Below are positions 1-64,000 of a DNA stretch of 64,000 nt, piece by piece. The notes under the pieces were generated by a model. That model saw only the letters and a list, made by a program, of their open reading frames with translations. It was not told the origin of the DNA and ran no database searches. The stretch comes from an uncultured Dehalococcoidia bacterium. GTDB taxonomy: Bacteria > Chloroflexota > Dehalococcoidia > Lucifugimonadales > Lucifugimonadaceae. The stretch lies in assembly GCA_958295935.1 (NCBI GenBank), contig OY282385.1:806001-870000 (forward strand). Direction: 5' to 3'. The position numbers and the translations under genes were made by a program. Positions within the stretch are counted from its first letter, which is position 1; every line of letters begins with the position of its first letter.

Positions 1-1
1 C

Positions 2-703
2 ATTAAAGAGAAGCACAGGACAACGCCGCTCTGGATCAAGGCGCTGGCGCCGGTCCTGTTATTGGGCGGATTGGCCGTCTTTGCGGTGACCGGTGCGGTT
101 ACCGCGTTCGTCATCACAGCCTGGCTGGGCCAGCCCATTCCGGTGTTGGGCTTCGACCAGACTGTAAAGCAGCCGATCGCGTTTCCTCACACAATCCACG
201 CCGGTACGGGGTTGTTCCCCAGCACAGGCTTGCCTGGTCAGTTCATCGACGGTTTGGAGATGGACTGTACTTTTTGCCACCGGACGGTGACTTCACAGGC
301 GAATGCCGGCGTGCCTCCGGTGGCGCTGTGCAGCTACTGCCACAAGGTGATAGGCCCGGAGGAAAACCCGGAACTGGCCAAACTGCGGAAAGCGGCCGGG
401 CTTACCGAGGAGGATCCTTCTCCGATCAATTGGAAACGGGTGCACCGTCTGCCGGACCACGTGCGCTTTGTGCACGAGCCTCATATCCGCTACCTGACCC
501 AGCACCCCTCAGAGATCAGGAACGCCGCTCCCGGGGTCAATCAACTGTCTGAAGCGTTGCCCTCACAGGTATGCTCTACTTGTCACGGAGACGTAGCTTC
601 CATGCTCGAGGTAAAGCAGGTGGAGGCTCTGAAGATGGGGCAGTGTGTCGATTGCCACCGCGAGAACGAGGCTCCCACCGACTGCACCGTTTGCCACCAC
701 TAG
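2..703 (+). CDS. actA: Alternative complex III pentaheme cytochrome c subunit ActA (5' end outside window)
   Basis: Membrane-anchored multiheme cytochrome c that passes electrons within alternative complex III, the quinol:electron-acceptor oxidoreductase that replaces cytochrome bc1 in many bacteria. The frame is open to the left edge, so the start lies before the window. An N-terminal hydrophobic segment (encoded about 44-125) is followed by five CxxCH heme sites (CTFCH, CSYCH, CSTCH, CVDCH, CTVCH), the number known for ActA. The last heme motif sits almost at the C-terminus. The next gene begins about 20 bases downstream, and the order with an FeS/molybdopterin-like pair and two NrfD proteins identifies the complex. 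Confidence 0.93.
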   Translation: MKEKHRTTPLWIKALAPVLLLGGLAVFAVTGAVTAFVITAWLGQPIPVLGFDQTVKQPIAFPHTIHAGTGLFPSTGLPGQFIDGLEMDCTFCHRTVTSQANAGVPPVALCSYCHKVIGPEENPELAKLRKAAGLTEEDPSPINWKRVHRLPDHVRFVHEPHIRYLTQHPSEIRNAAPGVNQLSEALPSQVCSTCHGDVASMLEVKQVEALKMGQCVDCHRENEAPTDCTVCHH

Positions 704-722
704 CATTTCCCCACGCCTGAGA

Positions 723-3047
723 TTGAGTGAGTTGAAGAAGCTTACACGCAGACAGTTCATGGTTCTGAGCGGCAAGGCCGCTACAGGGGCCGTGATCTTC
801 GTGGCGTGCGGTCTTCCGGAGAGGGAGCTGATCGTTCAGAGCCCGGTAGAGCTCCCGGAGGATCTGGTGCGCGGCGAGGATGCTTGGTTCGCCACGACTT
901 GGGGCGACATGCCCGGGGGCGACGGTCTTATAGTGCGGGTGATGGAGGGTAGAGCGAAGAAGGTGGCGGGCAACCCGGATTTTCCGGTTAACGCTGGCAA
1001 GCAGAGCGTGCGTCATGACGCTGCGCTTCAGCTTCTGTATCACCCGGACCGCATTTCCCGGCCGTTGATGCGCCGCAGCAAGGGCGGTGCGCTCAACCCC
1101 ATCTCCTGGGCTGAAGCGGAGATTGAGATGATCAATGCGCTGGAAGCGGCGGGCGGGGTTACCGTGGTAACGAACCCGCTGCGCGGCCATCTGGGGTTGG
1201 TGGCTGAGCAGTTTGCCGCGCTGTATGGAGGCCGGCACATCGCTTTCGACGCGGTTGAGCAGGGAGTTCTGCACGGAGCGGTGGATCGTGTGTTCGGGCA
1301 GAGTTCCTTGCCGGATCTGGACATTGGCGAGGCCCAAGCGGTGTTGTCTTTCGGGGCAGACTGGTTGAGTACGTGGGTCTCACCGGTCAGCCTGTCGGTC
1401 AAATACGGGCAGTTCCGGGGTCAGGGACATCGCGGCTACCTGGTACACGTGGAGCCTCGAATGTCGATGACTGCGGCTGCGGCTGATCTCTGGATCGCGC
1501 CACGGCCCGGAACCGAGGGCGAGGTGGCTCTTTCGATTGCGAAGGAGATCATCGACCACGGCTGGGCATCGTCTGGCGACATAGGGGCCTTCATGGAGAA
1601 CATGCCGGATGGCGCGCTGGATAATTACGGGGCGTCTGCGGTTGCGGAACGCTCCGGCGTGCCTGAAGAGCGTCTCAAGAGGGCGGCAGAAAAGCTTGGT
1701 ACGAACCGGCCTGCCTTGGCTTTCGCCGGCGGCAGCACAGGAGCGCACGCCAACGGCAGTTTCAACCTGAGCGCGATCTATTCTCTCAACTACCTGCTTG
1801 GGTCCGTGGGGTCCAAGGGCGGGATCCGCTCGAACCCGGCATCGCCGCTTAGCGGGGTGCCTTCGTCGGCCACCGGGGCATCGCTGGAGGAATGGGAAAA
1901 TGAAATCGCGCAGTGGCGCGGGGGCAACGTGAGAACGGTGATCGTCCGGGGCGCGGACATCGTGCACGGACTGCCCGCTTCGGTTGAAGTGAAGGGTGCG
2001 CTGCGGGCTGTGCCCAAGGTGATTGCGTTCGCGACGGTATTGGATGACACAGCTGCGGAGGCCGATCTGGTGTTGCCTGAGAAGAGCTTCCTGGAGACTT
2101 GGGGTTCCGACATACCGGAACCTGGTCCTGGGTACCAGACCGTGGCGTTTCAGCAGCCAGTGGTGGGGCCGACGGTCAATTTCGATGAGGTTGGGCTGGT
2201 GTCTGACGCGCGGGGGTTTGGCGACGTGCTGTTATGGGCGTCCGGGGACGGTCTGGGGGTGTCGAGCATGGAGGATCTGGTGCGAAACGCATCGGGCCAG
2301 TTGTTCGACCTCGGCAGGCGTTCGGACTCGATCAATGCTCCTGACAAGCGTTTGTTCTTCAACGGCGCTCTCCAGCGCGGCGGCTGGTGGGACAATGGTG
2401 CGACGGGAGATGATCTTGGCGGCGCGGCGCCCAATTTCATGGAGCTGGGAAAAGAGGCCAAGTATTCATCGACCGTTCCAGCAGAGGAAGGCGAGGAGTT
2501 TCATCTCATCCCGTTTCAGTCGAACGCGTTGCTGGATGGGCGATTGGCGTCTACTCCCTGGGCGCAGCAGTCACCGGATCCGATGTCGTCTGCGGTGTGG
2601 GAAACCTGGGTGGAGATCAACAAGCGCGTGGCTGAAGATTTGGGCATCATCGAGGGGGACGTTCTGTTCATTCGGTCCGTAAACGGGGAAATAGAGGCTT
2701 TGGCCTATCCGCACCCCGGAGTGCCGCCGGGTGTGGTCGGCGTGCCTATGGGGCAGGGTCACAGTCATGGCGGGCGCTACGCCGAGGGGCGCGGGCAGAA
2801 CGTGATGAGCATTTTGACGGATATCAAGGACTCGGAGACCGGGGCTTTGGCGTGGGCTGCGACCAAGGTACGCGTTTCGAAGTCTGGACTGAGGCGCAAG
2901 GTGCCGAAGTTCGAGGGCACGGTGGAGGCGTTTCCCACGGAGCCGGGGGTGCCGGTGCTCGTCGTCGGTCCTGATGAGACGGCTCACGAGGCGGAGGAGG
3001 CGAACCACCATCTTCACCAGCAGAGTATTTACGGAGGCAAAGAGTAG
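723..3047 (+). CDS. actB1: Alternative complex III molybdopterin-oxidoreductase-like subunit (ActB1)
   Basis: Periplasm-facing large subunit of alternative complex III, homologous to the catalytic chain of molybdopterin oxidoreductases; in the family it is not known to carry molybdenum. The chosen TTG start at 723 gives a short N-terminus with a Tat-like motif (LTRRQFMVLSG, residues 8-18) and a following VACG that could be a lipobox (Cys near residue 29). The frame is open back to 645, but that start would overlap actA by 59 bases and bury the Tat motif. At about 774 residues it lacks the C-terminal ferredoxin part of fused ActB proteins; that part is the next gene. The split form is a known variant. 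The C-terminal region (about 2560-2880) has the GDxxxxRSxxG layout of a molybdopterin dinucleotide-binding domain. Confidence 0.9.
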   Translation: MSELKKLTRRQFMVLSGKAATGAVIFVACGLPERELIVQSPVELPEDLVRGEDAWFATTWGDMPGGDGLIVRVMEGRAKKVAGNPDFPVNAGKQSVRHDAALQLLYHPDRISRPLMRRSKGGALNPISWAEAEIEMINALEAAGGVTVVTNPLRGHLGLVAEQFAALYGGRHIAFDAVEQGVLHGAVDRVFGQSSLPDLDIGEAQAVLSFGADWLSTWVSPVSLSVKYGQFRGQGHRGYLVHVEPRMSMTAAAADLWIAPRPGTEGEVALSIAKEIIDHGWASSGDIGAFMENMPDGALDNYGASAVAERSGVPEERLKRAAEKLGTNRPALAFAGGSTGAHANGSFNLSAIYSLNYLLGSVGSKGGIRSNPASPLSGVPSSATGASLEEWENEIAQWRGGNVRTVIVRGADIVHGLPASVEVKGALRAVPKVIAFATVLDDTAAEADLVLPEKSFLETWGSDIPEPGPGYQTVAFQQPVVGPTVNFDEVGLVSDARGFGDVLLWASGDGLGVSSMEDLVRNASGQLFDLGRRSDSINAPDKRLFFNGALQRGGWWDNGATGDDLGGAAPNFMELGKEAKYSSTVPAEEGEEFHLIPFQSNALLDGRLASTPWAQQSPDPMSSAVWETWVEINKRVAEDLGIIEGDVLFIRSVNGEIEALAYPHPGVPPGVVGVPMGQGHSHGGRYAEGRGQNVMSILTDIKDSETGALAWAATKVRVSKSGLRRKVPKFEGTVEAFPTEPGVPVLVVGPDETAHEAEEANHHLHQQSIYGGKE

Positions 3048-3086
3048 ATCCGGGTATCCGGAGCCGGCTCTACGGAATTTCATCGC

Positions 3087-3836
3087 ATGACGACCGAAGT
3101 TTTTGGCAAACACAAGTGGGGGATGGTGGTCGACGTAGACCGCTGTACGGGCTGTCAGGCGTGTGTGCTGGCGTGTCAGGTTGAGAATAACGTGCCGCTA
3201 AATACTCAGGAGCGGTATGAGCGGGCGCGCGGCATGGCGTGGATACGCGTGGAGCGCTACTGGGAGGGAGAGTTCCCGGACGTAAAGGCGCGCTTCATCC
3301 CGATTCTTTGCCAGCATTGCGAAAACGCTCCGTGCGAGCCGGTGTGTCCGGTTTTCGCCACCTATCACAACCCGGAGGGTATGAACGTTCAGATCTACAA
3401 CCGCTGCGTGGGTACGAGGTACTGCGCCAATGGTTGCCCCTACATCGTGCGCTTCTTCAACTATTGGGAGCCTGTATGGCCGGAATCGTTCCGCAATCAC
3501 CTGAACCCGGACGTTACAGTTCGCAGCCGCGGCATCATGGAGAAGTGCAGTTTCTGCATGCAGCGCATCCGGCGGGGCGTGAGGAACGCGGCAAAGGAGA
3601 ATCGGGAGTTGGAGGATGGGGAGATACAGACGGCCTGTCAGCAGGCTTGCCCAACCGACGCGCTTGTGTTCGGAGACATAGACCCGGATAACAACCGCAC
3701 CAACCCTGGCCGGGCCTACAGCATGATCAACGACGACAGGGCCTACACGCTGTTGCCTCGGCTGAACACTGATCCGAACGTCATCTACCTGGCGAAAGTA
3801 GATCCTGACCGGGAAGGCGGCGCGGGTGGCCACTGA
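3087..3836 (+). CDS. actB2: Alternative complex III ferredoxin-like Fe-S subunit (ActB2)
   Basis: Four-cluster ferredoxin subunit that would wire the ActB1/NrfD core to the heme subunits. Cysteines lie at residues 20, 23, 26, 30 (CTGCQACVLAC), 75, 78, 83, 87 (CQHCENAPC..VC), 107, 113, 117 (CVGTRYCANGC), 154, 157 (CSFC) and 184, 188 (CQQAC). These 15 cysteines are the number needed for three 4Fe-4S and one 3Fe-4S cluster, as described for this complex. It has no signal peptide, so it probably travels with the Tat-exported ActB1. The gene ends inside the start of the next one (GTG at 3826), which implies translational coupling. Confidence 0.93.
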   Translation: MTTEVFGKHKWGMVVDVDRCTGCQACVLACQVENNVPLNTQERYERARGMAWIRVERYWEGEFPDVKARFIPILCQHCENAPCEPVCPVFATYHNPEGMNVQIYNRCVGTRYCANGCPYIVRFFNYWEPVWPESFRNHLNPDVTVRSRGIMEKCSFCMQRIRRGVRNAAKENRELEDGEIQTACQQACPTDALVFGDIDPDNNRTNPGRAYSMINDDRAYTLLPRLNTDPNVIYLAKVDPDREGGAGGH

Positions 3837-5226
3837 CCGCCATAGCCACACTGAGGTTAGCCACGAACACCCGTCGGCGCCGTCGGCCGGGGAAGTGGTG
3901 GAAGACCTGGTCGCAGCAACCGGCGCGGGCGTAACGTTCCGGCGGGTCGCTTACATCCTCGGTTTTCTGGCTGTATTGGGCGTGGTCGGGGTGATAGGCA
4001 AGGCGGTTACTGTTGGCGGGGACACGACGAAGTGGGGTTACGTGGCTGCTGTGATGGCGTTCTTGCTGACGGCCGGCGGCGGGGCTCCTATGGTGGCGAT
4101 AGCGCCTGCGCTGGCGAAAGCCAACTGGGTGAGGCCGGCCAGCCGCATCGCCGCGATGTTTTCTCTGATAGGCATCGTCACTTCGTTGCTGCTCATACCA
4201 CTGCTCGTTCTGCTTCCTTCGCTGGTGGTTGAAGAGACGCGGCGGAGGTCGGTGTGGTTCGAGGCGCCCGTCTACTCTCCTCACGTCTGGGGGATGATGG
4301 CGCTGGTTGGTCTGACGGTTACCGGTCTGGCGTTGTTCTACGCCTCCGCGCTGCCCGACTTTGCCGCCATGCGCGATCACTCGACGGGCTGGCGGCAACG
4401 CTGGGGCGAGAAGCTGTCTCGGGGTTGGCGCGGAACGGACGTTCAGTGGCGCTCGCTGCGTATGCGCATCGGCATGTTCGGCACGCTCTACTTCCTGCTG
4501 CTGGTGTTCACCCACTTCCTGATCAGCACGGACTTCGCGATGAGCATGGTGCCTGGCTGGCGAGACGCCATCTTCCCTATGTACCACTCCGTGAGTTCCC
4601 TGCAGGCGGGTATCGCCTCGGTGACACTGGCCCTTTGGGTCGCCCGTAGGTACGGCGGTCTTGAACGGTACCTGCACCTCGATCAGTTTTGGGCTCTTGG
4701 GAAGTTGCTGTTTGCGTTTTCCTTGCTCTGGTTCTACTTCTTCTTTTCGGCGTTCATCGTATTCTGGTACGGACGCGCCAACGCGGACATCGCCTTCCTG
4801 GACCTTCTCATCAGGGGGCCGATGGTGTATGGGTTCGCTACCGCCTTCGTCCTTTGCTTCTTCGCGCCGTGGTGGCTGCTGATATGGAACCGTTTGCGAG
4901 TAAGCGTGAACGGGCCTGCTGCGGTTGCGGTAGTCGTGTTGTTTGGGCTATTGGTGGACCGCGTGCGGCTGTACGTGCCTTCGTGGTCTGTGCCCGGTGA
5001 CCGGATACACGACTCTTACCTGACCGATATCCCCGCGACTATCTGGCCGGACGCGTTCGACATTCTTACGATCATTGGCGCGGTTTCCGCAGCAGTTCTA
5101 CTGATGTTGTTGGCGTCCCGGGCTGTACCGGCGGTGTCAATCTGGGAGGTGCAGCAGATGAACCTGCTGTCCCGGCCGGTACAGTTCCTTCGCACCCACG
5201 GCGTGCTCGTGGCAAAGCCTGACTAG
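3826..5226 (+). CDS. actF: Alternative complex III NrfD/PsrC-like membrane subunit (ActF type)
   Basis: Polytopic membrane protein of 466 residues with about ten hydrophobic helices, one of two NrfD-type quinol-interacting subunits of alternative complex III. The stretch HLDQFWALGKLLFAF, followed by an aromatic helix with FIVFWYG, resembles the conserved core of ActF rather than ActC. GTG at 3826 overlaps the end of actB2 and is preceded by a purine-rich GGGAAGG sequence. The soluble N-terminus (about 35 residues, His/Pro-rich) precedes the first helix. In most described clusters actF follows actE; here it sits directly after actB2 and before actC, so the order is rearranged. Assignment as ActF instead of a second ActC is by motif resemblance only. 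Confidence 0.8.
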   Translation: MATDRHSHTEVSHEHPSAPSAGEVVEDLVAATGAGVTFRRVAYILGFLAVLGVVGVIGKAVTVGGDTTKWGYVAAVMAFLLTAGGGAPMVAIAPALAKANWVRPASRIAAMFSLIGIVTSLLLIPLLVLLPSLVVEETRRRSVWFEAPVYSPHVWGMMALVGLTVTGLALFYASALPDFAAMRDHSTGWRQRWGEKLSRGWRGTDVQWRSLRMRIGMFGTLYFLLLVFTHFLISTDFAMSMVPGWRDAIFPMYHSVSSLQAGIASVTLALWVARRYGGLERYLHLDQFWALGKLLFAFSLLWFYFFFSAFIVFWYGRANADIAFLDLLIRGPMVYGFATAFVLCFFAPWWLLIWNRLRVSVNGPAAVAVVVLFGLLVDRVRLYVPSWSVPGDRIHDSYLTDIPATIWPDAFDILTIIGAVSAAVLLMLLASRAVPAVSIWEVQQMNLLSRPVQFLRTHGVLVAKPD

Positions 5227-5267
5227 GAGAAGGGCCGGGCCTTAGTGAAGGCCCGCCGGACGAAACG

Positions 5268-6644
5268 ATGCAACAACGCAGGGACCTCAGCCAGACCCAT
5301 ACCAACCGGGTTCTACTGAACAGTCAGTTGAATACTCCGTCGTGGTGGTTGCCCACGGTGATCCTGCTGGGCATCGTGGTGATCATCGGCTGGGTGGTGA
5401 TCGGATTCATCCTGAACAAGGGCCTTGGCGTAACGGGTCTGTCTCGGCCGGTGTTCTGGGGCTTGATGATCGTCACCTTCGTGTTCTGGGTGGGTATTAG
5501 CCACGCGGGGATCATGATTTCCGCGATTTTGCGTCTTACGCAAGCGGAGTGGCGTAGACCGGTAACGCGAGCGGCGGAACTGCTAACCGTCTTTTCCCTG
5601 TTGACGGCGCTGCTCTTCCCGCTCATCCACGAGGGTCGTCCGTGGCGCGCGTACTGGTACGCGCCTTACGACTTTGCGCGAGGCATCTTCCCGAGCGTGA
5701 GATCTCCGCTGGTGTGGGATCCGTCTGCCATCGGCACTTACCTTACGGGGAGCACTTTATTCCTCTACGTTGCCCTTCTGCCTGACCTGGGCAACCTTCG
5801 CGATCGGACGACGGGTTGGCAAAAGGTGTTTTACACGATGCTGGCGTTGGGCTGGCGCGGCAATCCCCGGCAGTGGAAGCTTCAGACGATAGGGGGCATC
5901 CTGCTATCTGCGCTGATGCTGCCTATCTTCGTGTCCGTGCACTCGATCGTGTCCTGGGACTTTGCGGTTACTACCGGGGTCGAGGGTTGGCACTCGACCA
6001 TCTTCGCTCCGTACTTCGTGATCGGGGCCGTGCACTCCGGCGTGTCAGCGGTGGTGACGATGATGGCCTTGATGCGTTGGCTTTGGAAGTGGGGGGATTT
6101 CATACGGCCGGAGCATTTCGATGCGCTGGCAAGGCTTCTCATAGTGGTGGCAACGGGCTGGCTGGGTTTCACGTTCCTGGAGTTGATCTTCGCCCTCTAC
6201 ACGCTGGAAGGGCCTGAGCTTGCGCTTCGGGAGATGCAGATATTCTCCTGGCCGTGGAACGTGTGGTTCATAGTGTTCTTGCTGACCGGTTACTTCATTC
6301 CGGTGCCGCTCTGGCTGTTCAAGAAGGTTCGCAACAACATAGCGATGATGTTCTGGACGTCCATCCTCGTGAACATAGGCATGTGGCTGGAGAGGTTCTT
6401 CATAGTGGTGCCTGGCCTTGCGAGAAAGACGCCTTTCACCTTTGCCTGGGAGTCCTACAAGCCGAGTCCGATAGAGTGGTTCCTTCTAGGGTGGTCGGTG
6501 GCCTGGGTTTCGTTTCTAATGTTGCTATTTGCTCGATTCTTCCCGCTGGTGCCGCTGTTCGAGCAGAAGGAGAGCCAAGTGTTCACAACGAACGTAAAGA
6601 TAGGCCGGGCTTCAGTGCCGGCGATCATCAGGGAGCAGGAGTAA
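5268..6644 (+). CDS. actC: Alternative complex III NrfD/PsrC-like membrane subunit (ActC)
   Basis: Polytopic quinol-interacting subunit of alternative complex III, 458 residues. It shows the typical ActC/PsrC features: an N-terminal cytoplasmic stretch ending in PSWWLP, a helix with ISHAGIMISAIL (residues about 81-92), EWRRPVTRAAELLTVF, then HEGRPWRAYWYAPYD and SPLVWDPSAIGTYL. The conserved His/Arg/Trp cluster lies where quinol is thought to bind. The start ATG at 5268 is 41 bases after actF. The C-terminus is cytoplasmic and charged. Together with the preceding NrfD protein it forms the membrane core. Confidence 0.9.
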   Translation: MQQRRDLSQTHTNRVLLNSQLNTPSWWLPTVILLGIVVIIGWVVIGFILNKGLGVTGLSRPVFWGLMIVTFVFWVGISHAGIMISAILRLTQAEWRRPVTRAAELLTVFSLLTALLFPLIHEGRPWRAYWYAPYDFARGIFPSVRSPLVWDPSAIGTYLTGSTLFLYVALLPDLGNLRDRTTGWQKVFYTMLALGWRGNPRQWKLQTIGGILLSALMLPIFVSVHSIVSWDFAVTTGVEGWHSTIFAPYFVIGAVHSGVSAVVTMMALMRWLWKWGDFIRPEHFDALARLLIVVATGWLGFTFLELIFALYTLEGPELALREMQIFSWPWNVWFIVFLLTGYFIPVPLWLFKKVRNNIAMMFWTSILVNIGMWLERFFIVVPGLARKTPFTFAWESYKPSPIEWFLLGWSVAWVSFLMLLFARFFPLVPLFEQKESQVFTTNVKIGRASVPAIIREQE

Positions 6645-6651
6645 GTTTCAG

Positions 6652-7158
6652 ATGTCATCGAAGAGCGTTCTCGGCCTGTTCCAGGAACCGGAGCCCGCGG
6701 CTGACGCCATGGATGCGCTGGCGGCGGTGGGGTTTGAGCGGGGCACGTTCGACGTGCTCACCGGGACTCCCTACCCTGAGGGTGCGTTCGGTGAGCACGT
6801 TCCCCAGCACAGGCTCTTCCGCTTTCCGGCATTTGGCGCAATCATCGGTTTCATGGTGGCGTTGCTGTTCACCGCGGCGACGCAGATCGCCTACCCGGTG
6901 GTATCCGGGGGCAAGCCGATTCTGTCCCTCTTTGCGATGCTAATCATCATGTACGAGCTGACGATGCTTTCAGCGGTGATCGCCACGGTGGTGGGGATCA
7001 TCTTCGAGTCCAGGTTGCCGAACCTGAAGCCTGGCGCCTATGACCCTCGTATAACCGAGGGCTGGATTGGCGTGGTGATCAGTTGCGACGACGAACGGGT
7101 CCGGGACGCGGAGTTGGCGCTGAAGAGTTCGGGCGCGCTCGAGATCAAGCACGCATAG
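6652..7158 (+). CDS. actD: Alternative complex III subunit ActD (DUF3341 family)
   Basis: Small membrane subunit of alternative complex III. It has an N-terminal soluble part (VLGLFQEPEPAADAMDAL, resembling the DUF3341 start), then two hydrophobic helices (about residues 60-82 and 90-120) separated by a short loop, and a soluble C-terminal part. Length (168) fits the family. ATG 6652 follows the actC stop by seven bases. The family's role is structural; no cofactor motifs are visible. Confidence 0.87.
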   Translation: MSSKSVLGLFQEPEPAADAMDALAAVGFERGTFDVLTGTPYPEGAFGEHVPQHRLFRFPAFGAIIGFMVALLFTAATQIAYPVVSGGKPILSLFAMLIIMYELTMLSAVIATVVGIIFESRLPNLKPGAYDPRITEGWIGVVISCDDERVRDAELALKSSGALEIKHA

Positions 7159-7169
7159 GCGAAGCGCAA

Positions 7170-7811
7170 ATGCCTGTCTTTCACGTCATCGCCATGCGCC
7201 GCACAAGTGGGGCATTTCTCCGTCGCACCGGGGTCCTTTCGCGTCGTCGTGTGGTGTGGATATGCGCTTTGGCGATGGCGGCTATGGCCGTGAGCGGCTG
7301 TTTTCAGCAGTCGAACACCTACCCGATCGAGGTGTTTACGGAGATGCACTACTCCCAGGCGCACCGCCCGCAGGAGCCGCCTCGCCAGGAAGCGGTCAGG
7401 AGCGCGGTAGCCTTCGCTTCTGCCGGCGGCCCGTTGGTTACATTGGACGTACCGGCGGAGAGGACGCGCCCCTACGATCCTGCGGCGGCGAGGGAGTTGT
7501 ACCGCGTAAACTGTTCGGTGTGTCACGGCATGGACGGGGTTGGGGACGGCCCTGCCGCCAAGTACATTACTGCGACCAACAGCATCTACGCCCAGCAGAA
7601 CGAGGGTACCCCTTATAATCCTCCTGCGAACCTGATAGACCTGAGATCAGACCGGACCGAGGAGGCCTGGTTCGCGGTTTTGAACAGCGGGATCAACGTG
7701 ATGCCCAGGTTCGGTGCGCTGCTTTCCGAGGAAGAGATTCGGGACCTCGTGGCGTATATGTTCGACGCTGAGACAGGTCTAGGAACCCATACGACCGCTG
7801 CTGCTCGTTGA
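7170..7811 (+). CDS. actE: Alternative complex III monoheme cytochrome c lipoprotein (ActE)
   Basis: Secreted, lipid-anchored cytochrome c that probably hands electrons from alternative complex III to a terminal oxidase or soluble carrier. A positively charged N-terminus and hydrophobic segment end in a lipobox-like AVSGC. A single heme site CSVCHGMDG lies in the middle, with a Met-containing NVMPRFG segment after it that could supply the axial ligand, then the usual C-terminal cytochrome helix (EEEIRDLVAYMF). ATG 7170 was chosen because the frame is open upstream to 7083 only by overlapping actD; ATG 7194 is an alternative that still leaves a full signal peptide. Confidence 0.9.
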   Translation: MPVFHVIAMRRTSGAFLRRTGVLSRRRVVWICALAMAAMAVSGCFQQSNTYPIEVFTEMHYSQAHRPQEPPRQEAVRSAVAFASAGGPLVTLDVPAERTRPYDPAAARELYRVNCSVCHGMDGVGDGPAAKYITATNSIYAQQNEGTPYNPPANLIDLRSDRTEEAWFAVLNSGINVMPRFGALLSEEEIRDLVAYMFDAETGLGTHTTAAAR

Positions 7812-8084
7812 CCTCCAGACTGCCGGCGTGTGTTGACCACTTGGGTCGGCCTAATTTCCCCTTTCGAGTGAAGGAGACCCTTGCGTAACTCCCCGCTGTC
7901 GTTGTTCCTGCTGAACCGCCTGGGCGAGCCTGAAATCCATCCACCGCTCAGTCGACTCATCGAAACAGGCGGCCATACGCCCGGTCATGCGTTGCTCATC
8001 CGGGCGCTGATCCTTCCGTTTGCGGTGCGGCGATATTGCCACAGGCGATTTCGAGGAGGCATAAAGGCGTTCTCAATACGAGCG

Positions 8085-8609
8085 ATGGGGGTATCCCTTC
8101 GCGGCGTTCCTTGCTTAGGTCTGGCGGGAGCGCTCGCGCTTTGCCTGCTGACGTCTTTAGGGGCAGCCTGCATCAGCGGTGAACCGACACTCGAGGAGCG
8201 CGCATACGCGCTTGACCGCCAGTTGATGTGCCCTGTTTGCGACGGCCAGACCATCGATCAATCGAACGCGCAGGTTGCCCTGGACATGAAGGGTGTACTT
8301 CGGGAGAAATTGGCGGGAGGCGAGTCCGAGGCACAGATCAGAGCGTACTTCAGGTCGCGTTACGGTGAAGCGGTACTTGCATCTCCGCGTGCATCAGGAT
8401 TTACGGCGGTGGTGTGGGCCGCGCCGCCGGTGGCGCTTGTGCTGGGCATCGTTGTGCTGGCGATGGCAATGAGACGGATAAAGTCTCGCAGGCCGGGCGG
8501 GCAGGCGATCGAGGAAGAGTTGGAGGAGTATCTGGCTGAGGTTGATCGCGATCTGGGTTTGGATCCTGAAAAGGGCGCGCCGGAGGATGCGCAAGGAGGG
8601 TTGAGATAG
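8085..8609 (+). CDS. ccmH: Cytochrome c biogenesis protein CcmH/CycL
   Basis: Membrane-anchored thiol protein that presents reduced apocytochrome c to the heme ligation complex. The mature part starts after a hydrophobic signal (residues 5-30) and has the family hallmark LMCPVCDGQTIDQSN with redox Cys at about 49 and 52, followed by the three-helix segment and a C-terminal transmembrane helix with an acidic tail. The frame stays open back to TTG 7881, which has AAGGAG four bases ahead and would add 68 residues unlike any CcmH; ATG 8085 gives the normal layout. The 273-base stretch between actE and this start holds no other gene. The gene precedes ccmF by five bases. Confidence 0.88.
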   Translation: MGVSLRGVPCLGLAGALALCLLTSLGAACISGEPTLEERAYALDRQLMCPVCDGQTIDQSNAQVALDMKGVLREKLAGGESEAQIRAYFRSRYGEAVLASPRASGFTAVVWAAPPVALVLGIVVLAMAMRRIKSRRPGGQAIEEELEEYLAEVDRDLGLDPEKGAPEDAQGGLR

Positions 8610-8614
8610 CCGAG

Positions 8615-10801
8615 TTGGGGCAAATATCGGTGTTACTTGGCCTTGCTCTTGCTTTGTATGCAGCGGTCGGGTCGTCACTGGCGTACGTGAGGAATTCTCC
8701 GGAGCTTGCTGTTAGCGCGCGTCGATCTGCGTTCATGACTCTGCCTGCGGCTCTAACAGCCTCGGGCGCGCTCATAGGGGCGTTCGTTAGCAACGACTTC
8801 TCGATCAAGTACGTCCACGATCACAGCAATCTGGTCATGGATCGGGCGTACACGTGGGTTGCGTTCTACGCGGGCAACGAGGGTTCGCTGCTTTACATCG
8901 CGCTTGCTCTGTCGCTCGCGTCGGCAGGGGCGATCCGTTTCGCGCCAAGTCGATTCTCCCACAGCATGCCGGTCACGATCGCGATTCTGGCCAGCGTACA
9001 GGCGTTCTATTTTCTTGTGATCGCCTTCTTTGCCAATCCCTTCAGCCCGTTGGGTTTCGATGCGTCCGACGGGCGCGGTATCAACCCTCTGCTCACTCAT
9101 CCTGGCATGTTCAGCCACCCTCCGATGCTGATGGCAGGTCTTGTGGGCATAACCATTCCATTCGCGTTTGCCACTTCCGCCCTGATCGCGGGCAATTTTG
9201 GCGATGACTGGGTGGACGTTGCGCGAGTGTCCTCGATCATGGTGTGGGGTGTGCTCGGGGTCGGGCTTCTTCTCGGCGCGTGGTGGGCGTACACGATCCT
9301 GGGCTGGGGGGGCTATTGGAGTTGGGATCCGATAGAGAACGTTGCGTTCATGCCCTGGCTCGTGCTGACGGCGTTTATCCACTCGATCATGGCGCAAAAG
9401 CGGCGGGGTATGTTCCGTATGTGGAACGTGGCCCTGCTCAACATCGCCTTCGTTCTGGCCCAACTTGGTATGTTCATCAACCGCGGCGGTCCTGTGGTAT
9501 CGGTGCATTCGTTTGCCGCCTCTACCTTGGGCGCAATCTTCCTGGCCTTCATGGTGTTGAGCTTGCTGTTCGCGTTCGGGGTCTTCGTCTGGCGGATGCC
9601 CAGCCTGAGGAGCGACCGGGCGATGGAGTCTTTCCTGTCACGCGAGGCGTCGTTCCTGGTGAACAACTTTCTCCTGCTGGGAGTGACGTTCATCACACTT
9701 TGGGGAGTGATATTCCCGGTGCTTTCGGAGTTGACGCAAGGGCGGGAGGTGAGCGTGGCCGCGCCCTATTTCAATCAGGTCAACGGGCCGTTGCTGCTTA
9801 CGATGGTGTTCGTGATGGGCATAGGGCCTCTGTTGCCGTGGCGTAGATCTTCGGTTCGTTCGCTCCGGCAGCGCGTTGCGGTCCCTTTCGCGGCGGGGTT
9901 GGCGGTTGTGTGCGGCCTCTATCTGTCGGGTATACGGGAAACGATAGCGATCATCGCTTTTGGCGTGATTGCGTTCACGGCCTCGTCGATTCTGGAGGAG
10001 TGGTACCGCGGTTCGGCTGTCCGCCATCGTGCAGGAGAGAGGTGGCCAGTGGCCTGGTGGCGTCTGGTCACTGGCAACCGTCCTCGTCACGGCGGTTACG
10101 TAGTGCATCTGGCGTTGCTGATGTTGGCGGTGGGGGTTGCCGGTACGCAGTTCTTCGATCAGCGTCTGGACGCCGCGCTGCGTCCTGGGGAGAGCGTCAT
10201 TTTGGACGATTACCGCATCGAGTACGTGGGGCGGTCCGGCGCGGTGAGGCAGGACCGCATCGCCCAATGGGCGGACCTGAAGGTGTACCGCATAGATCCG
10301 GACACGTACTCTGAGGACCCTGGGGGGCTAATGATAGAGCCGGGCAAGTTCGTATCAGGATATTCCAGTGACAGTCTGATCGGCACTCTTCAGCCGTGGC
10401 ACGGTTTCTACACGGACTTCAACCAGGTGTCAGTTCGAGCGGGCATCCGTTCGAATCCGATCGAGGATCTATACATAATTCCGAGCGATTTTCTCGATGA
10501 CGACCGGGTACTTCTGCGCGTCAGCATAAACCCTCTGGCCTGGTGGCTCTGGATCGCCGGGCCAGTGCTCGTGCTAGGTACGATGATAGCTCTATGGCCT
10601 CAACCTTCCATTGAAAGGCGCGGAGTTGCGCGCTCCGAAGAGATCGAACAGGGGGGAGTTGGCCAGGACTTGCGCGCGAGTCAGGCGCATGGGGCTGGCG
10701 CTGCGGAGCCTTGTGTCATCGCAGGCGATGGGGCCGATCCTTGCGACCGCGAATCGCCTGCCAAACCGTATGAGGGGGCGGTAGAACAGGAGACGACTTG
10801 A
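8615..10801 (+). CDS. ccmF: Heme lyase subunit CcmF
   Basis: Large polytopic membrane protein of the system I (Ccm) cytochrome c maturation machinery that ligates heme to apocytochromes. The diagnostic tryptophan-rich WWD segment is present (GWGGYWSWDPIENVAFMPW, about residues 230-248), as is the heme-handling HPPMLMAG motif near residue 168. A long periplasmic domain lies near the C-terminus before the last helix, and then an unusual polar cytoplasmic tail of about 65 residues. TTG start, with AAGGAGG 15 bases upstream at the end of ccmH. The genes for CcmE and the CcmAB exporter are not in this window. Confidence 0.92.
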   Translation: MGQISVLLGLALALYAAVGSSLAYVRNSPELAVSARRSAFMTLPAALTASGALIGAFVSNDFSIKYVHDHSNLVMDRAYTWVAFYAGNEGSLLYIALALSLASAGAIRFAPSRFSHSMPVTIAILASVQAFYFLVIAFFANPFSPLGFDASDGRGINPLLTHPGMFSHPPMLMAGLVGITIPFAFATSALIAGNFGDDWVDVARVSSIMVWGVLGVGLLLGAWWAYTILGWGGYWSWDPIENVAFMPWLVLTAFIHSIMAQKRRGMFRMWNVALLNIAFVLAQLGMFINRGGPVVSVHSFAASTLGAIFLAFMVLSLLFAFGVFVWRMPSLRSDRAMESFLSREASFLVNNFLLLGVTFITLWGVIFPVLSELTQGREVSVAAPYFNQVNGPLLLTMVFVMGIGPLLPWRRSSVRSLRQRVAVPFAAGLAVVCGLYLSGIRETIAIIAFGVIAFTASSILEEWYRGSAVRHRAGERWPVAWWRLVTGNRPRHGGYVVHLALLMLAVGVAGTQFFDQRLDAALRPGESVILDDYRIEYVGRSGAVRQDRIAQWADLKVYRIDPDTYSEDPGGLMIEPGKFVSGYSSDSLIGTLQPWHGFYTDFNQVSVRAGIRSNPIEDLYIIPSDFLDDDRVLLRVSINPLAWWLWIAGPVLVLGTMIALWPQPSIERRGVARSEEIEQGGVGQDLRASQAHGAGAAEPCVIAGDGADPCDRESPAKPYEGAVEQETT

Positions 10802-10814
10802 GTCAGGGAATCGT

Positions 10815-11159
10815 ATGGGCATCGCACTGGGAATAGTCCTCGTCGTAGTGACGCTTGTGGTATTGGCCTATCCCTTTACGCGCACACACAAGTACGTTCT
10901 TCCGCCTGATCCGGCCCTGGAGCGGCTGAGATCTGCGAGGTTACGGATCTACCGGCAGATCAGCGATTTAGACGGGGACCTTGCATCCGGGGAGTTGAGT
11001 CGCGATGAGTATGAAGCGCAGGTGAGTGAGTTCCGCATCGAGGCGGCGCGGGTCTTGCGCGATCTTTCGCGTCTCAGAACCGGATCGGCCAGCGAGGCGG
11101 ATCTGGAGCGCGAGATAGCCGCGGTGCGTGTGGCGGCAAATATCGGGGAAGAGGAATGA
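10815..11159 (+). CDS. CcmI-like small membrane protein of cytochrome c maturation
   Basis: A 114-residue protein with one N-terminal transmembrane helix (residues 3-20) and a helical soluble part. The soluble part (RIYRQISDLDGDLASGELSR, then DEYEAQ and an arginine-rich helix) resembles the N-terminal membrane-anchored module of CcmI, which holds apocytochrome c near CcmF/CcmH. The TPR part of full-length CcmI is absent. It follows ccmF by 13 bases. Function is inferred from position and this short motif. Confidence 0.6.
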   Translation: MGIALGIVLVVVTLVVLAYPFTRTHKYVLPPDPALERLRSARLRIYRQISDLDGDLASGELSRDEYEAQVSEFRIEAARVLRDLSRLRTGSASEADLEREIAAVRVAANIGEEE

Positions 11160-11281
11160 TCCCCGTATCACGGCGGAGATAAAATCGGAACTTATTGCAG
11201 TGATCCGGAGGCCAGAATTCAGGGGCGGGCTAGCGAGCAGGCGCTACAAGGATCTCATTCGCCGGGGAGGGATTAAGAGCG

Positions 11282-12571
11282 TTGGGAAAGGCAGCGGTCG
11301 GGGCAATGACGAAAGCCGACGGAGGTGCAGGTTGGCGCGGCGGGGTTTGGCGAATTCGCCTTTCGGGGTGGGTCGTTTTGCTATTGGCCTTGCTGGCCTT
11401 ATCTGATGGGTTTTCTGCGGGTGCGGCCACTGGCCAGACTACTCCCTCGATCATTTCCGGACGGGTGTTGAACGGTACGGCCGGCGGCCTGGCGCCTGAG
11501 GGCATGGAGGTACTGCTGCTGACGCTGAATGAAGCAGCCGGTCAGATCGTCGGGCGGGAGTCTACCCGTACCGGAGCGGGCGGTCGTTTCGAGTTTACCG
11601 GCGTGTCCGGGGGCGAGGGTCTCACGCTGCGGGTGGTCGCCAACGACGGGGCGTATACGCCGTCGGTAGACCTTTCCGGCGATTCGGACTGGTCCAACGT
11701 GCAGGTGGTCACTTACGAACGGACCAAGTCTCTGGACGACATTTCGGTAACCTCCTACTCTCTACTGGTTCCCTCAATAGATGCGCGGGGCCGATCAATG
11801 GGGGTGCTGGGGTCCATCGGCCTGATCAACGACGGCGATACCGTATGGATTCCGGACCTGAGCGATCCAAGTTTGACTGGTCTGGATCTGCTCCGTTTTT
11901 CGTTGCCTGAGGGCTATACCGATCTGTCTGTGGAAAGCGACTTGCCTGCCGGGAACGTGATGGAGATAGGTACTGGCTTTGCTCTGAGTACGCCTGTTCC
12001 TCCTGGGGAGTTCAACATTCTGGTGAGTTTCCTTCTGGAATATGAGGGCAATGGGTTCGATTTTCCGTTGAACCTTCCGTTCGGCGGGGGCCAGGTAAGG
12101 CTGATACTTCCAGAAGGGCAGGGTTCGGTTTCGGGCGATGGTCTGGAGCTTGCAGAAACGCAGGTCGTCAACGACCGAGCTTTCACGATAGTGACCGGGG
12201 ACGGCTTTGTGCGCGGCAGCAGGGTTCCCATAGTTTTTGCAGACCTGCCAGGGCCGTCGTTGGCGGAGTCTGTGACCGACTACATCGTGCACCGGGCCTA
12301 CATTCCGATCCTCGCCTGGTCGTCGGGAGCTTTGCTGATCGGATTACTGGGGTATGCCATGTTGCGGTCTAGGCGGAAGTCGTCGGCGACTATGGACGCG
12401 CGCCGAGAATTGGTTTTGGCGATTGCGGCGTTGGACGATCGGTATGAGGCCGGTCAGATAGATGAAGAGCCTTACAAAGCCGAGCGCGAGGATCTGAAGA
12501 GGCGCGCGTTGGAGACGTACCCAGGCCCCGGCGCCGGCGGCGGGGAGCAGGGCCGGGCTGCGCCGCCATGA
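11282..12571 (+). CDS. Secreted membrane-anchored protein with carboxypeptidase-regulatory-like domain
   Basis: A 429-residue protein with an N-terminal signal segment (about residues 27-48), a beta-sandwich resembling carboxypeptidase regulatory domains (SGRVLNGTAGG ... TRTGAGGRFEFTGV, about residues 58-115), a long extracytoplasmic beta-rich middle, and a C-terminal transmembrane helix (about 340-360). The cytoplasmic tail has a helix pattern (IAALDDRYEAGQIDEEPYKAER) much like that of the CcmI-like neighbour. TTG 11282 has GGGAGGG ten bases upstream; ATG 11306 is an alternative. It lies between cytochrome maturation genes and overlaps the thioredoxin gene by four bases, so a role in apocytochrome handling is plausible but unproven. 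Confidence 0.65.
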   Translation: MGKAAVGAMTKADGGAGWRGGVWRIRLSGWVVLLLALLALSDGFSAGAATGQTTPSIISGRVLNGTAGGLAPEGMEVLLLTLNEAAGQIVGRESTRTGAGGRFEFTGVSGGEGLTLRVVANDGAYTPSVDLSGDSDWSNVQVVTYERTKSLDDISVTSYSLLVPSIDARGRSMGVLGSIGLINDGDTVWIPDLSDPSLTGLDLLRFSLPEGYTDLSVESDLPAGNVMEIGTGFALSTPVPPGEFNILVSFLLEYEGNGFDFPLNLPFGGGQVRLILPEGQGSVSGDGLELAETQVVNDRAFTIVTGDGFVRGSRVPIVFADLPGPSLAESVTDYIVHRAYIPILAWSSGALLIGLLGYAMLRSRRKSSATMDARRELVLAIAALDDRYEAGQIDEEPYKAEREDLKRRALETYPGPGAGGGEQGRAAPP

Positions 12572-13146
12572 CCCAGCGCCGGGCCGTAGTGATTGGCGCG
12601 GGCATACCCGCGCTTGCCGTGGTGCTGCTCCTGCTGTGGGGCGTTCTGCGCACGGGCGGTGAGCAGGGCCGCCCAGGGGTGAACGCGCAGTTTGGGGTGG
12701 TTGAGGTTTCCGCCTCCACTTATCCTGGCTTCGAGTTGCCTATGCTGGACGGCGGGACAATCGCTCTGCAGGAATTTCGGGGCAAGATCGTGGTGGTCGA
12801 CTTCTGGGCTTCGTGGTGTCCTCCCTGCCGTTCAGAGGGTCCGATCCTTGCTGAGGCGTATCGCGACTGGAGTGATCGCGGCGTGGAGTTCGTGGGTATC
12901 GCCATTTGGGACGATGAGAGTTCAGTACGTGAGTTCATCGATACCGTCGGCATCGAATACGCCACCGGTATGGACGACCGAGGGCATATCGCGGTCGACT
13001 TTGGCGTTCGGGGTTTGCCTGAGAAGTTCTTCGTGATGCCTGACGGCGAGGTGGTAAAGAAGGTGATCGGGCCTTCGACGAGGGCTCAGCTAGATTCGAT
13101 ACTGTCCGAGTTGACAGATCGCGCGCTGGGTATAGAGGGCGGCTAG
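12568..13146 (+). CDS. TlpA/ResA-like membrane-anchored thiol-disulfide oxidoreductase
   Basis: Thioredoxin-fold protein anchored by an N-terminal helix (residues 7-25) with the active site WCPPC at about residues 83-87 in the usual FWASWCPPCRSEGP context. The cis-proline loop (GLPEKFFV) is present. Such proteins (CcmG, ResA) reduce the heme-binding cysteines of apocytochromes outside the cytoplasm. It starts in an ATGA overlap with the preceding gene and closes the cytochrome maturation operon. A general extracytoplasmic reductase is the alternative, but the neighbours favour cytochrome maturation. Confidence 0.88.
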   Translation: MTQRRAVVIGAGIPALAVVLLLLWGVLRTGGEQGRPGVNAQFGVVEVSASTYPGFELPMLDGGTIALQEFRGKIVVVDFWASWCPPCRSEGPILAEAYRDWSDRGVEFVGIAIWDDESSVREFIDTVGIEYATGMDDRGHIAVDFGVRGLPEKFFVMPDGEVVKKVIGPSTRAQLDSILSELTDRALGIEGG

Positions 13147-13171
13147 CGCAGGAAGTTTGCCGTCCGATACG

Positions 13172-13972
13172 TCAGTTGTTAATCCATCCGCCAGATACGT
13201 TGATGGCCTGGCCGGTGATGTTTCGGGCGCGCTCCGATACCAGGAAGGCCGCGGCCTTTCCGATGTCCTCGGGGGTTTGTTCACGGTTGAGGGGAATGGT
13301 TTCCGCTACCCGCCTAAGGAAGACGTCGTATTCTGACAGGGCCTTTTCATCGGGCCTCGTGGACTTTCGGAGTTTGGCCGCTTTTTCCCTGAACCCGGTC
13401 CATAGCAGGCCTGGGCATATGGTGTTGACGTTGATATTCGAGGGGGCGAGTCGAACGGCGTAGGCCTGGGATACGTTGATAGCGGCGGCCTTGGATGCTG
13501 CGAATTGTGGGGCGATGCCCTGCCCGGTCCTCCCTGCGACGGACGCGATGTTGACGATCTTGCCGTATCTGCGCGATTTCATGTGTTCTTCGACCGATCT
13601 TATGCAGTGGACGATCCCGAAGACGTTGACCGAGAACGATGCGTCCCAGTCTTCAGCATCGGCCGTCAAGTCCTTGTGCCAGTCTTCGGCGCCTCCCACT
13701 CCGGCGTTGTTCACGAGGATATCCACTACTCCAAAGTGTTCCAAGGCGGATTCGACGAGGGCATCGGTGGATTCCTGGCTGGTCACGTCGGCTTCGACGT
13801 ATAGTGAGTTTCTGCCCAACCCTTGCACTTCTGCGGCGACCTTGCCTGCGTTCTCGGAGTCTATGTCTGCGACGACGATTCTGGCGCCTTGCCGGGCGAG
13901 TTCCAGGGCAATACCTCTCCCGATGCCAAACCCGCCGCCGGTGACGACGGCCACTCTGTCGTGAAGTTCCAT
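13172..13972 (-). CDS. SDR-family protein with catalytic Tyr replaced by Phe
   Basis: Classical short-chain dehydrogenase fold: the nucleotide-binding TGGGFGIGRG (residues 11-20), DADVT-type segment, NNAGVGG, catalytic-region Ser144 and Lys161, and a C-terminal NVSGGW. The position of the active-site Tyr in the Y-x3-K motif is Phe157 (QFAASK, codon TTC read on the minus strand), while the adjacent paralogue has YSASK in the same alignment position. Loss of this Tyr normally abolishes or greatly reduces classical SDR activity, so it may bind rather than reduce substrates, or use another acid. ATG at 13972 has GGAAGG seven bases ahead; GTG at 13987 would add five residues. It follows the paralogous SDR gene by 17 bases. 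Confidence 0.85.
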   Translation of the reverse strand: MELHDRVAVVTGGGFGIGRGIALELARQGARIVVADIDSENAGKVAAEVQGLGRNSLYVEADVTSQESTDALVESALEHFGVVDILVNNAGVGGAEDWHKDLTADAEDWDASFSVNVFGIVHCIRSVEEHMKSRRYGKIVNIASVAGRTGQGIAPQFAASKAAAINVSQAYAVRLAPSNINVNTICPGLLWTGFREKAAKLRKSTRPDEKALSEYDVFLRRVAETIPLNREQTPEDIGKAAAFLVSERARNITGQAINVSGGWINN

Positions 13973-13989
13973 GGTGGCGCCTTCCACGG

Positions 13990-14790
13990 CTATCTCATGA
14001 AAAAGCCGCCGTCAACGTTGAGGGCTTGGCCTGTGATGTTCCTTGCGTCCTCAGAGGCCAAGAAGGTCACGGCTTCGCCGATATCTTCCGGGGTCTGGGG
14101 TCTACCTAGCAGAATGTTGTCCCGGACCATGCGGTTGAATATCTCTCTCGGCGGCACGTCCTCGAATTTTGGGTCAGCGGCGCCGTACCTGCCTGCGACC
14201 TGTTCCCACATGGCTGTCCATAGGAGTCCTGGGCAAACGGCGTTGACGTTGATGTTGAATCGGGCGAGGTTATGGGCGGTGTTCTGGGTGTAGTTGATGA
14301 CCGCGGCTTTGCTGGCTGAGTAGTGTGGCAGCGCCGGGCGTCCTTCCCTGCCTGAGATGGAGGCGACGTTTATGATTTTCCCTGCACGGGCCTTTTGCAT
14401 CGCCGGCTTTACCGACTCGGTACAGTTCACGGCGCCGAGGACGTTGACCCGGTAGGTGAATCGCCAGTCCTCCTCGGTGGATTCGCTGCGCGTGTTCCAC
14501 CCGGGCGATCCGGCCACACCGGCGTTGTTGACCAAGATATCGACCCCGCCAAGTTGGTCGAAAGCCGCTTGCACCATGCGGTCAGTGTCCTCCCGGCTGG
14601 TCACGTCGGTGATTGCGACTGCGCTGCGGACTCCGAGGGCTGCGATGTCTGATGCGGCGGCCTCTGCGGCTTGGGGGTTGAGGTCTGCGACAAGCACGGC
14701 TGCACCTTGGGACGCGATCTTCAGTCCTATCGCGCGGCCTATGCCCACAGCCCCTCCGGTAACTATTCCTATCTTGTCCTTCAGTTGCAT
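13990..14790 (-). CDS. SDR-family NAD(P)-dependent oxidoreductase
   Basis: Classical short-chain dehydrogenase/reductase, 266 residues, with TGGAVGIGRA at residues 11-20, NNAGVAG near 88-94, catalytic Ser144, Tyr157 and Lys161 (YSASK), and NVDGGF near the C-terminus. Asp at the end of the second strand (VADLN) suggests NAD preference. It is similar to the downstream SDR over its whole length, including the ICPGLLWT/VCPGLLWT segment, so the pair arose by tandem duplication. Substrate cannot be told from sequence. First gene of a two-gene minus-strand unit. Confidence 0.9.
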   Translation of the reverse strand: MQLKDKIGIVTGGAVGIGRAIGLKIASQGAAVLVADLNPQAAEAAASDIAALGVRSAVAITDVTSREDTDRMVQAAFDQLGGVDILVNNAGVAGSPGWNTRSESTEEDWRFTYRVNVLGAVNCTESVKPAMQKARAGKIINVASISGREGRPALPHYSASKAAVINYTQNTAHNLARFNINVNAVCPGLLWTAMWEQVAGRYGAADPKFEDVPPREIFNRMVRDNILLGRPQTPEDIGEAVTFLASEDARNITGQALNVDGGFFMR

Positions 14791-14984
14791 TTGTACAGGG
14801 GATCCGCTGTGCTCTTCGGGGGGTCAGCGCAAGTAGAAGGCCGGTGGGGGGCTCTAATCGAGCTGCGCGCCGGTTGTGCGAGAGAGTATATATTCGCAGT
14901 GGCAGTCGCGTCGTAAAATCGCGTGGTACTGGCGGCCGCGTAGTCGGCGCGGTCTGGGTTGCAAGGTGAATCGGACAGGCGAAA

Positions 14985-15350
14985 GTGTCGATCAGTAGAA
15001 AGAAGGCTCTGGAGTACGCCTACGAGTTGGTCTCGACTCCCCGCGCGCATCTGCGCGTGGAGTTGCGACAGACGAAGGAGGGTGTCAGTCTGAGTCACAA
15101 GGGTCGTGTACTGACCAAGGTTTACGTGAACCGCAGCGGTATGAACGCCGCCTCGGCCATGGCGGAGGCCCTTGGTACGCGGATACCGAGGCTGGGAGAG
15201 AGCGTCGACGCGCTGGTCTCCACAGGTACGTTGCACCGCGTTCTAGCGCTTTCGGAGTTGGACTACCGCAAACCGGAGGCTTACGAGGTGGCGGTAAGAT
15301 TGATCGAGGACGCTATCGCTCAGCGCGGGGGAGTACGGGGCGATACTTAG
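14985..15350 (+). CDS. Hypothetical protein, 121 residues
   Basis: Not recognised. A soluble, charged protein with no signal peptide or membrane segment. It has a basic N-terminus (SISRKKALEYAYEL), a beta-rich middle (HLRVELRQTKEGVSLSHKGR) and an alpha-helical C-terminus. GTG start. The reading frame uses the same GC-rich codon pattern as its neighbours, which supports that it is real. It lies alone between the divergent SDR pair and the lipid genes. Confidence 0.6.
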   Translation: MSISRKKALEYAYELVSTPRAHLRVELRQTKEGVSLSHKGRVLTKVYVNRSGMNAASAMAEALGTRIPRLGESVDALVSTGTLHRVLALSELDYRKPEAYEVAVRLIEDAIAQRGGVRGDT

Positions 15351-15362
15351 TCAGGCTCCAAA

Positions 15363-15391
15363 TTGCTTGCGGTGGAATCTAGCAATACAAT
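15363..15391 (+). promoter_or_regulatory. Putative sigma-70-type promoter for the hot-dog/plsX/fab block
   Basis: TTGCTT at 15363-15368 and TACAAT at 15386-15391 are separated by 17 bases, the ideal spacing. Transcription would begin about 12 bases ahead of the ATG at 15411, giving a very short leader. Confidence 0.45.
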
Positions 15392-15410
15392 TCTGTTCTG
15401 AGATGCAGCA

Positions 15411-15845
15411 ATGCGCCCTGCTGATCTGTACGGGCGGTTGATCAGTGCGGAGCCACGTTTGAACATCGCCGATCTTGAAATTGGCCACGAGTTCGGAGAG
15501 TACTCGGTGGGTCTTTCATCTGAGGAGTCTGAGCGTTACGGAGCGGCGGTTGGCCGCGCCTGCGGGCCGGACGCGTCCGAGTGGGTTCCTCCTATGGCCG
15601 TGGTGGCTGCGGGTCTAAGCAGGCTGATAGATGAGTTGGGATTGGCCGGGGGAACGATTCACGCTTCACAGGGGGCCAGGTTTCTGAGGCCGGTGGCGAC
15701 GGGGGAGGAGTTGACTGCAACGGCTGTTCTTCGCGGCAATTCCGTTCGGCGAGGCGCCCGGTTTGCCACGCTGGACTCGACCTTCAGGGACGCTAGCGGA
15801 GAGGTAGTGGCAACATCTTCCAGCACGGTGATAGTCAACCCATGA
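15411..15845 (+). CDS. MaoC/HadA-like hot-dog dehydratase, likely non-catalytic partner
   Basis: A 144-residue single hot-dog domain protein of the MaoC/FAS1-dehydratase type. Helical N-terminus, then PPMAVVAAGLSRLI where catalytic family members have their hot-dog helix, followed by the beta strands IHASQGARFLRPVATGEEL and LRGNSVRRGARF. It lacks the D-x4-H hydratase motif that the next protein has. Size and order match the HadA(B)-type heterodimeric 3-hydroxyacyl-ACP dehydratases of actinobacteria, where one subunit shapes the acyl tunnel and the other carries the catalytic pair. It ends in an ATGA overlap with the catalytic partner gene. Confidence 0.7.
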   Translation: MRPADLYGRLISAEPRLNIADLEIGHEFGEYSVGLSSEESERYGAAVGRACGPDASEWVPPMAVVAAGLSRLIDELGLAGGTIHASQGARFLRPVATGEELTATAVLRGNSVRRGARFATLDSTFRDASGEVVATSSSTVIVNP

Positions 15846-16303
15846 CTGGTTCCGGGAGCGAGCCGGGGTCGGCTGGGGTCTGCGTTGGCGACCGGCTGCC
15901 AATCATTCGTCGATTGGTTACGCAGGAGCAGGTGGAGGCTTATGCGCGGTCGGCGAAGGATTTCAATCCGATTCACCTGGACGAGGAGTTTGCGAGCACA
16001 AGCAGGTTCGGCAGGCGGATTGCACATGGGATGCTGGTTCTGGCTTTCGTCTCGGAGATGCTGGAGACGGCGTTTCCCGGGGCTTACGCATCAGGTGGGG
16101 AGCTCAGCGTGAGGTTCAAGGCGCCTGTGTACCCTGGTGAGACTATCGAGACGTTCGGGCAGGTCGTCTCGATGGAGCACGGGGTAGAGGGCGACGGTGT
16201 GCGGTGTACCGTGGGTTGCAGGAAATCGGACGGCTCAGAGGCGTTGACCGGTCACGCTACCGCGCCCATGGTTGTCGAAAGAGTGACTAGACTATCGCGC
16301 TGA
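15842..16303 (+). CDS. MaoC/HadB-like (R)-specific hydratase/dehydratase, catalytic subunit
   Basis: Hot-dog fold enzyme with the hydratase-2 motif DFNPIHLDEEFA (Asp40 and His45 as the catalytic pair), followed by GRRIAHGMLVLAF in the hot-dog helix and VRFKAPVYPGETIE. These are the hallmarks of MaoC-type (R)-hydratases and of mycobacterial HadB. Located before plsX, fabG and fabL, it most likely dehydrates 3-hydroxyacyl-ACP in fatty acid synthesis, filling the role of FabZ, with the preceding gene as partner. An (R)-specific enoyl-CoA hydratase is the alternative. Confidence 0.8.
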   Translation: MTGSGSEPGSAGVCVGDRLPIIRRLVTQEQVEAYARSAKDFNPIHLDEEFASTSRFGRRIAHGMLVLAFVSEMLETAFPGAYASGGELSVRFKAPVYPGETIETFGQVVSMEHGVEGDGVRCTVGCRKSDGSEALTGHATAPMVVERVTRLSR

Positions 16304-16430
16304 GGGTTCACGATTCGGAGAAGGATGCCGGTTTGCCTATCAAACAGAAAAAAGCGAATAATGACTTCCGTATCATGTTCCTGCCGCCTGCGAAACCTGC
16401 CGGGCGGCGAAGGGAGGGCGAGCAGACTCG

Positions 16431-17450
16431 ATGACGGATAGAAATGGCCCAAGCGGGTTGGTTCCGGTTGCTCTTGACGCTATGGGGGGGGATTACGGGC
16501 CTCCTGAGACGGTGGCGGGTGCGGTTATGGCGGCGAAACGCGGTGGGGTGGCGGTGGCTTTGGTTGGAGACCTGGCTGCCATCCGGCCTGAGATGGAGAG
16601 GCACGGAGCGGGTGGATTGCCGATACAGGCCGTAGGCTCGAACGGGGTGGTGAGTGAGGATGAGTCACCGGCGCTGGCTTTCCGTTCGAAGCCCAACGCC
16701 TCTGTATTCGTTTCTGCGGGCGCGGTGAAGGCTGGCAAGGCGGCTGGGTTCGTGAGCATGGGATCGACGGGGGCCTCCATAGCGGCTGCGACGGTGGTCT
16801 TTGGAACGATGGACGGGGTTGACCGCGGGGCTTTGGGCGGGCCGATAATCGGTTATGCGCCTCAGACGGTGATCATCGACCTGGGCACCAACGTAGACAC
16901 TCGTCCTCAGCAGTTGCTCGACTTTGCGGCGCTAGGCTCAGTCATGTCCCGCGTGTTGTACGGATCGGACACTCCCCGGGTAGCGTTGCTCAGCGTCGGC
17001 AGCGAGGACGGGAAGGGTAACCGTCTGGTGAAGGAGGCGTCGGATCTTCTGCGTTCTAGCAGCCTGAATTTTGCGGGCAACATCGAACCTGGCGATTTGC
17101 CGAGGGGTACTGCGGAGGTGGTACTCTGCGATGGTTTTGTTGGCAACGTGGTGCTGAAGCTTACGGAAGCGCTGGGTCAGGTGGTGGTCAGAGAGATAGA
17201 GGCTCAGGTTGGCGGTACGCAGTCCGGTGCGGATCTGGCTCGCAGCGTATTTGACAAGACGAACGTGTTGGAGGCTTTTGGCGGCGGGCCGCTGCTTGGT
17301 GTCAACGGGGTGGCGATAGTGGGACATGGTAGGTCCCGCGCTCGTTCCATCGCCGGGGCGATTGAAACGGCTGCCAAGGTGGTGACCCGCGACTTTGTCA
17401 AAGCATCGGCGCAAGAGTTGCTGAGGATTCGCCGGGAGGTTATGGCCTGA
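16431..17450 (+). CDS. plsX: Phosphate acyltransferase PlsX
   Basis: Makes acyl-phosphate from acyl-ACP, the first step of glycerophospholipid synthesis in most bacteria. Family motifs are clear: VALDAMGGDYGPPETVAGA at the N-terminus, EDESPALAFRSKPNAS, SMGSTGA, and the C-terminal GGGPLLGVNGVAIVGHGRS. Length (339) is normal. The start ATG at 16431 overlaps nothing; an AAGGGAGGG sequence lies about 13 bases ahead. It is followed by fabG and fabL, the usual company of plsX. Confidence 0.95.
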   Translation: MTDRNGPSGLVPVALDAMGGDYGPPETVAGAVMAAKRGGVAVALVGDLAAIRPEMERHGAGGLPIQAVGSNGVVSEDESPALAFRSKPNASVFVSAGAVKAGKAAGFVSMGSTGASIAAATVVFGTMDGVDRGALGGPIIGYAPQTVIIDLGTNVDTRPQQLLDFAALGSVMSRVLYGSDTPRVALLSVGSEDGKGNRLVKEASDLLRSSSLNFAGNIEPGDLPRGTAEVVLCDGFVGNVVLKLTEALGQVVVREIEAQVGGTQSGADLARSVFDKTNVLEAFGGGPLLGVNGVAIVGHGRSRARSIAGAIETAAKVVTRDFVKASAQELLRIRREVMA

Positions 17451-17478
17451 CGCGTTTCGGTGCGGGCAGGGGAATGTT

Positions 17479-18222
17479 TTGGCTGATCAATCACGTTGCG
17501 CCCTGATAACGGGTGCGTCCCGGGGAATCGGGCGCGCTACGGCCCTGCGGCTTGCGGCTGCGGGTCACAGGATCGCGGTGAATTACAACTCGCATCCGGA
17601 TGATGCGCTGGAGGTTGCTGAAGAGATCGGCAAGGCGGGGGGTACGGCCATCACGGTATGGGCTGACGTGTCGGACCGCGGGGCCGTGGAGGCGATGTTC
17701 GAGGAGACGGTTGCGAAGCTGGGGCCGGTGGAGATCCTGGTGAACAATGCGGGTATCATCCATGACTCTCTGCTGATGCGTATGAAGGACGAGGATTTCA
17801 AGCGGGTGTTGGATATCAACATCTACGGGACTTACTACTGCTCCAGGTTTGCGGTGGCGGGGATGGTGCGGGCCAGGTGGGGGCGGATCATCAACGTATC
17901 GTCGGTGGTGGGCATCCGGGGGAACGTCGGTCAGAGCAACTATTCGGCATCGAAGGCGGGGATTCACGGCTTCACCAAGTCTCTTGCGAAGGAGCTGGCG
18001 ACCCGGAACATAACGGTGAACGCGGTTGCGCCTGGGTACGTATCAACTGCGACGACGAACGTACTTCCCGACAAGTTGAAGGACCGGGTCAAGCAGTGGA
18101 TCCCGATGGGCCGCTTTGGGGATCCGGATGAGATAGCGCCTGTGATCGCTTTCGTGGCGTCTGAGGAGGCTCGGTACCTTACCGGGAGCGTGATCCCCGT
18201 GGACGGGGGAATGGCGATCTAG
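17479..18222 (+). CDS. fabG: 3-oxoacyl-ACP reductase FabG
   Basis: NADPH-dependent reduction of 3-oxoacyl-ACP in type II fatty acid synthesis. TGASRGIGRA at residues 11-20, NNAGI at 89-93, catalytic Ser142, Tyr155 and Lys159 (NYSASKAG), and the FabG-like end GSVIPVDGGMAI. The segment GIIHDSLLMRMKDEDF is typical of true FabG. TTG start with CAGGGGAA upstream. Placed between plsX and fabL. Confidence 0.9.
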   Translation: MADQSRCALITGASRGIGRATALRLAAAGHRIAVNYNSHPDDALEVAEEIGKAGGTAITVWADVSDRGAVEAMFEETVAKLGPVEILVNNAGIIHDSLLMRMKDEDFKRVLDINIYGTYYCSRFAVAGMVRARWGRIINVSSVVGIRGNVGQSNYSASKAGIHGFTKSLAKELATRNITVNAVAPGYVSTATTNVLPDKLKDRVKQWIPMGRFGDPDEIAPVIAFVASEEARYLTGSVIPVDGGMAI

Positions 18223-18274
18223 GGGCCGGCGTCGAGACCGTCGAGTTACGCCTCCTGCCCTGCCCTACTTCCAC

Positions 18275-19051
18275 ATGACTGGTATGAATCCAAGCTCCAG
18301 GCCCTTTGGGGGCAAGGTTGCGGTTGTGACGGGCGGCGGTCGCGGGATTGGGAGGGCGATTTCGCTTGAGTTGGCCGAGAGCGGTGCGGACATAGCCTTC
18401 AACTATCTGAAGAATCACTCGGCGGCGCGAGAAACGCAGGGCGCGGTGGAGAGTCTGGGGGTTCGTTGCCTTCGGATTCGGTCTCACCTAGCGGATCCGG
18501 AGTCGATTACGGCGATGTTCAATCGGGTTGGCGCCGAGTTCGGGCGAGTGGACATTCTTGTCAACAATGCGGCTTCTGGGGTGATGCGTCCGGCCTCGGA
18601 GTTGGAGGTGAAGCACTGGGATTGGACGTTGGACATCAACGCCCGTGCTCCTTGGCTGTGCTCTGTGGCGGCATCGAAGTTGATGGGTCGCGGTGGCCGA
18701 ATCGTGAACATATCGAGTCCCGGGGCGATCAAGGCTTTGAGCAGTTACTTTGCGGTGGGTGTGTCTAAGGCGGCTTTGGAGGCTCTGACGAGGTACCTTG
18801 CGGTGGAGCTTTCGCCTCTGGGGATAGCGGTCAACGCGGTTTCTGCGGGTTACGTGCTGACGGGGGCGATTGAAGCCTTTCCGGAGGAGCTGGGGGTGCG
18901 CGAGCTGGCCATGCGCCCGACTCCGGCGGGGCGGGCGATGCGGGCTGAGGACGTTGCGAGGGCTGTATCGTTCCTGTGCAGCGAGGGTGCGGAGATGGTG
19001 CGGGGGCAGGTTTTGCTGGTAGACGGCGGGGAGACTCTTCTGCACAGGTAG
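18275..19051 (+). CDS. fabL: FabL-type enoyl-ACP reductase III
   Basis: SDR-fold protein whose signatures match Bacillus FabL (enoyl-ACP reductase III) rather than FabG: NNAASGVMRPASELE, KHWDWTLDINA, and the active site YFAVGVSKAALEALTRYL, in which Tyr158 and Lys165 are six residues apart as in enoyl reductases (classical SDRs have three). RGQVLLVDGG closes the protein. It would supply the last reduction of the elongation cycle, completing a set with FabG and the hot-dog dehydratase pair. FabL is relatively resistant to triclosan in known cases; that is family knowledge. Confidence 0.85.
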   Translation: MTGMNPSSRPFGGKVAVVTGGGRGIGRAISLELAESGADIAFNYLKNHSAARETQGAVESLGVRCLRIRSHLADPESITAMFNRVGAEFGRVDILVNNAASGVMRPASELEVKHWDWTLDINARAPWLCSVAASKLMGRGGRIVNISSPGAIKALSSYFAVGVSKAALEALTRYLAVELSPLGIAVNAVSAGYVLTGAIEAFPEELGVRELAMRPTPAGRAMRAEDVARAVSFLCSEGAEMVRGQVLLVDGGETLLHR

Positions 19052-19537
19052 GTTGCGCTGTAGGGTTGGGAATATTCGAGCGCGCGGCGCGCTAATTGGA
19101 TATATCGCGCGGGCTCTCCACTAATTCCGAGGCGTTTTTGGCAGCGGAGGGGCGGGAATTCCGAAGTCGCCGGGGGCCTCTGCCGGGGGGAGTGAGGCGA
19201 GGCCCGGCGGGGGCCGGATCGCCGCCTGCCTTTCATATCTACGAGGGCCGGAGGGTGGAAGGTGAGCTGGCTTGGTCGAGTTCCGCGGGCGAGGGAACAA
19301 CACAAAGCCGAAAAGATCCGATTCGGTTGAAGGGATGTTACGACTTACGCTATAAGGACTATTCGGAATTGCCGGGTGAACGGTACGGGCACTTCCGATT
19401 TCTAGTAGTTTCTGTCGCTTCACCTTTGTAGTTTCAGTCTATCTTCCGACCCTGGCCGAGCTGTTTGCCCAAGAGTTTCGGAAGCGACGCGAGCGGCCCT
19501 ACCCGGCGCGCCAATACGCTCTTGGTCGTCTTTTAGG
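19052..19537. other. Intergenic region between convergent fabL and ygfZ
   Basis: 486 bases without a convincing gene. A GC-rich perfect inverted repeat lies at 19079-19093 (seven-base arms around one base). An open frame at 19096-19431 has no recognisable features. Convergent transcription makes this a likely termination zone, but no hairpin followed by a T-run was seen. Confidence 0.4.
19079..19093. repeat. Short GC-rich inverted repeat downstream of fabL
   Basis: Arms AGCGCGC and GCGCGCT flank a single G. It could form a stable seven-pair stem only with a larger loop, or act as a protein-binding palindrome; no T-run follows. Confidence 0.35.
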
Positions 19538-20509
19538 TCAGTGTCTGGGGAGCGGGACGACGGTGGCCTGGGCGGAGTTGGCGTTGAGTGTCGTGCCGGG
19601 TTCTGCGTATCGTCGTCTGACGTATCCGAGGGCGATGGTGCGGCTAGTGTGGGGGACGTGGGCGGCAGAGGTTATCCATCCGACGTCTCGTCCGTCTGCG
19701 GTGAGTGCGTCTCCAGGCTTTACGCGGTCGGGTGCGGTGAGGCCGACGAGCCGTCTCTGCACCTTGTCGTACGTATCGAGTCTGGCTATGACTTCCTGCC
19801 CTACGTAGCAGCCTTTTGTGAAGCTGATGAGGCGTTCCAGTCCTGCTTCGAGGGGGTTGACCCGGCTTGTGAGTTCTGTTCCGGGCGCTGGTACGCCTAG
19901 TTCAATCCGTACTGCTTCCGAGTCTTGCGGGGACGCGGGGACGGCGCCTGCGGCCAAGGCGGCATTCCATATGGATTGCTTGTGTTCGATGGGCAGCAGG
20001 ATTTCGTAGCCGGTTTGCATGGCTGGCTGTCCCTGAATCTGAATGAGAAATGCGTCCTCTGGAAGTTGGGGTAGGGAAACGATTTCTCCCGGGGTTACTT
20101 TCAGGGGATCGATAGCGGTCAGGGCGTGGATGGTTCGGGGGGCTTCCGGGCCTCGTATGGCCAGGCGCGCGGTACTGTCGGATACGTCATTCAGTACGGC
20201 GTCCTCGACGATGGTGTATTTGCGAATGTTCTCGACGAGCGGGTCGGGGTTTTGCGAGTCTGAGATCAGGAGAAGTCGGTTGGGTTGTAGGCATACCACC
20301 ATGAAGAGGTCTATGACTCGTCCGATCTCCGAGGTCAACACCGTGGCGGCGGCTCGCCCCGGTGTAAGGTTTGAGAGGTCGTTGGTGGTCAGCCGGTTGA
20401 GCAGATCGAGTGCGTCGGGGCCTTTGTGTTCAAGGCGCGTGGAGGGGCTGAGATCAAGGATGGCCACGCCCTGTTTCAGGGCTGTGTATCCCTGGTGCAG
20501 GCGGTTCAC
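19538..20509 (-). CDS. ygfZ: YgfZ/IBA57-type folate-binding Fe-S assembly protein (GcvT-like fold)
   Basis: Member of the COG0354 family related to the glycine cleavage T protein. It carries the signature KGCYVGQEVIARLD with the invariant Cys near residue 234, which distinguishes YgfZ from GcvT. In other organisms it assists maturation of some 4Fe-4S proteins together with A-type carriers, using tetrahydrofolate. It lies 45 bases downstream of an IscA/ErpA-type gene on the same strand, a fitting partnership. ATG start, 323 residues. Confidence 0.88.
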   Translation of the reverse strand: MNRLHQGYTALKQGVAILDLSPSTRLEHKGPDALDLLNRLTTNDLSNLTPGRAAATVLTSEIGRVIDLFMVVCLQPNRLLLISDSQNPDPLVENIRKYTIVEDAVLNDVSDSTARLAIRGPEAPRTIHALTAIDPLKVTPGEIVSLPQLPEDAFLIQIQGQPAMQTGYEILLPIEHKQSIWNAALAAGAVPASPQDSEAVRIELGVPAPGTELTSRVNPLEAGLERLISFTKGCYVGQEVIARLDTYDKVQRRLVGLTAPDRVKPGDALTADGRDVGWITSAAHVPHTSRTIALGYVRRRYAEPGTTLNANSAQATVVPLPRH

Positions 20510-20554
20510 GGTAGGGCGCCCGGTTTTGGGTTGCAGGTCTGCAAGTTCCGGGGG

Positions 20555-20917
20555 TTATACGGAGAATGAGTCTCCGCATCCGCAGGTGCGTTTGGCGTTT
20601 GGGTTTCGGAACTCGAATCCTCTTCCGTTGAGTCCGTCGGAGAAGTCCAGTACTGTGCCTGCGAGGAAGACGAAGGCTCTTTTTGGCACGTATACTTCAA
20701 TCCCGTTCTGTGCGATGACCTTGTCTGCGTCTTGGGGTCCGTCGACGAGTTCGAGTACGTACTTCAGTCCTGAGCATCCTCCGCCCTGCACTGCCACCTT
20801 GAGGCCGAAGTGGTCTCTTCCGTCCCGGACTGCGAACTGCCGCACTTTGCTAGCGGCTTTTTCCGTGACCTGTATGGTGTTGATTGGTACTGCTGGCCTG
20901 GGTGCGGTTGTGGTCAT
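20555..20917 (-). CDS. A-type Fe-S cluster carrier (ErpA/IscA/SufA family)
   Basis: A 120-residue HesB/IscA-family protein with the three conserved cysteines in place: Cys48 in GGGCSGLKY and Cys112/Cys114 in TCGCGDSFSV at the C-terminus. These ligate and transfer iron-sulfur clusters. The conserved FxNPNA segment precedes the CGCG motif. It is upstream of ygfZ on the minus strand and divergent from the cobalamin adenosyltransferase gene. Which A-type class it belongs to cannot be fixed from sequence alone. Confidence 0.9.
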   Translation of the reverse strand: MTTTAPRPAVPINTIQVTEKAASKVRQFAVRDGRDHFGLKVAVQGGGCSGLKYVLELVDGPQDADKVIAQNGIEVYVPKRAFVFLAGTVLDFSDGLNGRGFEFRNPNAKRTCGCGDSFSV

Positions 20918-21077
20918 GGTGTTGGCCGATCTTGTTTTCTTGCGTTGGCCACGTGCAGGATGCGCGGATCTCGTATGAGATTAGCACAATTCCTGACTTA
21001 TGGCGTCAGGAATTGCTTTCGTGCGTCTTGGCGGGCGTTGGGCAATACAATGTACATGGGAGATGGCGTTGAGTTCC

Positions 21078-21653
21078 ATGAAATCAATATACACAAGACG
21101 GGGTGACGGCGGGGATACGGGACTGCTTTACGGCGGTCGAGTTCCCAAGCACGATGCGCGTGTGGAGGCTTACGGGGCTTGCGATGAGGCGGCGTCGGCG
21201 CTGGGTTTGGCGCGCGCTCTGTGCAGTGACGAGGAGGTGCGTTCGGCCATAGCGGAGGTTCAGCGGGACCTGTTCACGGTTGGAGCGGAGTTGGCGACGG
21301 ACGGGGGGTCTCGCCACCTCCTCGAGAAGCATTTCAATACTGTGACTCCGGGCATGGCCAGTCGTCTGGAGGTTCTGATAGACGGTCTGCAGTCCCGCGT
21401 GGAGTTGCCTCGCTCGTTCATCATTCCTGGTGGCTCGTCCGGGTCTGCGGCTCTGGACCTTGCCCGGTCGACGGTGAGGAGAGCGGAGCGTCGAGTGTCG
21501 GGGTTGGAGCAGTCGGGTTTTGCGGGGAATGCGGAGGTTCTTCGGTACCTGAATCGTCTGGCGGACTATCTGTTCATGCTTGCGCGCTACGAGGATCGGG
21601 CTCTTCCGGTGGAGTCTGTGACAGGTATGCGCCGTGAAGGTGGAGGGGTTTGA
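21078..21653 (+). CDS. PduO-type ATP:cob(I)alamin adenosyltransferase
   Basis: Converts cob(I)alamin to adenosylcobalamin. The N-terminal ATP-binding segment YTRRGDGGDTGLLYGGR starts at residue 5. Later come RRAERRVSGLE and the C-terminal LNRLADYLFMLARYE, the conserved helix of the trimer interface and corrinoid site. ATG 21078 gives the typical N-terminus (short lead before TRxGDxGxT); the frame is open to 21000 but those residues look random. GGGAG lies 15 bases ahead, so the start is not certain. The gene ends in a TTGATG overlap with hisH. Confidence 0.88.
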   Translation: MKSIYTRRGDGGDTGLLYGGRVPKHDARVEAYGACDEAASALGLARALCSDEEVRSAIAEVQRDLFTVGAELATDGGSRHLLEKHFNTVTPGMASRLEVLIDGLQSRVELPRSFIIPGGSSGSAALDLARSTVRRAERRVSGLEQSGFAGNAEVLRYLNRLADYLFMLARYEDRALPVESVTGMRREGGGV

Positions 21654-22321
21654 TGTCTGCGCGAATTGCGGTTGTGAACACTCGCGCTGCGAACATTCAC
21701 AGCGTTGAGAAGGCGTTGTCGAAGGTTGGCGCTTCTCACGAAGTGGTTTCCGGCCCGTCCGGGTTGCTGGATTCGGACGCTGCGGTGCTTCCGGGGGTGG
21801 GGGCTTTCGATGCTGCGATGCGCGCTCTTCGTGAGCAAGGTCTGATCGGTGCGTTGCGGGATTTTGCGGCATCGGGGCGGCCGCTGCTTTGCGTGTGTCT
21901 TGGGATGCAGATATTGCTGGAGGGTTCGGAGGAGGGTGGGCTGGCTGGGCTGGGCTTGATTTCCGGGAGCGTGAAGAGGTTGCCGGAGGGCATGACCGGG
22001 CCGGGCGGCGAGCCTCTGAAGATTCCGCACATGGGTTGGAACTCGGTCAGGTTTGGCTCGGATGACGGGTCTCGTCACCCTTTGTTTCGCGGTATCGAGG
22101 ATGGTTCTCATTTCTATTTCGTGCATTCCTACAGTTGCGACCCTTCAGACAGAAGCGTGGTGGCAGCCCGCGCGGATTATGGCGTGGAGATTTGCGCTGC
22201 GGTGGCTTGGGGGGAGATCGTGGGGGTTCAGTTTCACCCTGAGAAGAGCGGTGAAACCGGCCTGCGGATCTACGAAAACCTGGTTTCGCAAGTTTTTCCT
22301 AGTGCACGAGCGGTTGGGTGA
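21653..22321 (+). CDS. hisH: Imidazole glycerol phosphate synthase glutaminase subunit HisH
   Basis: Releases ammonia from glutamine and channels it to HisF. Class I glutaminase triad is visible: nucleophile Cys82 in CLGMQILLEGS, and His and Glu in FHPEKS near residue 197. The HisH-specific HFYFVHSY and PHMGWN segments are present. ATG 21653, with GGAGGGG five bases ahead, is preferred over TTG 21650. Start of the histidine gene run. Confidence 0.94.
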   Translation: MSARIAVVNTRAANIHSVEKALSKVGASHEVVSGPSGLLDSDAAVLPGVGAFDAAMRALREQGLIGALRDFAASGRPLLCVCLGMQILLEGSEEGGLAGLGLISGSVKRLPEGMTGPGGEPLKIPHMGWNSVRFGSDDGSRHPLFRGIEDGSHFYFVHSYSCDPSDRSVVAARADYGVEICAAVAWGEIVGVQFHPEKSGETGLRIYENLVSQVFPSARAVG

Positions 22322-22328
22322 GTTTGCG

Positions 22329-23075
22329 GTGCAGGTGATACCGGCCATAGATCTTCGCGGCGGGAAGTGCGTGCGTCTGCGACAGGGTGATTATGGGCGC
22401 GAGACGGTGTTCGACGACGATCCGGCGGCGGTAGCGAGGCGTTGGGTGGATGCCGGGGCGAGCCGTTTGCACGTGGTGGATCTGGACGGGGCGCGGGCTG
22501 GTGAGCGAGTAAATGCCGCGGCTGTGGAGTCGGTGGTGAAGTCTGGCGCGGCTCCGGTTCAGTTGGGCGGCGGGGTGCGTTCTGCGGAGACGGCGGTTGA
22601 GCTTGTGGAGCTTGGGGTGGACCGGGTTGTGTTCGGGACCGCGGCGATAGAAGCCCCTGCGGAGGTGCGGAAGGCGGTTGGTCTCCTGGGGGCTGAGCGG
22701 GTCATAGTGAGCGTGGATGCGCGCGGCGGTATGGTGATGACGCGTGGTTGGACTCGTGCTGGCGACGTGCGGGCGGTGGACTTGATGGCGTCTATGTCGG
22801 ATGTCGGGGTTCGTCGTTTCATGTTTACGGACGTTGAGCGTGACGGCACTCTCAGCCACCCGAATTTCGATTCCATAGCGGAGGTGTTGGCGTCTGTGAG
22901 CTGCCCTGTGATTGCTGCCGGCGGGGTATCCACGATTGGCGATTTGTCGAGGCTGTCGTCTATGGGGGTGGAGGCTGCCGTAACCGGCTTGGCGATATAT
23001 TCCGGGGCGTTGGACTTGCGTCGGGCGATTTTGGAGATCGAGACTTTGGGAAAGCCGCGGGGTGTTGGATGCTGA
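22329..23075 (+). CDS. hisA: ProFAR isomerase HisA
   Basis: TIM-barrel Amadori isomerase of histidine synthesis. [20 protein letters not shown] at the N-terminus carries the first catalytic Asp (AID); the second is in the FTDVERDGT segment (Asp at the end of strand 5). QLGGGVRS and [11 protein letters not shown] form the two phosphate-binding loops. GTG 22329 gives the usual short lead; the frame is open far upstream but runs through hisH. TTG 22314 is another option. Overlaps hisF by seven bases. Confidence 0.92.
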
Positions 23076-23902
23076 CCAAGCGGATCATTCCATGCCTGGA
23101 CGTGGACAGGGGGCGGGTCGTGAAGGGGGTTAGCTTCGTGAATCTGCGGGATGCGGGCGATCCTGGCGAGCTGGCGGCGTTCTATGACCGCGAGGGCGCT
23201 GACGAGTTGGTTTTTCTGGACATCACTGCGAGTTCGGACGGTCGGGATACGATGGTCGAGGTGGTGGAGCGTGTTTCGTCGCAAGTGTTCATACCTCTCA
23301 CCGTGGGGGGCGGCATCAGGAGCGTGGACGACATGCGTCGTATGCTGGAGGCGGGGGCGGACAAGGTGGCCGTGAACACTGCTGCGGTGAGGGATCCGGG
23401 TCTGATCGAGTTGGGTGCGAAGGAGTTTGGTTCTCAGTGCATAGTTCTAGCGATGGACGTCAAGCGGGTGGAGCGTCCGCTTGGCGTGCTGGGGGATTCG
23501 AGAGCGTTGGCGGAGGCGCCTTGGCAGGTGTACACGCACGGGGGGAGATTTCCTACGCCTATAGATCCTGTGAAGTGGGCGCGTGCGTCGGTGGAGCTTG
23601 GGGCCGGTGAGCTTCTGGTTACCAGCATGGATTCTGACGGTCAGAAGACGGGGTATGACCTGGAGTTGCTGTCGGCGGTTTCTCGTGCGGTGAGCGTTCC
23701 TTTGATCGCGAGCGGGGGGGCGGGTAAGGTGGAGCACATGCACGATGCGTTGACTGTTGGGATGGCGGACGCTGCTCTTGCTGCGAGCGTGTTTCATTTT
23801 GGGGAGTTGCGTATCAGCGGCGTGAAGTCTTTTCTTGGGGAGCGGGGATTGCCTGTGAGGCATACGCCAGGAGAAAGGAGCGAGGGGGCGCGTTGGTCGT
23901 GA
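23069..23902 (+). CDS. hisF: Imidazole glycerol phosphate synthase cyclase subunit HisF
   Basis: Uses ammonia from HisH to close the imidazole ring, giving IGP and AICAR. Catalytic Asp in [15 protein letters not shown] and in [12 protein letters not shown]; phosphate loops in [10 protein letters not shown] and [10 protein letters not shown]. The protein is about 20 residues longer than usual because of a polar C-terminal tail. ATG start overlapping the end of hisA. Confidence 0.94.
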
Positions 23903-24651
23903 ATCGTTTGCCCATGCCGGAGGCCATCGTCTTCGACTGCTACGACACGCTGTTGATGAACGATCAGTCGGCCTGGAGGTCTCTGTTCGGGGATATCTCG
24001 GTGGAGCAGGGTCTGGGAGTTGGCGGGGATGAGTTCTTTCGGGTGTGGAAAGAGCGTGAGGTGAAGTTCCGGGAAGGTCGGGTGAACATGGTGGACCAGT
24101 GGGCGTCTCGCGCTTTCCGGAGCTATGAGGAGGCTTGGGGCGGGTGTTTCGAGTACGCGCTGGCTGCGCTGGGGGTTGCGGGCGATTCCGTTGCGGCGGC
24201 GCGGCGTGCGGTTGAGCACATGGGCAGTCGCCCGGCTTTTCCGGAGACGTTGGCGGCGCTGTCTTCGCTGCAGGGCCGGTGCGCTCTTGGGGTATTTTCC
24301 AATGCGGACGATGATTTTCTGCTGCCCGCGCTTGCGCGCACGGGTGTGGACTGGGCGGCTGTAGCGAGCAGTGAGTCGGCGCGGGTGTACAAGCCTCTTA
24401 CCAAGGCTTTCATGCACATCGCGGGACTGCTGGGTGTCGATGCGCGGGGTATCTGGTACGTGGGGGACAACCTCTTCGACGACGTGCTGGGCGCCAATAC
24501 TGCCGGTATGGTGTCTGTGTGGATAAACCGGGGCGGGTCTTGCGTGGAGGGCGAATCGGCGCCGGATGCGGAGATCAAGGATCTTCATGGGCTGTCGGCT
24601 TTGCTGGACGTTTGCGAGGCGAAGAGTCCGGGGGGCGGGAGGCGGTCGTGA
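23893..24651 (+). CDS. HAD-superfamily hydrolase in the his operon (candidate histidinol-phosphatase)
   Basis: Haloacid dehalogenase-type phosphatase, 252 residues. Motif I is FDCYDTLL (Asp15 nucleophile, Asp18), motif II Ser in FSNADDD, the conserved Lys in YKPLTK, and motif III is [13 protein letters not shown] helical cap lies between motifs I and II (class C1). It is inserted between hisF and hisIE with overlaps on both sides. Histidinol-phosphatases have been recruited from several families, including HAD, so this is a candidate for that missing step; direct evidence is lacking. TTG 23893 has GAGGGGG ahead; GTG 23899 is an alternative. Confidence 0.8.
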
Positions 24652-25295
24652 GCGCGTTGCGATTCGATGATCGGGGGCTTATTCCTGTCGTGGTGCAGGA
24701 TGCATCGAGCGGGGCGGCGTTGACTCTTGCGTATATGAACGAGGAGGCTTTGCGCCGCACTCTGGAGGGGCCGGACGTGTGGTTTTATTCTCGCAGCCGT
24801 GGGGAGTTGTGGCACAAGGGTGAGACTTCCGGCAATTATCTCAAGGTCAGGGAGGTTATAGCGGATTGCGACGGGGATGCGCTGCTCGTGCGGGTGGAGC
24901 CGACCGGTCCGGCATGCCACACTGGGGGGGTCTCGTGCTTTGGCGAGGCTCTGTCCGGGCCGGAATGTCTGGAGGGGTCGGAGGAGGCCGCTGGGCCGGG
25001 TGTTCTGTCTGAGTTGCTGGAGGTGATCGAGCGTCGCAAGCGCGAGCGTCCGGAGGGTTCTTATACGGTTCGGCTTCTGGATGAGGGGTTGTCTCGGGTA
25101 GCCCAGAAGGTGGTTGAGGAGGCGGGTGAAACTATGGCTGCGGCGCTGACGGAGGGGCCTGAGCGCGTGGCGTCGGAGGCGGCTGATCTGCTGTACCACT
25201 CGCTGGTTTTGCTGGCGGCGAGGGGAGTTCCGGCTGAGCAGTTGTGGGCTGAGTTGCGTGAGCGTCGCGGGGGGCCATCGTCCGGGTCTGGATGA
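24648..25295 (+). CDS. hisIE: Bifunctional PR-AMP cyclohydrolase / PR-ATP pyrophosphohydrolase HisIE
   Basis: Fusion of the second and third enzymes of histidine synthesis. N-terminal HisI domain (residues 1-115) with MNEEAL, WFYSRSRGELWHKGETSGN, the metal-binding DCDGDALLVRV and CHTGGVSCF. C-terminal HisE domain (about 120-205) with VVEEAGETMAAAL and EAADLLYHSLVLL, the acidic residues that bind Mg. GTG 24648 overlaps the stop of the HAD gene; the frame is open upstream but without HisI similarity. Last gene of the run. Confidence 0.93.
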   Translation: MSALRFDDRGLIPVVVQDASSGAALTLAYMNEEALRRTLEGPDVWFYSRSRGELWHKGETSGNYLKVREVIADCDGDALLVRVEPTGPACHTGGVSCFGEALSGPECLEGSEEAAGPGVLSELLEVIERRKRERPEGSYTVRLLDEGLSRVAQKVVEEAGETMAAALTEGPERVASEAADLLYHSLVLLAARGVPAEQLWAELRERRGGPSSGSG

Positions 25296-25550
25296 TTCTC
25301 TTTTTTCTCCTATATGGCTGTGAGGTAGCTGCGTCCGTGCGCGTGGTCGTCCTGCGGGTGTTCCGGCGTTTGCGCGGCAGTGAGGGAACGGCGGCTTCGG
25401 AGCACGCGGTCGATGGCTACGCCGCGGTCCCTACGGTCTCCCATTTGTTCCAGCGCCTAGCCTAGAGTCCGCGTTGCTTGCGGCGGGGGATGGGGTGTAC
25501 TTGTATGGAGCGGGTTACAGCTCGTCTACGGCTATGAGGGGGTGTCTGGG

Positions 25551-26453
25551 CTATTTGCCGGGGTGGGCGTCGAGTTCTTGTGCGTAGTTCATGGCCTCGA
25601 TGGCGACTTCTATCATTTCGTCGTCGGGCTGCCTCGTGGTCATTTTTTGCAGCAGCAGGTTGGGCGCGCTGAGGAGGCGGACCGGTGCGTACCCGGAGTG
25701 GGTTCCTGCGAACCTGATGAGTTCGTAGCTGATGGCTGCTATTGGCGGGATGAGGAAGAGCCTGGAGGTAAAGAGGAGCCAGAAGGGTTCTCTTGGTATG
25801 GCCATGAAGAGAATTATGGAAACGAGTACGACGGTGAGCAGGAATGCGGTTCCGCAGCGCGGGTGTGCGGTGGGGAAGCGTCGTACTGAATCGACGTGCA
25901 TGGGCATGCCTGCTTCGTGCGCTGCGACGGTCATGTGCTCTGCGCCGTGGTATCCGAACAGTCTCTTAACGTCGTCCATTCTGCCTATGAGCCATATGTA
26001 TCCCAGAAAGAGTGCGAGTCTGAGGAAGCCTTCGACGACGTTGGCTAGTACGGGTGAGTCGAACCATGATTCCACGCCTCTGGAGACGAATAATGGTATG
26101 AGGAAGAAGATGCCTATGGCTATGACCATTGCCATAGCGATCATGGCGGCTATGGAGGCGGTGGACATCGAGGGGGGTTCTGCTGCGCCCTGCCCGATTT
26201 CTTCTTCGCTGACGGCCTCGTTAGCGGAGAGTGTGAGGGCTTTCATGCCTACGAGCAGGGTTTCTGCGAGTACGAGTACGCCTCTGGCGAGTGGGAGTTG
26301 CCGCCATGGGCTGTTGGACCATGCGCCGACGGGTATGGCGTGTCGAACGATTTCCCCGGAGGGTCTTCTGACGGCGAGGGCGGCCTGAGTCCGTCCCCGG
26401 ATCATAACGCCCTCGATGACGGCCTGGCCGCCGTATAGGGTCCTGTCGCTCAC
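25551..26453 (-). CDS. yqhQ: YqhQ-like DUF1385 membrane protein
   Basis: Conserved membrane protein of unknown function. N-terminal YGGQAVIEGVMIRGR is the family signature. Two membrane segments follow (about residues 100-122 and 140-160), then FGYHGAEHMTVAAHEAG and the HPRCGTAFLLTVV segment leading into another helix pair. Length 300 is typical. In many Firmicutes and Chloroflexota it is found near rpmE, as here. The conserved His/Glu/Cys could bind metal, but no activity is established. Confidence 0.88.
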   Translation of the reverse strand: MSDRTLYGGQAVIEGVMIRGRTQAALAVRRPSGEIVRHAIPVGAWSNSPWRQLPLARGVLVLAETLLVGMKALTLSANEAVSEEEIGQGAAEPPSMSTASIAAMIAMAMVIAIGIFFLIPLFVSRGVESWFDSPVLANVVEGFLRLALFLGYIWLIGRMDDVKRLFGYHGAEHMTVAAHEAGMPMHVDSVRRFPTAHPRCGTAFLLTVVLVSIILFMAIPREPFWLLFTSRLFLIPPIAAISYELIRFAGTHSGYAPVRLLSAPNLLLQKMTTRQPDDEMIEVAIEAMNYAQELDAHPGK

Positions 26454-26564
26454 GTGCTAGTTCGGCGTAGTGGGGTTAGCGGGAGGGGGCTGCGGCTGCG
26501 GGGAGGCGCTGCGTTGGTCAGGTGCGCGTGGGTTGTGCGGTACGGCATTTCGAGCCGCGGTGGG

Positions 26565-26786
26565 TCAGGTCTGCGGGTTGGTCTGGCCGATCTTGTAGCG
26601 CCGCATGAGTCTCTCGACTCGTCCTTCTGTGTCGACGATTTTCTGTTCGCCGGTGAAAAACGGGTGGCACTTGCTGCACAACTCGACTCTCAGGGACTCT
26701 TTGGTGGAGCCTGCGATGAAGGTGTTTCCGCAGCCGCAGGAGGCGGTTGCGAGTTGGTGATACGCGGGGTGTATGCCTGTCTTCAT
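26565..26786 (-). CDS. rpmE: 50S ribosomal protein L31
   Basis: A 73-residue L31 beginning [10 protein letters not shown], with a zinc-ribbon cysteine set (CGCGN and [10 protein letters not shown]), the zinc-containing C+ form. ATG start; it lies 111 bases upstream of yqhQ on the same strand. Confidence 0.95.
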
Positions 26787-26874
26787 CTTCTTTTCCGGGA
26801 CCTAAGGATTGCGCTGTCGGTAATGGTGTGGGAGAGGTCTGAGTTCCGGTTATGCCTGATTTGGCAGTGGTTGG

Positions 26875-27135
26875 CTATACGTTTATCGGATCGACGTTTA
26901 CGCGCCGTCGTTTGGCTGCTGCGTAGTCAAATCGGACTGTTCCCAGTACCTTTGCGAAGATGGTGTGGTCTCTGCCTATGCCGACGTTGCGGCCTGGGTG
27001 GAACCTTGTGCCTCTTTGCCGAATGATGATGGCGCCTGCGGGTACGGTCTCGCCTGCGAAGGCCTTGACTCCGAGCCGTTTTCCGGCGGTGTCCCTTCCG
27101 TTTCTGGAGGTTCCGCTACCTTTTTTGTGAGCCAC
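26875..27135 (-). CDS. rpmA: 50S ribosomal protein L27
   Basis: An 86-residue L27 with the classic N-terminus [15 protein letters not shown] and [20 protein letters not shown]. It has no N-terminal cleavable extension of the Firmicutes type. Six bases after rplU, in the universal rplU-rpmA order. Confidence 0.96.
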
Positions 27136-27141
27136 GTTGGT

Positions 27142-27498
27142 TTACTCCGTTGCGTGTTGGTCGGCAGTGGCCGGTTCTTGGACTGCGATGTTTCTGATCC
27201 TGACGGAGGTCAGTTGCTGTCTGTGTCCCTTCTTCACCCTTCTGCGCGTCTTGGGTTTGTATTTGAAGACGGTGATTTTGGGTCCTCTGAACTGGTTTGC
27301 GATCTCTCCGACGACTCTGGCGCCTTCGAGTGATGGCTTTCCGAGTGAGACCTGCCCGCCGACGGAGGTGAGCAGTACGCGGTCGAATTGGACGAGTTCG
27401 CCGATTTCTCCGGCGAGTTTCTCGACGTCTATGGTGTCGCCTTCGCGCACGCGGTATTGCTTACCGCCTGTGGCGATGATTGCGTAGTCTGAGTTCAT
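27142..27498 (-). CDS. rplU: 50S ribosomal protein L21
   Basis: L21 with YAIIATGGKQYRVREGD at the N-terminus and KITVFKYKPKTRRRVKKGHRQ in the rRNA-binding part. The C-terminal tail (EPATADQHATE) is slightly extended. A GGAAAGG ribosome-binding site lies upstream, and a TACAAT hexamer on the minus strand (27524-27519) could be a -10 element. Confidence 0.95.
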   Translation of the reverse strand: MNSDYAIIATGGKQYRVREGDTIDVEKLAGEIGELVQFDRVLLTSVGGQVSLGKPSLEGARVVGEIANQFRGPKITVFKYKPKTRRRVKKGHRQQLTSVRIRNIAVQEPATADQHATE

Positions 27499-27893
27499 GC
27501 TTGTCGTCCAACCTTTCCATTGTATGTTAAGTACGGCTTAGGTATCCGGTCAATTTATTGCCTTCAACGCAGAGTCTCGCGGGCCGAGGGGCGCCGGTCG
27601 AACGCGTCTGCGGTTGTGTAACGTTGGCGCCTCGAGAGTCGCGCGGGCTGGGCATGGGGGGGCCTGGTTGGGACGGGGCTGGCGACCGGGGAGCCGTCTC
27701 CTGGCGGTGGGAGCGGGGGTAAATCGCTTGAATCTTGCAATCTATTTCCCAAGCGTTCTCAGGGTCTGTGTTGCTAGTCTGAATCGGTACGGTCCAGCTA
27801 GCCCTTTCGCGACCTCTGCCGGGCCCTGTGAAAGCGGACTTTGGCGGTCGGTGCGCGGGCCGGCTCGAATTGCCATGAGGCGTTGAGTCCAAG
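27499..27893. other. Divergent intergenic region between rplU and a TolB-like lipoprotein gene
   Basis: 395 bases that must hold promoters for both directions. On the minus strand a TACAAT (27524-27519) near rplU is the only promoter-like element noted. I saw no ribosomal leader fold that I could support. Confidence 0.4.
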
Positions 27894-28940
27894 ATGAACA
27901 TAGACAAGAGTCAGAACTACGGGGCGGGTTACTCGCCTACTGGGTTGATCAGGTTTGCGCTGGCCGTGGGCTGTATCGCTCTGGCCACTCTTCTGTCGGC
28001 CTCATGCGGCGGAGGTGGTGGTAATGGTGATGCGGCGGTGTATTCGTCGAACGAGGACGGTCTTACGGGTATCTACATGGTGGATCCGTCATCGGGTTCG
28101 GTGACGCGTCTGACGTCTACCGCGGGGGAGGACTCCACGCCGGTGTGGTCTCCGGACCGGCGGCGCATCGCGTTCATCTCGGACCGTACGGGTTCGCCGA
28201 ACGTGTGGGTGATGGGCGCTGACGGGGGCTCTGAGGAGCTTCCGTTCCGAGATATGGAGCCGGTTGCGGATTTTCGTTGGGCCCCGGATTCGAATCGGAT
28301 TTCGCTATTGTTGGGTGATGAGAGCGGCGGCCGCATATTCATCGGGGACCTTGAGGCGGGCACTACGGAGTTGCTAACGACTGAGGAGGAGCGGGTGCAG
28401 TTGGGTGGCTGGTCGCCGGATGGGGAGTGGGTGGTGTATGCGGTTCTGGACGGTGATCGCGCTGGTTTGCACAAGAAGAACCCTCGCGGCGTGCAGGAGA
28501 TCAAGATCACGTCCGGTAGTGATACGAACCCGGTTTGGTCTCCGAAGGGTGATCTAATTGCGTTCAATCGCCCCGGTGATGGGGTTTTGAGCATATTCGT
28601 GGTTGGCCCCGATGGGGATGATGAGAAGGTTCTGTATAACACGACAGGTGCGGACACCAGTTTTGAGTGGTCTCCTGACGGTCGCCGGCTGGTTTTCGTG
28701 TCGGATCAGGATGGCAACCGCGAGATCTACATGATCGACGTGAATGGTGAGGATGCGCCGGTCAGGTTAACTCGCAACCGTGCGTCGGACGATTACCCTC
28801 ATTGGTCGAAGGATGGGAAGCGGATACTGTTTTCGTCTGACAACGACGGGGATTTCGATCTGTATACCATGCACCTGGACGGTTCGTCGCAGCGCCGCAT
28901 CACGACGAGCGACACGGATGAGGTCGAGTCCGACTGGTAG
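27894..28940 (+). CDS. TolB/PD40-type beta-propeller lipoprotein
   Basis: Secreted lipoprotein of 348 residues. Signal peptide with lipobox SASC (Cys38) followed by a Gly linker, then about six WD40-like/PD40 beta-propeller blades marked by PVWSPDRRRIAF, FRWAPDSNR, GGWSPDGEW, PVWSPKGDLIAF, FEWSPDGRRLVF and PHWSKDGKRILF. Propellers of this kind bind peptides or sugars; the specific role is unknown. It is better conserved in blade spacing and more GC-rich than the propeller genes of the right-hand array. Confidence 0.85.
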   Translation: MNIDKSQNYGAGYSPTGLIRFALAVGCIALATLLSASCGGGGGNGDAAVYSSNEDGLTGIYMVDPSSGSVTRLTSTAGEDSTPVWSPDRRRIAFISDRTGSPNVWVMGADGGSEELPFRDMEPVADFRWAPDSNRISLLLGDESGGRIFIGDLEAGTTELLTTEEERVQLGGWSPDGEWVVYAVLDGDRAGLHKKNPRGVQEIKITSGSDTNPVWSPKGDLIAFNRPGDGVLSIFVVGPDGDDEKVLYNTTGADTSFEWSPDGRRLVFVSDQDGNREIYMIDVNGEDAPVRLTRNRASDDYPHWSKDGKRILFSSDNDGDFDLYTMHLDGSSQRRITTSDTDEVESDW

Positions 28941-29084
28941 TTTTCTTCTAGCGGTCTGCGGTTTGGTGGGCGCGGTTTTCTTCTAGCAGCCGGCGACTCG
29001 GGTGGGCACGGTTCGTTTTCTGGGTGTCAGCGATTCGGGTGGGCGCGGTTTTCTAGCGGTCTATGACTTGGGCGGCCAGGCGCG
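28940..29084. repeat. Four imperfect tandem repeats of 35-37 bp
   Basis: Units at 28940-28974, 28975-29010, 29011-29047 and 29048-29084. Each opens with GTTTTCTTCTAGC or a variant and ends with GGGCGCG or GGGCACG or similar. They lie just after the stop of the TolB-like gene, between convergent genes, so they may act in termination or be decayed copies of a small element. Confidence 0.6.
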
Positions 29085-29126
29085 TGGTTGAGACGGTTCC
29101 CGGGTGCGCGGCCTGTCGGGGCCGGT

Positions 29127-30233
29127 TCATTTGCGCTGTGACATCAGCCCCACGCGGCGCAGCAATCTCCATTTGCGCGCGGCCGTAGCTCGTCCATCGC
29201 CGTCGCGTGTTGCCTTTGGCGTTGCGGCTGTTTCACCGGGCTGTTCTTCGGCGGGGGTTGCGGTTTCCGAGCTGCCGTTCGATGAGGGCGAGGCGGTGCC
29301 GCCTACACGCCGGCGCGCGGGCGTTCGTCTGATTGCGGTGAGTCCGCTTTCAGTGGGCTTTGATTCCGCGGGGGGCTTGGCGGGCTGTGCGGTTGGGGAG
29401 GTTTTGTATCTCCGCGGCCTTTCTCCGGTGGGTGCGTCGGTTTTTCTTGCATCCGTCCGGGCGCTTGCGGCTGCCGTTCTCTGGTTCGCGGCTGCTATTC
29501 GCGGCGTCCTGGGAGTCGGAGTTTTTTCTTCGGGTGCGGGGGTTGATGCGGATCGCTGTCTTGACGCGGCGGATCTAGATCGGGTGGATCTGGGGGCTTT
29601 GTCTTCGCCGTTGGGCGAGGATGCCTGGTCTCCGACTTCGGGTTTTCGTGCGTCCTGGGAAATCCTTCTTGCGCGAGCTCTGGTCATCCAGAGTCCTGTG
29701 AAGAAGGTCTTGGTGAGTTTGAGGTGTAGGTCTGCGACGCGGGCGGCTTCCGGGGAGATGTTGGTTTCAAAGGCTGCGACCTCGACCTGTTTCCCGCTGT
29801 CCTTTACGGCCTGAATGGCTGGGTAGAAGTCTCCGTCTCCGCTGACGATGATGGCTGTGTCGTACTGGTCCTGGTATGCGCGCACTACGAGGTCTGTTGC
29901 AAGCATGACGTCGACGCCTTTTTCGACCATGTGCTCGCCTCTCTGCTTGGCGATACCGAGCCTGACTTCGACGTATGGGGTGTCGTAGAGGGAGTTGAGG
30001 AATCGTTCCTGTTCGGGGCGTCCGTCGTGTCTGTCGGACTCCTGTCGAATGTTGTAGTAGTAGATGCGCTTGAGGTCTCTTCCGTTGGCGAGTTTCATGG
30101 CGAACTTGTCGAACTGTACGTCGTGTCTGGAGCAGTTTTGTTCGAGTACGTGGTAGAGGTTGCTGCCATCGATGAAGACCATGATTCGTCGGTCTGCGTG
30201 GTTCGGGATAGCAGTAGTTGTCTTGGATGGCAT
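29127..30233 (-). CDS. NYN-domain (PIN-like) putative RNase with long basic disordered tail
   Basis: N-terminal NYN/LabA-type domain (residues about 15-165) with all the acidic metal ligands expected: Asp22 in VFIDGSNLYH, Asp114 in VDVMLATDLV, and Asp133/Asp135 in SGDGDFYPAI. Such domains are Mg-dependent nucleases or RNA-binding proteins. The rest (about 200 residues) is low complexity, rich in Arg, Pro, Ala, Ser and Thr, and would be disordered and basic, suggesting nucleic acid binding. A second, divergent NYN protein is at 42140. Confidence 0.85.
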   Translation of the reverse strand: MPSKTTTAIPNHADRRIMVFIDGSNLYHVLEQNCSRHDVQFDKFAMKLANGRDLKRIYYYNIRQESDRHDGRPEQERFLNSLYDTPYVEVRLGIAKQRGEHMVEKGVDVMLATDLVVRAYQDQYDTAIIVSGDGDFYPAIQAVKDSGKQVEVAAFETNISPEAARVADLHLKLTKTFFTGLWMTRARARRISQDARKPEVGDQASSPNGEDKAPRSTRSRSAASRQRSASTPAPEEKTPTPRTPRIAAANQRTAAASARTDARKTDAPTGERPRRYKTSPTAQPAKPPAESKPTESGLTAIRRTPARRRVGGTASPSSNGSSETATPAEEQPGETAATPKATRDGDGRATAARKWRLLRRVGLMSQRK

Positions 30234-30549
30234 TCAGGCCTCCGAGTTAGTTTGCGTAGGTGGATACCGATTGGCGGGCATAGTCGCCTAGTATGTCTGG
30301 GCGATGCGCGCGGCCCTGTTCAGCCGTTGAGGCCGCCGGCAGATGGGGTTAGAAGGAATCAAAGGGACAGTAGAAATCGGTTGAGGCTTGCCGGCCTTTG
30401 CTTACATTCTACTACTTTGTGGGGAAGGGTACATTTGGTGCGACGGGCTTGACGCGTTTCTCTTGCTGACGGACGATGAGGCGGTCGGCGATTCCTGTAG
30501 CTGGTCGTCGCAGGGGCGGCTGTGCGCGCCGCGGGATTTCGAGGAGATT
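30234..30549. other. Divergent intergenic region between NYN gene and SMP-30-like gene
   Basis: 316 bases. The frame of the plus-strand gene is open through the right half of it (from 30388), but those residues look like translated non-coding DNA. A weak promoter-like pair, TTGAGG near 30380 and TACATT about 16 bases further on, could serve the plus-strand gene. Confidence 0.35.
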
Positions 30550-31242
30550 ATGAGACCTGTAAGGACTTTCGACATTCCATGCAAATATCCGAACGGCTTG
30601 CAGTGGGTGGGAGATGAGTTGTTCGTAATCGACCAGGAGCTTGACGACGTGCACGTGCTGGATGGTTCCGGGGGGCTTTTGCGAACGATTCACACGCCGA
30701 CGGAGAACGGTTCGGGGATCACGGTGGGGGGCGGGTTTCTTTGGACGGCTTCCAATGGGGCTACGAGGGCGCGTCCCCGCCGCTCGACTGATACCGGGCT
30801 GGGCTGGGTGTTGAAGCTGGATCCGGAGAGCGGCGAGATGGTGGATCGGTTCAGGACGCCGGACGGCGGGGGTATTCATGGGATCGAGTGGGACGATGGG
30901 AACATCTGGGTGACGTCGTTTAGCCCGAAGGCGATTACGTTGGTGGATGGCAAGGATTACGGGGTGCTCCGTAGCTTTCCGGTGGAGCTGGATCGGCTGC
31001 ACGGGCTGGCTCGGGACGGCGAGGGGATATGGTGCGCACACACTACGGATCGTGTGATCGTGCGGTATGACGTGGAGTCCGGGCGGGAGTTGGACAGGAT
31101 CGCGTTTGGGGAGAATGGTCCGTATCCACACGGTTTATCGATAAGGGATGGCGAGTTGTGGTACTGCGACGCGAATTACGGCGGGGGGGTGCATAACGCT
31201 ACGGTACGCGGTTGGGCGGAGATTGGTCGGCTTGTGGAGTAG
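30550..31242 (+). CDS. SMP-30/gluconolactonase-like beta-propeller protein
   Basis: A 230-residue cytoplasmic protein with repeated beta-propeller strands (PNGLQWVGDELFVIDQ, IHGIEWDDGNIWVTSF, LHGLARDGEGIWCAHT, PHGLSIRDGELWYCDA), the pattern of SMP-30/NHL-like propellers. ATG 30550 has GAGGAG four bases ahead; the open frame upstream to 30388 is probably not translated. Substrate is unknown. A degraded copy of its last 50 codons lies at 35826-35990, on the other side of the yhaN/yhaO genes. Confidence 0.72.
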   Translation: MRPVRTFDIPCKYPNGLQWVGDELFVIDQELDDVHVLDGSGGLLRTIHTPTENGSGITVGGGFLWTASNGATRARPRRSTDTGLGWVLKLDPESGEMVDRFRTPDGGGIHGIEWDDGNIWVTSFSPKAITLVDGKDYGVLRSFPVELDRLHGLARDGEGIWCAHTTDRVIVRYDVESGRELDRIAFGENGPYPHGLSIRDGELWYCDANYGGGVHNATVRGWAEIGRLVE

Positions 31243-31317
31243 GTGGGGTTGGGGCAGGCGGGGCTGGTGTGTTTCGTCGGCGGCGGCTCGGTTCTCTGTT
31301 GGCGCGCCGGGTGTGTG

Positions 31318-34300
31318 TCAGTCCCCTATGTCTATGACCTGCGGCTCAGACGCGCCATGGGTGTCCGCGGATGCTTTTTGGAATACCTCGACGATTGCCG
31401 GGTGGCAGGTGAAGACCAGCACCTGGTTGTACCTGGATAGTTCTATGAAGGCGCGCGCTGCGCGGAGTGCGCGATCAGCATCGAAGTTCACGAGCACCTC
31501 GTCGACGATCATGGGCAGGCTTTCGGTGCGTTCTCCCAAGTCGCGCACCAGCCCGAACCTCATCGAGAGGAACAGTTGCTCGCGCGTGCCGCGGCTCAGT
31601 TGTGCGGGTTCTTTCTGGAGGCCGGAGCCGTCGGTGACGGTGATGGTCTTCTTGTCATCGCCGATCGGGGAATACACTCTGTCGTAACGTCCGCCGGTGA
31701 TGCCTTGAAAGAATGCCTTGGCATGGCGTACCACATCCGGCTGGCGTTCCTGCTCGAATTTTCGCTGAGCCTCTTTCAGGAGCCTTTCGGCCAGGGTGCG
31801 CTTCGTCCACTCCCGTGCGCAGTGCCTGATCTCTTCGATCAAGCGCTCGCGCTCCATGCGAAGCTTGGAGGACTCTTCTTCGTCGATGAGTTGGCCGAGT
31901 TCAGCCTGGATCCGGCCTCTCTCCGTGTTTAGAGCACCTATCTCGTTTTGAACCGTTTCAAGTTCTGCCTTAGCTTGGTTCGTCTTTTCACGAATGATCT
32001 GTAGGTCTCCGTCCTCGCGCAGCCTTTGCTTGAGCGATTCCAAGGCTTGGCCTGGGCCGCTGGCACGTTGCAACTGGTTGGCGGCACGGTTCCGCTTGGC
32101 TTCAAGCTCAGTCCGTTCGCTGTTCTGTTTCGCGCGTCCACGAAACTCCTCCGCGCCGGTGACTCCGCCGGACTGCAACAAGGCTTTCAACTCTTCCTGC
32201 GCGGTCAGGACATCCGCCTCGCGCTCTTTCGCCGCTTGCTTCGCCTGTTGCAACTCTTCTTTCGCTGCGGTTCGATCCTTCGCTACATCCACGACCTCGC
32301 GGTGCACCTCTATGAGCCTGTCTGCGACCGCGGCCACTTTGTGGTGGGCGTCCTCGTCGAACTGCACTCCGAAGCCCAAAGCAAGGGTCTCAACGGCGTC
32401 CGTGTACTCGTCTATGTCCTTCTGTATGCCTGCAATACGTAGCCGATAGTCTTGCACGCTTTGCACGTGTGCAAGGCCGAGTTCTACCTTGTTGTGGAGT
32501 TCCGTGATCGTTTCAGTGCGGAACTGGTCCCTCAGTCCCCGCGCCCGGAGCCATTCCTTCCATGCGAGTTCGGCGTCTTCCGTTTGTTGTTGCGCCTTTT
32601 TGACGGCCTCCCGTGAACGTTCCACCCTCTCCTGTCGTTGATTGGTCAGGCGCCTCGCTTCATCCAGCAAATCCGAGAGGCGCTTCCATTCCCTCTGTCG
32701 TTCTTGCTTTTCTTCCAACTGTGTCCGAGAGACGAACAGACACTCGTCGTTTATCGCTTCAACGTTCAGCTCCGTCGCGTCCTGTTCGAGCGCGGTCTGA
32801 AGTCTGGCTTGTTCGTCCTCGGCGCGATTGAGCGACTCGCGTATGGACGCGGCTAGAGGCGATTCCGCGCCGGCCCCGTCGGATAACCGCTGGTACAAGA
32901 GAATGGCGGCAAGGGCGGCCAACACAACAATCCCGGCGACAAGGCCGATGGGCAGCGCCAAGCCTCCTGCGACCGCGCCCACGGCTATGAGCGTGATACC
33001 TGCTGCTGCTGCCACGGCCGCGGCGTATCTAGCGGCGCCTTCCAAGCCGGTTGGGGTCTGCGGGTGTGCCAGGCTATCGAGTTGGTCTTGGAGAGTAGTG
33101 GTGCGCTCCTGCGCGGACTTGAGGTCACGTAGCCTCGAACTGGCGGTTTCGATCAGTCTTAGGTACTGCCCTATCTGTTCAGCGTCCAAGTCCGATTTAG
33201 CAGCTTGATCTAGCCTTTGCCTGGCAGCGCTTTTACTCTGTCGAGCCTCTTCCAATTCGACCTCGCGCTGCGCTAGTTCTGCCCGAATGCGGCCAATCTC
33301 CGTTTGCGTGGTGTTCAGGCGGCTTTCGTGGTCCAAAATGTCGTTTTGTACGATGAGAGACAAGTCGAAGTTCTCAAGACGGCTTTCGTTCCAGTCCGGC
33401 CCAAGATCTCTCATCGTCTTCTTCAAGTTGCGGTCGTGCTCCTTGAGTTCGGCCTCTCGTTTCGGCAGGTCTCTCACGGAGGCGTCGAAGGCGTTACGGC
33501 TCCGCTCCAGATGGTTGATAGCGTCTGAGTGGTTGAGTATGGCCTCGTGCTCAACGGGCTTGCCGACCTCGGCCTCGGCGTTGGCAAGGCGTCGGCCCGC
33601 TCTATCGTGCTCGATGTTCGCCGTGTTGACGCGTTCTTCCAATTTCTCGAGGCGGTTGACCCCGTCTTGGGGGAAGTTCTCGATTGTCGGCAGCTTCACG
33701 AGCCTCTTCTCTGTGCTCTCCAGCTCGATCCAGTCATCCCAAGCGTTCAGGTTGCGCTTCAGGTCATCAACGAGAGTTTGGCGTTTTCGAAGCTCGGCGT
33801 TCTTCTCTTTCAAGGTTGTCTCGGCATGGTTGAGTTCTGTCGTAAGGCGGGCGAACTCCCGAGCGTGGTTTTCTATACCCTCCAGCCTGGATTCGATATC
33901 GCGCAATTGGTTCGCGGCCTTGGCGATATCGTGCTGGCGCCCACCCTTCAGAAAGAGGGTGTTCTTCTTTTCCAGCTCCTTCATCGTCTTGGGAAGCGTT
34001 GCCACGCCCATGCCGGCGCCGTATATCTGTCCGTTGACGCTTTCGTCACTCAGCAGTTCGTCGCTGTGTAGCTCGTCCAGCGTGAACGAGAAGACTTTTT
34101 CGAATACGTCTTTGGTGGCGTTGCCCATAAAGCGCCCCAACTCTGTGGTCGAAAGCGGTGCGCCGTCTTCGGTCGTGAGTGTTACCTGTCCGCCTTGTCT
34201 CCCGGACGTTCGTCGGACGGTCACGACTTCGTCGTTGTCGCTGGCGATGACGAGTCCGCCCCCGTGTCGCCCGCCGCGAAGCGGCCGGTAGAGATTAAGA

Positions 34301-34470
34301 CGGCTTCTGCCATCGGGAAATCCGAACAGGACCCTTCGGATGAACTCCATCAGCGTGGTCTTGCCGGCCTCGTTGGGTCCATGGAAGATGACCATGGGCC
34401 GTTGGAACGGGCCGAGGTTTAGGTTTGCGAAGCGGCCGAAACCTTCGATCTGCACTTTGAGGATTTTCAC
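31318..34470 (-). CDS. yhaN: YhaN-like SMC/Rad50-type AAA ATPase
   Basis: A 1050-residue ATPase of the RecF/SMC/Rad50 superfamily. Walker A GPNEAGKTTL (residues 31-40) is in the typical FHGPNEAGKTT context. Long coiled coils fill both arms. A pair of hydrophobic helices (about residues 478-525) at the middle is the trait that separates YhaN from SbcC. The C-terminal half has the signature LSRGTREQLFLSMR and Walker B LPMIVDEVLVNFD followed by the H-loop TCHP. It probably forms a membrane-associated nuclease-ATPase complex with the YhaO-like product, whose gene overlaps by four bases, acting in DNA repair or end processing. Confidence 0.88.
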   Translation of the reverse strand: MKILKVQIEGFGRFANLNLGPFQRPMVIFHGPNEAGKTTLMEFIRRVLFGFPDGRSRLNLYRPLRGGRHGGGLVIASDNDEVVTVRRTSGRQGGQVTLTTEDGAPLSTTELGRFMGNATKDVFEKVFSFTLDELHSDELLSDESVNGQIYGAGMGVATLPKTMKELEKKNTLFLKGGRQHDIAKAANQLRDIESRLEGIENHAREFARLTTELNHAETTLKEKNAELRKRQTLVDDLKRNLNAWDDWIELESTEKRLVKLPTIENFPQDGVNRLEKLEERVNTANIEHDRAGRRLANAEAEVGKPVEHEAILNHSDAINHLERSRNAFDASVRDLPKREAELKEHDRNLKKTMRDLGPDWNESRLENFDLSLIVQNDILDHESRLNTTQTEIGRIRAELAQREVELEEARQSKSAARQRLDQAAKSDLDAEQIGQYLRLIETASSRLRDLKSAQERTTTLQDQLDSLAHPQTPTGLEGAARYAAAVAAAAGITLIAVGAVAGGLALPIGLVAGIVVLAALAAILLYQRLSDGAGAESPLAASIRESLNRAEDEQARLQTALEQDATELNVEAINDECLFVSRTQLEEKQERQREWKRLSDLLDEARRLTNQRQERVERSREAVKKAQQQTEDAELAWKEWLRARGLRDQFRTETITELHNKVELGLAHVQSVQDYRLRIAGIQKDIDEYTDAVETLALGFGVQFDEDAHHKVAAVADRLIEVHREVVDVAKDRTAAKEELQQAKQAAKEREADVLTAQEELKALLQSGGVTGAEEFRGRAKQNSERTELEAKRNRAANQLQRASGPGQALESLKQRLREDGDLQIIREKTNQAKAELETVQNEIGALNTERGRIQAELGQLIDEEESSKLRMERERLIEEIRHCAREWTKRTLAERLLKEAQRKFEQERQPDVVRHAKAFFQGITGGRYDRVYSPIGDDKKTITVTDGSGLQKEPAQLSRGTREQLFLSMRFGLVRDLGERTESLPMIVDEVLVNFDADRALRAARAFIELSRYNQVLVFTCHPAIVEVFQKASADTHGASEPQVIDIGD

Positions 34471-35753
34471 CGGTCGTCTCCCAGGAGTAGATCCACTGCC
34501 ATAGACTCGGCCTCATCCAGGAGGTCGGCCAATTCATCGCCAGCAGGCTCCGCGCCGCCCAGATGCTTCTTGAACTGCCAGTGGGCGTACAGATCTTGCA
34601 GGTCGGAGCGCAGGCGCCCTAGGAGTTCCTCGTCTGTCCTGGACTCGTCGCGTACGCGGAGCACGTCGGCCACGAAGTCGGATCCTTTCAGCCGTTCATT
34701 TCGGTCGAACGGCGGCGCGGTCTCATCCTCAATTCTTTCGCACCACACGAACGGCTTGTCCGAGGCCCAATTATCGTTTACCCCCTCCTGAAGGTCTTCC
34801 AAGTACCCTGTTCGGCGGAGCGAGTGGCGCACGCCATCGGCAGCCCGACCGGTCAGCGCGATCCGCGCCACCACGCCGCGCTCGTCAGCTTCTTCCCACG
34901 CTTTCTCCACGCGCTGGTCGAGCAGGTTCTGCAGGTCTTGTTCGGTTTTGGCGGTGGAGACGTCTACGTTCAGCCGTGCCCAGCGCACCGTGTCCACGGC
35001 GCGGAAGTCCAGTTCCACGCGGCGCGAGTGGTCAACGGTTACGAGATAGACGCCTCGCTCGCCGGGTTCGTTAGCGTGGCGTCCCTGTGGGTTGCCCGGA
35101 TAGGCCACCGTGGGTTCGTGCTGGTTCAGCACCCTGCGGGTGTGCACGTGTCCCAGCGCCCAGTAGTCGATCCCGCGGTTTCCGGCGTATCGCAGATCAT
35201 CCAGCGTGCAGGGCGAGTACTGGGGGTGGTTGGGGTCGCCGCCGACGTTGGCGTGAAGCAGTCCTATGGAGAACGGGGTGTGATCGACCTTGCCCAGTTT
35301 GAGTACGAGGTTGTCCGTGACTTCGCGCTGCTGGTAGCTGATGCCGTGCACTACGGCGCGTGCGGGGTCTTCCTCGAACACCGGCTCGGCTTCGAAGTCT
35401 TTTCCGAATCGGCGGCATCCGGGCGGGTACTCTAGGCGCGCTTCCCAGCCGTCCAGTGGGTCGTGGTTTCCGTGGCAGACGAAGGATCGTATGCCGGCCT
35501 TGTCCAGCCGCTCGAGTCCTGCGATGAATTTTTGCTGCGCTCGCAAGCTGCGGTCCGCGCCGTCATAGACGTCCCCTGCGATGAGCAAGGCGTCCACGCG
35601 TTCGGATATGCACAGGTCTATGATGTTGTCGAACGCGTCGAACGTGGCGTTGTAGAGCGCGTTGGCTACATTGTGGGGAGCGACGGTCTTCAGGCCCTTG
35701 AACGGACTGTCCAAGTGCAGGTCTGCGGCGTGAATGAATCGAAGTAGGGACAA
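34467..35753 (-). CDS. yhaO: YhaO-like SbcD/Mre11-type metallophosphoesterase
   Basis: Calcineurin-like DNA repair exonuclease. Metal-binding motifs in order: HAADLHLDSPF (residues 8-18), IAGDVYDGADR, CHGNHDPLDG, LLHANVGG and GHVHTRR. The C-terminal 200 residues form the cap and the ATPase-binding helices. In the Mre11-Rad50 family this nuclease cuts DNA ends under control of the ATPase partner. It precedes yhaN and overlaps it at an ATGA. Confidence 0.9.
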   Translation of the reverse strand: MSLLRFIHAADLHLDSPFKGLKTVAPHNVANALYNATFDAFDNIIDLCISERVDALLIAGDVYDGADRSLRAQQKFIAGLERLDKAGIRSFVCHGNHDPLDGWEARLEYPPGCRRFGKDFEAEPVFEEDPARAVVHGISYQQREVTDNLVLKLGKVDHTPFSIGLLHANVGGDPNHPQYSPCTLDDLRYAGNRGIDYWALGHVHTRRVLNQHEPTVAYPGNPQGRHANEPGERGVYLVTVDHSRRVELDFRAVDTVRWARLNVDVSTAKTEQDLQNLLDQRVEKAWEEADERGVVARIALTGRAADGVRHSLRRTGYLEDLQEGVNDNWASDKPFVWCERIEDETAPPFDRNERLKGSDFVADVLRVRDESRTDEELLGRLRSDLQDLYAHWQFKKHLGGAEPAGDELADLLDEAESMAVDLLLGDDR

Positions 35754-35825
35754 GTGCGATTATGCTGTTTATGTCCAAGCGGATGCTGCCGGGCAGTGTA
35801 TCAGGGAATTGCAGTATGGCAATCA

Positions 35826-35990
35826 GGGAGTTGGTAGGATCGCGGTCGAGGAGGAGGATGGGTATCCACGCGGGATTTCGATAAGGGGCGGCTCGTTATG
35901 GTACTGCTACGCTAATTACGGGGGCTGCATAGCGCTGCGCTGCTCGGCTAGGTGGGATTGGTGAGGTCTCGGAGTAGGCGGTAGGTGTGT
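35826..35990 (+). pseudogene. Degraded copy of the 3' end of the SMP-30-like gene
   Basis: The DNA here aligns with 31084-31255. The translation GRIAVEEEDGYPRGISIRGG, then SLWYCYANYGG, matches DRIAFGENGPYPHGLSIRDG, then ELWYCDANYGG, of the gene at 30550. After that the frame is lost and the conserved C-terminus is scrambled. Only the last fifth of the gene is present and it has no start. The yhaN/yhaO pair sits between the intact gene and this remnant. The rest of the 326-base gap (35754-36079) holds nothing else I can name. Confidence 0.75.
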
Positions 35991-36079
35991 TGGTTTTGCG
36001 GGGTTCAAGTATGGGTTGTCTATTCTAGTGAGAATGCGGCGCGATTAGATTCGTGCAGATCTTCGTAGCGCCTGAGGGG

Positions 36080-37078
36080 TTATTCCAGTGAGAACCATAG
36101 GTCTCCTGGTTCGTATAGCATTTGCAGTGAGTCGGAGTCTGATTCCATGATGTCCCAGCATGCGTTTCCGACAATGCGTTCTCCTGGGAAGGTTTCTGAA
36201 TCACTTCGTTGTATGCTGTTGGGTATGATAACGCCGCAGTAGTGTTCAAACATGGTGTAGGTGACGGTGGACGTGCCTGCGGCGTGGAGGTTGAGGGATC
36301 CTTGGAAGCGGCTTGTTCCTGATCCGGTGTATTTTGCGTGGACTGTGACCATGAAGAATTGTCTTCCATCTCTTGGCGGGTCGTTGAAGCGGTATTCGTT
36401 GAGTACCTGAACAGTCGCGTCGGGGCGCACGGATATGACGGTGATTTCCCATCCGTTTTGGGCCTTTCCGAGGGTGCCCAAGGGTATGGGGTCGTCTCGC
36501 GTGCCTGCAAAGGTGGGCGGTGGGGTGGGGCTTGGGTACGGCGTATAGGTTGGGTATGGGGTGTAGGTGGGTTGGGGGGTGTAGGTTGGCTGCGGGGTAT
36601 AGGTGGGCAACGGCTGCAGGGTGGGCTGGGGCGTGTAGGTCGGCTGGGGGGTATAGGTGGGCAGCGGCGGCAGAGGCTCCAGGGTGGGCAACGGCTGCAG
36701 GGTGGGCTGGGGCGTGTAGGTCGGCTGGGGGGTGTAGGTGGGCAGCGGCGGCAGGGGTTCCAGCGCGGCTTGGGGCGTGTAGGTTGGCTGCGGTGTGTAG
36801 GTGGGCAGAGGCGGCAAGGGTTTCAGCGCGGCCTGGGGCGTGTAGGTTGGCTGGGGGGTGTATGTGGGCAGCGGCGTGTAGGTGGGTAGGGGTTGCCTGG
36901 GTTGGAGGGGTTGCCTAGGTTGGAGGGTGGCGAGGGCCGTCTCGGTGGGTTCGGTATCGGGAGCGGATCGACATGCTCCGGCGAGGATTATTAGGGCAGC
37001 GAGCATGATGGCGCAGGCAGCCGGGATGGCTGTTGCGCGCATGGCGGATGTTTTGGAGGAGATGTTGCGGACTGACAA
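36080..37078 (-). CDS. Lipoprotein with PTYTP-repeat stalk and C-terminal beta-sandwich domain
   Basis: Secreted lipoprotein of 332 residues. Signal peptide ends in LAGAC (lipobox, Cys near residue 36). Residues about 55-180 are an extended proline-rich stalk with about 13 PTYTP units spaced by Q, L or Y and longer PLPPL spacers. The C-terminal domain (about 185-330, DPIPLGTLGKAQNGWEITV ... GRQFFMVTVHAKYTG) resembles the DUF4352 immunoglobulin-like fold of secreted lipoproteins, with two cysteines that could pair. The stalk probably spans the cell wall or surface layer. The function of the head is unknown. Confidence 0.75.
   Translation of the reverse strand: MSVRNISSKTSAMRATAIPAACAIMLAALIILAGACRSAPDTEPTETALATLQPRQPLQPRQPLPTYTPLPTYTPQPTYTPQAALKPLPPLPTYTPQPTYTPQAALEPLPPLPTYTPQPTYTPQPTLQPLPTLEPLPPLPTYTPQPTYTPQPTLQPLPTYTPQPTYTPQPTYTPYPTYTPYPSPTPPPTFAGTRDDPIPLGTLGKAQNGWEITVISVRPDATVQVLNEYRFNDPPRDGRQFFMVTVHAKYTGSGTSRFQGSLNLHAAGTSTVTYTMFEHYCGVIIPNSIQRSDSETFPGERIVGNACWDIMESDSDSLQMLYEPGDLWFSLE
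36530..36893. repeat. Coding tandem repeats (PTYTP stalk)
   Basis: Units built on a 15-18 base core, read on the minus strand as PTYTPQ, with a longer higher-order unit of about 75 bases (PLPPLPTYTPQPTYTP plus spacer) repeated several times. Frame is preserved throughout, so copy number can change without loss of the gene. Confidence 0.85.
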
Positions 37079-37284
37079 GCTCCGTCTCCATTGACAATCA
37101 GGGTATAGACGCCCTCCGTCAGGCTGTCACGAGCCTGTGCTGCAAATCTGGGCGCGGGCCTCTATGATAGGCAGTCGAGAGGTCATCGTTCATAGATAAC
37201 CTGATTCCAATATCGGTCTTTTCCGGTCCTGCCTTTCCCAAGGGGGCCGCGCGAAAGGTCGGATCTCAGGGAGGGTGACGGTAG

Positions 37285-38130
37285 ATGTCAGCGCAAGTTC
37301 CGGTAGTCGACAGCCACCATCATTTTTGGGAGATCGGGAAGCTGGATTACCCGTGGATGCCGCCTGACAGCGCGGTTCTGAACCGCACCTACCTTCCGCG
37401 TGACCTTGGGCCGGAGTTGTCGGCGGCTGGCGTGGACAAGACGGTTATCGTGCAGGCCCACGCCTCTATCGAGGAGGCGCGTTGGTTGCTAGAGTTGGCT
37501 GAAGAGGCGGATTTTGTGTCGGGTGTGGTGGCTTGGGTGGACCTAGTGGATCCGAAGTTGGGCGCGACGTTGGACGAGCTTCAGCGGAACCCCTATTTCA
37601 AGGGCATCCGTCACGCCTGGCACGACGAGGTTGATGACGACTGGCTGGCCCGGCCCGGCCCGGTTGGGGGTCTAAAGGAGATCGCAGCGCGTGGGCTGTC
37701 GTACGATTTTCTGGTGCGTCCGCAGCATCTGAAGTATATTCCGGGCATCATGGAGCGTGTTCCGGATCTTCGCGCGGTGATCGATCACATTGCGAAGCCG
37801 TTGATTGCGGATCGGGTGATCGAGCCCTGGCTCACGGATCTTCGGGTGGCGGCGAACATACCGGGTATGACTTGCAAGGTGTCGGGTATGGTGACGGAGG
37901 CGGACGTGGAGAGTTGGAAGGTTGGCGATCTGGCGCCTTACGTGTCGCACGTGCTTGGCATGTTCGGTTACGACCGGCTCATGTACGGCTCGGACTGGCC
38001 GGTTGCATTGCTTGCCGCCTCCTATCAGCAGGTGATCGGGGCTGCGAGGGAGACCCTATCCTCGTTGACTTCTGAGGAGTCGGCGGCGGTATTCGGCGGG
38101 AATGCTGCTCGCTTCTACAGGTTGGACTGA
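37285..38130 (+). CDS. Amidohydrolase-2 family hydrolase (L-fuconolactonase-like)
   Basis: TIM-barrel metal-dependent hydrolase of COG3618, 281 residues. Metal-binding start VVDSHHHFWEIG (residues 7-18), a middle GIRHAWHDE, IDHIAKP, and near the C-terminus the conserved YGSDWPVALL with catalytic Asp (about residue 236). Family members open lactones such as L-fucono-1,5-lactone or related sugar-acid and aromatic lactones. ATG start with an AGGGAGGGTGA-like site ahead. Substrate is not predictable from context; it is followed by an ABC transporter operon with its own promoter. Confidence 0.85.
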   Translation: MSAQVPVVDSHHHFWEIGKLDYPWMPPDSAVLNRTYLPRDLGPELSAAGVDKTVIVQAHASIEEARWLLELAEEADFVSGVVAWVDLVDPKLGATLDELQRNPYFKGIRHAWHDEVDDDWLARPGPVGGLKEIAARGLSYDFLVRPQHLKYIPGIMERVPDLRAVIDHIAKPLIADRVIEPWLTDLRVAANIPGMTCKVSGMVTEADVESWKVGDLAPYVSHVLGMFGYDRLMYGSDWPVALLAASYQQVIGAARETLSSLTSEESAAVFGGNAARFYRLD

Positions 38131-38146
38131 GGCTGCTCACGGTGTC

Positions 38147-38179
38147 TTGCCCGGAAAAAAATAGTCCTGTCTGTATAAT
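38147..38179 (+). promoter_or_regulatory. Putative promoter for the ABC transporter operon, possibly leaderless
   Basis: A perfect TATAAT at 38174-38179 lies only six bases ahead of the ATG at 38186, so transcription would start at or next to the start codon. No ribosome-binding site is visible between. The best -35 match, TTGCCC at 38147, is 21 bases away, which is too far for a strong promoter. Confidence 0.45.
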
Positions 38180-38185
38180 CACGCC

Positions 38186-39157
38186 ATGAATACCCGCGAT
38201 CCTCTGCTCGTTGCCCGCTCTCTGACCAAGAATTACCGATCGGTGGTAGCTCTGGACTCTGCGGATTTTTCCATTGGTGCGGGTATCACCGGTCTTCTGG
38301 GTGAAAACGGCGCTGGGAAGAGTACTGCGATCAAGATATTCCTTGGTCTGGTGAAGCCGACCGACGGCCGTGCCGAGGTGTTCGGCCGGGATGCGAGCCT
38401 TGACATCGAGGTGCGTGCTCGTCTTGGTTACATGCCTGAGCACGACTGTTTGCCGTCGAGCGTGATTGCGTCGGAGTTTCTGACGCACATGGCGGAGTCG
38501 AGCGGCCTTCCTCGGAAGCAGGCTCGTTCTCGTGCGGCGGACATTCTTCGTCACGTGGGTCTTTTCGAGGAGCGGTACAGGCCTATCGGGGATTATTCGA
38601 CGGGTATGAAGCAGCGTGTGAAGCTGGCTCAGTGTCTGGTGCACGATCCGTCTCTGGCGCTTCTGGACGAGCCGACGGCTGGTCTGGACCCTTCCGGTCG
38701 GGAGGACATGCTGGAGCTGGTGCGCAAGACCTACAACGATTTTGGTATCAGCATCGTTCTATCGACGCATCTCATGAATGACGTGGAGCGTACTGCGGAT
38801 CGGATAGTGGTGCTGCGCGAGGGGCGGGTGGTAGAGGAGGGAGAGGTTGCGTCCTTCACGACGGAGAAGAGCGAGACGGTGTACATCGAGGTGAACGACA
38901 GGCGTGATGAGTTGGCGTCTTCTCTGTCGGCGCAGGGGGTTTCCACCCGAATGGATGGTTCATCGATTGTGGCTCTGGACGTTGGGGAGGAAGAGTTCGA
39001 CCGGATTCGGGATGCTCTAGCGGCATCCGGCGCTTCTTTGCGTCGAATGGGTCCTCGTCGTCGGAGCCTTATCGAGGTGTTCGAGGACGGCGGCGGGAAG
39101 GCATCTGAGGCGTCTTCCCGGGAACTATCGGCCGAGTCTGCGGGCGGAGGGGCGTAA
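38186..39157 (+). CDS. ABC transporter ATP-binding protein (first of two)
   Basis: Single ATPase domain of the CcmA/NatA-like class, 323 residues. Walker A GENGAGKST near residues 38-46, signature YSTGMKQR, Walker B LALLDEPTAGLDPSG, and the H-loop STHL. A C-terminal regulatory region of about 90 residues follows. It is in one run with a permease gene, a second ATPase and a second permease, so the complex may be a heterodimeric exporter. Apparently read from a leaderless message. Confidence 0.9.
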   Translation: MNTRDPLLVARSLTKNYRSVVALDSADFSIGAGITGLLGENGAGKSTAIKIFLGLVKPTDGRAEVFGRDASLDIEVRARLGYMPEHDCLPSSVIASEFLTHMAESSGLPRKQARSRAADILRHVGLFEERYRPIGDYSTGMKQRVKLAQCLVHDPSLALLDEPTAGLDPSGREDMLELVRKTYNDFGISIVLSTHLMNDVERTADRIVVLREGRVVEEGEVASFTTEKSETVYIEVNDRRDELASSLSAQGVSTRMDGSSIVALDVGEEEFDRIRDALAASGASLRRMGPRRRSLIEVFEDGGGKASEASSRELSAESAGGGA

Positions 39158-39163
39158 TCGGCC

Positions 39164-40096
39164 ATGACGATGCGCGAAGGGCGTGTATTCGACATTGGCT
39201 ACCAGCGTTACGAGGGTCCTCGGGGCGGGCGTGCACAGGCGCGGGTTGCTATTTTCAAGGACGGAATAAGGACGGCTCTTGGGATCGGGCGGGGCTGGCG
39301 TTTGAAAATAGTGCCTTGGTTGTCGATATTTGCGGCGGTACTGACCGCTCTGATCATGGCGATAATAGTGGTGACGGTGGACCGGGTTCTCGATGGGTCA
39401 GAGGCTACGATCGATCTGCCTTCCCATTCGGACTATTACGGAATCGCTTCGATTATTCTGTTCCTGTTTGCGGCGCTGGTGGGTCCGGAGTTGCTGTGTC
39501 CTGACAGGCGCAGCGGTGTGATCAACCTGTATCTGGTAAGGCCGCTGAACGGAGTGGACTACGTTGGCGCCAGGTGGACGGCCTTCTTGTTCGTGATGCT
39601 GCTCGTGGCGTGTCTTCCGCAGTTCGTTCTGCTGACGGGGCTGGTTCTGGGGGATCCGAACCCCTGGGGGTACCTGAGAGACAACTGGCTGGACGTTCCG
39701 AAGTTCCTGGGTGCGGGATTTGCGCTGGCCTTGTACGTCACCACGCTAGCGCTAGCGGTTTCTGCGTTCACTACGAGGAGCGTGTACGCTGCGGTCTTTC
39801 TGGCCGGTCTCTTCTTCATAAGTCTTCTTGTGGTCAACGGTTTCACCGAGAGGCCCGATGTTGGGCTGGATACCCGCAAGTGGTTGTCTTTGCTGAGCCT
39901 TAGAGACATACCTCTATTCCTGAACGACATCATCTTCTTCAACAACGGGGCGACCCTTGAGTCGGTTGGCGAGGGTTCGAGTGCGCAGAACACGGCTCGG
40001 CTTCACCCGAACGCGTTACTGACGGCGTGGTACTCGCTTTGGGTAGCGGGTCCTGGATTGCTGCTTCTTTTGCGCTACCGGAGGATTTTGAGTTGA
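39164..40096 (+). CDS. ABC transporter permease (ABC-2 type, first of two)
   Basis: A 310-residue membrane protein with six predicted helices (about residues 50-70, 88-110, 135-158, 180-200, 210-230 and 285-305) and the ABC-2 feature ELLCPDRRSGVINLYLVRPL in the loop after helix 2. ATG start seven bases after the first ATPase gene. It overlaps the next ATPase gene at its stop codon. Confidence 0.87.
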   Translation: MTMREGRVFDIGYQRYEGPRGGRAQARVAIFKDGIRTALGIGRGWRLKIVPWLSIFAAVLTALIMAIIVVTVDRVLDGSEATIDLPSHSDYYGIASIILFLFAALVGPELLCPDRRSGVINLYLVRPLNGVDYVGARWTAFLFVMLLVACLPQFVLLTGLVLGDPNPWGYLRDNWLDVPKFLGAGFALALYVTTLALAVSAFTTRSVYAAVFLAGLFFISLLVVNGFTERPDVGLDTRKWLSLLSLRDIPLFLNDIIFFNNGATLESVGEGSSAQNTARLHPNALLTAWYSLWVAGPGLLLLLRYRRILS

Positions 40097-41022
40097 GCGT
40101 GCAGTCCGGGGCGTCGATCAGCGTGGAGCGGGTATCGAAGTGGTTTGGCAACGTGGTTGCGGTGAATGACGTGACTTTCGAGGTGGGGCCCGGGGTGACC
40201 GGTCTTCTGGGTCCGAACGGGGCCGGTAAGACGACCCTTCTGCGGATGATTTGCGGATTGGCGAAGCTTTCGGAGGGGCGCATTTCGGTTTTTGGCGGGG
40301 ATACTCGAGCGGATCCTTCCCTCTATCGGCGTATAGGGGTGATGCGGGAGCATGATGCGGTTTATGAGTCCCTCACGGGGCTTCAGTTCGTGGAGTTCAT
40401 GGCAAGGTTGCGTGAGGTGGGGGATGCTGGCGCGGCGGCTCGACGCGCGATCGAGGCGGTGAATCTTTCAGATGCTCAGGACCGCAATATAGGGGGTTAC
40501 TCTCGCGGGATGCGTCAGCGGATCCGTCTTGCGGCTACGATAGTTCACGGGCCTGATGCGCTGCTGCTGGACGAGCCTTTGAGCGGTGCGGACCCTCGTC
40601 AGCGGGTGGAGTTCCAGCGTGTGCTAAAGCATTTGGGTGAAGAGGGGCTGACGATACTGGTTTCGTCGCACATTCTGGAGGAGGTGGAGCAGCTGGCGGA
40701 TAACGTTTTGCTGATCGTGAGCGGGAAGTTGGCGGCTTCTGGTGATTATCGTGCTATCCGAGCGTCTTTGGATGAAAGGCCCTACCATGTTCGGATCGTG
40801 TGCGACGATCCTAGGAAGTTGGCTTCCGGGCTGATGAGGCTGGAGGCGGTGGATTCGGTGTCTCTGGATCGCAAAGGGGGGGTGATAGCGCTCTCTCGCA
40901 GCGTGGGGGTTCTGAATCGTTCGTTTGCTGCGGTGGCGCGTGATGCGTCGGTTCGAGTTACGTTGTATGAGCCGTTGGACGACTCTCTGGAGAGCGTTTT
41001 CGGTTACCTGGTGGAACGCTGA
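40093..41022 (+). CDS. ABC transporter ATP-binding protein (second of two)
   Basis: ATPase paralogue of the gene at 38186. Walker A GPNGAGKTTLLR, signature YSRGMRQRIRLA, Walker B ALLLDEPLSGADP, H-loop SSHI. TTG 40093 overlaps the permease stop and has GAGGAT seven bases ahead; upstream codons of the open frame belong to the permease gene read in another frame. Confidence 0.88.
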   Translation: MSVQSGASISVERVSKWFGNVVAVNDVTFEVGPGVTGLLGPNGAGKTTLLRMICGLAKLSEGRISVFGGDTRADPSLYRRIGVMREHDAVYESLTGLQFVEFMARLREVGDAGAAARRAIEAVNLSDAQDRNIGGYSRGMRQRIRLAATIVHGPDALLLDEPLSGADPRQRVEFQRVLKHLGEEGLTILVSSHILEEVEQLADNVLLIVSGKLAASGDYRAIRASLDERPYHVRIVCDDPRKLASGLMRLEAVDSVSLDRKGGVIALSRSVGVLNRSFAAVARDASVRVTLYEPLDDSLESVFGYLVER

Positions 41023-41023
41023 G

Positions 41024-41746
41024 TTGTTTGCGCTTTACCTTCTTTCCGTTCGTCAGCTTTCGAGCAAATGGCGTTTGATAATCATAGTCATCCTGGCTGT
41101 GGCTCCGGTTATCGCGGCCTTGATCCAGGCCAGCGGGTCTTTCGAGGAGGGAAGCGCCTATGCATTCGTCGATAACACGCTGTTGCGGGTTTTCATCGCT
41201 CCGGCGATATTGCCTTTCATCGTGCTTGGGGTAGCTGCCGGTGCGTTCGGAAACGAGTTGGAGGACAGGACGCTTAGCAATCTGACGCTCAGCCCTTTGA
41301 GCCGTTGGCGCATCGTGATTCCCAAGTTGGCTGCGGTACTGAGCATAAGCGCTCCGCTTGTGGTGGTCAGCGCGTCGGTTTCAACCGCGCTCGGCCTGGT
41401 ATACGTAGAGGCAGCGTTAGCCGTGGCGGCGGGTACGCTGTTGGGGGTTGCGGTGTACGGCGCGATATTCACCTGGCTGGGGCTGATAACTTCTCGTGCG
41501 ATTGTGTATGGGTTGCTCTACGTAGTGTTCTGGGAGGGGTTCATCGCCAATTTTGCAGATGGCATCAAGTACCTGTCGGTCCAGCAGTACACGTTGAGCG
41601 CGATCCACGCGGTGGACAGTAAATTGCTGGCGGATCCGGATCTGGGATTGATCGATAGCCAGACGGCGTTGATAGGGGGGGTAGTGGTGTTCGCGTTGTT
41701 CACGGCTCTGAGCGTCTACCGCCTTCGCACTATGGACGTGCCGTAA
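41024..41746 (+). CDS. ABC transporter permease (ABC-2 type, second of two)
   Basis: Polytopic membrane protein of about 240 residues with six helices and the segment NELEDRTLSNLTLSPLSRWR in the loop, equivalent to that in the first permease. TTG 41024 lies just after the second ATPase's stop and has GGTGGAA ahead; the longer open frame runs through the ATPase gene. It completes the two-ATPase, two-permease operon. Confidence 0.85.
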   Translation: MFALYLLSVRQLSSKWRLIIIVILAVAPVIAALIQASGSFEEGSAYAFVDNTLLRVFIAPAILPFIVLGVAAGAFGNELEDRTLSNLTLSPLSRWRIVIPKLAAVLSISAPLVVVSASVSTALGLVYVEAALAVAAGTLLGVAVYGAIFTWLGLITSRAIVYGLLYVVFWEGFIANFADGIKYLSVQQYTLSAIHAVDSKLLADPDLGLIDSQTALIGGVVVFALFTALSVYRLRTMDVP

Positions 41747-41773
41747 GAGCGGTTCAGCAAGGGGTTGTGGAGT

Positions 41774-41896
41774 ATGTCCGGCGTGTACTTGAACCTTCGT
41801 CTTTGGGGTCTCACGCAGGGGACGCGGCAAGCGTTCAGCAGGGTCGTTGGCGGTTGGTACAATTCAGAGCCTGTGCCAGAAGCGCCTTCCGCCTGA
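41774..41896 (+). pseudogene. Decayed copy of the 5' end of the fused ABC exporter gene
   Basis: The DNA of 41783-41825 closely matches the start of the exporter gene at 42824: VYLNLRLWGLTQGTR here against MYFNLRLWGFTRGVR there. Similarity then fades and the frame ends after 40 codons at 41896. It may be a remnant of a tandem duplication of the exporter gene. The rest of the 393-base gap up to 42139 shows no gene. Confidence 0.7.
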
Positions 41897-42139
41897 TTTG
41901 CACTATGCTGGTCAGCTTGGATTTGTGCGTCTTCCGAAATGGCGTGATAGGAATAAGGCTGTAGCGCCGTCATTCCTGCGAGTGGGGGTCCAGAAGGTTT
42001 GGACCTGGAAGAGGTCAGGTTTGCGGGACGGGCTCTTGAGACCGGTCCGGACGGCGAAAAGGGCCAAAGGTCGAGGTCGCTTACGTTTGCTTCCCGCTGA
42101 TTTTCAAGGTTCTCTCCGAATAGTTGGAGGCATTTTTTC

Positions 42140-42766
42140 GTGGACAGGGTTTTTATCTATTGGGACAATTCGAACATATTCTATGAGGCGCAGCGTCTTG
42201 CGGGGTTGAGGCAGGAGGGGCCTGACGCGCGGTACCGCGTGCGCATCGACTTCAGCAACATTCTGCGACTGGCTCATGCTGACCGTCCAATGGAGCGGGC
42301 TATCGCGGTGGGTTCGATACCTCCGGAAATGCGCCAGTTGTGGAACCGGATGGAAGACAGCGGAGTGGAGGCGGCGCTCTTCGATCGCGGGAGTCCTGCT
42401 CGCGGAGAGCAGGAGATGCCCGACCGGTTGTTGCAGCTACGTATGCTGGAGAACGCTTTGGATTACAACGGCGACCCGGGTATAGCGGTTCTGCTGACCG
42501 GCGATGGCCCGGGCTATCTGGAAGGGGCGGGGTTCCACAGTACTTTGGAGCGTATGCACAGGCGCGGGTGGAGGATCGAGATACTGTCTTGGGCGCATTC
42601 CTGCAACCAGCGTATGCGCCGTTGGGCGGAAGAGAACGGGGTATTCGTAGCGTTGGATGATTTCTACGAGTCGATCACTTTCATGGAGCCGTCCAGGCCA
42701 GGTTTCGAGTTAGCGCCTGCGCGAGAGTCTGCGGAGTTGGACTTTTCGCGGCGGGCTATAGGCTGA
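42140..42766 (+). CDS. Divergent NYN-domain protein with altered acidic residues
   Basis: A 208-residue protein of the NYN/PIN-like fold: FIYWDNSNIFYEAQ (Asp9) and VLLTGDGPGYLEGAGF, which aligns with SGDGDFYPAI of classical members. The last Asp of that motif is Pro124 here, and the middle acidic residue (VDVMLATD in the other NYN protein) has no clear match. Metal binding may therefore be weakened, and the protein may bind RNA rather than cut it. GTG start. It lies between the ABC operon and the fused exporter. Confidence 0.75.
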   Translation: MDRVFIYWDNSNIFYEAQRLAGLRQEGPDARYRVRIDFSNILRLAHADRPMERAIAVGSIPPEMRQLWNRMEDSGVEAALFDRGSPARGEQEMPDRLLQLRMLENALDYNGDPGIAVLLTGDGPGYLEGAGFHSTLERMHRRGWRIEILSWAHSCNQRMRRWAEENGVFVALDDFYESITFMEPSRPGFELAPARESAELDFSRRAIG

Positions 42767-42823
42767 GCTTGCTCAAGATTCGGAAGGCGCCAAGAGGGTT
42801 TCGGCCCGTTCGCCCTGCCTCAC

Positions 42824-45800
42824 ATGTACTTTAACCTTCGTCTTTGGGGCTTCACGCGGGGTGTGCGGCTGCGGGTTGCGTATACGGTACTGGTAGGGCT
42901 TGCCACGGCAGCGGCGGGGATTGGCCGCCTTGCGGTGCTGGGTGCGTTGTTGGCGCGTGTTCTACAGGGCGCCAGCGTGGGCGAGCTGGGTATCTGGATT
43001 GCGGCGGCCGGGGGCTCGGTGGTTCTGCGTGCGGGTTTGCAGTACCACAAGGAGATGGTTGCGCACGGTACGGCTGCGATCATCCAACTGCGGTTGCGGC
43101 GGGATTTGAACGGTAAGATCATCGAGCTGGGGCCGGGCCACTTCACCCAACGTCGTACGGGGGATACGCTTCTCTCGGTGGTGGACGGGGTGGAGCAGTT
43201 GGAGACGTTTTTCGGTCAGTATCTTCCGCAGCTCTTCACGGCGGCGTTGACGCCTATCGGCATATTCGTCTTCATGGCGTTCCTGGACCTTCCGTTGGCG
43301 GGTCTGGCGCTTGGCATGGCTCTTTTCACGTTGGCGGCGCCTGCCGTCTTCCACAGGTGGAATTCCAAATCGAGCGGGCGGCGGCGGGAGGCTTACGGGG
43401 CTTTTGCGGCGGAGTTTCTGGATTCGGTTCAGGGTCTGTTCACTCTGAAGTCTTTTGGTCAGAGCGGCGCTCGTGCGAAGTTGTTGGCGGACCGTGCTCA
43501 CGAGGTGTTCAGGTCGACTATGTGGGTGCTTGCTAGCAACGCTGGTTCGCAGGGTCTGACTATCGGCGGCATCGCGTTGGGGGCAGCGAGTCTTTTGGCG
43601 GTGGGGGCTTTTCGCGTGGAATCGGGGGAGATGAGTCTGGAGGCTCTGCTGATAATCCTGATGTTGGGTATCGAGGTGTTTCGTCCTCTGCGCGACATGG
43701 GGCAGCTTTTCCATCAGGGTTTGTTGGGTCTTTCGGCGGTGAGCGGCATCTTCGAGTTGCTCGATGCGAAAGCGCGTGTAACAGAGCCTGTGCGGGGGGA
43801 TGATGGGGGCGTGCAGTCAGCGGAGGTGGAGTTCGACTCGGTGTCGTTCACCTACCCTGGGGGACGCGGTCGTGCTCTTACCGAGGTTTCCTTTTCCGCG
43901 GGCGCTGGTGAAACCATCGGCATCGTTGGGCCGAGCGGCTCTGGCAAGACCTCGATCGTGCGTATGCTGATGCGTTTCTACGACCCGGATGAGGGGCGGG
44001 TTCTGGTTGGCGGCAAGGATGTTCGGGACGTGTCCTTTTCGCAGTTGCGTTCGGCCATAGCGGTGGTGTCTCAGGACACGTACCTCTTTCACGGTACGGT
44101 GATGGACAACTTGCTATTCGGCAAGCCGGGGGCTACCGGGGAGGAGATCGACGAGGCCGTTCGCGCTGCGGACGCCTACGATTTCATCGCTGGATTGCCT
44201 GATGGGTACGAGACGGTGATAGGCGAGCGCGGGGTGCGTCTTTCGGGGGGGCAGCGTCAACGCATAGCGATAGCGCGGGCTTTGCTGAAGGACGCGCCTA
44301 TTCTGGTTTTAGACGAGGCGGTTTCGGCGGTGGATGCGGAGAGCGAGTACCTCATACAGTCTGCGTTGGAGAAGCTGAAGCGGGGGCGAACGTCTCTGGT
44401 GATTGCGCACCGTCTTTCGAGCGTGGCGGGCGCTGACCGGATCCTGGTTCTGGATCGCGGGAGAATCGTCGAGTCGGGCGATCATGGGTCCTTGCTGTCC
44501 GGCGGTGGAGCGTACGCGGGTTTAATGTCGGAGCAGGCGGTAGAGTCTGAGGAGTCGTCTGCCCTACCGGGGGGCCGTGCGGATTCCACGGGTTCTCTTG
44601 CGGAGCGTCGGATGGAGGACGTGCGCGGGCATGAGGATCAGTGGCTTCCGACTGATGCGATTCTGAAGGCTGAGGGTATGGGTTGGGTAACGGCGTTCCG
44701 TACGTTGCTGGGCCTGATACGTCCTTGGAGGGTGAAGTTGGGCCTGTCGTTCAGCCTGGGAGTGGGCCGCTTCGTGACTCTCATCGGCGTGGGCGTCGCG
44801 AGCGCGCTGGTGGTGGCGAGCGTTCGTGCGGGGGAATCTTACTCGGTGTATCTGCTAGCGCTGTTCGTGCTTGCGCCGCTGAGCGCGGTTTTGACGTGGG
44901 CGGAGTCGTGGGTTTCTCATGACATGGCCTTCCGGCTGCTTTCGGAGATGCGCATAGACCTGTTCAACAAGCTGGATCGTCTGGCGCCGGCGTATCTGTT
45001 GCGCCGGCGGACGGGTGATCTGGTGAGCATGGCTACGCAAGACGTGGAGACGATCGAGTATTTCTTTGCCCACACGGTGGCTCCTGCGTTTGTGGCTTTG
45101 CTGGTGCCCGGGGGCGTGCTGGCTGCTCTGTTCGTATTTGGTTGGCCGATGGGCGTAGCGATTCTGCCTTTCATCCTGGCGGTGGCTATCAGCCCTGCGA
45201 TTACTCGCGGGCGGGTGGATCGTCTGGGGAGTCGGTCTCGTGAGGCTTTGGGGGAGTTGAATGCGCACGTGGTGGATACGGTTCAGGGTCTCTACGAGGT
45301 GGCCTCGTTCGACCGGGGTCGTGAACGGCAGCAAGATTTTCTGAAGCAGGCCCGTGAGTATTCCCGCGTTCGCGTGCCGTTCTTCCGGGAGTTGACGCTG
45401 CAGAAGGTGATTGTGGAGGGTGCGACGGGCTTTGGGGGATTGGCGGTGGCCATCAGCGGTGCGGGTCTGGTTTCAGGCGGGTCTCTGGACGCTGGGATGT
45501 TGCCTTTGCTGACGCTTTTGTCGATGACGGCGTTCCTGCCTGTTTCGGAGATAGCGCACGTTGGGCGTCAGTTAGCTGACACGCTGGGATCGACTCGGCG
45601 CATCTATGCGGTGCACGGGGAGCCGGTGGCTGTGTCGGACGGTCCGGGCGCCGGCGCTGACGAATCCCTGGGGGGCGAGGGCGCCCGGGCTCGGTCTGTA
45701 GGTTTTCGCTATGACTACGCGAGTCGTCCAGCGTTGGAGGACGTGACTTTCGAGGCGCCTCGCGGGTCCACGGTGGCTCTCGTGGGGCCGTCGGGGGCAG

Positions 45801-46429
45801 GCAAGACGACGACGGCGCACTTGATCATGCGTTTCTGGGATCCTGAGAGCGGCAGTATCGAGTTGCGCGGTTCGGACCTTCGTCGGTTTGCCCTCGACGA
45901 CCTGCGCAGCCGCATTGCGTTAGTGGCTCAGGACACTTATCTGTTCAACGCCACCTTGCGGGCAAATCTATTGGTGGCCAACCCGGAAGCGCGCGAAGGG
46001 GAGTTGTGGTCGGCTGTCGAGATGGCTGGGCTCACGTCTTTCGTGGAGTCGCTTCCCGACGGTCTGGACACGGTGGTTGGGGAGCGCGGCGCTCAGTTGT
46101 CGGGTGGTCAGCGTCAGCGGGTTGCGATAGGCCGGGCTTTTCTGAAGGACTCGCCTTTCTTGATATTGGACGAGGCGACCTCGCATCTGGACGCTATGAA
46201 CGAGAAGCTGGTTCGGGACGCGCTGGAGCGGCTTTCCTCGGATCGGACTACGTTGGTGATAGCGCACCGTTTATCGACTGTGCGGGATGCGGACTGCATA
46301 TTCGTGTTGGACGAGGGCCGGGTGGTAGAGTCCGGGGTTCACGAAGATCTTTTGAAGCAGGATGGAATCTACGCTCAGCTGGTGGCCCGGCAGTTGAGGC
46401 AGCGGGGTCGGCAGGGGCTGTCCACGTAG
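42824..46429 (+). CDS. Fused double ABC exporter (TMD-NBD-TMD-NBD, 1201 residues)
   Basis: Two complete type IV ABC exporter halves in one chain. Half 1: six helices (to about residue 320), Walker A GPSGSGKTS (about 368), Q-loop VSQDTYLF, LSGGQ (about 474), Walker B LVLDEAVSAVD, H-loop IAHR. A charged linker of about 70 residues (about 560-630) follows. Half 2: helices (about 635-920), Walker A GPSGAGKTT (about 988), VAQDTYLF, LSGGQ (about 1092), LILDEATSHLD, IAHR. Both ATP sites look competent. Layout resembles CydDC or other heterodimeric exporters joined head to tail. Substrate is unknown. ATG start at MYFNLRLWG. Confidence 0.9.
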   Translation: MYFNLRLWGFTRGVRLRVAYTVLVGLATAAAGIGRLAVLGALLARVLQGASVGELGIWIAAAGGSVVLRAGLQYHKEMVAHGTAAIIQLRLRRDLNGKIIELGPGHFTQRRTGDTLLSVVDGVEQLETFFGQYLPQLFTAALTPIGIFVFMAFLDLPLAGLALGMALFTLAAPAVFHRWNSKSSGRRREAYGAFAAEFLDSVQGLFTLKSFGQSGARAKLLADRAHEVFRSTMWVLASNAGSQGLTIGGIALGAASLLAVGAFRVESGEMSLEALLIILMLGIEVFRPLRDMGQLFHQGLLGLSAVSGIFELLDAKARVTEPVRGDDGGVQSAEVEFDSVSFTYPGGRGRALTEVSFSAGAGETIGIVGPSGSGKTSIVRMLMRFYDPDEGRVLVGGKDVRDVSFSQLRSAIAVVSQDTYLFHGTVMDNLLFGKPGATGEEIDEAVRAADAYDFIAGLPDGYETVIGERGVRLSGGQRQRIAIARALLKDAPILVLDEAVSAVDAESEYLIQSALEKLKRGRTSLVIAHRLSSVAGADRILVLDRGRIVESGDHGSLLSGGGAYAGLMSEQAVESEESSALPGGRADSTGSLAERRMEDVRGHEDQWLPTDAILKAEGMGWVTAFRTLLGLIRPWRVKLGLSFSLGVGRFVTLIGVGVASALVVASVRAGESYSVYLLALFVLAPLSAVLTWAESWVSHDMAFRLLSEMRIDLFNKLDRLAPAYLLRRRTGDLVSMATQDVETIEYFFAHTVAPAFVALLVPGGVLAALFVFGWPMGVAILPFILAVAISPAITRGRVDRLGSRSREALGELNAHVVDTVQGLYEVASFDRGRERQQDFLKQAREYSRVRVPFFRELTLQKVIVEGATGFGGLAVAISGAGLVSGGSLDAGMLPLLTLLSMTAFLPVSEIAHVGRQLADTLGSTRRIYAVHGEPVAVSDGPGAGADESLGGEGARARSVGFRYDYASRPALEDVTFEAPRGSTVALVGPSGAGKTTTAHLIMRFWDPESGSIELRGSDLRRFALDDLRSRIALVAQDTYLFNATLRANLLVANPEAREGELWSAVEMAGLTSFVESLPDGLDTVVGERGAQLSGGQRQRVAIGRAFLKDSPFLILDEATSHLDAMNEKLVRDALERLSSDRTTLVIAHRLSTVRDADCIFVLDEGRVVESGVHEDLLKQDGIYAQLVARQLRQRGRQGLST

Positions 46430-46544
46430 CGAGCGGGGCGCGCCGGTCTGTTGCGCCGTCGTTTCCGAGATCTGGCGGACTAGGTGATAACGCGCGGGGG
46501 TGAGGATGGTCAGGTTGAAGGCGTTTTTCGCGGGGTGTGCCTGG

Positions 46545-47234
46545 TCAGTTGCGGGGTTTGCCTGAGCTCCAGTTCCAGTTGTCCGGCGGCCATAGGTTTG
46601 CTCCTATGCGTCCTCCGGTTCGTTCCCCTGAGTACCAGTTTTTGACGGTGTCGCGCCATTTTTCGATGTGCGGGGTTTTGGTGTGGTACTCGAACGCTGC
46701 CTGGTTTACGTAGACTTCGTAGAGGTAGAGCTCGGCCGGGTTTTGGACGTTCTGGTATATGTCGAATCGCAGGCATCCGGGCTCTTGGTGCGTGGAGCCG
46801 AGGGCGTCTCCCGTGAGGGATTCTATGAAGTCTTCGACGCGTTCGGGTTTGACGGGCAGTGGTGCGTGTATGACGTGGAGACCGCGCTCGAAGGCTGGGT
46901 GTTCGACAGCGTCCTCCCTGTATGAGTCCCACTTGGCGTTTCCGGCTGGAAAGACGGGCTTGCAGACGGATACTTCAATGCCGTCGTGCCAGTCGGCGGT
47001 GGCCTCTTTCCACTTGAGGTAGTGCGGTCTGGTTCGGTGGTCTTCGATGGCCTCGTCGTCGTTGTAGACCTCGCAGAGGGCGAGCATGTTCGGGTCATTC
47101 ACGTCCTGTATGACGTCGAACCTTCGGCATCCGGGTTCGTTCATGACGGAGCCTTTGGCGTCGCCGATAATTTCGGGAATGAAGTCGTCGAGCCGTTCCG
47201 GCTTGACCTTGATTCGCACCATCAGGATTCTCAT
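46545..47234 (-). CDS. Protein with two tandem antibiotic-biosynthesis-monooxygenase (ABM) domains
   Basis: A 229-residue protein made of two ferredoxin-like ABM/LsrG-type repeats: RILMVRIKVKPERLDDFIPE ... EPGCRRFDVIQD ... YNDDEAIEDHRTRPHYLKW (about 1-78) and VIHAPLPVKPERVEDFIESL ... EPGCLRFDIYQN ... YVNQAAFEYHTKTPHIEKW (about 118-195). The conserved EPGCxRFD and H-x-x-T/R-x-H patterns occur in both. Such domains work as dimers, and a fused pair mimics one. The activity could be a cofactor-free oxygenase or isomerase; substrate unknown. Lies 108 bases downstream of an SDR gene. Confidence 0.82.
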   Translation of the reverse strand: MRILMVRIKVKPERLDDFIPEIIGDAKGSVMNEPGCRRFDVIQDVNDPNMLALCEVYNDDEAIEDHRTRPHYLKWKEATADWHDGIEVSVCKPVFPAGNAKWDSYREDAVEHPAFERGLHVIHAPLPVKPERVEDFIESLTGDALGSTHQEPGCLRFDIYQNVQNPAELYLYEVYVNQAAFEYHTKTPHIEKWRDTVKNWYSGERTGGRIGANLWPPDNWNWSSGKPRN

Positions 47235-47342
47235 GGCGGCTCCCTGCCCGTCCGGGCTAGTTGGGGGTTGGTGGGATTCTGTGTCTTGGTTGGCGGCAGT
47301 ATACAGGCAGGCGTGTGCAGCGCAGGGGGTTGCGAGTCGGGG

Positions 47343-48086
47343 TCAGCCTCTTCCGATGTATTTTTGCTGAACGGGCAGGACGATGGCCTCCAGCATGTTT
47401 GCCTCCGGGGGCAGAGTGACCATGAGCAGTACTGTTCGGGCCATTTCTTCGACGGAGATCATGGGTTCGGGTCCTTCGTCGACGCCGGTGGATGATCCTC
47501 CGGCGGGTCTGCGCTCGACTTCCGTGTTGCCTGGGTGTAGGCAGCTTGCAGAGATTCCGAACTCTCGTCCATCGAGGGCGGTGCTCTGCGTGAGTCCCCA
47601 AATGGCGTTTTTGCTTGTGGAGTATGGCGCTGAGTGCATTCTGGTTCGCTGAGCGGAGATGCTTCCGATGTTTATGATGCGGCCCTTGCGTGCGTCTTTC
47701 ATGATGGCGAAGGCTTCTCTGGTACAGAGGAACGGGCCTGTGACGTTGGTGTCTATGACTCGGTTCCACGCTTGGGTGGATACCTGGTCGATGCGTCCTC
47801 CGTCGAATGCGCCGGAGTTGTTGACGAGAATGTCGAGGCGTGCGAATTCGCCCATGGTTTTATCGAAGAGGGATTTCACCTGGGCTTCATCGGTTACGTC
47901 TGTGGGCACGGGTATGACTTTGGGGCCGTGGCGAGCGAGTTCTGCGGCGGTCTCGTCGAGGCGCTGAGCGTTTCTGGAAGCTATGACGACGTTGCATCCT
48001 TCTTTCAAGAATGCGCGCGCGATGCCCTTGCCTATTCCTGTGCCGCCACCGGTGACGATTGCGGTTTGTCCGTCTAGTTGTCCCAT
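47343..48086 (-). CDS. SDR-family oxidoreductase
   Basis: Classical SDR of 247 residues with TGGGTGIGKG (residues 12-21), NNSGAFDGG, catalytic Ser in IGSIS, and YSTSK with Tyr and Lys intact. SRN at the end of strand 2 suggests NADPH. The end (LEAIVLPVQQKYIGRG) differs from the FabG-type DGG ending. On the minus strand between the ABM gene and the MFS exporter gene. Confidence 0.88.
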   Translation of the reverse strand: MGQLDGQTAIVTGGGTGIGKGIARAFLKEGCNVVIASRNAQRLDETAAELARHGPKVIPVPTDVTDEAQVKSLFDKTMGEFARLDILVNNSGAFDGGRIDQVSTQAWNRVIDTNVTGPFLCTREAFAIMKDARKGRIINIGSISAQRTRMHSAPYSTSKNAIWGLTQSTALDGREFGISASCLHPGNTEVERRPAGGSSTGVDEGPEPMISVEEMARTVLLMVTLPPEANMLEAIVLPVQQKYIGRG

Positions 48087-48236
48087 TTTTCCTCTTGCCT
48101 CCTGAAGTTCGTTGTTTTTCAGCTCTCGTCGGTTTTTTTCACCGCCCTGGTTGGGGCGAGCGTGCGCATCGGGATATAGGGGCCTTTGCCTCGCTTGTCT
48201 TATCTTACCGCCCCGGTTGCGGGGTCATCCGGGGTA

Positions 48237-49712
48237 TCAGGCTTTTGCGTCGCGTGTTTTCATGGCGGTGAGAAAGGCTACTGCGCTGAAGGCTGCGAGT
48301 ACCAGGAAGGCGAGCCGCATACCTGCGACGAACGCTTCGGCTGTGCCGTCGGCGGATGATACTTCGCCGACGTTTGCATGTACGCCTCGCCTCAACATGA
48401 CTGTTGCGACGACCAACGTGGCGACGGCTATTCCTCCGACGGTGGCGACGTTTCTGACGAGGTTCAGGAATGCGCTGACGATGCCGTAGTAAGAGTGTTC
48501 GACGGCGCCCAGGGTTGCGCTCATGTTAGGGGCCATCCACAGTCCCGAGCCTATTCCGTTGATGGCGAGTGCGGGCATGATCAGCCATAGGGGCGTGTCG
48601 AGGTTGAAGGAAGCGAAGGCGACTCCCATGGCGGCGGTGACGGCGAGTCCTGCGAGGGTGAAGAGTTTGACGCCGAATCGGTCTGACAGCCGGCCTGCGA
48701 AGGCGCCTGTGACGGCCATGCCGAGCGCTCCGACGAATATGACGAGTCCGGTGGCGCTGGGGGAGTAGCCCTGGGCGTTCTGAACGTAGAAGGGCATGAG
48801 GAACCAGACTGCTGAGGTTCCAAAGAAGCCAAGGAACCTAGCGATGGTACTCCATGAGAATTGCGGCAGGGCGAACAGGCGCAGGTTGAACATGGGATAG
48901 GGGGTTCGGAGTTCCCAGAAGATGAACATGGCGGTAAGGAATGCTGCGCCGACTGCGGCGGCGATGATGCCTGCGGAGGTCCATCCGAGATCGAATGGGT
49001 TGGTCACGGTGAGTATCGCCAAACCCATGGCGCCGGCGGAGGTGAATGCGCCAAACCAGTCGTATCTGCCGCTGATGCGGTCTCTGACGGTACCTATGCG
49101 GTGGTCATCGAGTATGAGTACAGCCAGGGGGAAGGAGAGTGCGGTTGGTATAGAGAGGAACCAGAATACGGATCTCCATCCGAATGCGTTGACCAGCGGG
49201 CCTCCGAGTATGGGGCCTGCGATGGCTCCTACGCCGACGGCCATGGTGATCATGCCCAGTCCCTTGCCTCGTTCTGCGGGGGGGAACACGGCGACGACGA
49301 TGGCCATGACGAGGGCCTGGTCCATGGCGGCTCCGAGGGCCATGACGACTCTGGCTGCCAGGAGGCTTGGTAGATTTGGGGAGAGGGCTGCGAGTACGGC
49401 TCCGCCTGCGAAGAGTGTGATGCCTGCGAGGTGTACGGATTTGCGTCCTGCTATGTCGGCCAATCTCCCCAGGGGCATCAGTGCGGCGCTTATGGTGAGG
49501 GAACCGGCAATGGCTACCCATGAGGCAACGCGCAGGGTGAGTGAGAAGTCTTTTGCGATGGTGGGCAGGGCTATGCCGGTGACGGAGAAGTCCATCACCA
49601 TGGTGAAGAGTGCGATGCCGACTACAGTGAAGGCTTTCCACTTGTAGTTGTCTGTGGCCGCGGCCGCGGCGGCGTTGTCAGTTTGGTCGGCGGTGATTTC
49701 CGTGGTCTCCAA
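48237..49712 (-). CDS. MFS drug-efflux transporter, DHA2 (14-helix EmrB/QacA-like) type
   Basis: A 491-residue major facilitator with 14 predicted helices. Motif A GRLADIAGRKSVH in loop 2-3, motif C GPILGGPLVNAFGWR in helix 5, and a repeat of the A-type loop (GRLSDRFGVK) in the second half. A polar N-terminus of about 28 residues precedes helix 1. DHA2 carriers export drugs or metabolites by proton antiport. Divergent from the array of secreted proteins to the right. Confidence 0.9.
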   Translation of the reverse strand: METTEITADQTDNAAAAAATDNYKWKAFTVVGIALFTMVMDFSVTGIALPTIAKDFSLTLRVASWVAIAGSLTISAALMPLGRLADIAGRKSVHLAGITLFAGGAVLAALSPNLPSLLAARVVMALGAAMDQALVMAIVVAVFPPAERGKGLGMITMAVGVGAIAGPILGGPLVNAFGWRSVFWFLSIPTALSFPLAVLILDDHRIGTVRDRISGRYDWFGAFTSAGAMGLAILTVTNPFDLGWTSAGIIAAAVGAAFLTAMFIFWELRTPYPMFNLRLFALPQFSWSTIARFLGFFGTSAVWFLMPFYVQNAQGYSPSATGLVIFVGALGMAVTGAFAGRLSDRFGVKLFTLAGLAVTAAMGVAFASFNLDTPLWLIMPALAINGIGSGLWMAPNMSATLGAVEHSYYGIVSAFLNLVRNVATVGGIAVATLVVATVMLRRGVHANVGEVSSADGTAEAFVAGMRLAFLVLAAFSAVAFLTAMKTRDAKA

Positions 49713-49888
49713 AGGACCGTTGGTCCCGGATTTTGCGTGCAGGGTCTCTTAGCGGAGCAGGTTCAGGTTGCAGGGGCCGCGGGCGGCAGCGCTCTTCCGG
49801 CCTCGCGGCGGGCCGTCGCTTTGAGCGCCAACCGTACCAGCCGTTTCGATCGCGCCGGCAAAGTTTACAGAGGCGCCAGGGGAGGCGT

Positions 49889-49911
49889 TGATTTGACGGG
49901 GGACGGTTGAA
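49889..49911 (+). repeat. Direct repeat, left copy, flanking the lipoprotein A cassette
   Basis: 23-base sequence beginning TGATTTGA and ending GGGGGACGGTTGAA. It matches 51968-51990 with one mismatch (C/T at the ninth base). The right copy overlaps the stop codon of lipoprotein A. Confidence 0.75.
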
Positions 49912-50005
49912 ACTGGTAGCGTGGCGGCGAGGTTTGCGCCGAGCGGGTATTTTCGGCCTGTGATTTTGCGGGAAACGCAATCTGAGCTGCGCGGCAAGGT
50001 GGAAG

Positions 50006-50146
50006 ATGTTGAGACGTCAGCCTGCTCGAACGGTCGTAACGAGGCTCGGCGCCGTCGCCTTGGTGAGTCTGCTGGTGACCATCGCCATCGCGGGGGTGTG
50101 GATCTCCATAGTCCAGCTCCACGCCATGGCGGATGAAGAGTATTAG
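50006..50146 (+). CDS. Small single-helix membrane protein, 46 residues
   Basis: ATG 50006, preceded by AAGGTGG four bases ahead, opens a 46-codon frame: basic N-terminus (MLRRQPARTVVTR), one strong hydrophobic helix (GAVALVSLLVTIAIAGVWI) and a short acidic end (MADEEY). The stop at 50146 is three bases before the GTG of lipoprotein A, so they are probably co-translated. Not recognised; too short for family assignment. It may anchor or chaperone the lipoprotein. Confidence 0.6.
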   Translation: MLRRQPARTVVTRLGAVALVSLLVTIAIAGVWISIVQLHAMADEEY

Positions 50147-50149
50147 GCA

Positions 50150-51970
50150 GTGAATCTTAGAAATGGGGCCGCGGGCCGGGGCGTTTTGGGGTTCATTGCG
50201 CTGATTTTGATTGCAGCGTGCGGGTGTGTTTCGGGAGCGCGGCCGACGGAGACGCCTACTCCCCTACCGATCCCGACGGCATCGAGGACGCAGCGCGACG
50301 TGAGCGGGTTCGGTCTGTTCTCGCTCTTTGGCGGCGGAGCGGCGGCGTATGGCGGCGACTTCACGGTTCCCAGTGTGGAGGACGTTGTGGAGAAGGGTTT
50401 GTATGGGATGGGGACAACGCCGGTGCACATTGCGTTTCGCGGTGCCGCGGCCAGTGGATCGGTTCGTTGCGGCTGGCGGGGAGTGGCGAGAACGCCGGAG
50501 CAGCGAGAGGGGGCGATACGCTTCTGGCTGGGCATAGGCGAGGACGAAGATTTGCCTTCAGCGGGAGAAGTGGAGGAAGAGTTCTTATATCACATCAGCG
50601 GGATGGTCCCCATGTACCGCGACTCTCAGGGGGCAAGGTTCCTGCCGCTTGCGCGCGGGGGTCTTTCGACCGAGTACGTGTATCTGGCCTGCTATGCGGA
50701 TTACGCGGTGAGCGAGTATCTGCTAGGCGCGGGTCCGGCCAGTCCGAACAGGGTCATCGTCGCCTACGATGGGTTGGGTGAGGAGCGGTCTTACGATCTG
50801 TTCAGGCGTTCTCAAGCGGCGGGGGAGTTCGGCGACGATCCCATCCTGGTGACGGAGGCTGAGCATACGGAGTGGCTGGACGCGTGGGCGGAGTACGTGG
50901 AAGTGTCCTTGAGGGAGATGGTAGAGGGGCGGGAGGGCGTGGTGTTCCTGGCGCCGATGGGTGCGTACGGCACGATTGCCATCGAGGCGTGGCGGGCGGT
51001 GGCGCAGTGGGACATGCAGACGGGGGATGACGGGGTGGTGAACGCGGTGCGCTTTGGGGCGGATACGAGCGACCCGGAATGGATGCAGACGCTGGCGAAT
51101 CTGAAGAGCCGGGTTGCCGCGGCTGTGGCCTCTCCCTCGTCTACCCAGGCTGAGGGCGGCGCGTCCGGGCAGCCGGATGAGGCGTCGCTTACTCCTACTC
51201 CGGCGCCAACGAGAATAGCGAGTGTGGGCGGTTTGAGCGGTTACTACCGCAGCATCGGCGCTTATGGTTTCATAGGTCCGTATTCGACCGGGTCGGATAC
51301 GCCGGAGCCGAACTTCACGCCGGCTCAGCCTCCGCCGGTGTTTGCGCCCAAGCCTGCGAGCCTCAGCGCGACGGCGTCGGGCGAGGATACGGCGAACCTG
51401 ACGTGGGGCGCGGTGAGCGCGGCGTCGGGGTATCGAGTGCAGCATCGCATCAGAGCCGGCGAGGATGAGGGTTGGAGTTCGTCGCCGGAGGGCCCGGATC
51501 AGGGCTGGAGGGCGGTGGCGGGAAGCGTGACGGGGACGAGCCATTCGGTGACCGGTCTATGGTGCGGCAAGACCCATGAGTTCAGGGTGGGGGCCTATGG
51601 CGACGGCGCAACGTATAACGAGAGGGCGGGCTTGTGGTCGCCCACGGCGTCTGCTGCGATGGGTGCGTGCACGGCTCATCCTCCTCGGTTCCGCGCCCCG
51701 TCCTATTCATTCGAGGTGAATGCGGTTGCGTCGACCGGGGCGGCGGCGGGTGCGGTTTCGGCGTATGACGTGAACGGCGATACGGTGACCTACTCGATTG
51801 CGAGCGGCAACGGAGCGGGGAAGTTTTCGATAGAGAGCGGCACGGGGGCCGTCACGGTGGCCGGGTCGCTGAGCGCTGCGGCGGGCACGACTTATACGCT
51901 GACGGTGAACGCGGCCGACGGGGTGAGCGGTTCGACCGGCGTGACGGTGAAGGTGTCGGTGACGGAGTGA
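50150..51970 (+). CDS. Modular surface lipoprotein A (novel N-domain, FN3-like, cadherin-like)
   Basis: A 606-residue secreted lipoprotein. Signal peptide with lipobox IAAC (Cys24). A Pro/Thr linker precedes a domain I do not recognise (about 55-330; DVSGFGLFSLFGGG ... YHISGM ... YLACYADYAVSEYLLGAGP ... FLAPMGAYGTIAIEAW). A Thr/Pro-rich linker follows, then an FN3-like domain (about 400-510; LSATASGEDTANLTWGAVSA, with a WCGKTHEFRV strand) and a cadherin-like repeat (about 515-605; SFEVNAVASTGAAAGAVSAY ... SGNGAGKFSIESGTGAVTVAG). Probably a cell-surface adhesion or binding protein. The longer paralogue A' is at 57386. GTG start. Confidence 0.75.
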   Translation: MNLRNGAAGRGVLGFIALILIAACGCVSGARPTETPTPLPIPTASRTQRDVSGFGLFSLFGGGAAAYGGDFTVPSVEDVVEKGLYGMGTTPVHIAFRGAAASGSVRCGWRGVARTPEQREGAIRFWLGIGEDEDLPSAGEVEEEFLYHISGMVPMYRDSQGARFLPLARGGLSTEYVYLACYADYAVSEYLLGAGPASPNRVIVAYDGLGEERSYDLFRRSQAAGEFGDDPILVTEAEHTEWLDAWAEYVEVSLREMVEGREGVVFLAPMGAYGTIAIEAWRAVAQWDMQTGDDGVVNAVRFGADTSDPEWMQTLANLKSRVAAAVASPSSTQAEGGASGQPDEASLTPTPAPTRIASVGGLSGYYRSIGAYGFIGPYSTGSDTPEPNFTPAQPPPVFAPKPASLSATASGEDTANLTWGAVSAASGYRVQHRIRAGEDEGWSSSPEGPDQGWRAVAGSVTGTSHSVTGLWCGKTHEFRVGAYGDGATYNERAGLWSPTASAAMGACTAHPPRFRAPSYSFEVNAVASTGAAAGAVSAYDVNGDTVTYSIASGNGAGKFSIESGTGAVTVAGSLSAAAGTTYTLTVNAADGVSGSTGVTVKVSVTE

Positions 51971-51990
51971 TTTGATGGGGGACGGTTGAA
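51968..51990 (+). repeat. Direct repeat, right copy, flanking the lipoprotein A cassette
   Basis: Matches 49889-49911 in 22 of 23 positions. It begins with the TGA stop of lipoprotein A and joins directly onto the remnant of a PD40 gene. Confidence 0.75.
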
Positions 51991-52098
51991 CTTTGCACCG
52001 TGGCCCGGGATGGCTTGGACGTGCGGGTTCTGGTGATGCAGGATAGAGAAGGAAATCTGACCCCCGGACACGGGCGGTCGCGAGGATTGACGCCGTGA
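51991..52098 (+). pseudogene. 3' remnant of a PD40 propeller gene
   Basis: In frame this reads TVARDGLDVRVLVMQDREGN then LTPGHGRSRGLTP and stop, nearly identical to the ends of the propeller genes at 56220 and 61795 (TVARDGSDGRVLVMQ...). Everything 5' of it is missing; it begins at the direct repeat after lipoprotein A. The remnant is still followed by the usual mini-gene, so a whole propeller gene once stood here or only its end was carried along. Confidence 0.8.
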
Positions 52099-52202
52099 TG
52101 AATTACGATTGGCAGATACCGCAGCTCGGCCCTGATGGTGAGCCTGACTGTTCACCGCATCCGTTCGACGTCATGGCGATACAGGCTTTGTACCGGGACT
52201 GA
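52098..52202 (+). CDS. Conserved mini-gene, copy 1 (34 residues)
   Basis: MNYDWQIPQLGPDGE, then PDCSPHPFDVMAIQALYRD. ATG overlaps the stop of the PD40 remnant (TGATG). Four more versions follow later propeller genes with the same core but different ends; insertions and deletions among them keep frame, which argues for translation. No signal peptide. The ending D-x-MAIQALY recalls the last helix of matrixin-type metalloproteases (D-x-x-AIQxLYG); that resemblance is a guess. Confidence 0.55.
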   Translation: MNYDWQIPQLGPDGEPDCSPHPFDVMAIQALYRD

Positions 52203-52221
52203 AGCTATGCAGGGCGTTAGC

Positions 52222-53319
52222 ATGAGGAAATTGCAAACAATTGTCGCTGCTGTAGTTCTTACCGCGCTTGCATTTGGCTTGGTCGCATCGGGAGGGTTAT
52301 GTGGAGGCGACATGGTGGCTGAATGGCAATTCCGCCTCAAGTTTCCTGGCACGGCGCTACAGTGGTCTCCGGACGGCGCTCGCATAATATTCCTCCGATC
52401 TGATGGAAACAGGGTAATCCAAAAGAGTAAAAAAATATACATCATCAATTCCAGCGGATCCGGCTTGCGATTTGTTGACTATGCTGCCGGGCCGCCCGAC
52501 ATCTCGCCGGACGGCTCTCAGATAGTATACGCGGACATCGACGAAAGGATATTAACGTCCGCACTCGACGGATCCAGCCGCCGCAGACTTGCCAATCATG
52601 GCCGCGGCCCCGTGTGGTCGCCTGATGGATCCCGAATCGTATTTGTAGGTAATGGCCTGCTTAAAACAATGGCGGCCGACGGCTCCGACGTGCGTACTTT
52701 GTGGAAAGAGGACCCTCTATGGAAAACTGACTTGTCAACAGGCGGCGGTGTGTTCCCGCCGGCATGGTCGCCTGACGGACGACGCATAGCTTTCCTGGGG
52801 GGAGTCACTACCGTATATGGAAAGGGAGTTATATACACTATTGGAACAGACGGCTCCGATCCGGTGAGGCTCGAATACACAGCAAGCCCGCCGGCATGGT
52901 CTCCGGACGGCAACAGCATAGCGTTTGCAAAGAAACGAGGCGACAGGATTGTATTTTATACAATGCGCCCTGACGGCTCCGATCTAAGAGAAGTATTCTC
53001 CCATACCGCTTCCGATACCAGCGTTTTGTGGGTCCCAGCTCCCTCCTGGTCGCCCGACGGCTCCGAGTTGCTGCTTTGGGGCGAAAATAGGGTGAACGTA
53101 GTCCGGGTAGCTGACGGCGCCAGCCGGGTATTGCCCGGGCAAGGCAACTTCGCTGCATGGTCTCCGGACGGCTCCAGAATTGCGATTTACTCTCTCCCGT
53201 ATGAATTCGACGGTCCGCCGCTTTCCACCGTGGCCCGGGGTAGCTCGTTCGCTCAGGTTCTGCTCATGCAGGGTTGGGAGAACCTGCCGGCTGCGAAGGA
53301 AGGGCTGGAAGGGGATTGA
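52222..53319 (+). CDS. PD40/TolB-type secreted beta-propeller, array copy 1
   Basis: Signal peptide (MRKLQTIVAAVVLTALAFGL) then a beta-propeller whose blades are marked by LQWSPDGAR, DISPDGSQ, PVWSPDGSR, PAWSPDGRR, PAWSPDGNS, PSWSPDGSE and AAWSPDGSR. Small Cys- and Gly-rich stretch after the signal. ATG 52222 gives a standard signal and has AGGGCG ahead; ATG 52207 adds five residues. Its blade around YTMRPDGSDLREVFSH recurs in array copy 3. Peptide or sugar binding is the usual role of such propellers; here unknown. Confidence 0.75.
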   Translation: MRKLQTIVAAVVLTALAFGLVASGGLCGGDMVAEWQFRLKFPGTALQWSPDGARIIFLRSDGNRVIQKSKKIYIINSSGSGLRFVDYAAGPPDISPDGSQIVYADIDERILTSALDGSSRRRLANHGRGPVWSPDGSRIVFVGNGLLKTMAADGSDVRTLWKEDPLWKTDLSTGGGVFPPAWSPDGRRIAFLGGVTTVYGKGVIYTIGTDGSDPVRLEYTASPPAWSPDGNSIAFAKKRGDRIVFYTMRPDGSDLREVFSHTASDTSVLWVPAPSWSPDGSELLLWGENRVNVVRVADGASRVLPGQGNFAAWSPDGSRIAIYSLPYEFDGPPLSTVARGSSFAQVLLMQGWENLPAAKEGLEGD

Positions 53320-53323
53320 CGCA

Positions 53324-53437
53324 GTGAATTACGACTGGCGGATACCGCAGCTCGGCCCTGAGGGTGAGCCTGACTGTTCGCCGCATCCCTTTGACATCAT
53401 GGCGATACAGGCTTTGTACGCTTCGGAGAATCGGTGA
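53324..53437 (+). CDS. Conserved mini-gene, copy 2 (37 residues)
   Basis: Starts with GTG four bases after the propeller stop: MNYDWRIPQLGPEGE, then PDCSPHPFDIMAIQALY and ASENR. Its stop lies seven bases ahead of the next propeller ATG, and its last codons are followed by the GAGGGCGG ribosome-binding site of that gene. Confidence 0.6.
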   Translation: MNYDWRIPQLGPEGEPDCSPHPFDIMAIQALYASENR

Positions 53438-53444
53438 GGGCGGC

Positions 53445-54746
53445 ATGACTCGTTTCGGTAGAATCATCACAATTCTTGGGCTTGCGCTGGCGGCGATGCC
53501 TCTAACTGGGGCGGCGGAGTGCGGGTGTGGGCCGAATGGTGTCCCCGAGGGCAATTCCATACATGCGCCTCAATGGTCCCCGGACGGCACGAGCATCGTG
53601 TTCAGCCAATCCTACTACAAAATATATAAGGTGGACTCCGATGGAACGAATCTTAGACGTATTCATGGCAAGAACAACGGTGAAGAGTATGCTAGCTCGC
53701 CGAGCATATCCCCAGACGGCTCTCGAATAGCATATGAGCATTATGAATGTACCTGGCCCACAGTGGCGGTGTCCAAGCTTGACGGGTCGCGACGACACAG
53801 GCTGACCGATGGAGAGGACTATATCTTAGGCGACCACCCCACATGGTCGCCCGATGGATCCAGAATCGCGTCCGTGTCTGGATCCCGCTTGTACACAGTG
53901 GATCCAGACGGCTCCGATCTGCATGTCATATGGAAATCTTTTGAGACACACAGTGGAGGTACAGAAGACTACAGCTGGAAGAGTTCTAAAACAAAGAGTC
54001 TGGGTACAACAGTCTACAGGAATGTGGCTGAGCGGCCTCCAGCCTGGTCGCCTGACGGCCGGCGTATAGCGTTCGTTGTACAGGAAGAAGCACATGAAGA
54101 AGTATATAGGTATAATGAAGCATATGTAGCTAAGAGACATAAAGAATGGCAATGGCGAAATTACGTCTTACATGTTGTCGCCTCGGATGGCTCAGCTGAG
54201 ATAAGGTTTGGGCACACCGGGAAGATAATGAGCCCGCCCGCATGGTCGCCCGACGGCCGCAGCATAGCTTTTGCCCAGGAAGATGACGACGGAGTAGCAG
54301 GTATCTATACAATAAATCCGGACGGCTCAAATCTCCAAAGAGTATTCCGATTCCCCTTAGGATACGATTCCCTTGCTTGGGCATACGATTCCCCTGATTG
54401 GGCTGATTCTTCTCTTTCCTGGTCGCCGGACGGCTCCGAGTTGCTGCTAAGTTCCGGGCTGCCTGGGAGTCCCAGAACTGAAGTCATCAATTTGGCTGAG
54501 TCAAAACTGCACAGACTGTCTCTGCCGCGCGTTGGTGCCGCTTCGTGGTCGCCGGACGGCTCCAGAATTGCGATCAACGCCCCTCCCCAAGTCTTCCTCC
54601 GTGGCGTCACAAGAGTCAACGACTCTACCTCTGTGGTTTTCACCGTGGCCCGAGATGGCTCGGACGTTCGAGTTCTGGCCACGGGGGACAGAGATAAAAA
54701 TTTCTCAGCTGCGCACGGCGAGCCGCTGAGAATTTCCAGGAATTGA
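53445..54746 (+). CDS. PD40/TolB-type secreted beta-propeller, array copy 2
   Basis: Signal peptide MTRFGRIITILGLALAAMP, then a Cys-rich start (AECGCG), then a propeller with PQWSPDGTS, SISPDGSR, PTWSPDGSR, PAWSPDGRR, PAWSPDGRS, LSWSPDGSE and ASWSPDGSR. A lysine/glutamate/tyrosine-rich insertion (EEAHEEVYRYNEAYVAKRHK) sits in the middle. The N-terminal two thirds match copy 3 almost exactly; the last third (NLQRVFRF ... KLHRLSLP) instead resembles copies 4 and 5. ATG 53445 follows GAGGGCGG. The gene is markedly more AT-rich than housekeeping genes here. Confidence 0.75.
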   Translation: MTRFGRIITILGLALAAMPLTGAAECGCGPNGVPEGNSIHAPQWSPDGTSIVFSQSYYKIYKVDSDGTNLRRIHGKNNGEEYASSPSISPDGSRIAYEHYECTWPTVAVSKLDGSRRHRLTDGEDYILGDHPTWSPDGSRIASVSGSRLYTVDPDGSDLHVIWKSFETHSGGTEDYSWKSSKTKSLGTTVYRNVAERPPAWSPDGRRIAFVVQEEAHEEVYRYNEAYVAKRHKEWQWRNYVLHVVASDGSAEIRFGHTGKIMSPPAWSPDGRSIAFAQEDDDGVAGIYTINPDGSNLQRVFRFPLGYDSLAWAYDSPDWADSSLSWSPDGSELLLSSGLPGSPRTEVINLAESKLHRLSLPRVGAASWSPDGSRIAINAPPQVFLRGVTRVNDSTSVVFTVARDGSDVRVLATGDRDKNFSAAHGEPLRISRN

Positions 54747-54753
54747 AGCAGTG

Positions 54754-54861
54754 ATGAATTACGATGAGGACGTGCCGCAGATCGGCGATGAGCCTGACTG
54801 TTCGCCGCATCCTTTTGACATCATGGCGATACAGGCTTTGTACGCTTCGGAGAATCGGTGA
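54754..54861 (+). CDS. Conserved mini-gene, copy 3 (35 residues)
   Basis: ATG seven bases after the propeller stop: MNYDEDVPQIGDE, then PDCSPHPFDIMAIQALY and ASENR. Compared with copy 2 it lacks two codons in the GPEGE segment, an in-frame difference. It is followed by the same GAGGGCGGC-ATG start of the next propeller. Confidence 0.6.
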   Translation: MNYDEDVPQIGDEPDCSPHPFDIMAIQALYASENR

Positions 54862-54868
54862 GGGCGGC

Positions 54869-56107
54869 ATGACTCGTTTCGGTAGAATCATCACAATTCT
54901 TGGGCTGGCGCTGGCGACGATGCCTCTGATTGCTGCGGTGGAGTGCGGATGCGGACCCGCTGGTAACAACCCCGGGGGCAATTCCATACATGCGCCTCAA
55001 TGGTCCCCGGACGGCACGAGCATCGTGTTCAGCCAATCCCACTACAGAATATATAAGGTGGACTCCGATGGATCGAATCTTAGACTTATTCATGGCAAGA
55101 ACAACGATGAGTATGTCAACTTGCCGAGCATATCACCGGACGGCTCTCGACTAGCATATGTGCAGTATGAATGTGGCCTGCCTGCAGTGGCGGTGTCTAA
55201 GCTTGATGGGTCGCGACGACACAGGCTGACCGATGGAGAGGACTATATCCTAGGCCACCACCCCACATGGTCGCCCGATGGATCCAGAATCGCGTTCACT
55301 GGATCCGGTCTGTACACAGTGGATCCAGACGGCGCCGATCTGCATGCCGTATGGAAATCTTTTGAGACACACAGTGGGGGTACAGAAGACTACAGCTGGA
55401 AAAGTTCTAAAACAAAGAGTCTGGGTACAACAGTCTACAGGAATGTGGCTGAGCGGCCTCCAGCCTGGTCGCCTGACGGCAGGCGTATAGCGTTCGTTGT
55501 ACAGGAAGAAGCACATGAAGAAGTATATAGGTATAATGAAGCATATGTAGCTAAGAGACATAAAGAATGGCAATGGCGAAATTACGTCTTACATGTTGTC
55601 GCCTCGGATGGCTCAGCTGAAATAAGATTTGGGCACACTAGAGAGGTAATAAGCTCGCCGGCATGGTCGCCCGACGGCCGAAAAATAGCGTTCGCTCAGG
55701 AAGATGACGACGGAGTGGTAGGTATCTATACAATGAACCCGGACGGCTCCGATCTAAGAGAAGTATTCTCGCATGCTTGGTCCGATACTCCCGTCTGGTC
55801 GCCCGACGGCTCCGAGTTGCTGGTTTGGGGGCGAAATGGGATGAACGTCATCAGGGTAGCTGACGGCGCTCGCCGGGTATTGCATGGGATGGACGTCCTC
55901 ATGTTCTCTAAAGGTGTCCTCCAGCCATTGCCTTGGCTAGGCGATATCGCCTCATGGTCTCCGGATGGCTCCAGAATTGCGATTATTTCCAGCAAATATG
56001 ATCACAACGTGGACACGCCGAAGCTTTTCACCGTGGCCCGGGATGGCTCGGACGGGCGGGCTCTGGTGATGCAGGATAGAGAAGGAAATCTGAGGGCGGC
56101 GCAGTGA
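54869..56107 (+). CDS. PD40/TolB-type secreted beta-propeller, array copy 3
   Basis: N-terminal two thirds nearly identical to copy 2 (same signal peptide, same DEDYILG and EEAHEEVYRYNEAYVAKRH segments). After IYTMNPDGS it switches to the type of copy 1 (DLREVFSH ... LLVWGRNGMNVIRVADGARRVL), and its last 40 residues (PKLFTVARDGSDGRALVMQD) follow copies 4 and 5. A clear mosaic. ATG 54869 with GAGGGCGG. Ends in TGATG overlap with the next mini-gene. Confidence 0.75.
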   Translation: MTRFGRIITILGLALATMPLIAAVECGCGPAGNNPGGNSIHAPQWSPDGTSIVFSQSHYRIYKVDSDGSNLRLIHGKNNDEYVNLPSISPDGSRLAYVQYECGLPAVAVSKLDGSRRHRLTDGEDYILGHHPTWSPDGSRIAFTGSGLYTVDPDGADLHAVWKSFETHSGGTEDYSWKSSKTKSLGTTVYRNVAERPPAWSPDGRRIAFVVQEEAHEEVYRYNEAYVAKRHKEWQWRNYVLHVVASDGSAEIRFGHTREVISSPAWSPDGRKIAFAQEDDDGVVGIYTMNPDGSDLREVFSHAWSDTPVWSPDGSELLVWGRNGMNVIRVADGARRVLHGMDVLMFSKGVLQPLPWLGDIASWSPDGSRIAIISSKYDHNVDTPKLFTVARDGSDGRALVMQDREGNLRAAQ

Positions 56108-56223
56108 TGAATTACGACGGGCGGATACCGCAGATCAGCGTTGAGCGTGAGCCTGACTGTTCGCCGCATCCCTTTGACATAATGGCTATCAACGCACTGT
56201 ACCAAACGGTGACGACGCCATGA
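56107..56223 (+). CDS. Conserved mini-gene, copy 4 (38 residues)
   Basis: MNYDGRIPQISVERE, then PDCSPHPFDIMAINALY and QTVTTP. ATG overlaps the stop of propeller copy 3, and its own TGA overlaps the ATG of propeller copy 4 (ATGA). This tight coupling on both sides supports translation of the mini-gene. Confidence 0.6.
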   Translation: MNYDGRIPQISVEREPDCSPHPFDIMAINALYQTVTTP

Positions 56224-57389
56224 GGAAGTCGAATCGAATCACAAATGCCATGGTGGCTGCGTCGATCACATTTTTCCTGCTCACGGCGGGTTGCAATCTG
56301 ATATACAATCCGCCGAGCTTCGAAGTATATTTCCCGCCCGAGATACTTCATCGTCCGCCTCAATGGTCTCCAACTGGCGCCTTGGTATTCACTCATGAAA
56401 ACAAAATATACATTGCAGAATCCGATGGATCGAGTTTTCAACTCATCCATGGCAGCGATGATAAAAACTCCAACTCGCCGGGTATATCGAACAATGATAA
56501 CTACGCCGATTCTCCGAGCATATCGCCTGACGGCTCTCAAATAGTATATGTTGATTACTCCTACCGGGGAGGAGGATCTGATATCTCTCGATCCATGCTT
56601 GACGGCTCTCGCCGCGGCAGGCTCGATCCAGCTTGTCATGTGTGTATGAAACCGATATGGTCGCCCGATGGAACCAGAATCGCATTTATGTCTGGACGCA
56701 GCCTGCTCACAGTGGCCTCAGATGGCTCCGATTCTCGCCTCATTTTTAGGGGTTTTTGGGATTCGCCATCTTTTGACGAAATCTCCTACCTATCATTTGC
56801 GTGGTCTCCCGACGGACATCGTATAGCGTTCGTAGTGCTAGAGGTAAGAAAATCTAGTATGCGAAGAGTGCTGTACAACGCCGCCGCGGATGGCTCATAT
56901 GAGATAAGTTTTGGGCACACCGGGGAGGTAATAAGCTCGCCGGCATGGTCGCCCGACGGCCGCAGCATAGCTTTCGCCCAGGAAGACGACGACGGAGTAC
57001 CAGATATCTATACAATAAGCCCGGACGGCTCGAATCTGCAAAGAGTATTCCGATTCTCCGTAGGAGACTACCCTTCTGCCTCGCTTGATTATTCTCTTTC
57101 CTGGTCTCCGGACGGCTCCGAGTTGCTCTTGAGTTCTGGGAGTTCCAGACCGGCAGTCATCAATTTGGGTGAGTCAAAACTGCGCAGACTGCCGGGGCCT
57201 GTCGGTTCCGCCTCGTGGTCTCCGGACGGCTCCAGAATCGCGATTAGTTCCCGCGCCCATGATCGCAGCGTGGCCCCGAAGCTTTTCACCGTGGCCCGGG
57301 ATGGCTCGGACGGGCGGGTTCTGGTGATGCAGGATGGAGAAGGAAATCTGACCCCCGGACACGGGCGGTCGCGAGGATTGACGCAGTGA
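56220..57389 (+). CDS. PD40/TolB-type beta-propeller lipoprotein, array copy 4
   Basis: Lipoprotein signal with TAGC lipobox (Cys near residue 25), then a Tyr/Pro-rich start (YNPPSFEVYFPPEI) and propeller blades PQWSPTGA, SISPDGSQ, PIWSPDGTR, FAWSPDGHR, PAWSPDGRS, LSWSPDGSE, ASWSPDGSR. Very similar to copy 5 at 61795. Its stop overlaps the GTG of lipoprotein A'. No mini-gene follows; instead the start of A' has taken its place. Confidence 0.78.
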   Translation: MRKSNRITNAMVAASITFFLLTAGCNLIYNPPSFEVYFPPEILHRPPQWSPTGALVFTHENKIYIAESDGSSFQLIHGSDDKNSNSPGISNNDNYADSPSISPDGSQIVYVDYSYRGGGSDISRSMLDGSRRGRLDPACHVCMKPIWSPDGTRIAFMSGRSLLTVASDGSDSRLIFRGFWDSPSFDEISYLSFAWSPDGHRIAFVVLEVRKSSMRRVLYNAAADGSYEISFGHTGEVISSPAWSPDGRSIAFAQEDDDGVPDIYTISPDGSNLQRVFRFSVGDYPSASLDYSLSWSPDGSELLLSSGSSRPAVINLGESKLRRLPGPVGSASWSPDGSRIAISSRAHDRSVAPKLFTVARDGSDGRVLVMQDGEGNLTPGHGRSRGLTQ

Positions 57390-60300
57390 ATTACAGAAAG
57401 AGCACAGCGGGCCGGGGCGTTTTGGGGTTCATTGCGCTGATTTTGATTGCAGCGTGCGGGTGTGTTTCGGGATCTGGTCCGGCGGGGACGCCTTTGGTCT
57501 CGGCGGCGCCTGTGCCGTCGTCTGCAGGCGCGCAGCCAGATTTCGTAGACGCGGGCGCTACGCCGACCGGTCTGCCTGTGCTTGTTGAGACGCCTACTCC
57601 TGAGGCGCCTACTCCCCTACCGTCGCCGGGGGCGACGCCGACTGCGGGCTCCCAGTTTCCCACCATTGCCGTAGCCGCGCCTACTCCCCCATCGGTCCCG
57701 ACGGCATCGAGGACGCAGCGCGACGTGAGCGGGTTCGGTCTGTTCTCGCTCTTTGGCGGCGGAGCGGCGGCGTATGGCGGCGACTTCACCGTTCCCAGTG
57801 TGGAGGACGTTGTGGAGAAGGGTTTGTATGGGATGGGGACAACGCCGGTGCACATTGCGTTTCGCGGTACCGCGGCCAGCGGGTCGGTTCGTTGCGGCTG
57901 GCGGGGAGTGGCGAGAACGCCGGAGCAGCGAGAGGGGGAGATACGCTTCTGGCTGGGCATAGGCGAGGACGAAGATTTGCCTTCAGCGGGAGAAGTGGAG
58001 GAAGAGTTCTTATATCACATCAGCGGGATGACCCCCATTTACCGCGACGCGCAGAAGGCAAGGTTCCTGCCTCTTGCGCGCGGGGGTCTTTCGCCCGAGT
58101 ACGTGTATCTGGCCTGCTATGCGGATTACGCGGTGAGCGAGTATCTGCTCGGCGCGGGTCCGGCCAGTCCGAACAGGGTCATCGTCGCCTACGATGGGTT
58201 GGGTGAGGAGCGGTCTTACGATCTGTTCAGGCGTTCTCAAGCGGCGGGGGAGTTCGGCGACGATTCCATCCTGCTGGTGACGGAGGCTGAGCATACGGAG
58301 TGGCTGGACGTGTGGGCGGAGTACGTGGAAGTGTCCTTGAGGGAGATGGTGGAGGGGCGGGAGGGCGTGGTGTTCCTGGCGCCGATGGGTGCGTACGGTA
58401 CGATTGCGATCGAGGCGTGGCAGGCGGTGGCGCAGTGGGACGTGCAGACGGGGGATGACAGTGTGGTGAATGCGGTGCGCTTTGGGGCGGGTACGGACGA
58501 CCCGGAATGGACGCAGACGTTGGCGAATCTGAAGAGCCGGGTTGCGGCGGCCGTGGCTTCTCCCACGCCTTCCCCGGCTGGGGGCGGCGCGTCCGGGCAG
58601 TCGGATGAGGCGTCGCCTACTCCTACTCCGGCGCCAGCGCCAACGAGAATAGCGAGTGTGGGCGGTCTGAGCGGTTACTACCGCAGCATCGGCGCTTACG
58701 GTTTCATAGGTCCTTATTCGACCGGGTCGGATACGTCGGCGTCCGGAGCGTCCGGTTCTTCTGCGACGTCCACGGAGCCATCCACTCCGGAGCCGAACTT
58801 CACGCCGGCTCAGCCTCCGCCGGTGTTTGCGCCCAAGCCTGCGAGCCTCAGCGCGACGGCGTCGGGCGAGGATACGGCGAACCTGGCGTGGGGCGCGGTG
58901 AGCGCGGCGTCGGGGTATCGAGTGCAGCATCGCATCAGAGCCGGTGAGGATGAGGGTTGGAGTTCGTCGCCGGAGGGCCCGGATCAGGGCTGGAGCGCGG
59001 CCGCGGGCAGCGTGACGGGTACGAGCCATTCGGTGACCGGTCTATGGTGCGGCAAGACGCATGAGTTCAGGGTGGCGGCCTATGGCGACGGCGCAACGTA
59101 TAACGAGAGGGCGGGCTTGTGGTCGGCCACGGCGTCTTCCACGATGAGTGCGTGTACGGCTCATGCTCCTCGGTTCCGCGCCGGGTCGTATTCATTCGAG
59201 GTGAATGCGGTTGCGCCGACCGGGGCGGCGGCGGGTGCGGTTTCGGCGTATGACGTGAACGGCGACACGGTGACCTACTCGATTGCGAGCGGCAACGGAG
59301 CGGGGAAGTTTTCGATAGAGAGCGACACGGGGGCCGTCACGGTGGCCGGGTCGCTGAGCGCTGCGGCGGGGACGACTTACACGCTGACGGTGAACGCGGC
59401 CGACGGGGTGAGCGGCTCGACCGGCGTGACGGTGAAGGTGTTGGTAAGGGAGCCTACTTGCAATAGCGGCGTTGCGGTGGAGAAGCCTCGCTCGAACTTC
59501 TGGCTGGTTAGCGATTGCATGATATTGCTGGCTGCGAAGGACACTCTGCGGGGTGCGGCGGAGCTGAACTGGAGCGCCTATACGCCGATTGCGAGTTGGG
59601 AGGGCGTGGGGGTGAGCGGCACGCCGAAACGGGTGACGCGGATTGACCTGAGCAGAGCCGGGCTCTCGCCCGCCAGGAATCCGATGGCCGGCAGCATCCC
59701 GCCGGAGTTTGGCAGTTTGGGCAGGCTGACGAGGCTGGACCTGACGAGGAATTCGTTGACGGGGGGCATACCTTCGGAGTTGGGCAACCTGCGCAACCTG
59801 GCTTATCTCAGCGTTAGGAGCAACAGCTTGAGCGGGGGCGTCCCGCCGGAGCTGGGGATGCTCGTGAATCTGACCGGGTTGGTCCTGGACAGGAACTCGT
59901 TGACCGGGGAGATACCGCCTGAGTTGGGCAGTTTGACGAAGTTGACGGAGTTGCGGGTGAGCAACAACAGTCTCACGGGCTGCGCGCCTGCGGGGTGGAG
60001 GGACGTCTCCACGAAGGAGCTGCAGGCGGGGATGGGTTACTGCGGACCGGCGCCGGGGAGTCCTACGATCATTTTGGGTTCATCGATCAGGGTTGTTCCG
60101 GACGCGGTGTCCGGGGCAACGAGCTATGAAGCCGAGCTGTCGGGGGGCGGGTCGAGTCGCAGGACCACGTGCACGGACACCGAGGGATGCACGTTCAGCG
60201 GGGAGACGGGGCGGAGCTACACGGCGCGTGTGCGGCACACTGATTCGGGCGGTCTCAGCGCCTGGAGCAGCCGTAGGGCGTTCACGTATCACGGCGGCAT

Positions 60301-61609
60301 GGCTTCGGACAGCGTGTCGTTCACGCGGGTCGCGGGCAGCGTGACGGTGAGCTGGACGCCGGCTCCGGGTGACGTGGTTTCGCAGAAAGCGGTTCTCACC
60401 TATACCGCTTCGGGCTGCGCCTTTGCGGATATATCTCGGGATGGGCCGAGCCGCAGCTTTGCGGACGGCACGACGGGTTCGCACACGTTCAACGCGGACT
60501 TGTCGAGTTACACCTGCGTCTTCCCGCAGGTGATCAACTACTATTCATCCGATTTGGGCGTGTATGCGTACGATTACGGCCCGGTGATTTGGTTAACGTC
60601 CGGCATGGGGGGCCGGAGCGGGCGGATTGGGTTTGGGTTCGATTTTGAGTATAGCTACCCAATCGACGAGGACGCGGCGACGAGCACGGTGCTGGTTATA
60701 ATGGAGGCGTCGGGGCCGGTGGTCGGGCCAGCGGAATCGTACTCGATCATCTCGGGAAACCGGGAAGGAAAGTTCGAGGTGGGCAGGTATACGGGCGAGG
60801 TGAGGGTTGCCGGGCGGCTGAACTACGATATAACGCGGTCCTACACGCTGTCGATCGAGGCGGGCGACGGACTGGGCGGGACGGCGACGTCGACCGTTTA
60901 CGTGCTGGTGAGAGACGTGTACGAGAGCATCGAGGGCCTGGAGCCGGCGGCCTCGAGCACCGTTCCCGTGATCCCGAAAGAGGAGCCCGAGGTGGAGGCG
61001 AGCGGCGGGCTGGCGGCCACGTCGACCGATCCCGTGATCCCGGAAGACGAGGAGGAGGAGGAGAGCGACGGGCAGGGGGAGACGGGTACGTCGACCGATC
61101 CCGTGATCCCGGAAGACGAGGAGGAGGAGAGCGACGGGCAGGGGGAGACGGGCACGTCCACCGATCCCGTGATCCCGGAAGACGAGGAGGAGGAGAGCGA
61201 CGGGCAGGGGGAGACGGGCACGTCCACCGATCCCGTGATCCCGGAAGACGAGGAGGAGGAGAGCGACGGGCAGGGGGAGACGGGCACGTCCACCGATCCG
61301 GTGATGCCGGAAGACGAGGAGGAGGAGAGCGACGGGCAGGGGGAGACGGGTACGTCCACCGTTTACATGCTGCCGGGAGACGTGTACGAGGGGAGCGGCG
61401 GGCCGGGTGGTAGGGGCGCCTGGGTGGCGCTGACGCGGGCCGCGCCGGAGGGCTGGGTCGTCACGGAGTACGAGCGATACCGCAGAAAGAGCGGGGGTCT
61501 TGTGCGGTTGGTCACGTTGGAGGTCGTCGATGGTTCGGCTACTGAGTACGTCGGCGCGATCAGCATCGAGCCAACCAGCGGGTTCAGCCGGTCAGCGGCT
61601 ACGGTGTGA
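57386..61609 (+). CDS. Large modular surface lipoprotein A' (FN3, cadherin, LRR, acidic repeats; 1407 residues)
   Basis: Paralogue of lipoprotein A extended at the C-terminus. Lipobox IAAC (Cys24), Pro/Ala/Thr linker (30-115), the same unknown domain (about 118-400), FN3-like (about 484-590) and cadherin-like (596-688) domains. New parts: Cys-containing segment (690-760), plant-type LRRs (about 768-868; SGGVPPELGMLVNLTGL, LTGEIPPELGSLTKLTEL), two more FN3-like regions (about 890-1065), a second cadherin-like domain (about 1078-1175), five 22-residue acidic repeats (1212-1322) and a tail. The acidic repeats could bind calcium or act as a spacer. Start codons GTGAATTAC are those of the mini-gene, so its 5' end looks like a recombination product. 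Confidence 0.75.
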   Translation: MNYRKSTAGRGVLGFIALILIAACGCVSGSGPAGTPLVSAAPVPSSAGAQPDFVDAGATPTGLPVLVETPTPEAPTPLPSPGATPTAGSQFPTIAVAAPTPPSVPTASRTQRDVSGFGLFSLFGGGAAAYGGDFTVPSVEDVVEKGLYGMGTTPVHIAFRGTAASGSVRCGWRGVARTPEQREGEIRFWLGIGEDEDLPSAGEVEEEFLYHISGMTPIYRDAQKARFLPLARGGLSPEYVYLACYADYAVSEYLLGAGPASPNRVIVAYDGLGEERSYDLFRRSQAAGEFGDDSILLVTEAEHTEWLDVWAEYVEVSLREMVEGREGVVFLAPMGAYGTIAIEAWQAVAQWDVQTGDDSVVNAVRFGAGTDDPEWTQTLANLKSRVAAAVASPTPSPAGGGASGQSDEASPTPTPAPAPTRIASVGGLSGYYRSIGAYGFIGPYSTGSDTSASGASGSSATSTEPSTPEPNFTPAQPPPVFAPKPASLSATASGEDTANLAWGAVSAASGYRVQHRIRAGEDEGWSSSPEGPDQGWSAAAGSVTGTSHSVTGLWCGKTHEFRVAAYGDGATYNERAGLWSATASSTMSACTAHAPRFRAGSYSFEVNAVAPTGAAAGAVSAYDVNGDTVTYSIASGNGAGKFSIESDTGAVTVAGSLSAAAGTTYTLTVNAADGVSGSTGVTVKVLVREPTCNSGVAVEKPRSNFWLVSDCMILLAAKDTLRGAAELNWSAYTPIASWEGVGVSGTPKRVTRIDLSRAGLSPARNPMAGSIPPEFGSLGRLTRLDLTRNSLTGGIPSELGNLRNLAYLSVRSNSLSGGVPPELGMLVNLTGLVLDRNSLTGEIPPELGSLTKLTELRVSNNSLTGCAPAGWRDVSTKELQAGMGYCGPAPGSPTIILGSSIRVVPDAVSGATSYEAELSGGGSSRRTTCTDTEGCTFSGETGRSYTARVRHTDSGGLSAWSSRRAFTYHGGMASDSVSFTRVAGSVTVSWTPAPGDVVSQKAVLTYTASGCAFADISRDGPSRSFADGTTGSHTFNADLSSYTCVFPQVINYYSSDLGVYAYDYGPVIWLTSGMGGRSGRIGFGFDFEYSYPIDEDAATSTVLVIMEASGPVVGPAESYSIISGNREGKFEVGRYTGEVRVAGRLNYDITRSYTLSIEAGDGLGGTATSTVYVLVRDVYESIEGLEPAASSTVPVIPKEEPEVEASGGLAATSTDPVIPEDEEEEESDGQGETGTSTDPVIPEDEEEESDGQGETGTSTDPVIPEDEEEESDGQGETGTSTDPVIPEDEEEESDGQGETGTSTDPVMPEDEEEESDGQGETGTSTVYMLPGDVYEGSGGPGGRGAWVALTRAAPEGWVVTEYERYRRKSGGLVRLVTLEVVDGSATEYVGAISIEPTSGFSRSAATV
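61019..61351 (+). repeat. Five tandem 66-bp coding repeats (first 69 bp)
   Basis: Each codes TSTDPVIPEDEEEESDGQ plus GETG; the first has one extra Glu and the last has Met for Ile. Nearly identical DNA, so recently expanded, and all units in frame with lipoprotein A'. Confidence 0.93.
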
Positions 61610-61757
61610 GCGGGGGCTGCGCGGCTACCGCGAGGACGCGGCGGGCTGAGCGGTGACGGGGCGAGAGGGGGAGGGCTGGGACGCGGGCTGCCTTTCCGCC
61701 TATGGTATTGGCGCAGAGGTCAGGCAGGTCTGGGCGAGGGGGGCGCTGTGGGTAGGT
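61568..61757 (+). repeat. Long direct repeat, left copy (end of A' plus copy of the rlmB 3' end)
   Basis: Aligns with 63012-63235 apart from a short GC-rich insertion in the right copy. It includes the last codons of lipoprotein A', an untranslated GC-rich stretch and, at 61700-61757, a copy of the last 18 codons or so of rlmB (minus strand), with a two-base insertion that breaks frame. Confidence 0.85.
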
Positions 61758-61794
61758 GTAGCGGGCAAGTGAGAGCTGGGACGGAGCCATGAGC

Positions 61795-62976
61795 ATGAGG
61801 AAGTCGGATCGAATCATAAATGTCTTGGTGGCTGCGTCGATCACATTTTTGCTGCTCATGGCGGGTTGCAATCTGATATACAATCCGCCGAGCTTCGAAG
61901 TATATTTCCCGCCCGAGATACTTCATCGTCCGCCTCAATGGTCTCCAACTGGCGACTTGGTATTCACTCATGAAAACAAAATATACATTGCAGAATCCGA
62001 TGGATCGAGTTTTCAACTCATCCATGGCAGCGATGATAAAAACTCCAACTCGCCGAGTATATCGAACAATGATAAATACGTCGACTCGCCGAGCATATCG
62101 CCTGACGGCTCTCAAATAGCATATGTTGATTACTCCTACCGGGGAGGAGGATCTGATATCTCTCGATCCATGCTTGACGGCTCTCGCCGCCGCAGACTCA
62201 CCGATGGTACAGCGTATCACGGGCCTATGAAAAAACCTATATGGTCGCCCGACGGAGGCAGAATCGCATTTGGTTCTGGACGCAGCCTGCTCACAGTGGC
62301 CTCAGATGGCTCCGATTCTCGCCTCATTTTTAGGGGTTTTTGGGATTCGTCAGATTTTGTCGAACTCTCTGACCGGTCATTTGCGTGGTCCCCTGACGGA
62401 CATCGCATAGCGTTTATTGTAAAGGAAGTAGAAAAACATCATGCTCGAAGAGTACTGTATAACGCCGCCTATGATGGCTCAGATCAGATAAGGTTTGGGC
62501 ACACCGCGGAGATATTAACCTCGCCGGCATGGTCGCCCGACGGCCGCAGCATAGCTTTCGTACAGAAAGATGACGAGGGGGTAGGAGGTATTTATATAAT
62601 GAACCCGGACGGCTCAAATCTACAAAGAATATTCCGATTCCCTGCGGGATACGACTCCTATGCTCGGACTGATTCTTCTCTTTCCTGGTCTCCGGACGGT
62701 TCCGAGTTGCTCTTAAGTTCTGCGTGGTCCAGGCCGGCAGTCATCAATTTGGGTGAGGCAAAACTGCGCAGACTGCCGGGGCCAGTCGGTTCCGCCTCGT
62801 GGTCTCCGGACGGTTCCAGAATCGCGATTAGTTCCCGCGCCCATGATCACAACGAGGCCACGCCGAAGCTTTTCACCGTGGCCCGGGATGGTTCGGACGG
62901 GAGGATTCTGGTGATGCAGGATAGAGAAGGAAATCTGACCCCCGGACACGGGCGGTCGCGAGGATTGACGCAGTGA
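61795..62976 (+). CDS. PD40/TolB-type beta-propeller lipoprotein, array copy 5
   Basis: Near-twin of copy 4: MRKSDRIINVLVAASITFLL, lipobox MAGC, YNPPSFEVYFPPEI, and blades PQWSPTGD, SISPDGSQ, PIWSPDGGR, FAWSPDGHR, PAWSPDGRS, LSWSPDGSE, ASWSPDGSR. Differences cluster in the third and fifth blades. ATG 61795 matches the start of copy 4 and has GGAG eight bases ahead; ATG 61789 adds two residues. The gene lies between two long direct repeats, so it may be an inserted or duplicated cassette. Confidence 0.78.
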   Translation: MRKSDRIINVLVAASITFLLLMAGCNLIYNPPSFEVYFPPEILHRPPQWSPTGDLVFTHENKIYIAESDGSSFQLIHGSDDKNSNSPSISNNDKYVDSPSISPDGSQIAYVDYSYRGGGSDISRSMLDGSRRRRLTDGTAYHGPMKKPIWSPDGGRIAFGSGRSLLTVASDGSDSRLIFRGFWDSSDFVELSDRSFAWSPDGHRIAFIVKEVEKHHARRVLYNAAYDGSDQIRFGHTAEILTSPAWSPDGRSIAFVQKDDEGVGGIYIMNPDGSNLQRIFRFPAGYDSYARTDSSLSWSPDGSELLLSSAWSRPAVINLGEAKLRRLPGPVGSASWSPDGSRIAISSRAHDHNEATPKLFTVARDGSDGRILVMQDREGNLTPGHGRSRGLTQ

Positions 62977-63053
62977 TGAATTACGATAGGGATGTGCCGC
63001 AGATCGGTGATGAGCCAATCACCGGGTTCAGGCGGTCAACGGCTACGGCGTGA
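62976..63053 (+). pseudogene. Chimeric mini-gene, copy 5 (25 codons)
   Basis: Starts as the other mini-genes (MNYDRDVPQIGDEP) and overlaps the propeller stop, then switches at a shared GAGCC into the end of lipoprotein A' (ITGFRRSTATA). The DCSPHPFD motif is lost. It records a recombination joint. Confidence 0.7.
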
Positions 63054-63235
63054 GCAGGGGCTGCGCGGCTTACCGCGACGACGCGCGGGCTGAGCGGTGA
63101 CGGGGCGAGGGGGGCGAGAGGGGGCGAGAGGGGGAGGTGCAGCTGGCGAGTGAGGGCTGGGACGCGGGCTGCCTTTCGCCTATGGTATTGGCGCAGAGGT
63201 CAGGCAGGTCTGGGCGAGGGGGGCGCTGGGTAGGT
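63012..63235 (+). repeat. Long direct repeat, right copy (overlaps the true rlmB 3' end)
   Basis: Right copy of 61568-61757. It contains an additional GGGGCGAGAG-type stretch (about 63105-63145). Its part from 63180 is the functional end of rlmB. Confidence 0.85.
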
Positions 63236-63998
63236 TGAGAGTGCGTCGCTGTCTGGCGGCTTCGTAGAGGACTATTGCTGCGGCGACTGATGCGTTTAGC
63301 GAGTGCACTTGGCCCAGCAGCGGGATGGAGATGAGGGAGTCGCAGGCTGATCGGACGGTTTGCGACATGCCGCGCTCTTCGGAGCCGGCTACGAGGGCGA
63401 CGGGGGTTGTGTAGTCGGCGCTTGTGTAGTCGGCGCTTGCGTCTGCGTCGAGTCCGACTGTGCGAACGTTCATGGTCTTGAGGTATCGGATGGTCTTGGC
63501 GATATTGCTTACCTGGGCTACCTGGACGTGTTCGAGGGCTCCGGCGGATGCGCGAATGGCCCCGGGGGTGATTCCGACGGCTTTTCGTTGGGGTATCACC
63601 ATGCCATGTGCGCCTGCGGCGTCGACGGTTCGGGCGATTGCGCCGAGGTTGTGTGGGTCCTGTATGCCGTCGAGAATCACTATGAGGGTTTTTTCGCTGC
63701 GGTGGTCGGCGCTTAGTATGATGTCTTCGAGCTGTGCGTAGCGTCTGTCGGGCACGACGGCGACGACGCCCTGGTGCTTCTTGGTGGCGGCGGTGCGGTC
63801 GAGATTTTGGCGAGTGATGGCTTCGACCTGTATGCCGGCCTGGTCTGCGAGGAATACTATTTCTCTCAATTGCGGGCCGAGTTGGGCGTTTGCGTACATG
63901 AGTATGCGCTCGACCTCTCTGCCGGCCCTCAATGCCTCCAAAACGGCGCGTCGGCCCTCGATGGTAGGCTTTCCTCTGGCCCGGCCGTACCTCGACAC
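63180..63998 (-). CDS. rlmB: RlmB/TrmH-family 23S rRNA 2'-O-methyltransferase
   Basis: SpoU-class methyltransferase, 272 residues. N-terminal RNA-binding domain (IEGRRAVLEALRAGREVERI), then motif 1 NLGAIARTVDAAGAHG, motif 2 VALVAGSEERGMS and motif 3 IPLLGQVHSLNASVAAAIVLYEAARQ, which form the SAM-binding trefoil knot. An in-frame 15-bp duplication (63408-63422 and 63423-63437) repeats SADYT in a loop before motif 2. GTG 63998 is at the window edge, so the start could lie further out. The C-terminal 20 residues are unconserved and lie within the direct repeat. Confidence 0.9.
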   Translation of the reverse strand: MSRYGRARGKPTIEGRRAVLEALRAGREVERILMYANAQLGPQLREIVFLADQAGIQVEAITRQNLDRTAATKKHQGVVAVVPDRRYAQLEDIILSADHRSEKTLIVILDGIQDPHNLGAIARTVDAAGAHGMVIPQRKAVGITPGAIRASAGALEHVQVAQVSNIAKTIRYLKTMNVRTVGLDADASADYTSADYTTPVALVAGSEERGMSQTVRSACDSLISIPLLGQVHSLNASVAAAIVLYEAARQRRTLNLPSAPLAQTCLTSAPIP

Positions 63999-64000
63999 TT

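Follow-up and report, generated by a model that had tools for sequence, protein, structure and literature searches.

In partial gene duplications and in 3' remnants carried with a neighboring gene, copies of the downstream gene have 3' portions of its upstream neighbor, of variable length, attached to them. Leader peptides and coupled upstream open reading frames (ORFs) are short ORFs that overlap or abut the start of the next gene. Gene remnants, as well as the parent protease and the propeller family described below, are of kinds that are already known. In a literature search, no account of the tail-propeller arrangement described here was found, and the work retrieved was limited to general studies of sponge Chloroflexi and SAR202 genomes. 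As far as that search reaches, the repeated orphaning of protease tails beside propellers in many Dehalococcoidia and the tandem amplification of the tail into clean mini-genes both appear to be new.

The window analyzed here is a 64,000-nucleotide stretch of Dehalococcoidia DNA, and it contains four intact ORFs of 34–38 codons (34, 37, 35, and 38 aa in order of position), hereafter called stubs. Their core pattern, DC[ST]PHPFD, occurs four times in the window versus 0.02 times expected in shuffled sequence, and together with the common junctions this excludes chance ORFs. An earlier note on this DNA had placed copies at 52098, 53324, 54754, and 56107; all are present, and their lengths differ by multiples of three, as it had reported. 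The note also gave every copy an MNYD start; the start codon of copy 2 is GTG instead of ATG (GTGAATTAC, compared with GTGATGAATTAC in the remaining copies). Every intact stub stands immediately 5' of a PD40 beta-propeller gene, overlapping or abutting both flanking genes. The overlap of starts and stops with neighboring genes, likewise claimed earlier, is found at the stop of copy 4 (ATGA), but the stops of copies 1–3 lie 4–7 nt short of the next start, and the stub starts either overlap or shortly follow the stop of the preceding propeller gene or propeller remnant.

All features of the array are on the + strand. The left neighbor of stub 1 is a 35-codon 3' remnant of a propeller gene (51988..52098, ending in ...VARDGLDVRVLVMQDREGNLTPGHGRSRGLTP and a stop; repeat family D7), which a search with the genome's own propellers recognized at 86% identity across the final 35 aa. 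Stub 1 (52098..52202; MNYDWQIPQLGPDGEPDCSPHPFDVMAIQALYRD; alternative GTG start at 52095) has an AGGA site 8–11 nt upstream and precedes propeller gene 1 (52207..53319; Pfam PD40 E=1e-25). Stub 2, with its GTG start (53324..53437; MNYDWRIPQLGPEGEPDCSPHPFDIMAIQALYASENR), and stub 3 (54754..54861; MNYDEDVPQIGDEPDCSPHPFDIMAIQALYASENR; alternative GTG start at 54751) each have a Shine-Dalgarno-like site, and they precede propeller genes 2 (53445..54746) and 3 (54869..56107), both identified in the own-genome propeller search. Stub 4 (56107..56223; MNYDGRIPQISVEREPDCSPHPFDIMAINALYQTVTTP; alternative GTG start at 56104) overlaps propeller lipoprotein gene 4 (56220..57389; lipobox LTAGC; Pfam PD40 E=1.5e-26). 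The left junction GCAGTG(ATG)AATTAC is common to all window stubs, so truncation preceded amplification.

Three further features of this region go beyond those in the earlier note: the propeller remnant before stub 1, the start of a large gene, and a chimeric fifth stub. The large gene (57386..61609) encodes an fn3/cadherin/LRR lipoprotein, and it reuses the stub MNY start, its first codons (GTGAATTAC, MNY) lying on the stub's left junction. It is followed by propeller lipoprotein gene 5 (61789..62976), which has no stub in front. Stub 5 (62976..63053) comes after this propeller and has lost the core; after MNYDRDVPQIGDEP it continues with ITGFRRSTATA and a stop, the junction with the 3' terminus of a large-gene copy lying at a shared GAGCCA.

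When 100 related genomes were searched, the stub sequence was seen to terminate long ORFs, in which an HExxHxxG motif lies 38–79 residues upstream of the tail and is followed by ..HPTIPDSVMNYD...EPDCSPHPFDIMAIYALYQ. Full proteases with the motif at this distance are present in genomes G092, G082, G099 (several), G065, and G141, and further full proteases with the tail in G185, G183, G009, G100, and, from another order of the class, G467. Since the same Met-turn and tail occur in these HExxHxxG ORFs, the MNYD of the stubs is, on sequence grounds, the Met-turn (SVMNYD) of a matrixin-like protease, and the EPDCSPHPFD[IV]MAI.ALY core is its last helix. The zinc helix of the full-length relatives (HEAGHALGLSN and variants) is invariant in our alignment of them, A2, and is followed by an [AS]VMNYD Met-turn in that alignment and in most relatives. 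The third zinc ligand is absent at the standard spacing, where A2 has N, and a conserved His after an insertion (AHPTIPD) may act as the ligand instead. The full-length relatives scored 17.7 bits against Pfam matrixin (PF00413), below the gathering cut-off of 24, while a profile of the protease domain matched MMP-16 in the PDB at E=7e-4. An AlphaFold model, built from three sequences only, had a mean pLDDT of 37, a confidence too low for a structure search. Because of the sub-cut-off score, the odd ligand spacing, and the poor model, the family is named only "matrixin-like," and membership in the matrixins is not claimed.

The stubs themselves cannot act as proteases because the zinc site is missing: neither the 34–38 aa ORFs nor the open frames upstream of them contain HExxH. 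A Pfam search with the mini-proteins gave no match. No full-length version of the stub tail was found in the window's own genome, which has one intact, diverged metzincin (L115) that carries its own tail and is followed by a lipoprotein of another type. A split protease complemented by the stub is unlikely, given that L115 is the sole metzincin found in this genome and has a tail of its own.

Most tails, whether full or orphan, are followed by a PD40 propeller gene that starts at -1 (ATGA) to approximately +35 nt, the ATGA overlap being frequent with full proteases, and the full-length member from the other order (G467) also has an ATGA overlap and then a propeller-like lipoprotein. The ancestral order was probably protease then propeller, with stop and start overlapping or abutting. 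A degenerate version of the core pattern, searched in approximately 85,000 bacterial and archaeal species genomes, was found in Chloroflexota metagenome-assembled genomes (MAGs) only, nearly all of them labelled Dehalococcoidia; several MAGs with the protease-propeller pair appear, from their record and isolate names, to be sponge-derived. The pattern had no match in viral contigs, for which reason a phage origin was rejected.

Overall, the best explanation, to which we assign a probability of roughly 0.72, is that the mini-genes are 3' stubs of a secreted matrixin-like metalloprotease gene, copied together with the propeller genes that they overlap. Each stub would begin with the Met-turn (VMNYD), continue through a loop that varies between copies, and finish with the last helix (EPDCSPHPFDIMAI.ALY). 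Ancestrally, as is seen in relatives, the protease stop would overlap or abut the start of a PD40 beta-propeller (lipo)protein gene. Copying or relocation of propeller genes would take along a protease 3' end of variable length, presumably because that DNA contains the translation start of the propeller. The travel itself is visible in relatives. For instance, comparison of near-identical propeller copies gives a carried protease end of approximately 16 nt (L036 versus L039), 29 nt (L161 versus L101), or 68 nt (L043 versus L041), and behind tRNA-Ala and tRNA-Met (L034 and L038) it is approximately 140 nt, or 46 codons; the stubs on relatives' propeller copies have arbitrary lengths of 5, 10, 23, or 46 codons. 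In the window's genome, one truncation would have put a stub, beginning at the Met-turn ATG or the adjacent GTG, onto the end of another propeller. The common junctions and mosaic copies point to subsequent tandem amplification of the stub-propeller unit, accompanied by recombination within the stub, and the Shine-Dalgarno-like sites and overlaps make it probable that ribosomes still translate the stubs, as short coupled ORFs that separate the propellers.

Tails without a protease domain are also found in at least seven genomes besides that of the window (G092, G082, G099, G105, G124, G186, G185, and G070). The G092 array mirrors the window layout, with a propeller, a tail ORF that runs from the Met-turn and has an Ig-like stretch, and a second propeller, the tail ORF overlapping the genes on either side of it. 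G082 has a homologous array in which a deletion removes the tail core and breaks the frame, yet the propeller after it keeps an uninterrupted reading frame of 421 codons, so that the core is evidently dispensable there. Among homologous loci, the core is deleted or truncated in L160, L036, and L161, and in one G099 orphan the C of the core is changed to R. The arbitrary stub lengths, the loss of the core, and the reshuffled tails in relatives make hitch-hiking remnants, perhaps still serving as coupling ORFs, more likely than a dedicated small protein. It is quite probable that the stubs arose passively and have no role beyond coupling; an independent function of the stub peptide is possible but less likely.

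Several observations run counter to this explanation. Structure prediction, at a mean pLDDT of 37, did not confirm the protease fold, and the Pfam matrixin score is below its cut-off. Several independent left breakpoints are located a short way upstream of EPDCS, as though the core were deliberately kept, although the search itself favored core-bearing copies. Additionally, the 18 core codons of the four window copies differ by nine synonymous and three nonsynonymous changes (P = 8e-5 to 9e-4, with the neutral chance of a synonymous change taken as 0.21–0.28), and pairwise omega is at most 0.07 in the core (about 0.03–0.07) compared with 0.38–0.65 in the propellers; the first 13 stub codons look unconstrained. 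These counts suggest a translated, constrained peptide, and they would be unexpected for a passive remnant if all of the divergence were post-truncation. However, the four copies are mosaic: copies 1 and 2 are alike in the first half but not after ALY, and copies 2 and 3 are alike at the end but not in the first half. Moreover, five of the nine synonymous changes fall in the 3' half of copy 4, and when that copy is left out the count, made from the codon table, is four synonymous versus one nonsynonymous (P ~0.01). Some of the window divergence could thus have come in with tails whose evolution took place inside whole proteases. The comparison of synonymous and nonsynonymous changes that the earlier note had proposed also gives a different answer elsewhere, as the tails of the G092/G082 orphan pair have no synonymous and two nonsynonymous changes. 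The constancy of the core's amino acids could stem from a peptide role that persists or from divergence dating back to the whole-protease stage, and the signals conflict: the window data favor peptide function, whereas the deletions, truncations, and reshuffling in relatives oppose it.

Among the alternatives, the one that survives best, with a likelihood a little short of even, is that translation of the stub itself loads ribosomes onto the propeller start and that the peptide is irrelevant. This would fit the GTGA/ATGA overlaps, the short gaps on both sides, and the Shine-Dalgarno-like sequences (AGGA/GAGG/AAGG) 8–11 nt before each intact stub start; as expected of a coupled leader, a stop that overlaps or lies near the next start is combined with a ribosome site of the stub's own. 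Between units, no terminator and no convincing promoter were found, and propeller 1 has no Shine-Dalgarno match in front. Propellers 2 and 3, however, have their own GGTGA/GAGG site, propeller 5 manages without a stub, and coupling leaves the synonymous bias of the core unexplained. Two other translational arrangements were rejected. Frameshift fusion of the stub to the upstream propeller would call for a slippery heptamer, and inspection by eye found none at the junction; the other frame across the stub, considered as an N-terminal extension of the propeller, is open in copies 1–3 but not in copy 4, and its amino acids vary.

A more tentative alternative, which we rate below coupling, is that the tail DNA acts as a homologous stretch for swapping upstream modules and downstream propellers, possibly aided by mobile elements. 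The mosaic relationships of window copies 1/2 and 2/3 are consistent with such swapping, as is a leader in G105 that is joined at the same point to two different tail-propeller cassettes. Similarly, the tail units behind tRNA-Ala and tRNA-Met are insertions with a serine recombinase remnant nearby, and in L040 a tail lies beside an intact-looking serine recombinase. In contrast, no recombinase was seen next to the array in the window, and the synonymous sites of the tail differ widely between genomes, for which reason a site-specific DNA target was rejected.

It is unlikely that the stubs are an exapted small protein, that is, a tail peptide with a function of its own, presumably tied to the adjacent propeller (e.g., as a docking or assembly helix), whose core selection has preserved since the protease domain was lost. 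Such selection would account for the low omega of the core and its excess of synonymous changes, and for the at least six different left junctions among tails that leave the core whole. It could also account for the tails in G105 and G070, which have been re-fused to a lipoprotein signal peptide and Pro-rich linker and still stand directly before a propeller. However, the leaders of the two G105 orphan loci are ~93% identical over 234 nt, whereas the tails are highly divergent and the sequence beyond them is barely alignable, so the tails diverged before meeting the leader; these orphan tails, initially supportive as proof of post-truncation selection, were dropped because leader and tail histories differ. 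The core deletion and broken frame before an open propeller in G082, the copies without a core at L036 and L161, the C to R change in G099, and the nonsynonymous changes of the G092/G082 pair all weigh against a retained function, and the window stubs have no signal peptide although the propellers are exported.

The least probable alternative is that the C-terminal helix of a metzincin has repeatedly been freed as a peptide working with the neighboring propeller lipoprotein, either lipoprotein-anchored (G105 and G070) or as tandem leaderless mini-genes; if this were true, the tail of an enzyme would have given rise to a family of small proteins. Confidence in these alternatives overlaps, as coupling and shuffling are both compatible with the main explanation.

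With respect to the two readings in the earlier note, both are partly right. A real, translated small protein is consistent with the Shine-Dalgarno-like sites, the in-frame overlaps, and the synonymous excess of the 18-codon core, but not with the loss of the core in relatives. Frameshifted copies in relatives, which the note had named as evidence against such a protein, do occur, in the G082 array with its intact next propeller; the note had also named restriction of the sequence to longer proteins, and this is not the case, given the orphan tails outside the window. The other reading, in which the copies are repeats of the C-terminal part of a matrixin-type protease that has been lost, is better supported, and strongly so, by the full-length proteases of relatives that share the Met-turn and tail and by the position of the tail directly 5' of the same propeller family in those genomes.

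The stubs thus provide an example, extending over many genomes, of how a small ORF could originate: the 3' end of a gene is left on a translationally overlapping neighbor, and the pair is then amplified. The protease-propeller gene pair, named here, recurs across many Dehalococcoidia genomes. If the core is truly selected, the stubs would clearly exemplify the making of a small protein out of an enzyme tail. They also call for caution, as the amino-acid conservation of a mini-gene may be inherited from a longer parent protein.

Compared with known systems, the stubs resemble the matrixins and other metzincins (PF00413, Peptidase M10) in comprising a Met-turn and C-terminal helix, and their relatives have HExxHxxG and [AS]VMNYD; however, the stubs retain little of the domain and nothing of its zinc site, and the full-length relatives differ in the insertion before the Met-turn, the nonstandard spacing of the third ligand, and the low Pfam score. 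The downstream genes have the repeated W-SPDG blades of TolB-like PD40 propellers (TIGR02800, PF07676) but fall far under the equivalog cut-off (106 versus 343 bits). Like leader peptides and coupled upstream ORFs, the stubs overlap or abut the start of the next gene, although they have no attenuator or stall motif and their core is conserved at the amino-acid level. With 3' gene remnants they share the attachment of variable-length protease 3' pieces to propeller copies. Unlike such remnants, the same kind of piece recurs in many genomes, has been amplified in tandem with an intact start, stop, and Shine-Dalgarno-like site, and has kept the amino acids of its core.

Two loci from genomes of different families (L034:3905-5988 and L038:3546-5750) carry a unit in which the C-terminal end, or tail, of a matrixin-like protease (Met-turn and last helix) is joined to a propeller, with 93% identity between the two copies. 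One copy of the unit immediately follows tRNA-Ala and the other immediately follows tRNA-Met, and a serine recombinase remnant is present at its far end. The whole looks like an integrated mobile unit. Additionally, a 107-nt stretch with an orphan tail (lacking the protease domain) is 100% identical between two genomes from different families (L040:3660-5001 and L037:3777-3883), and in L040 it is approximately 50 nt away from a gene for a serine recombinase with Resolvase and Recombinase domains.

In genome G105 (L087-L089), different tail-propeller cassettes are preceded by near-identical leader DNA that encodes lipoprotein signal peptides, which suggests that cassettes have been exchanged behind one leader. 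Protease-tail remnants also adjoin a non-propeller gene family: a lipoprotein gene (MQFMSRPKRSTTEIAG...) is present in three tandem copies at L041:2010-5285, and the short in-frame remnant at the copy ends, MAMYALY[KQ]SR, is a scar of the same kind.

Within the window, propellers 2 and 3 have in common a nearly identical inserted block (53936-54180 and 55357-55600; SFETHSGGTEDYSWKSSKTKSLGTTVYRN... and VYRYNEAYVAKRHKEWQWRNYVLH). The remaining propellers lack this block, which probably reflects recent gene conversion or insertion. The propeller array is flanked by two related large lipoproteins with fn3, cadherin and LRR domains (50150-51970 and 57386-61609), the longer of which has near-identical STDPVIPEDEEEESDGQGETGT repeats close to its C-terminus.
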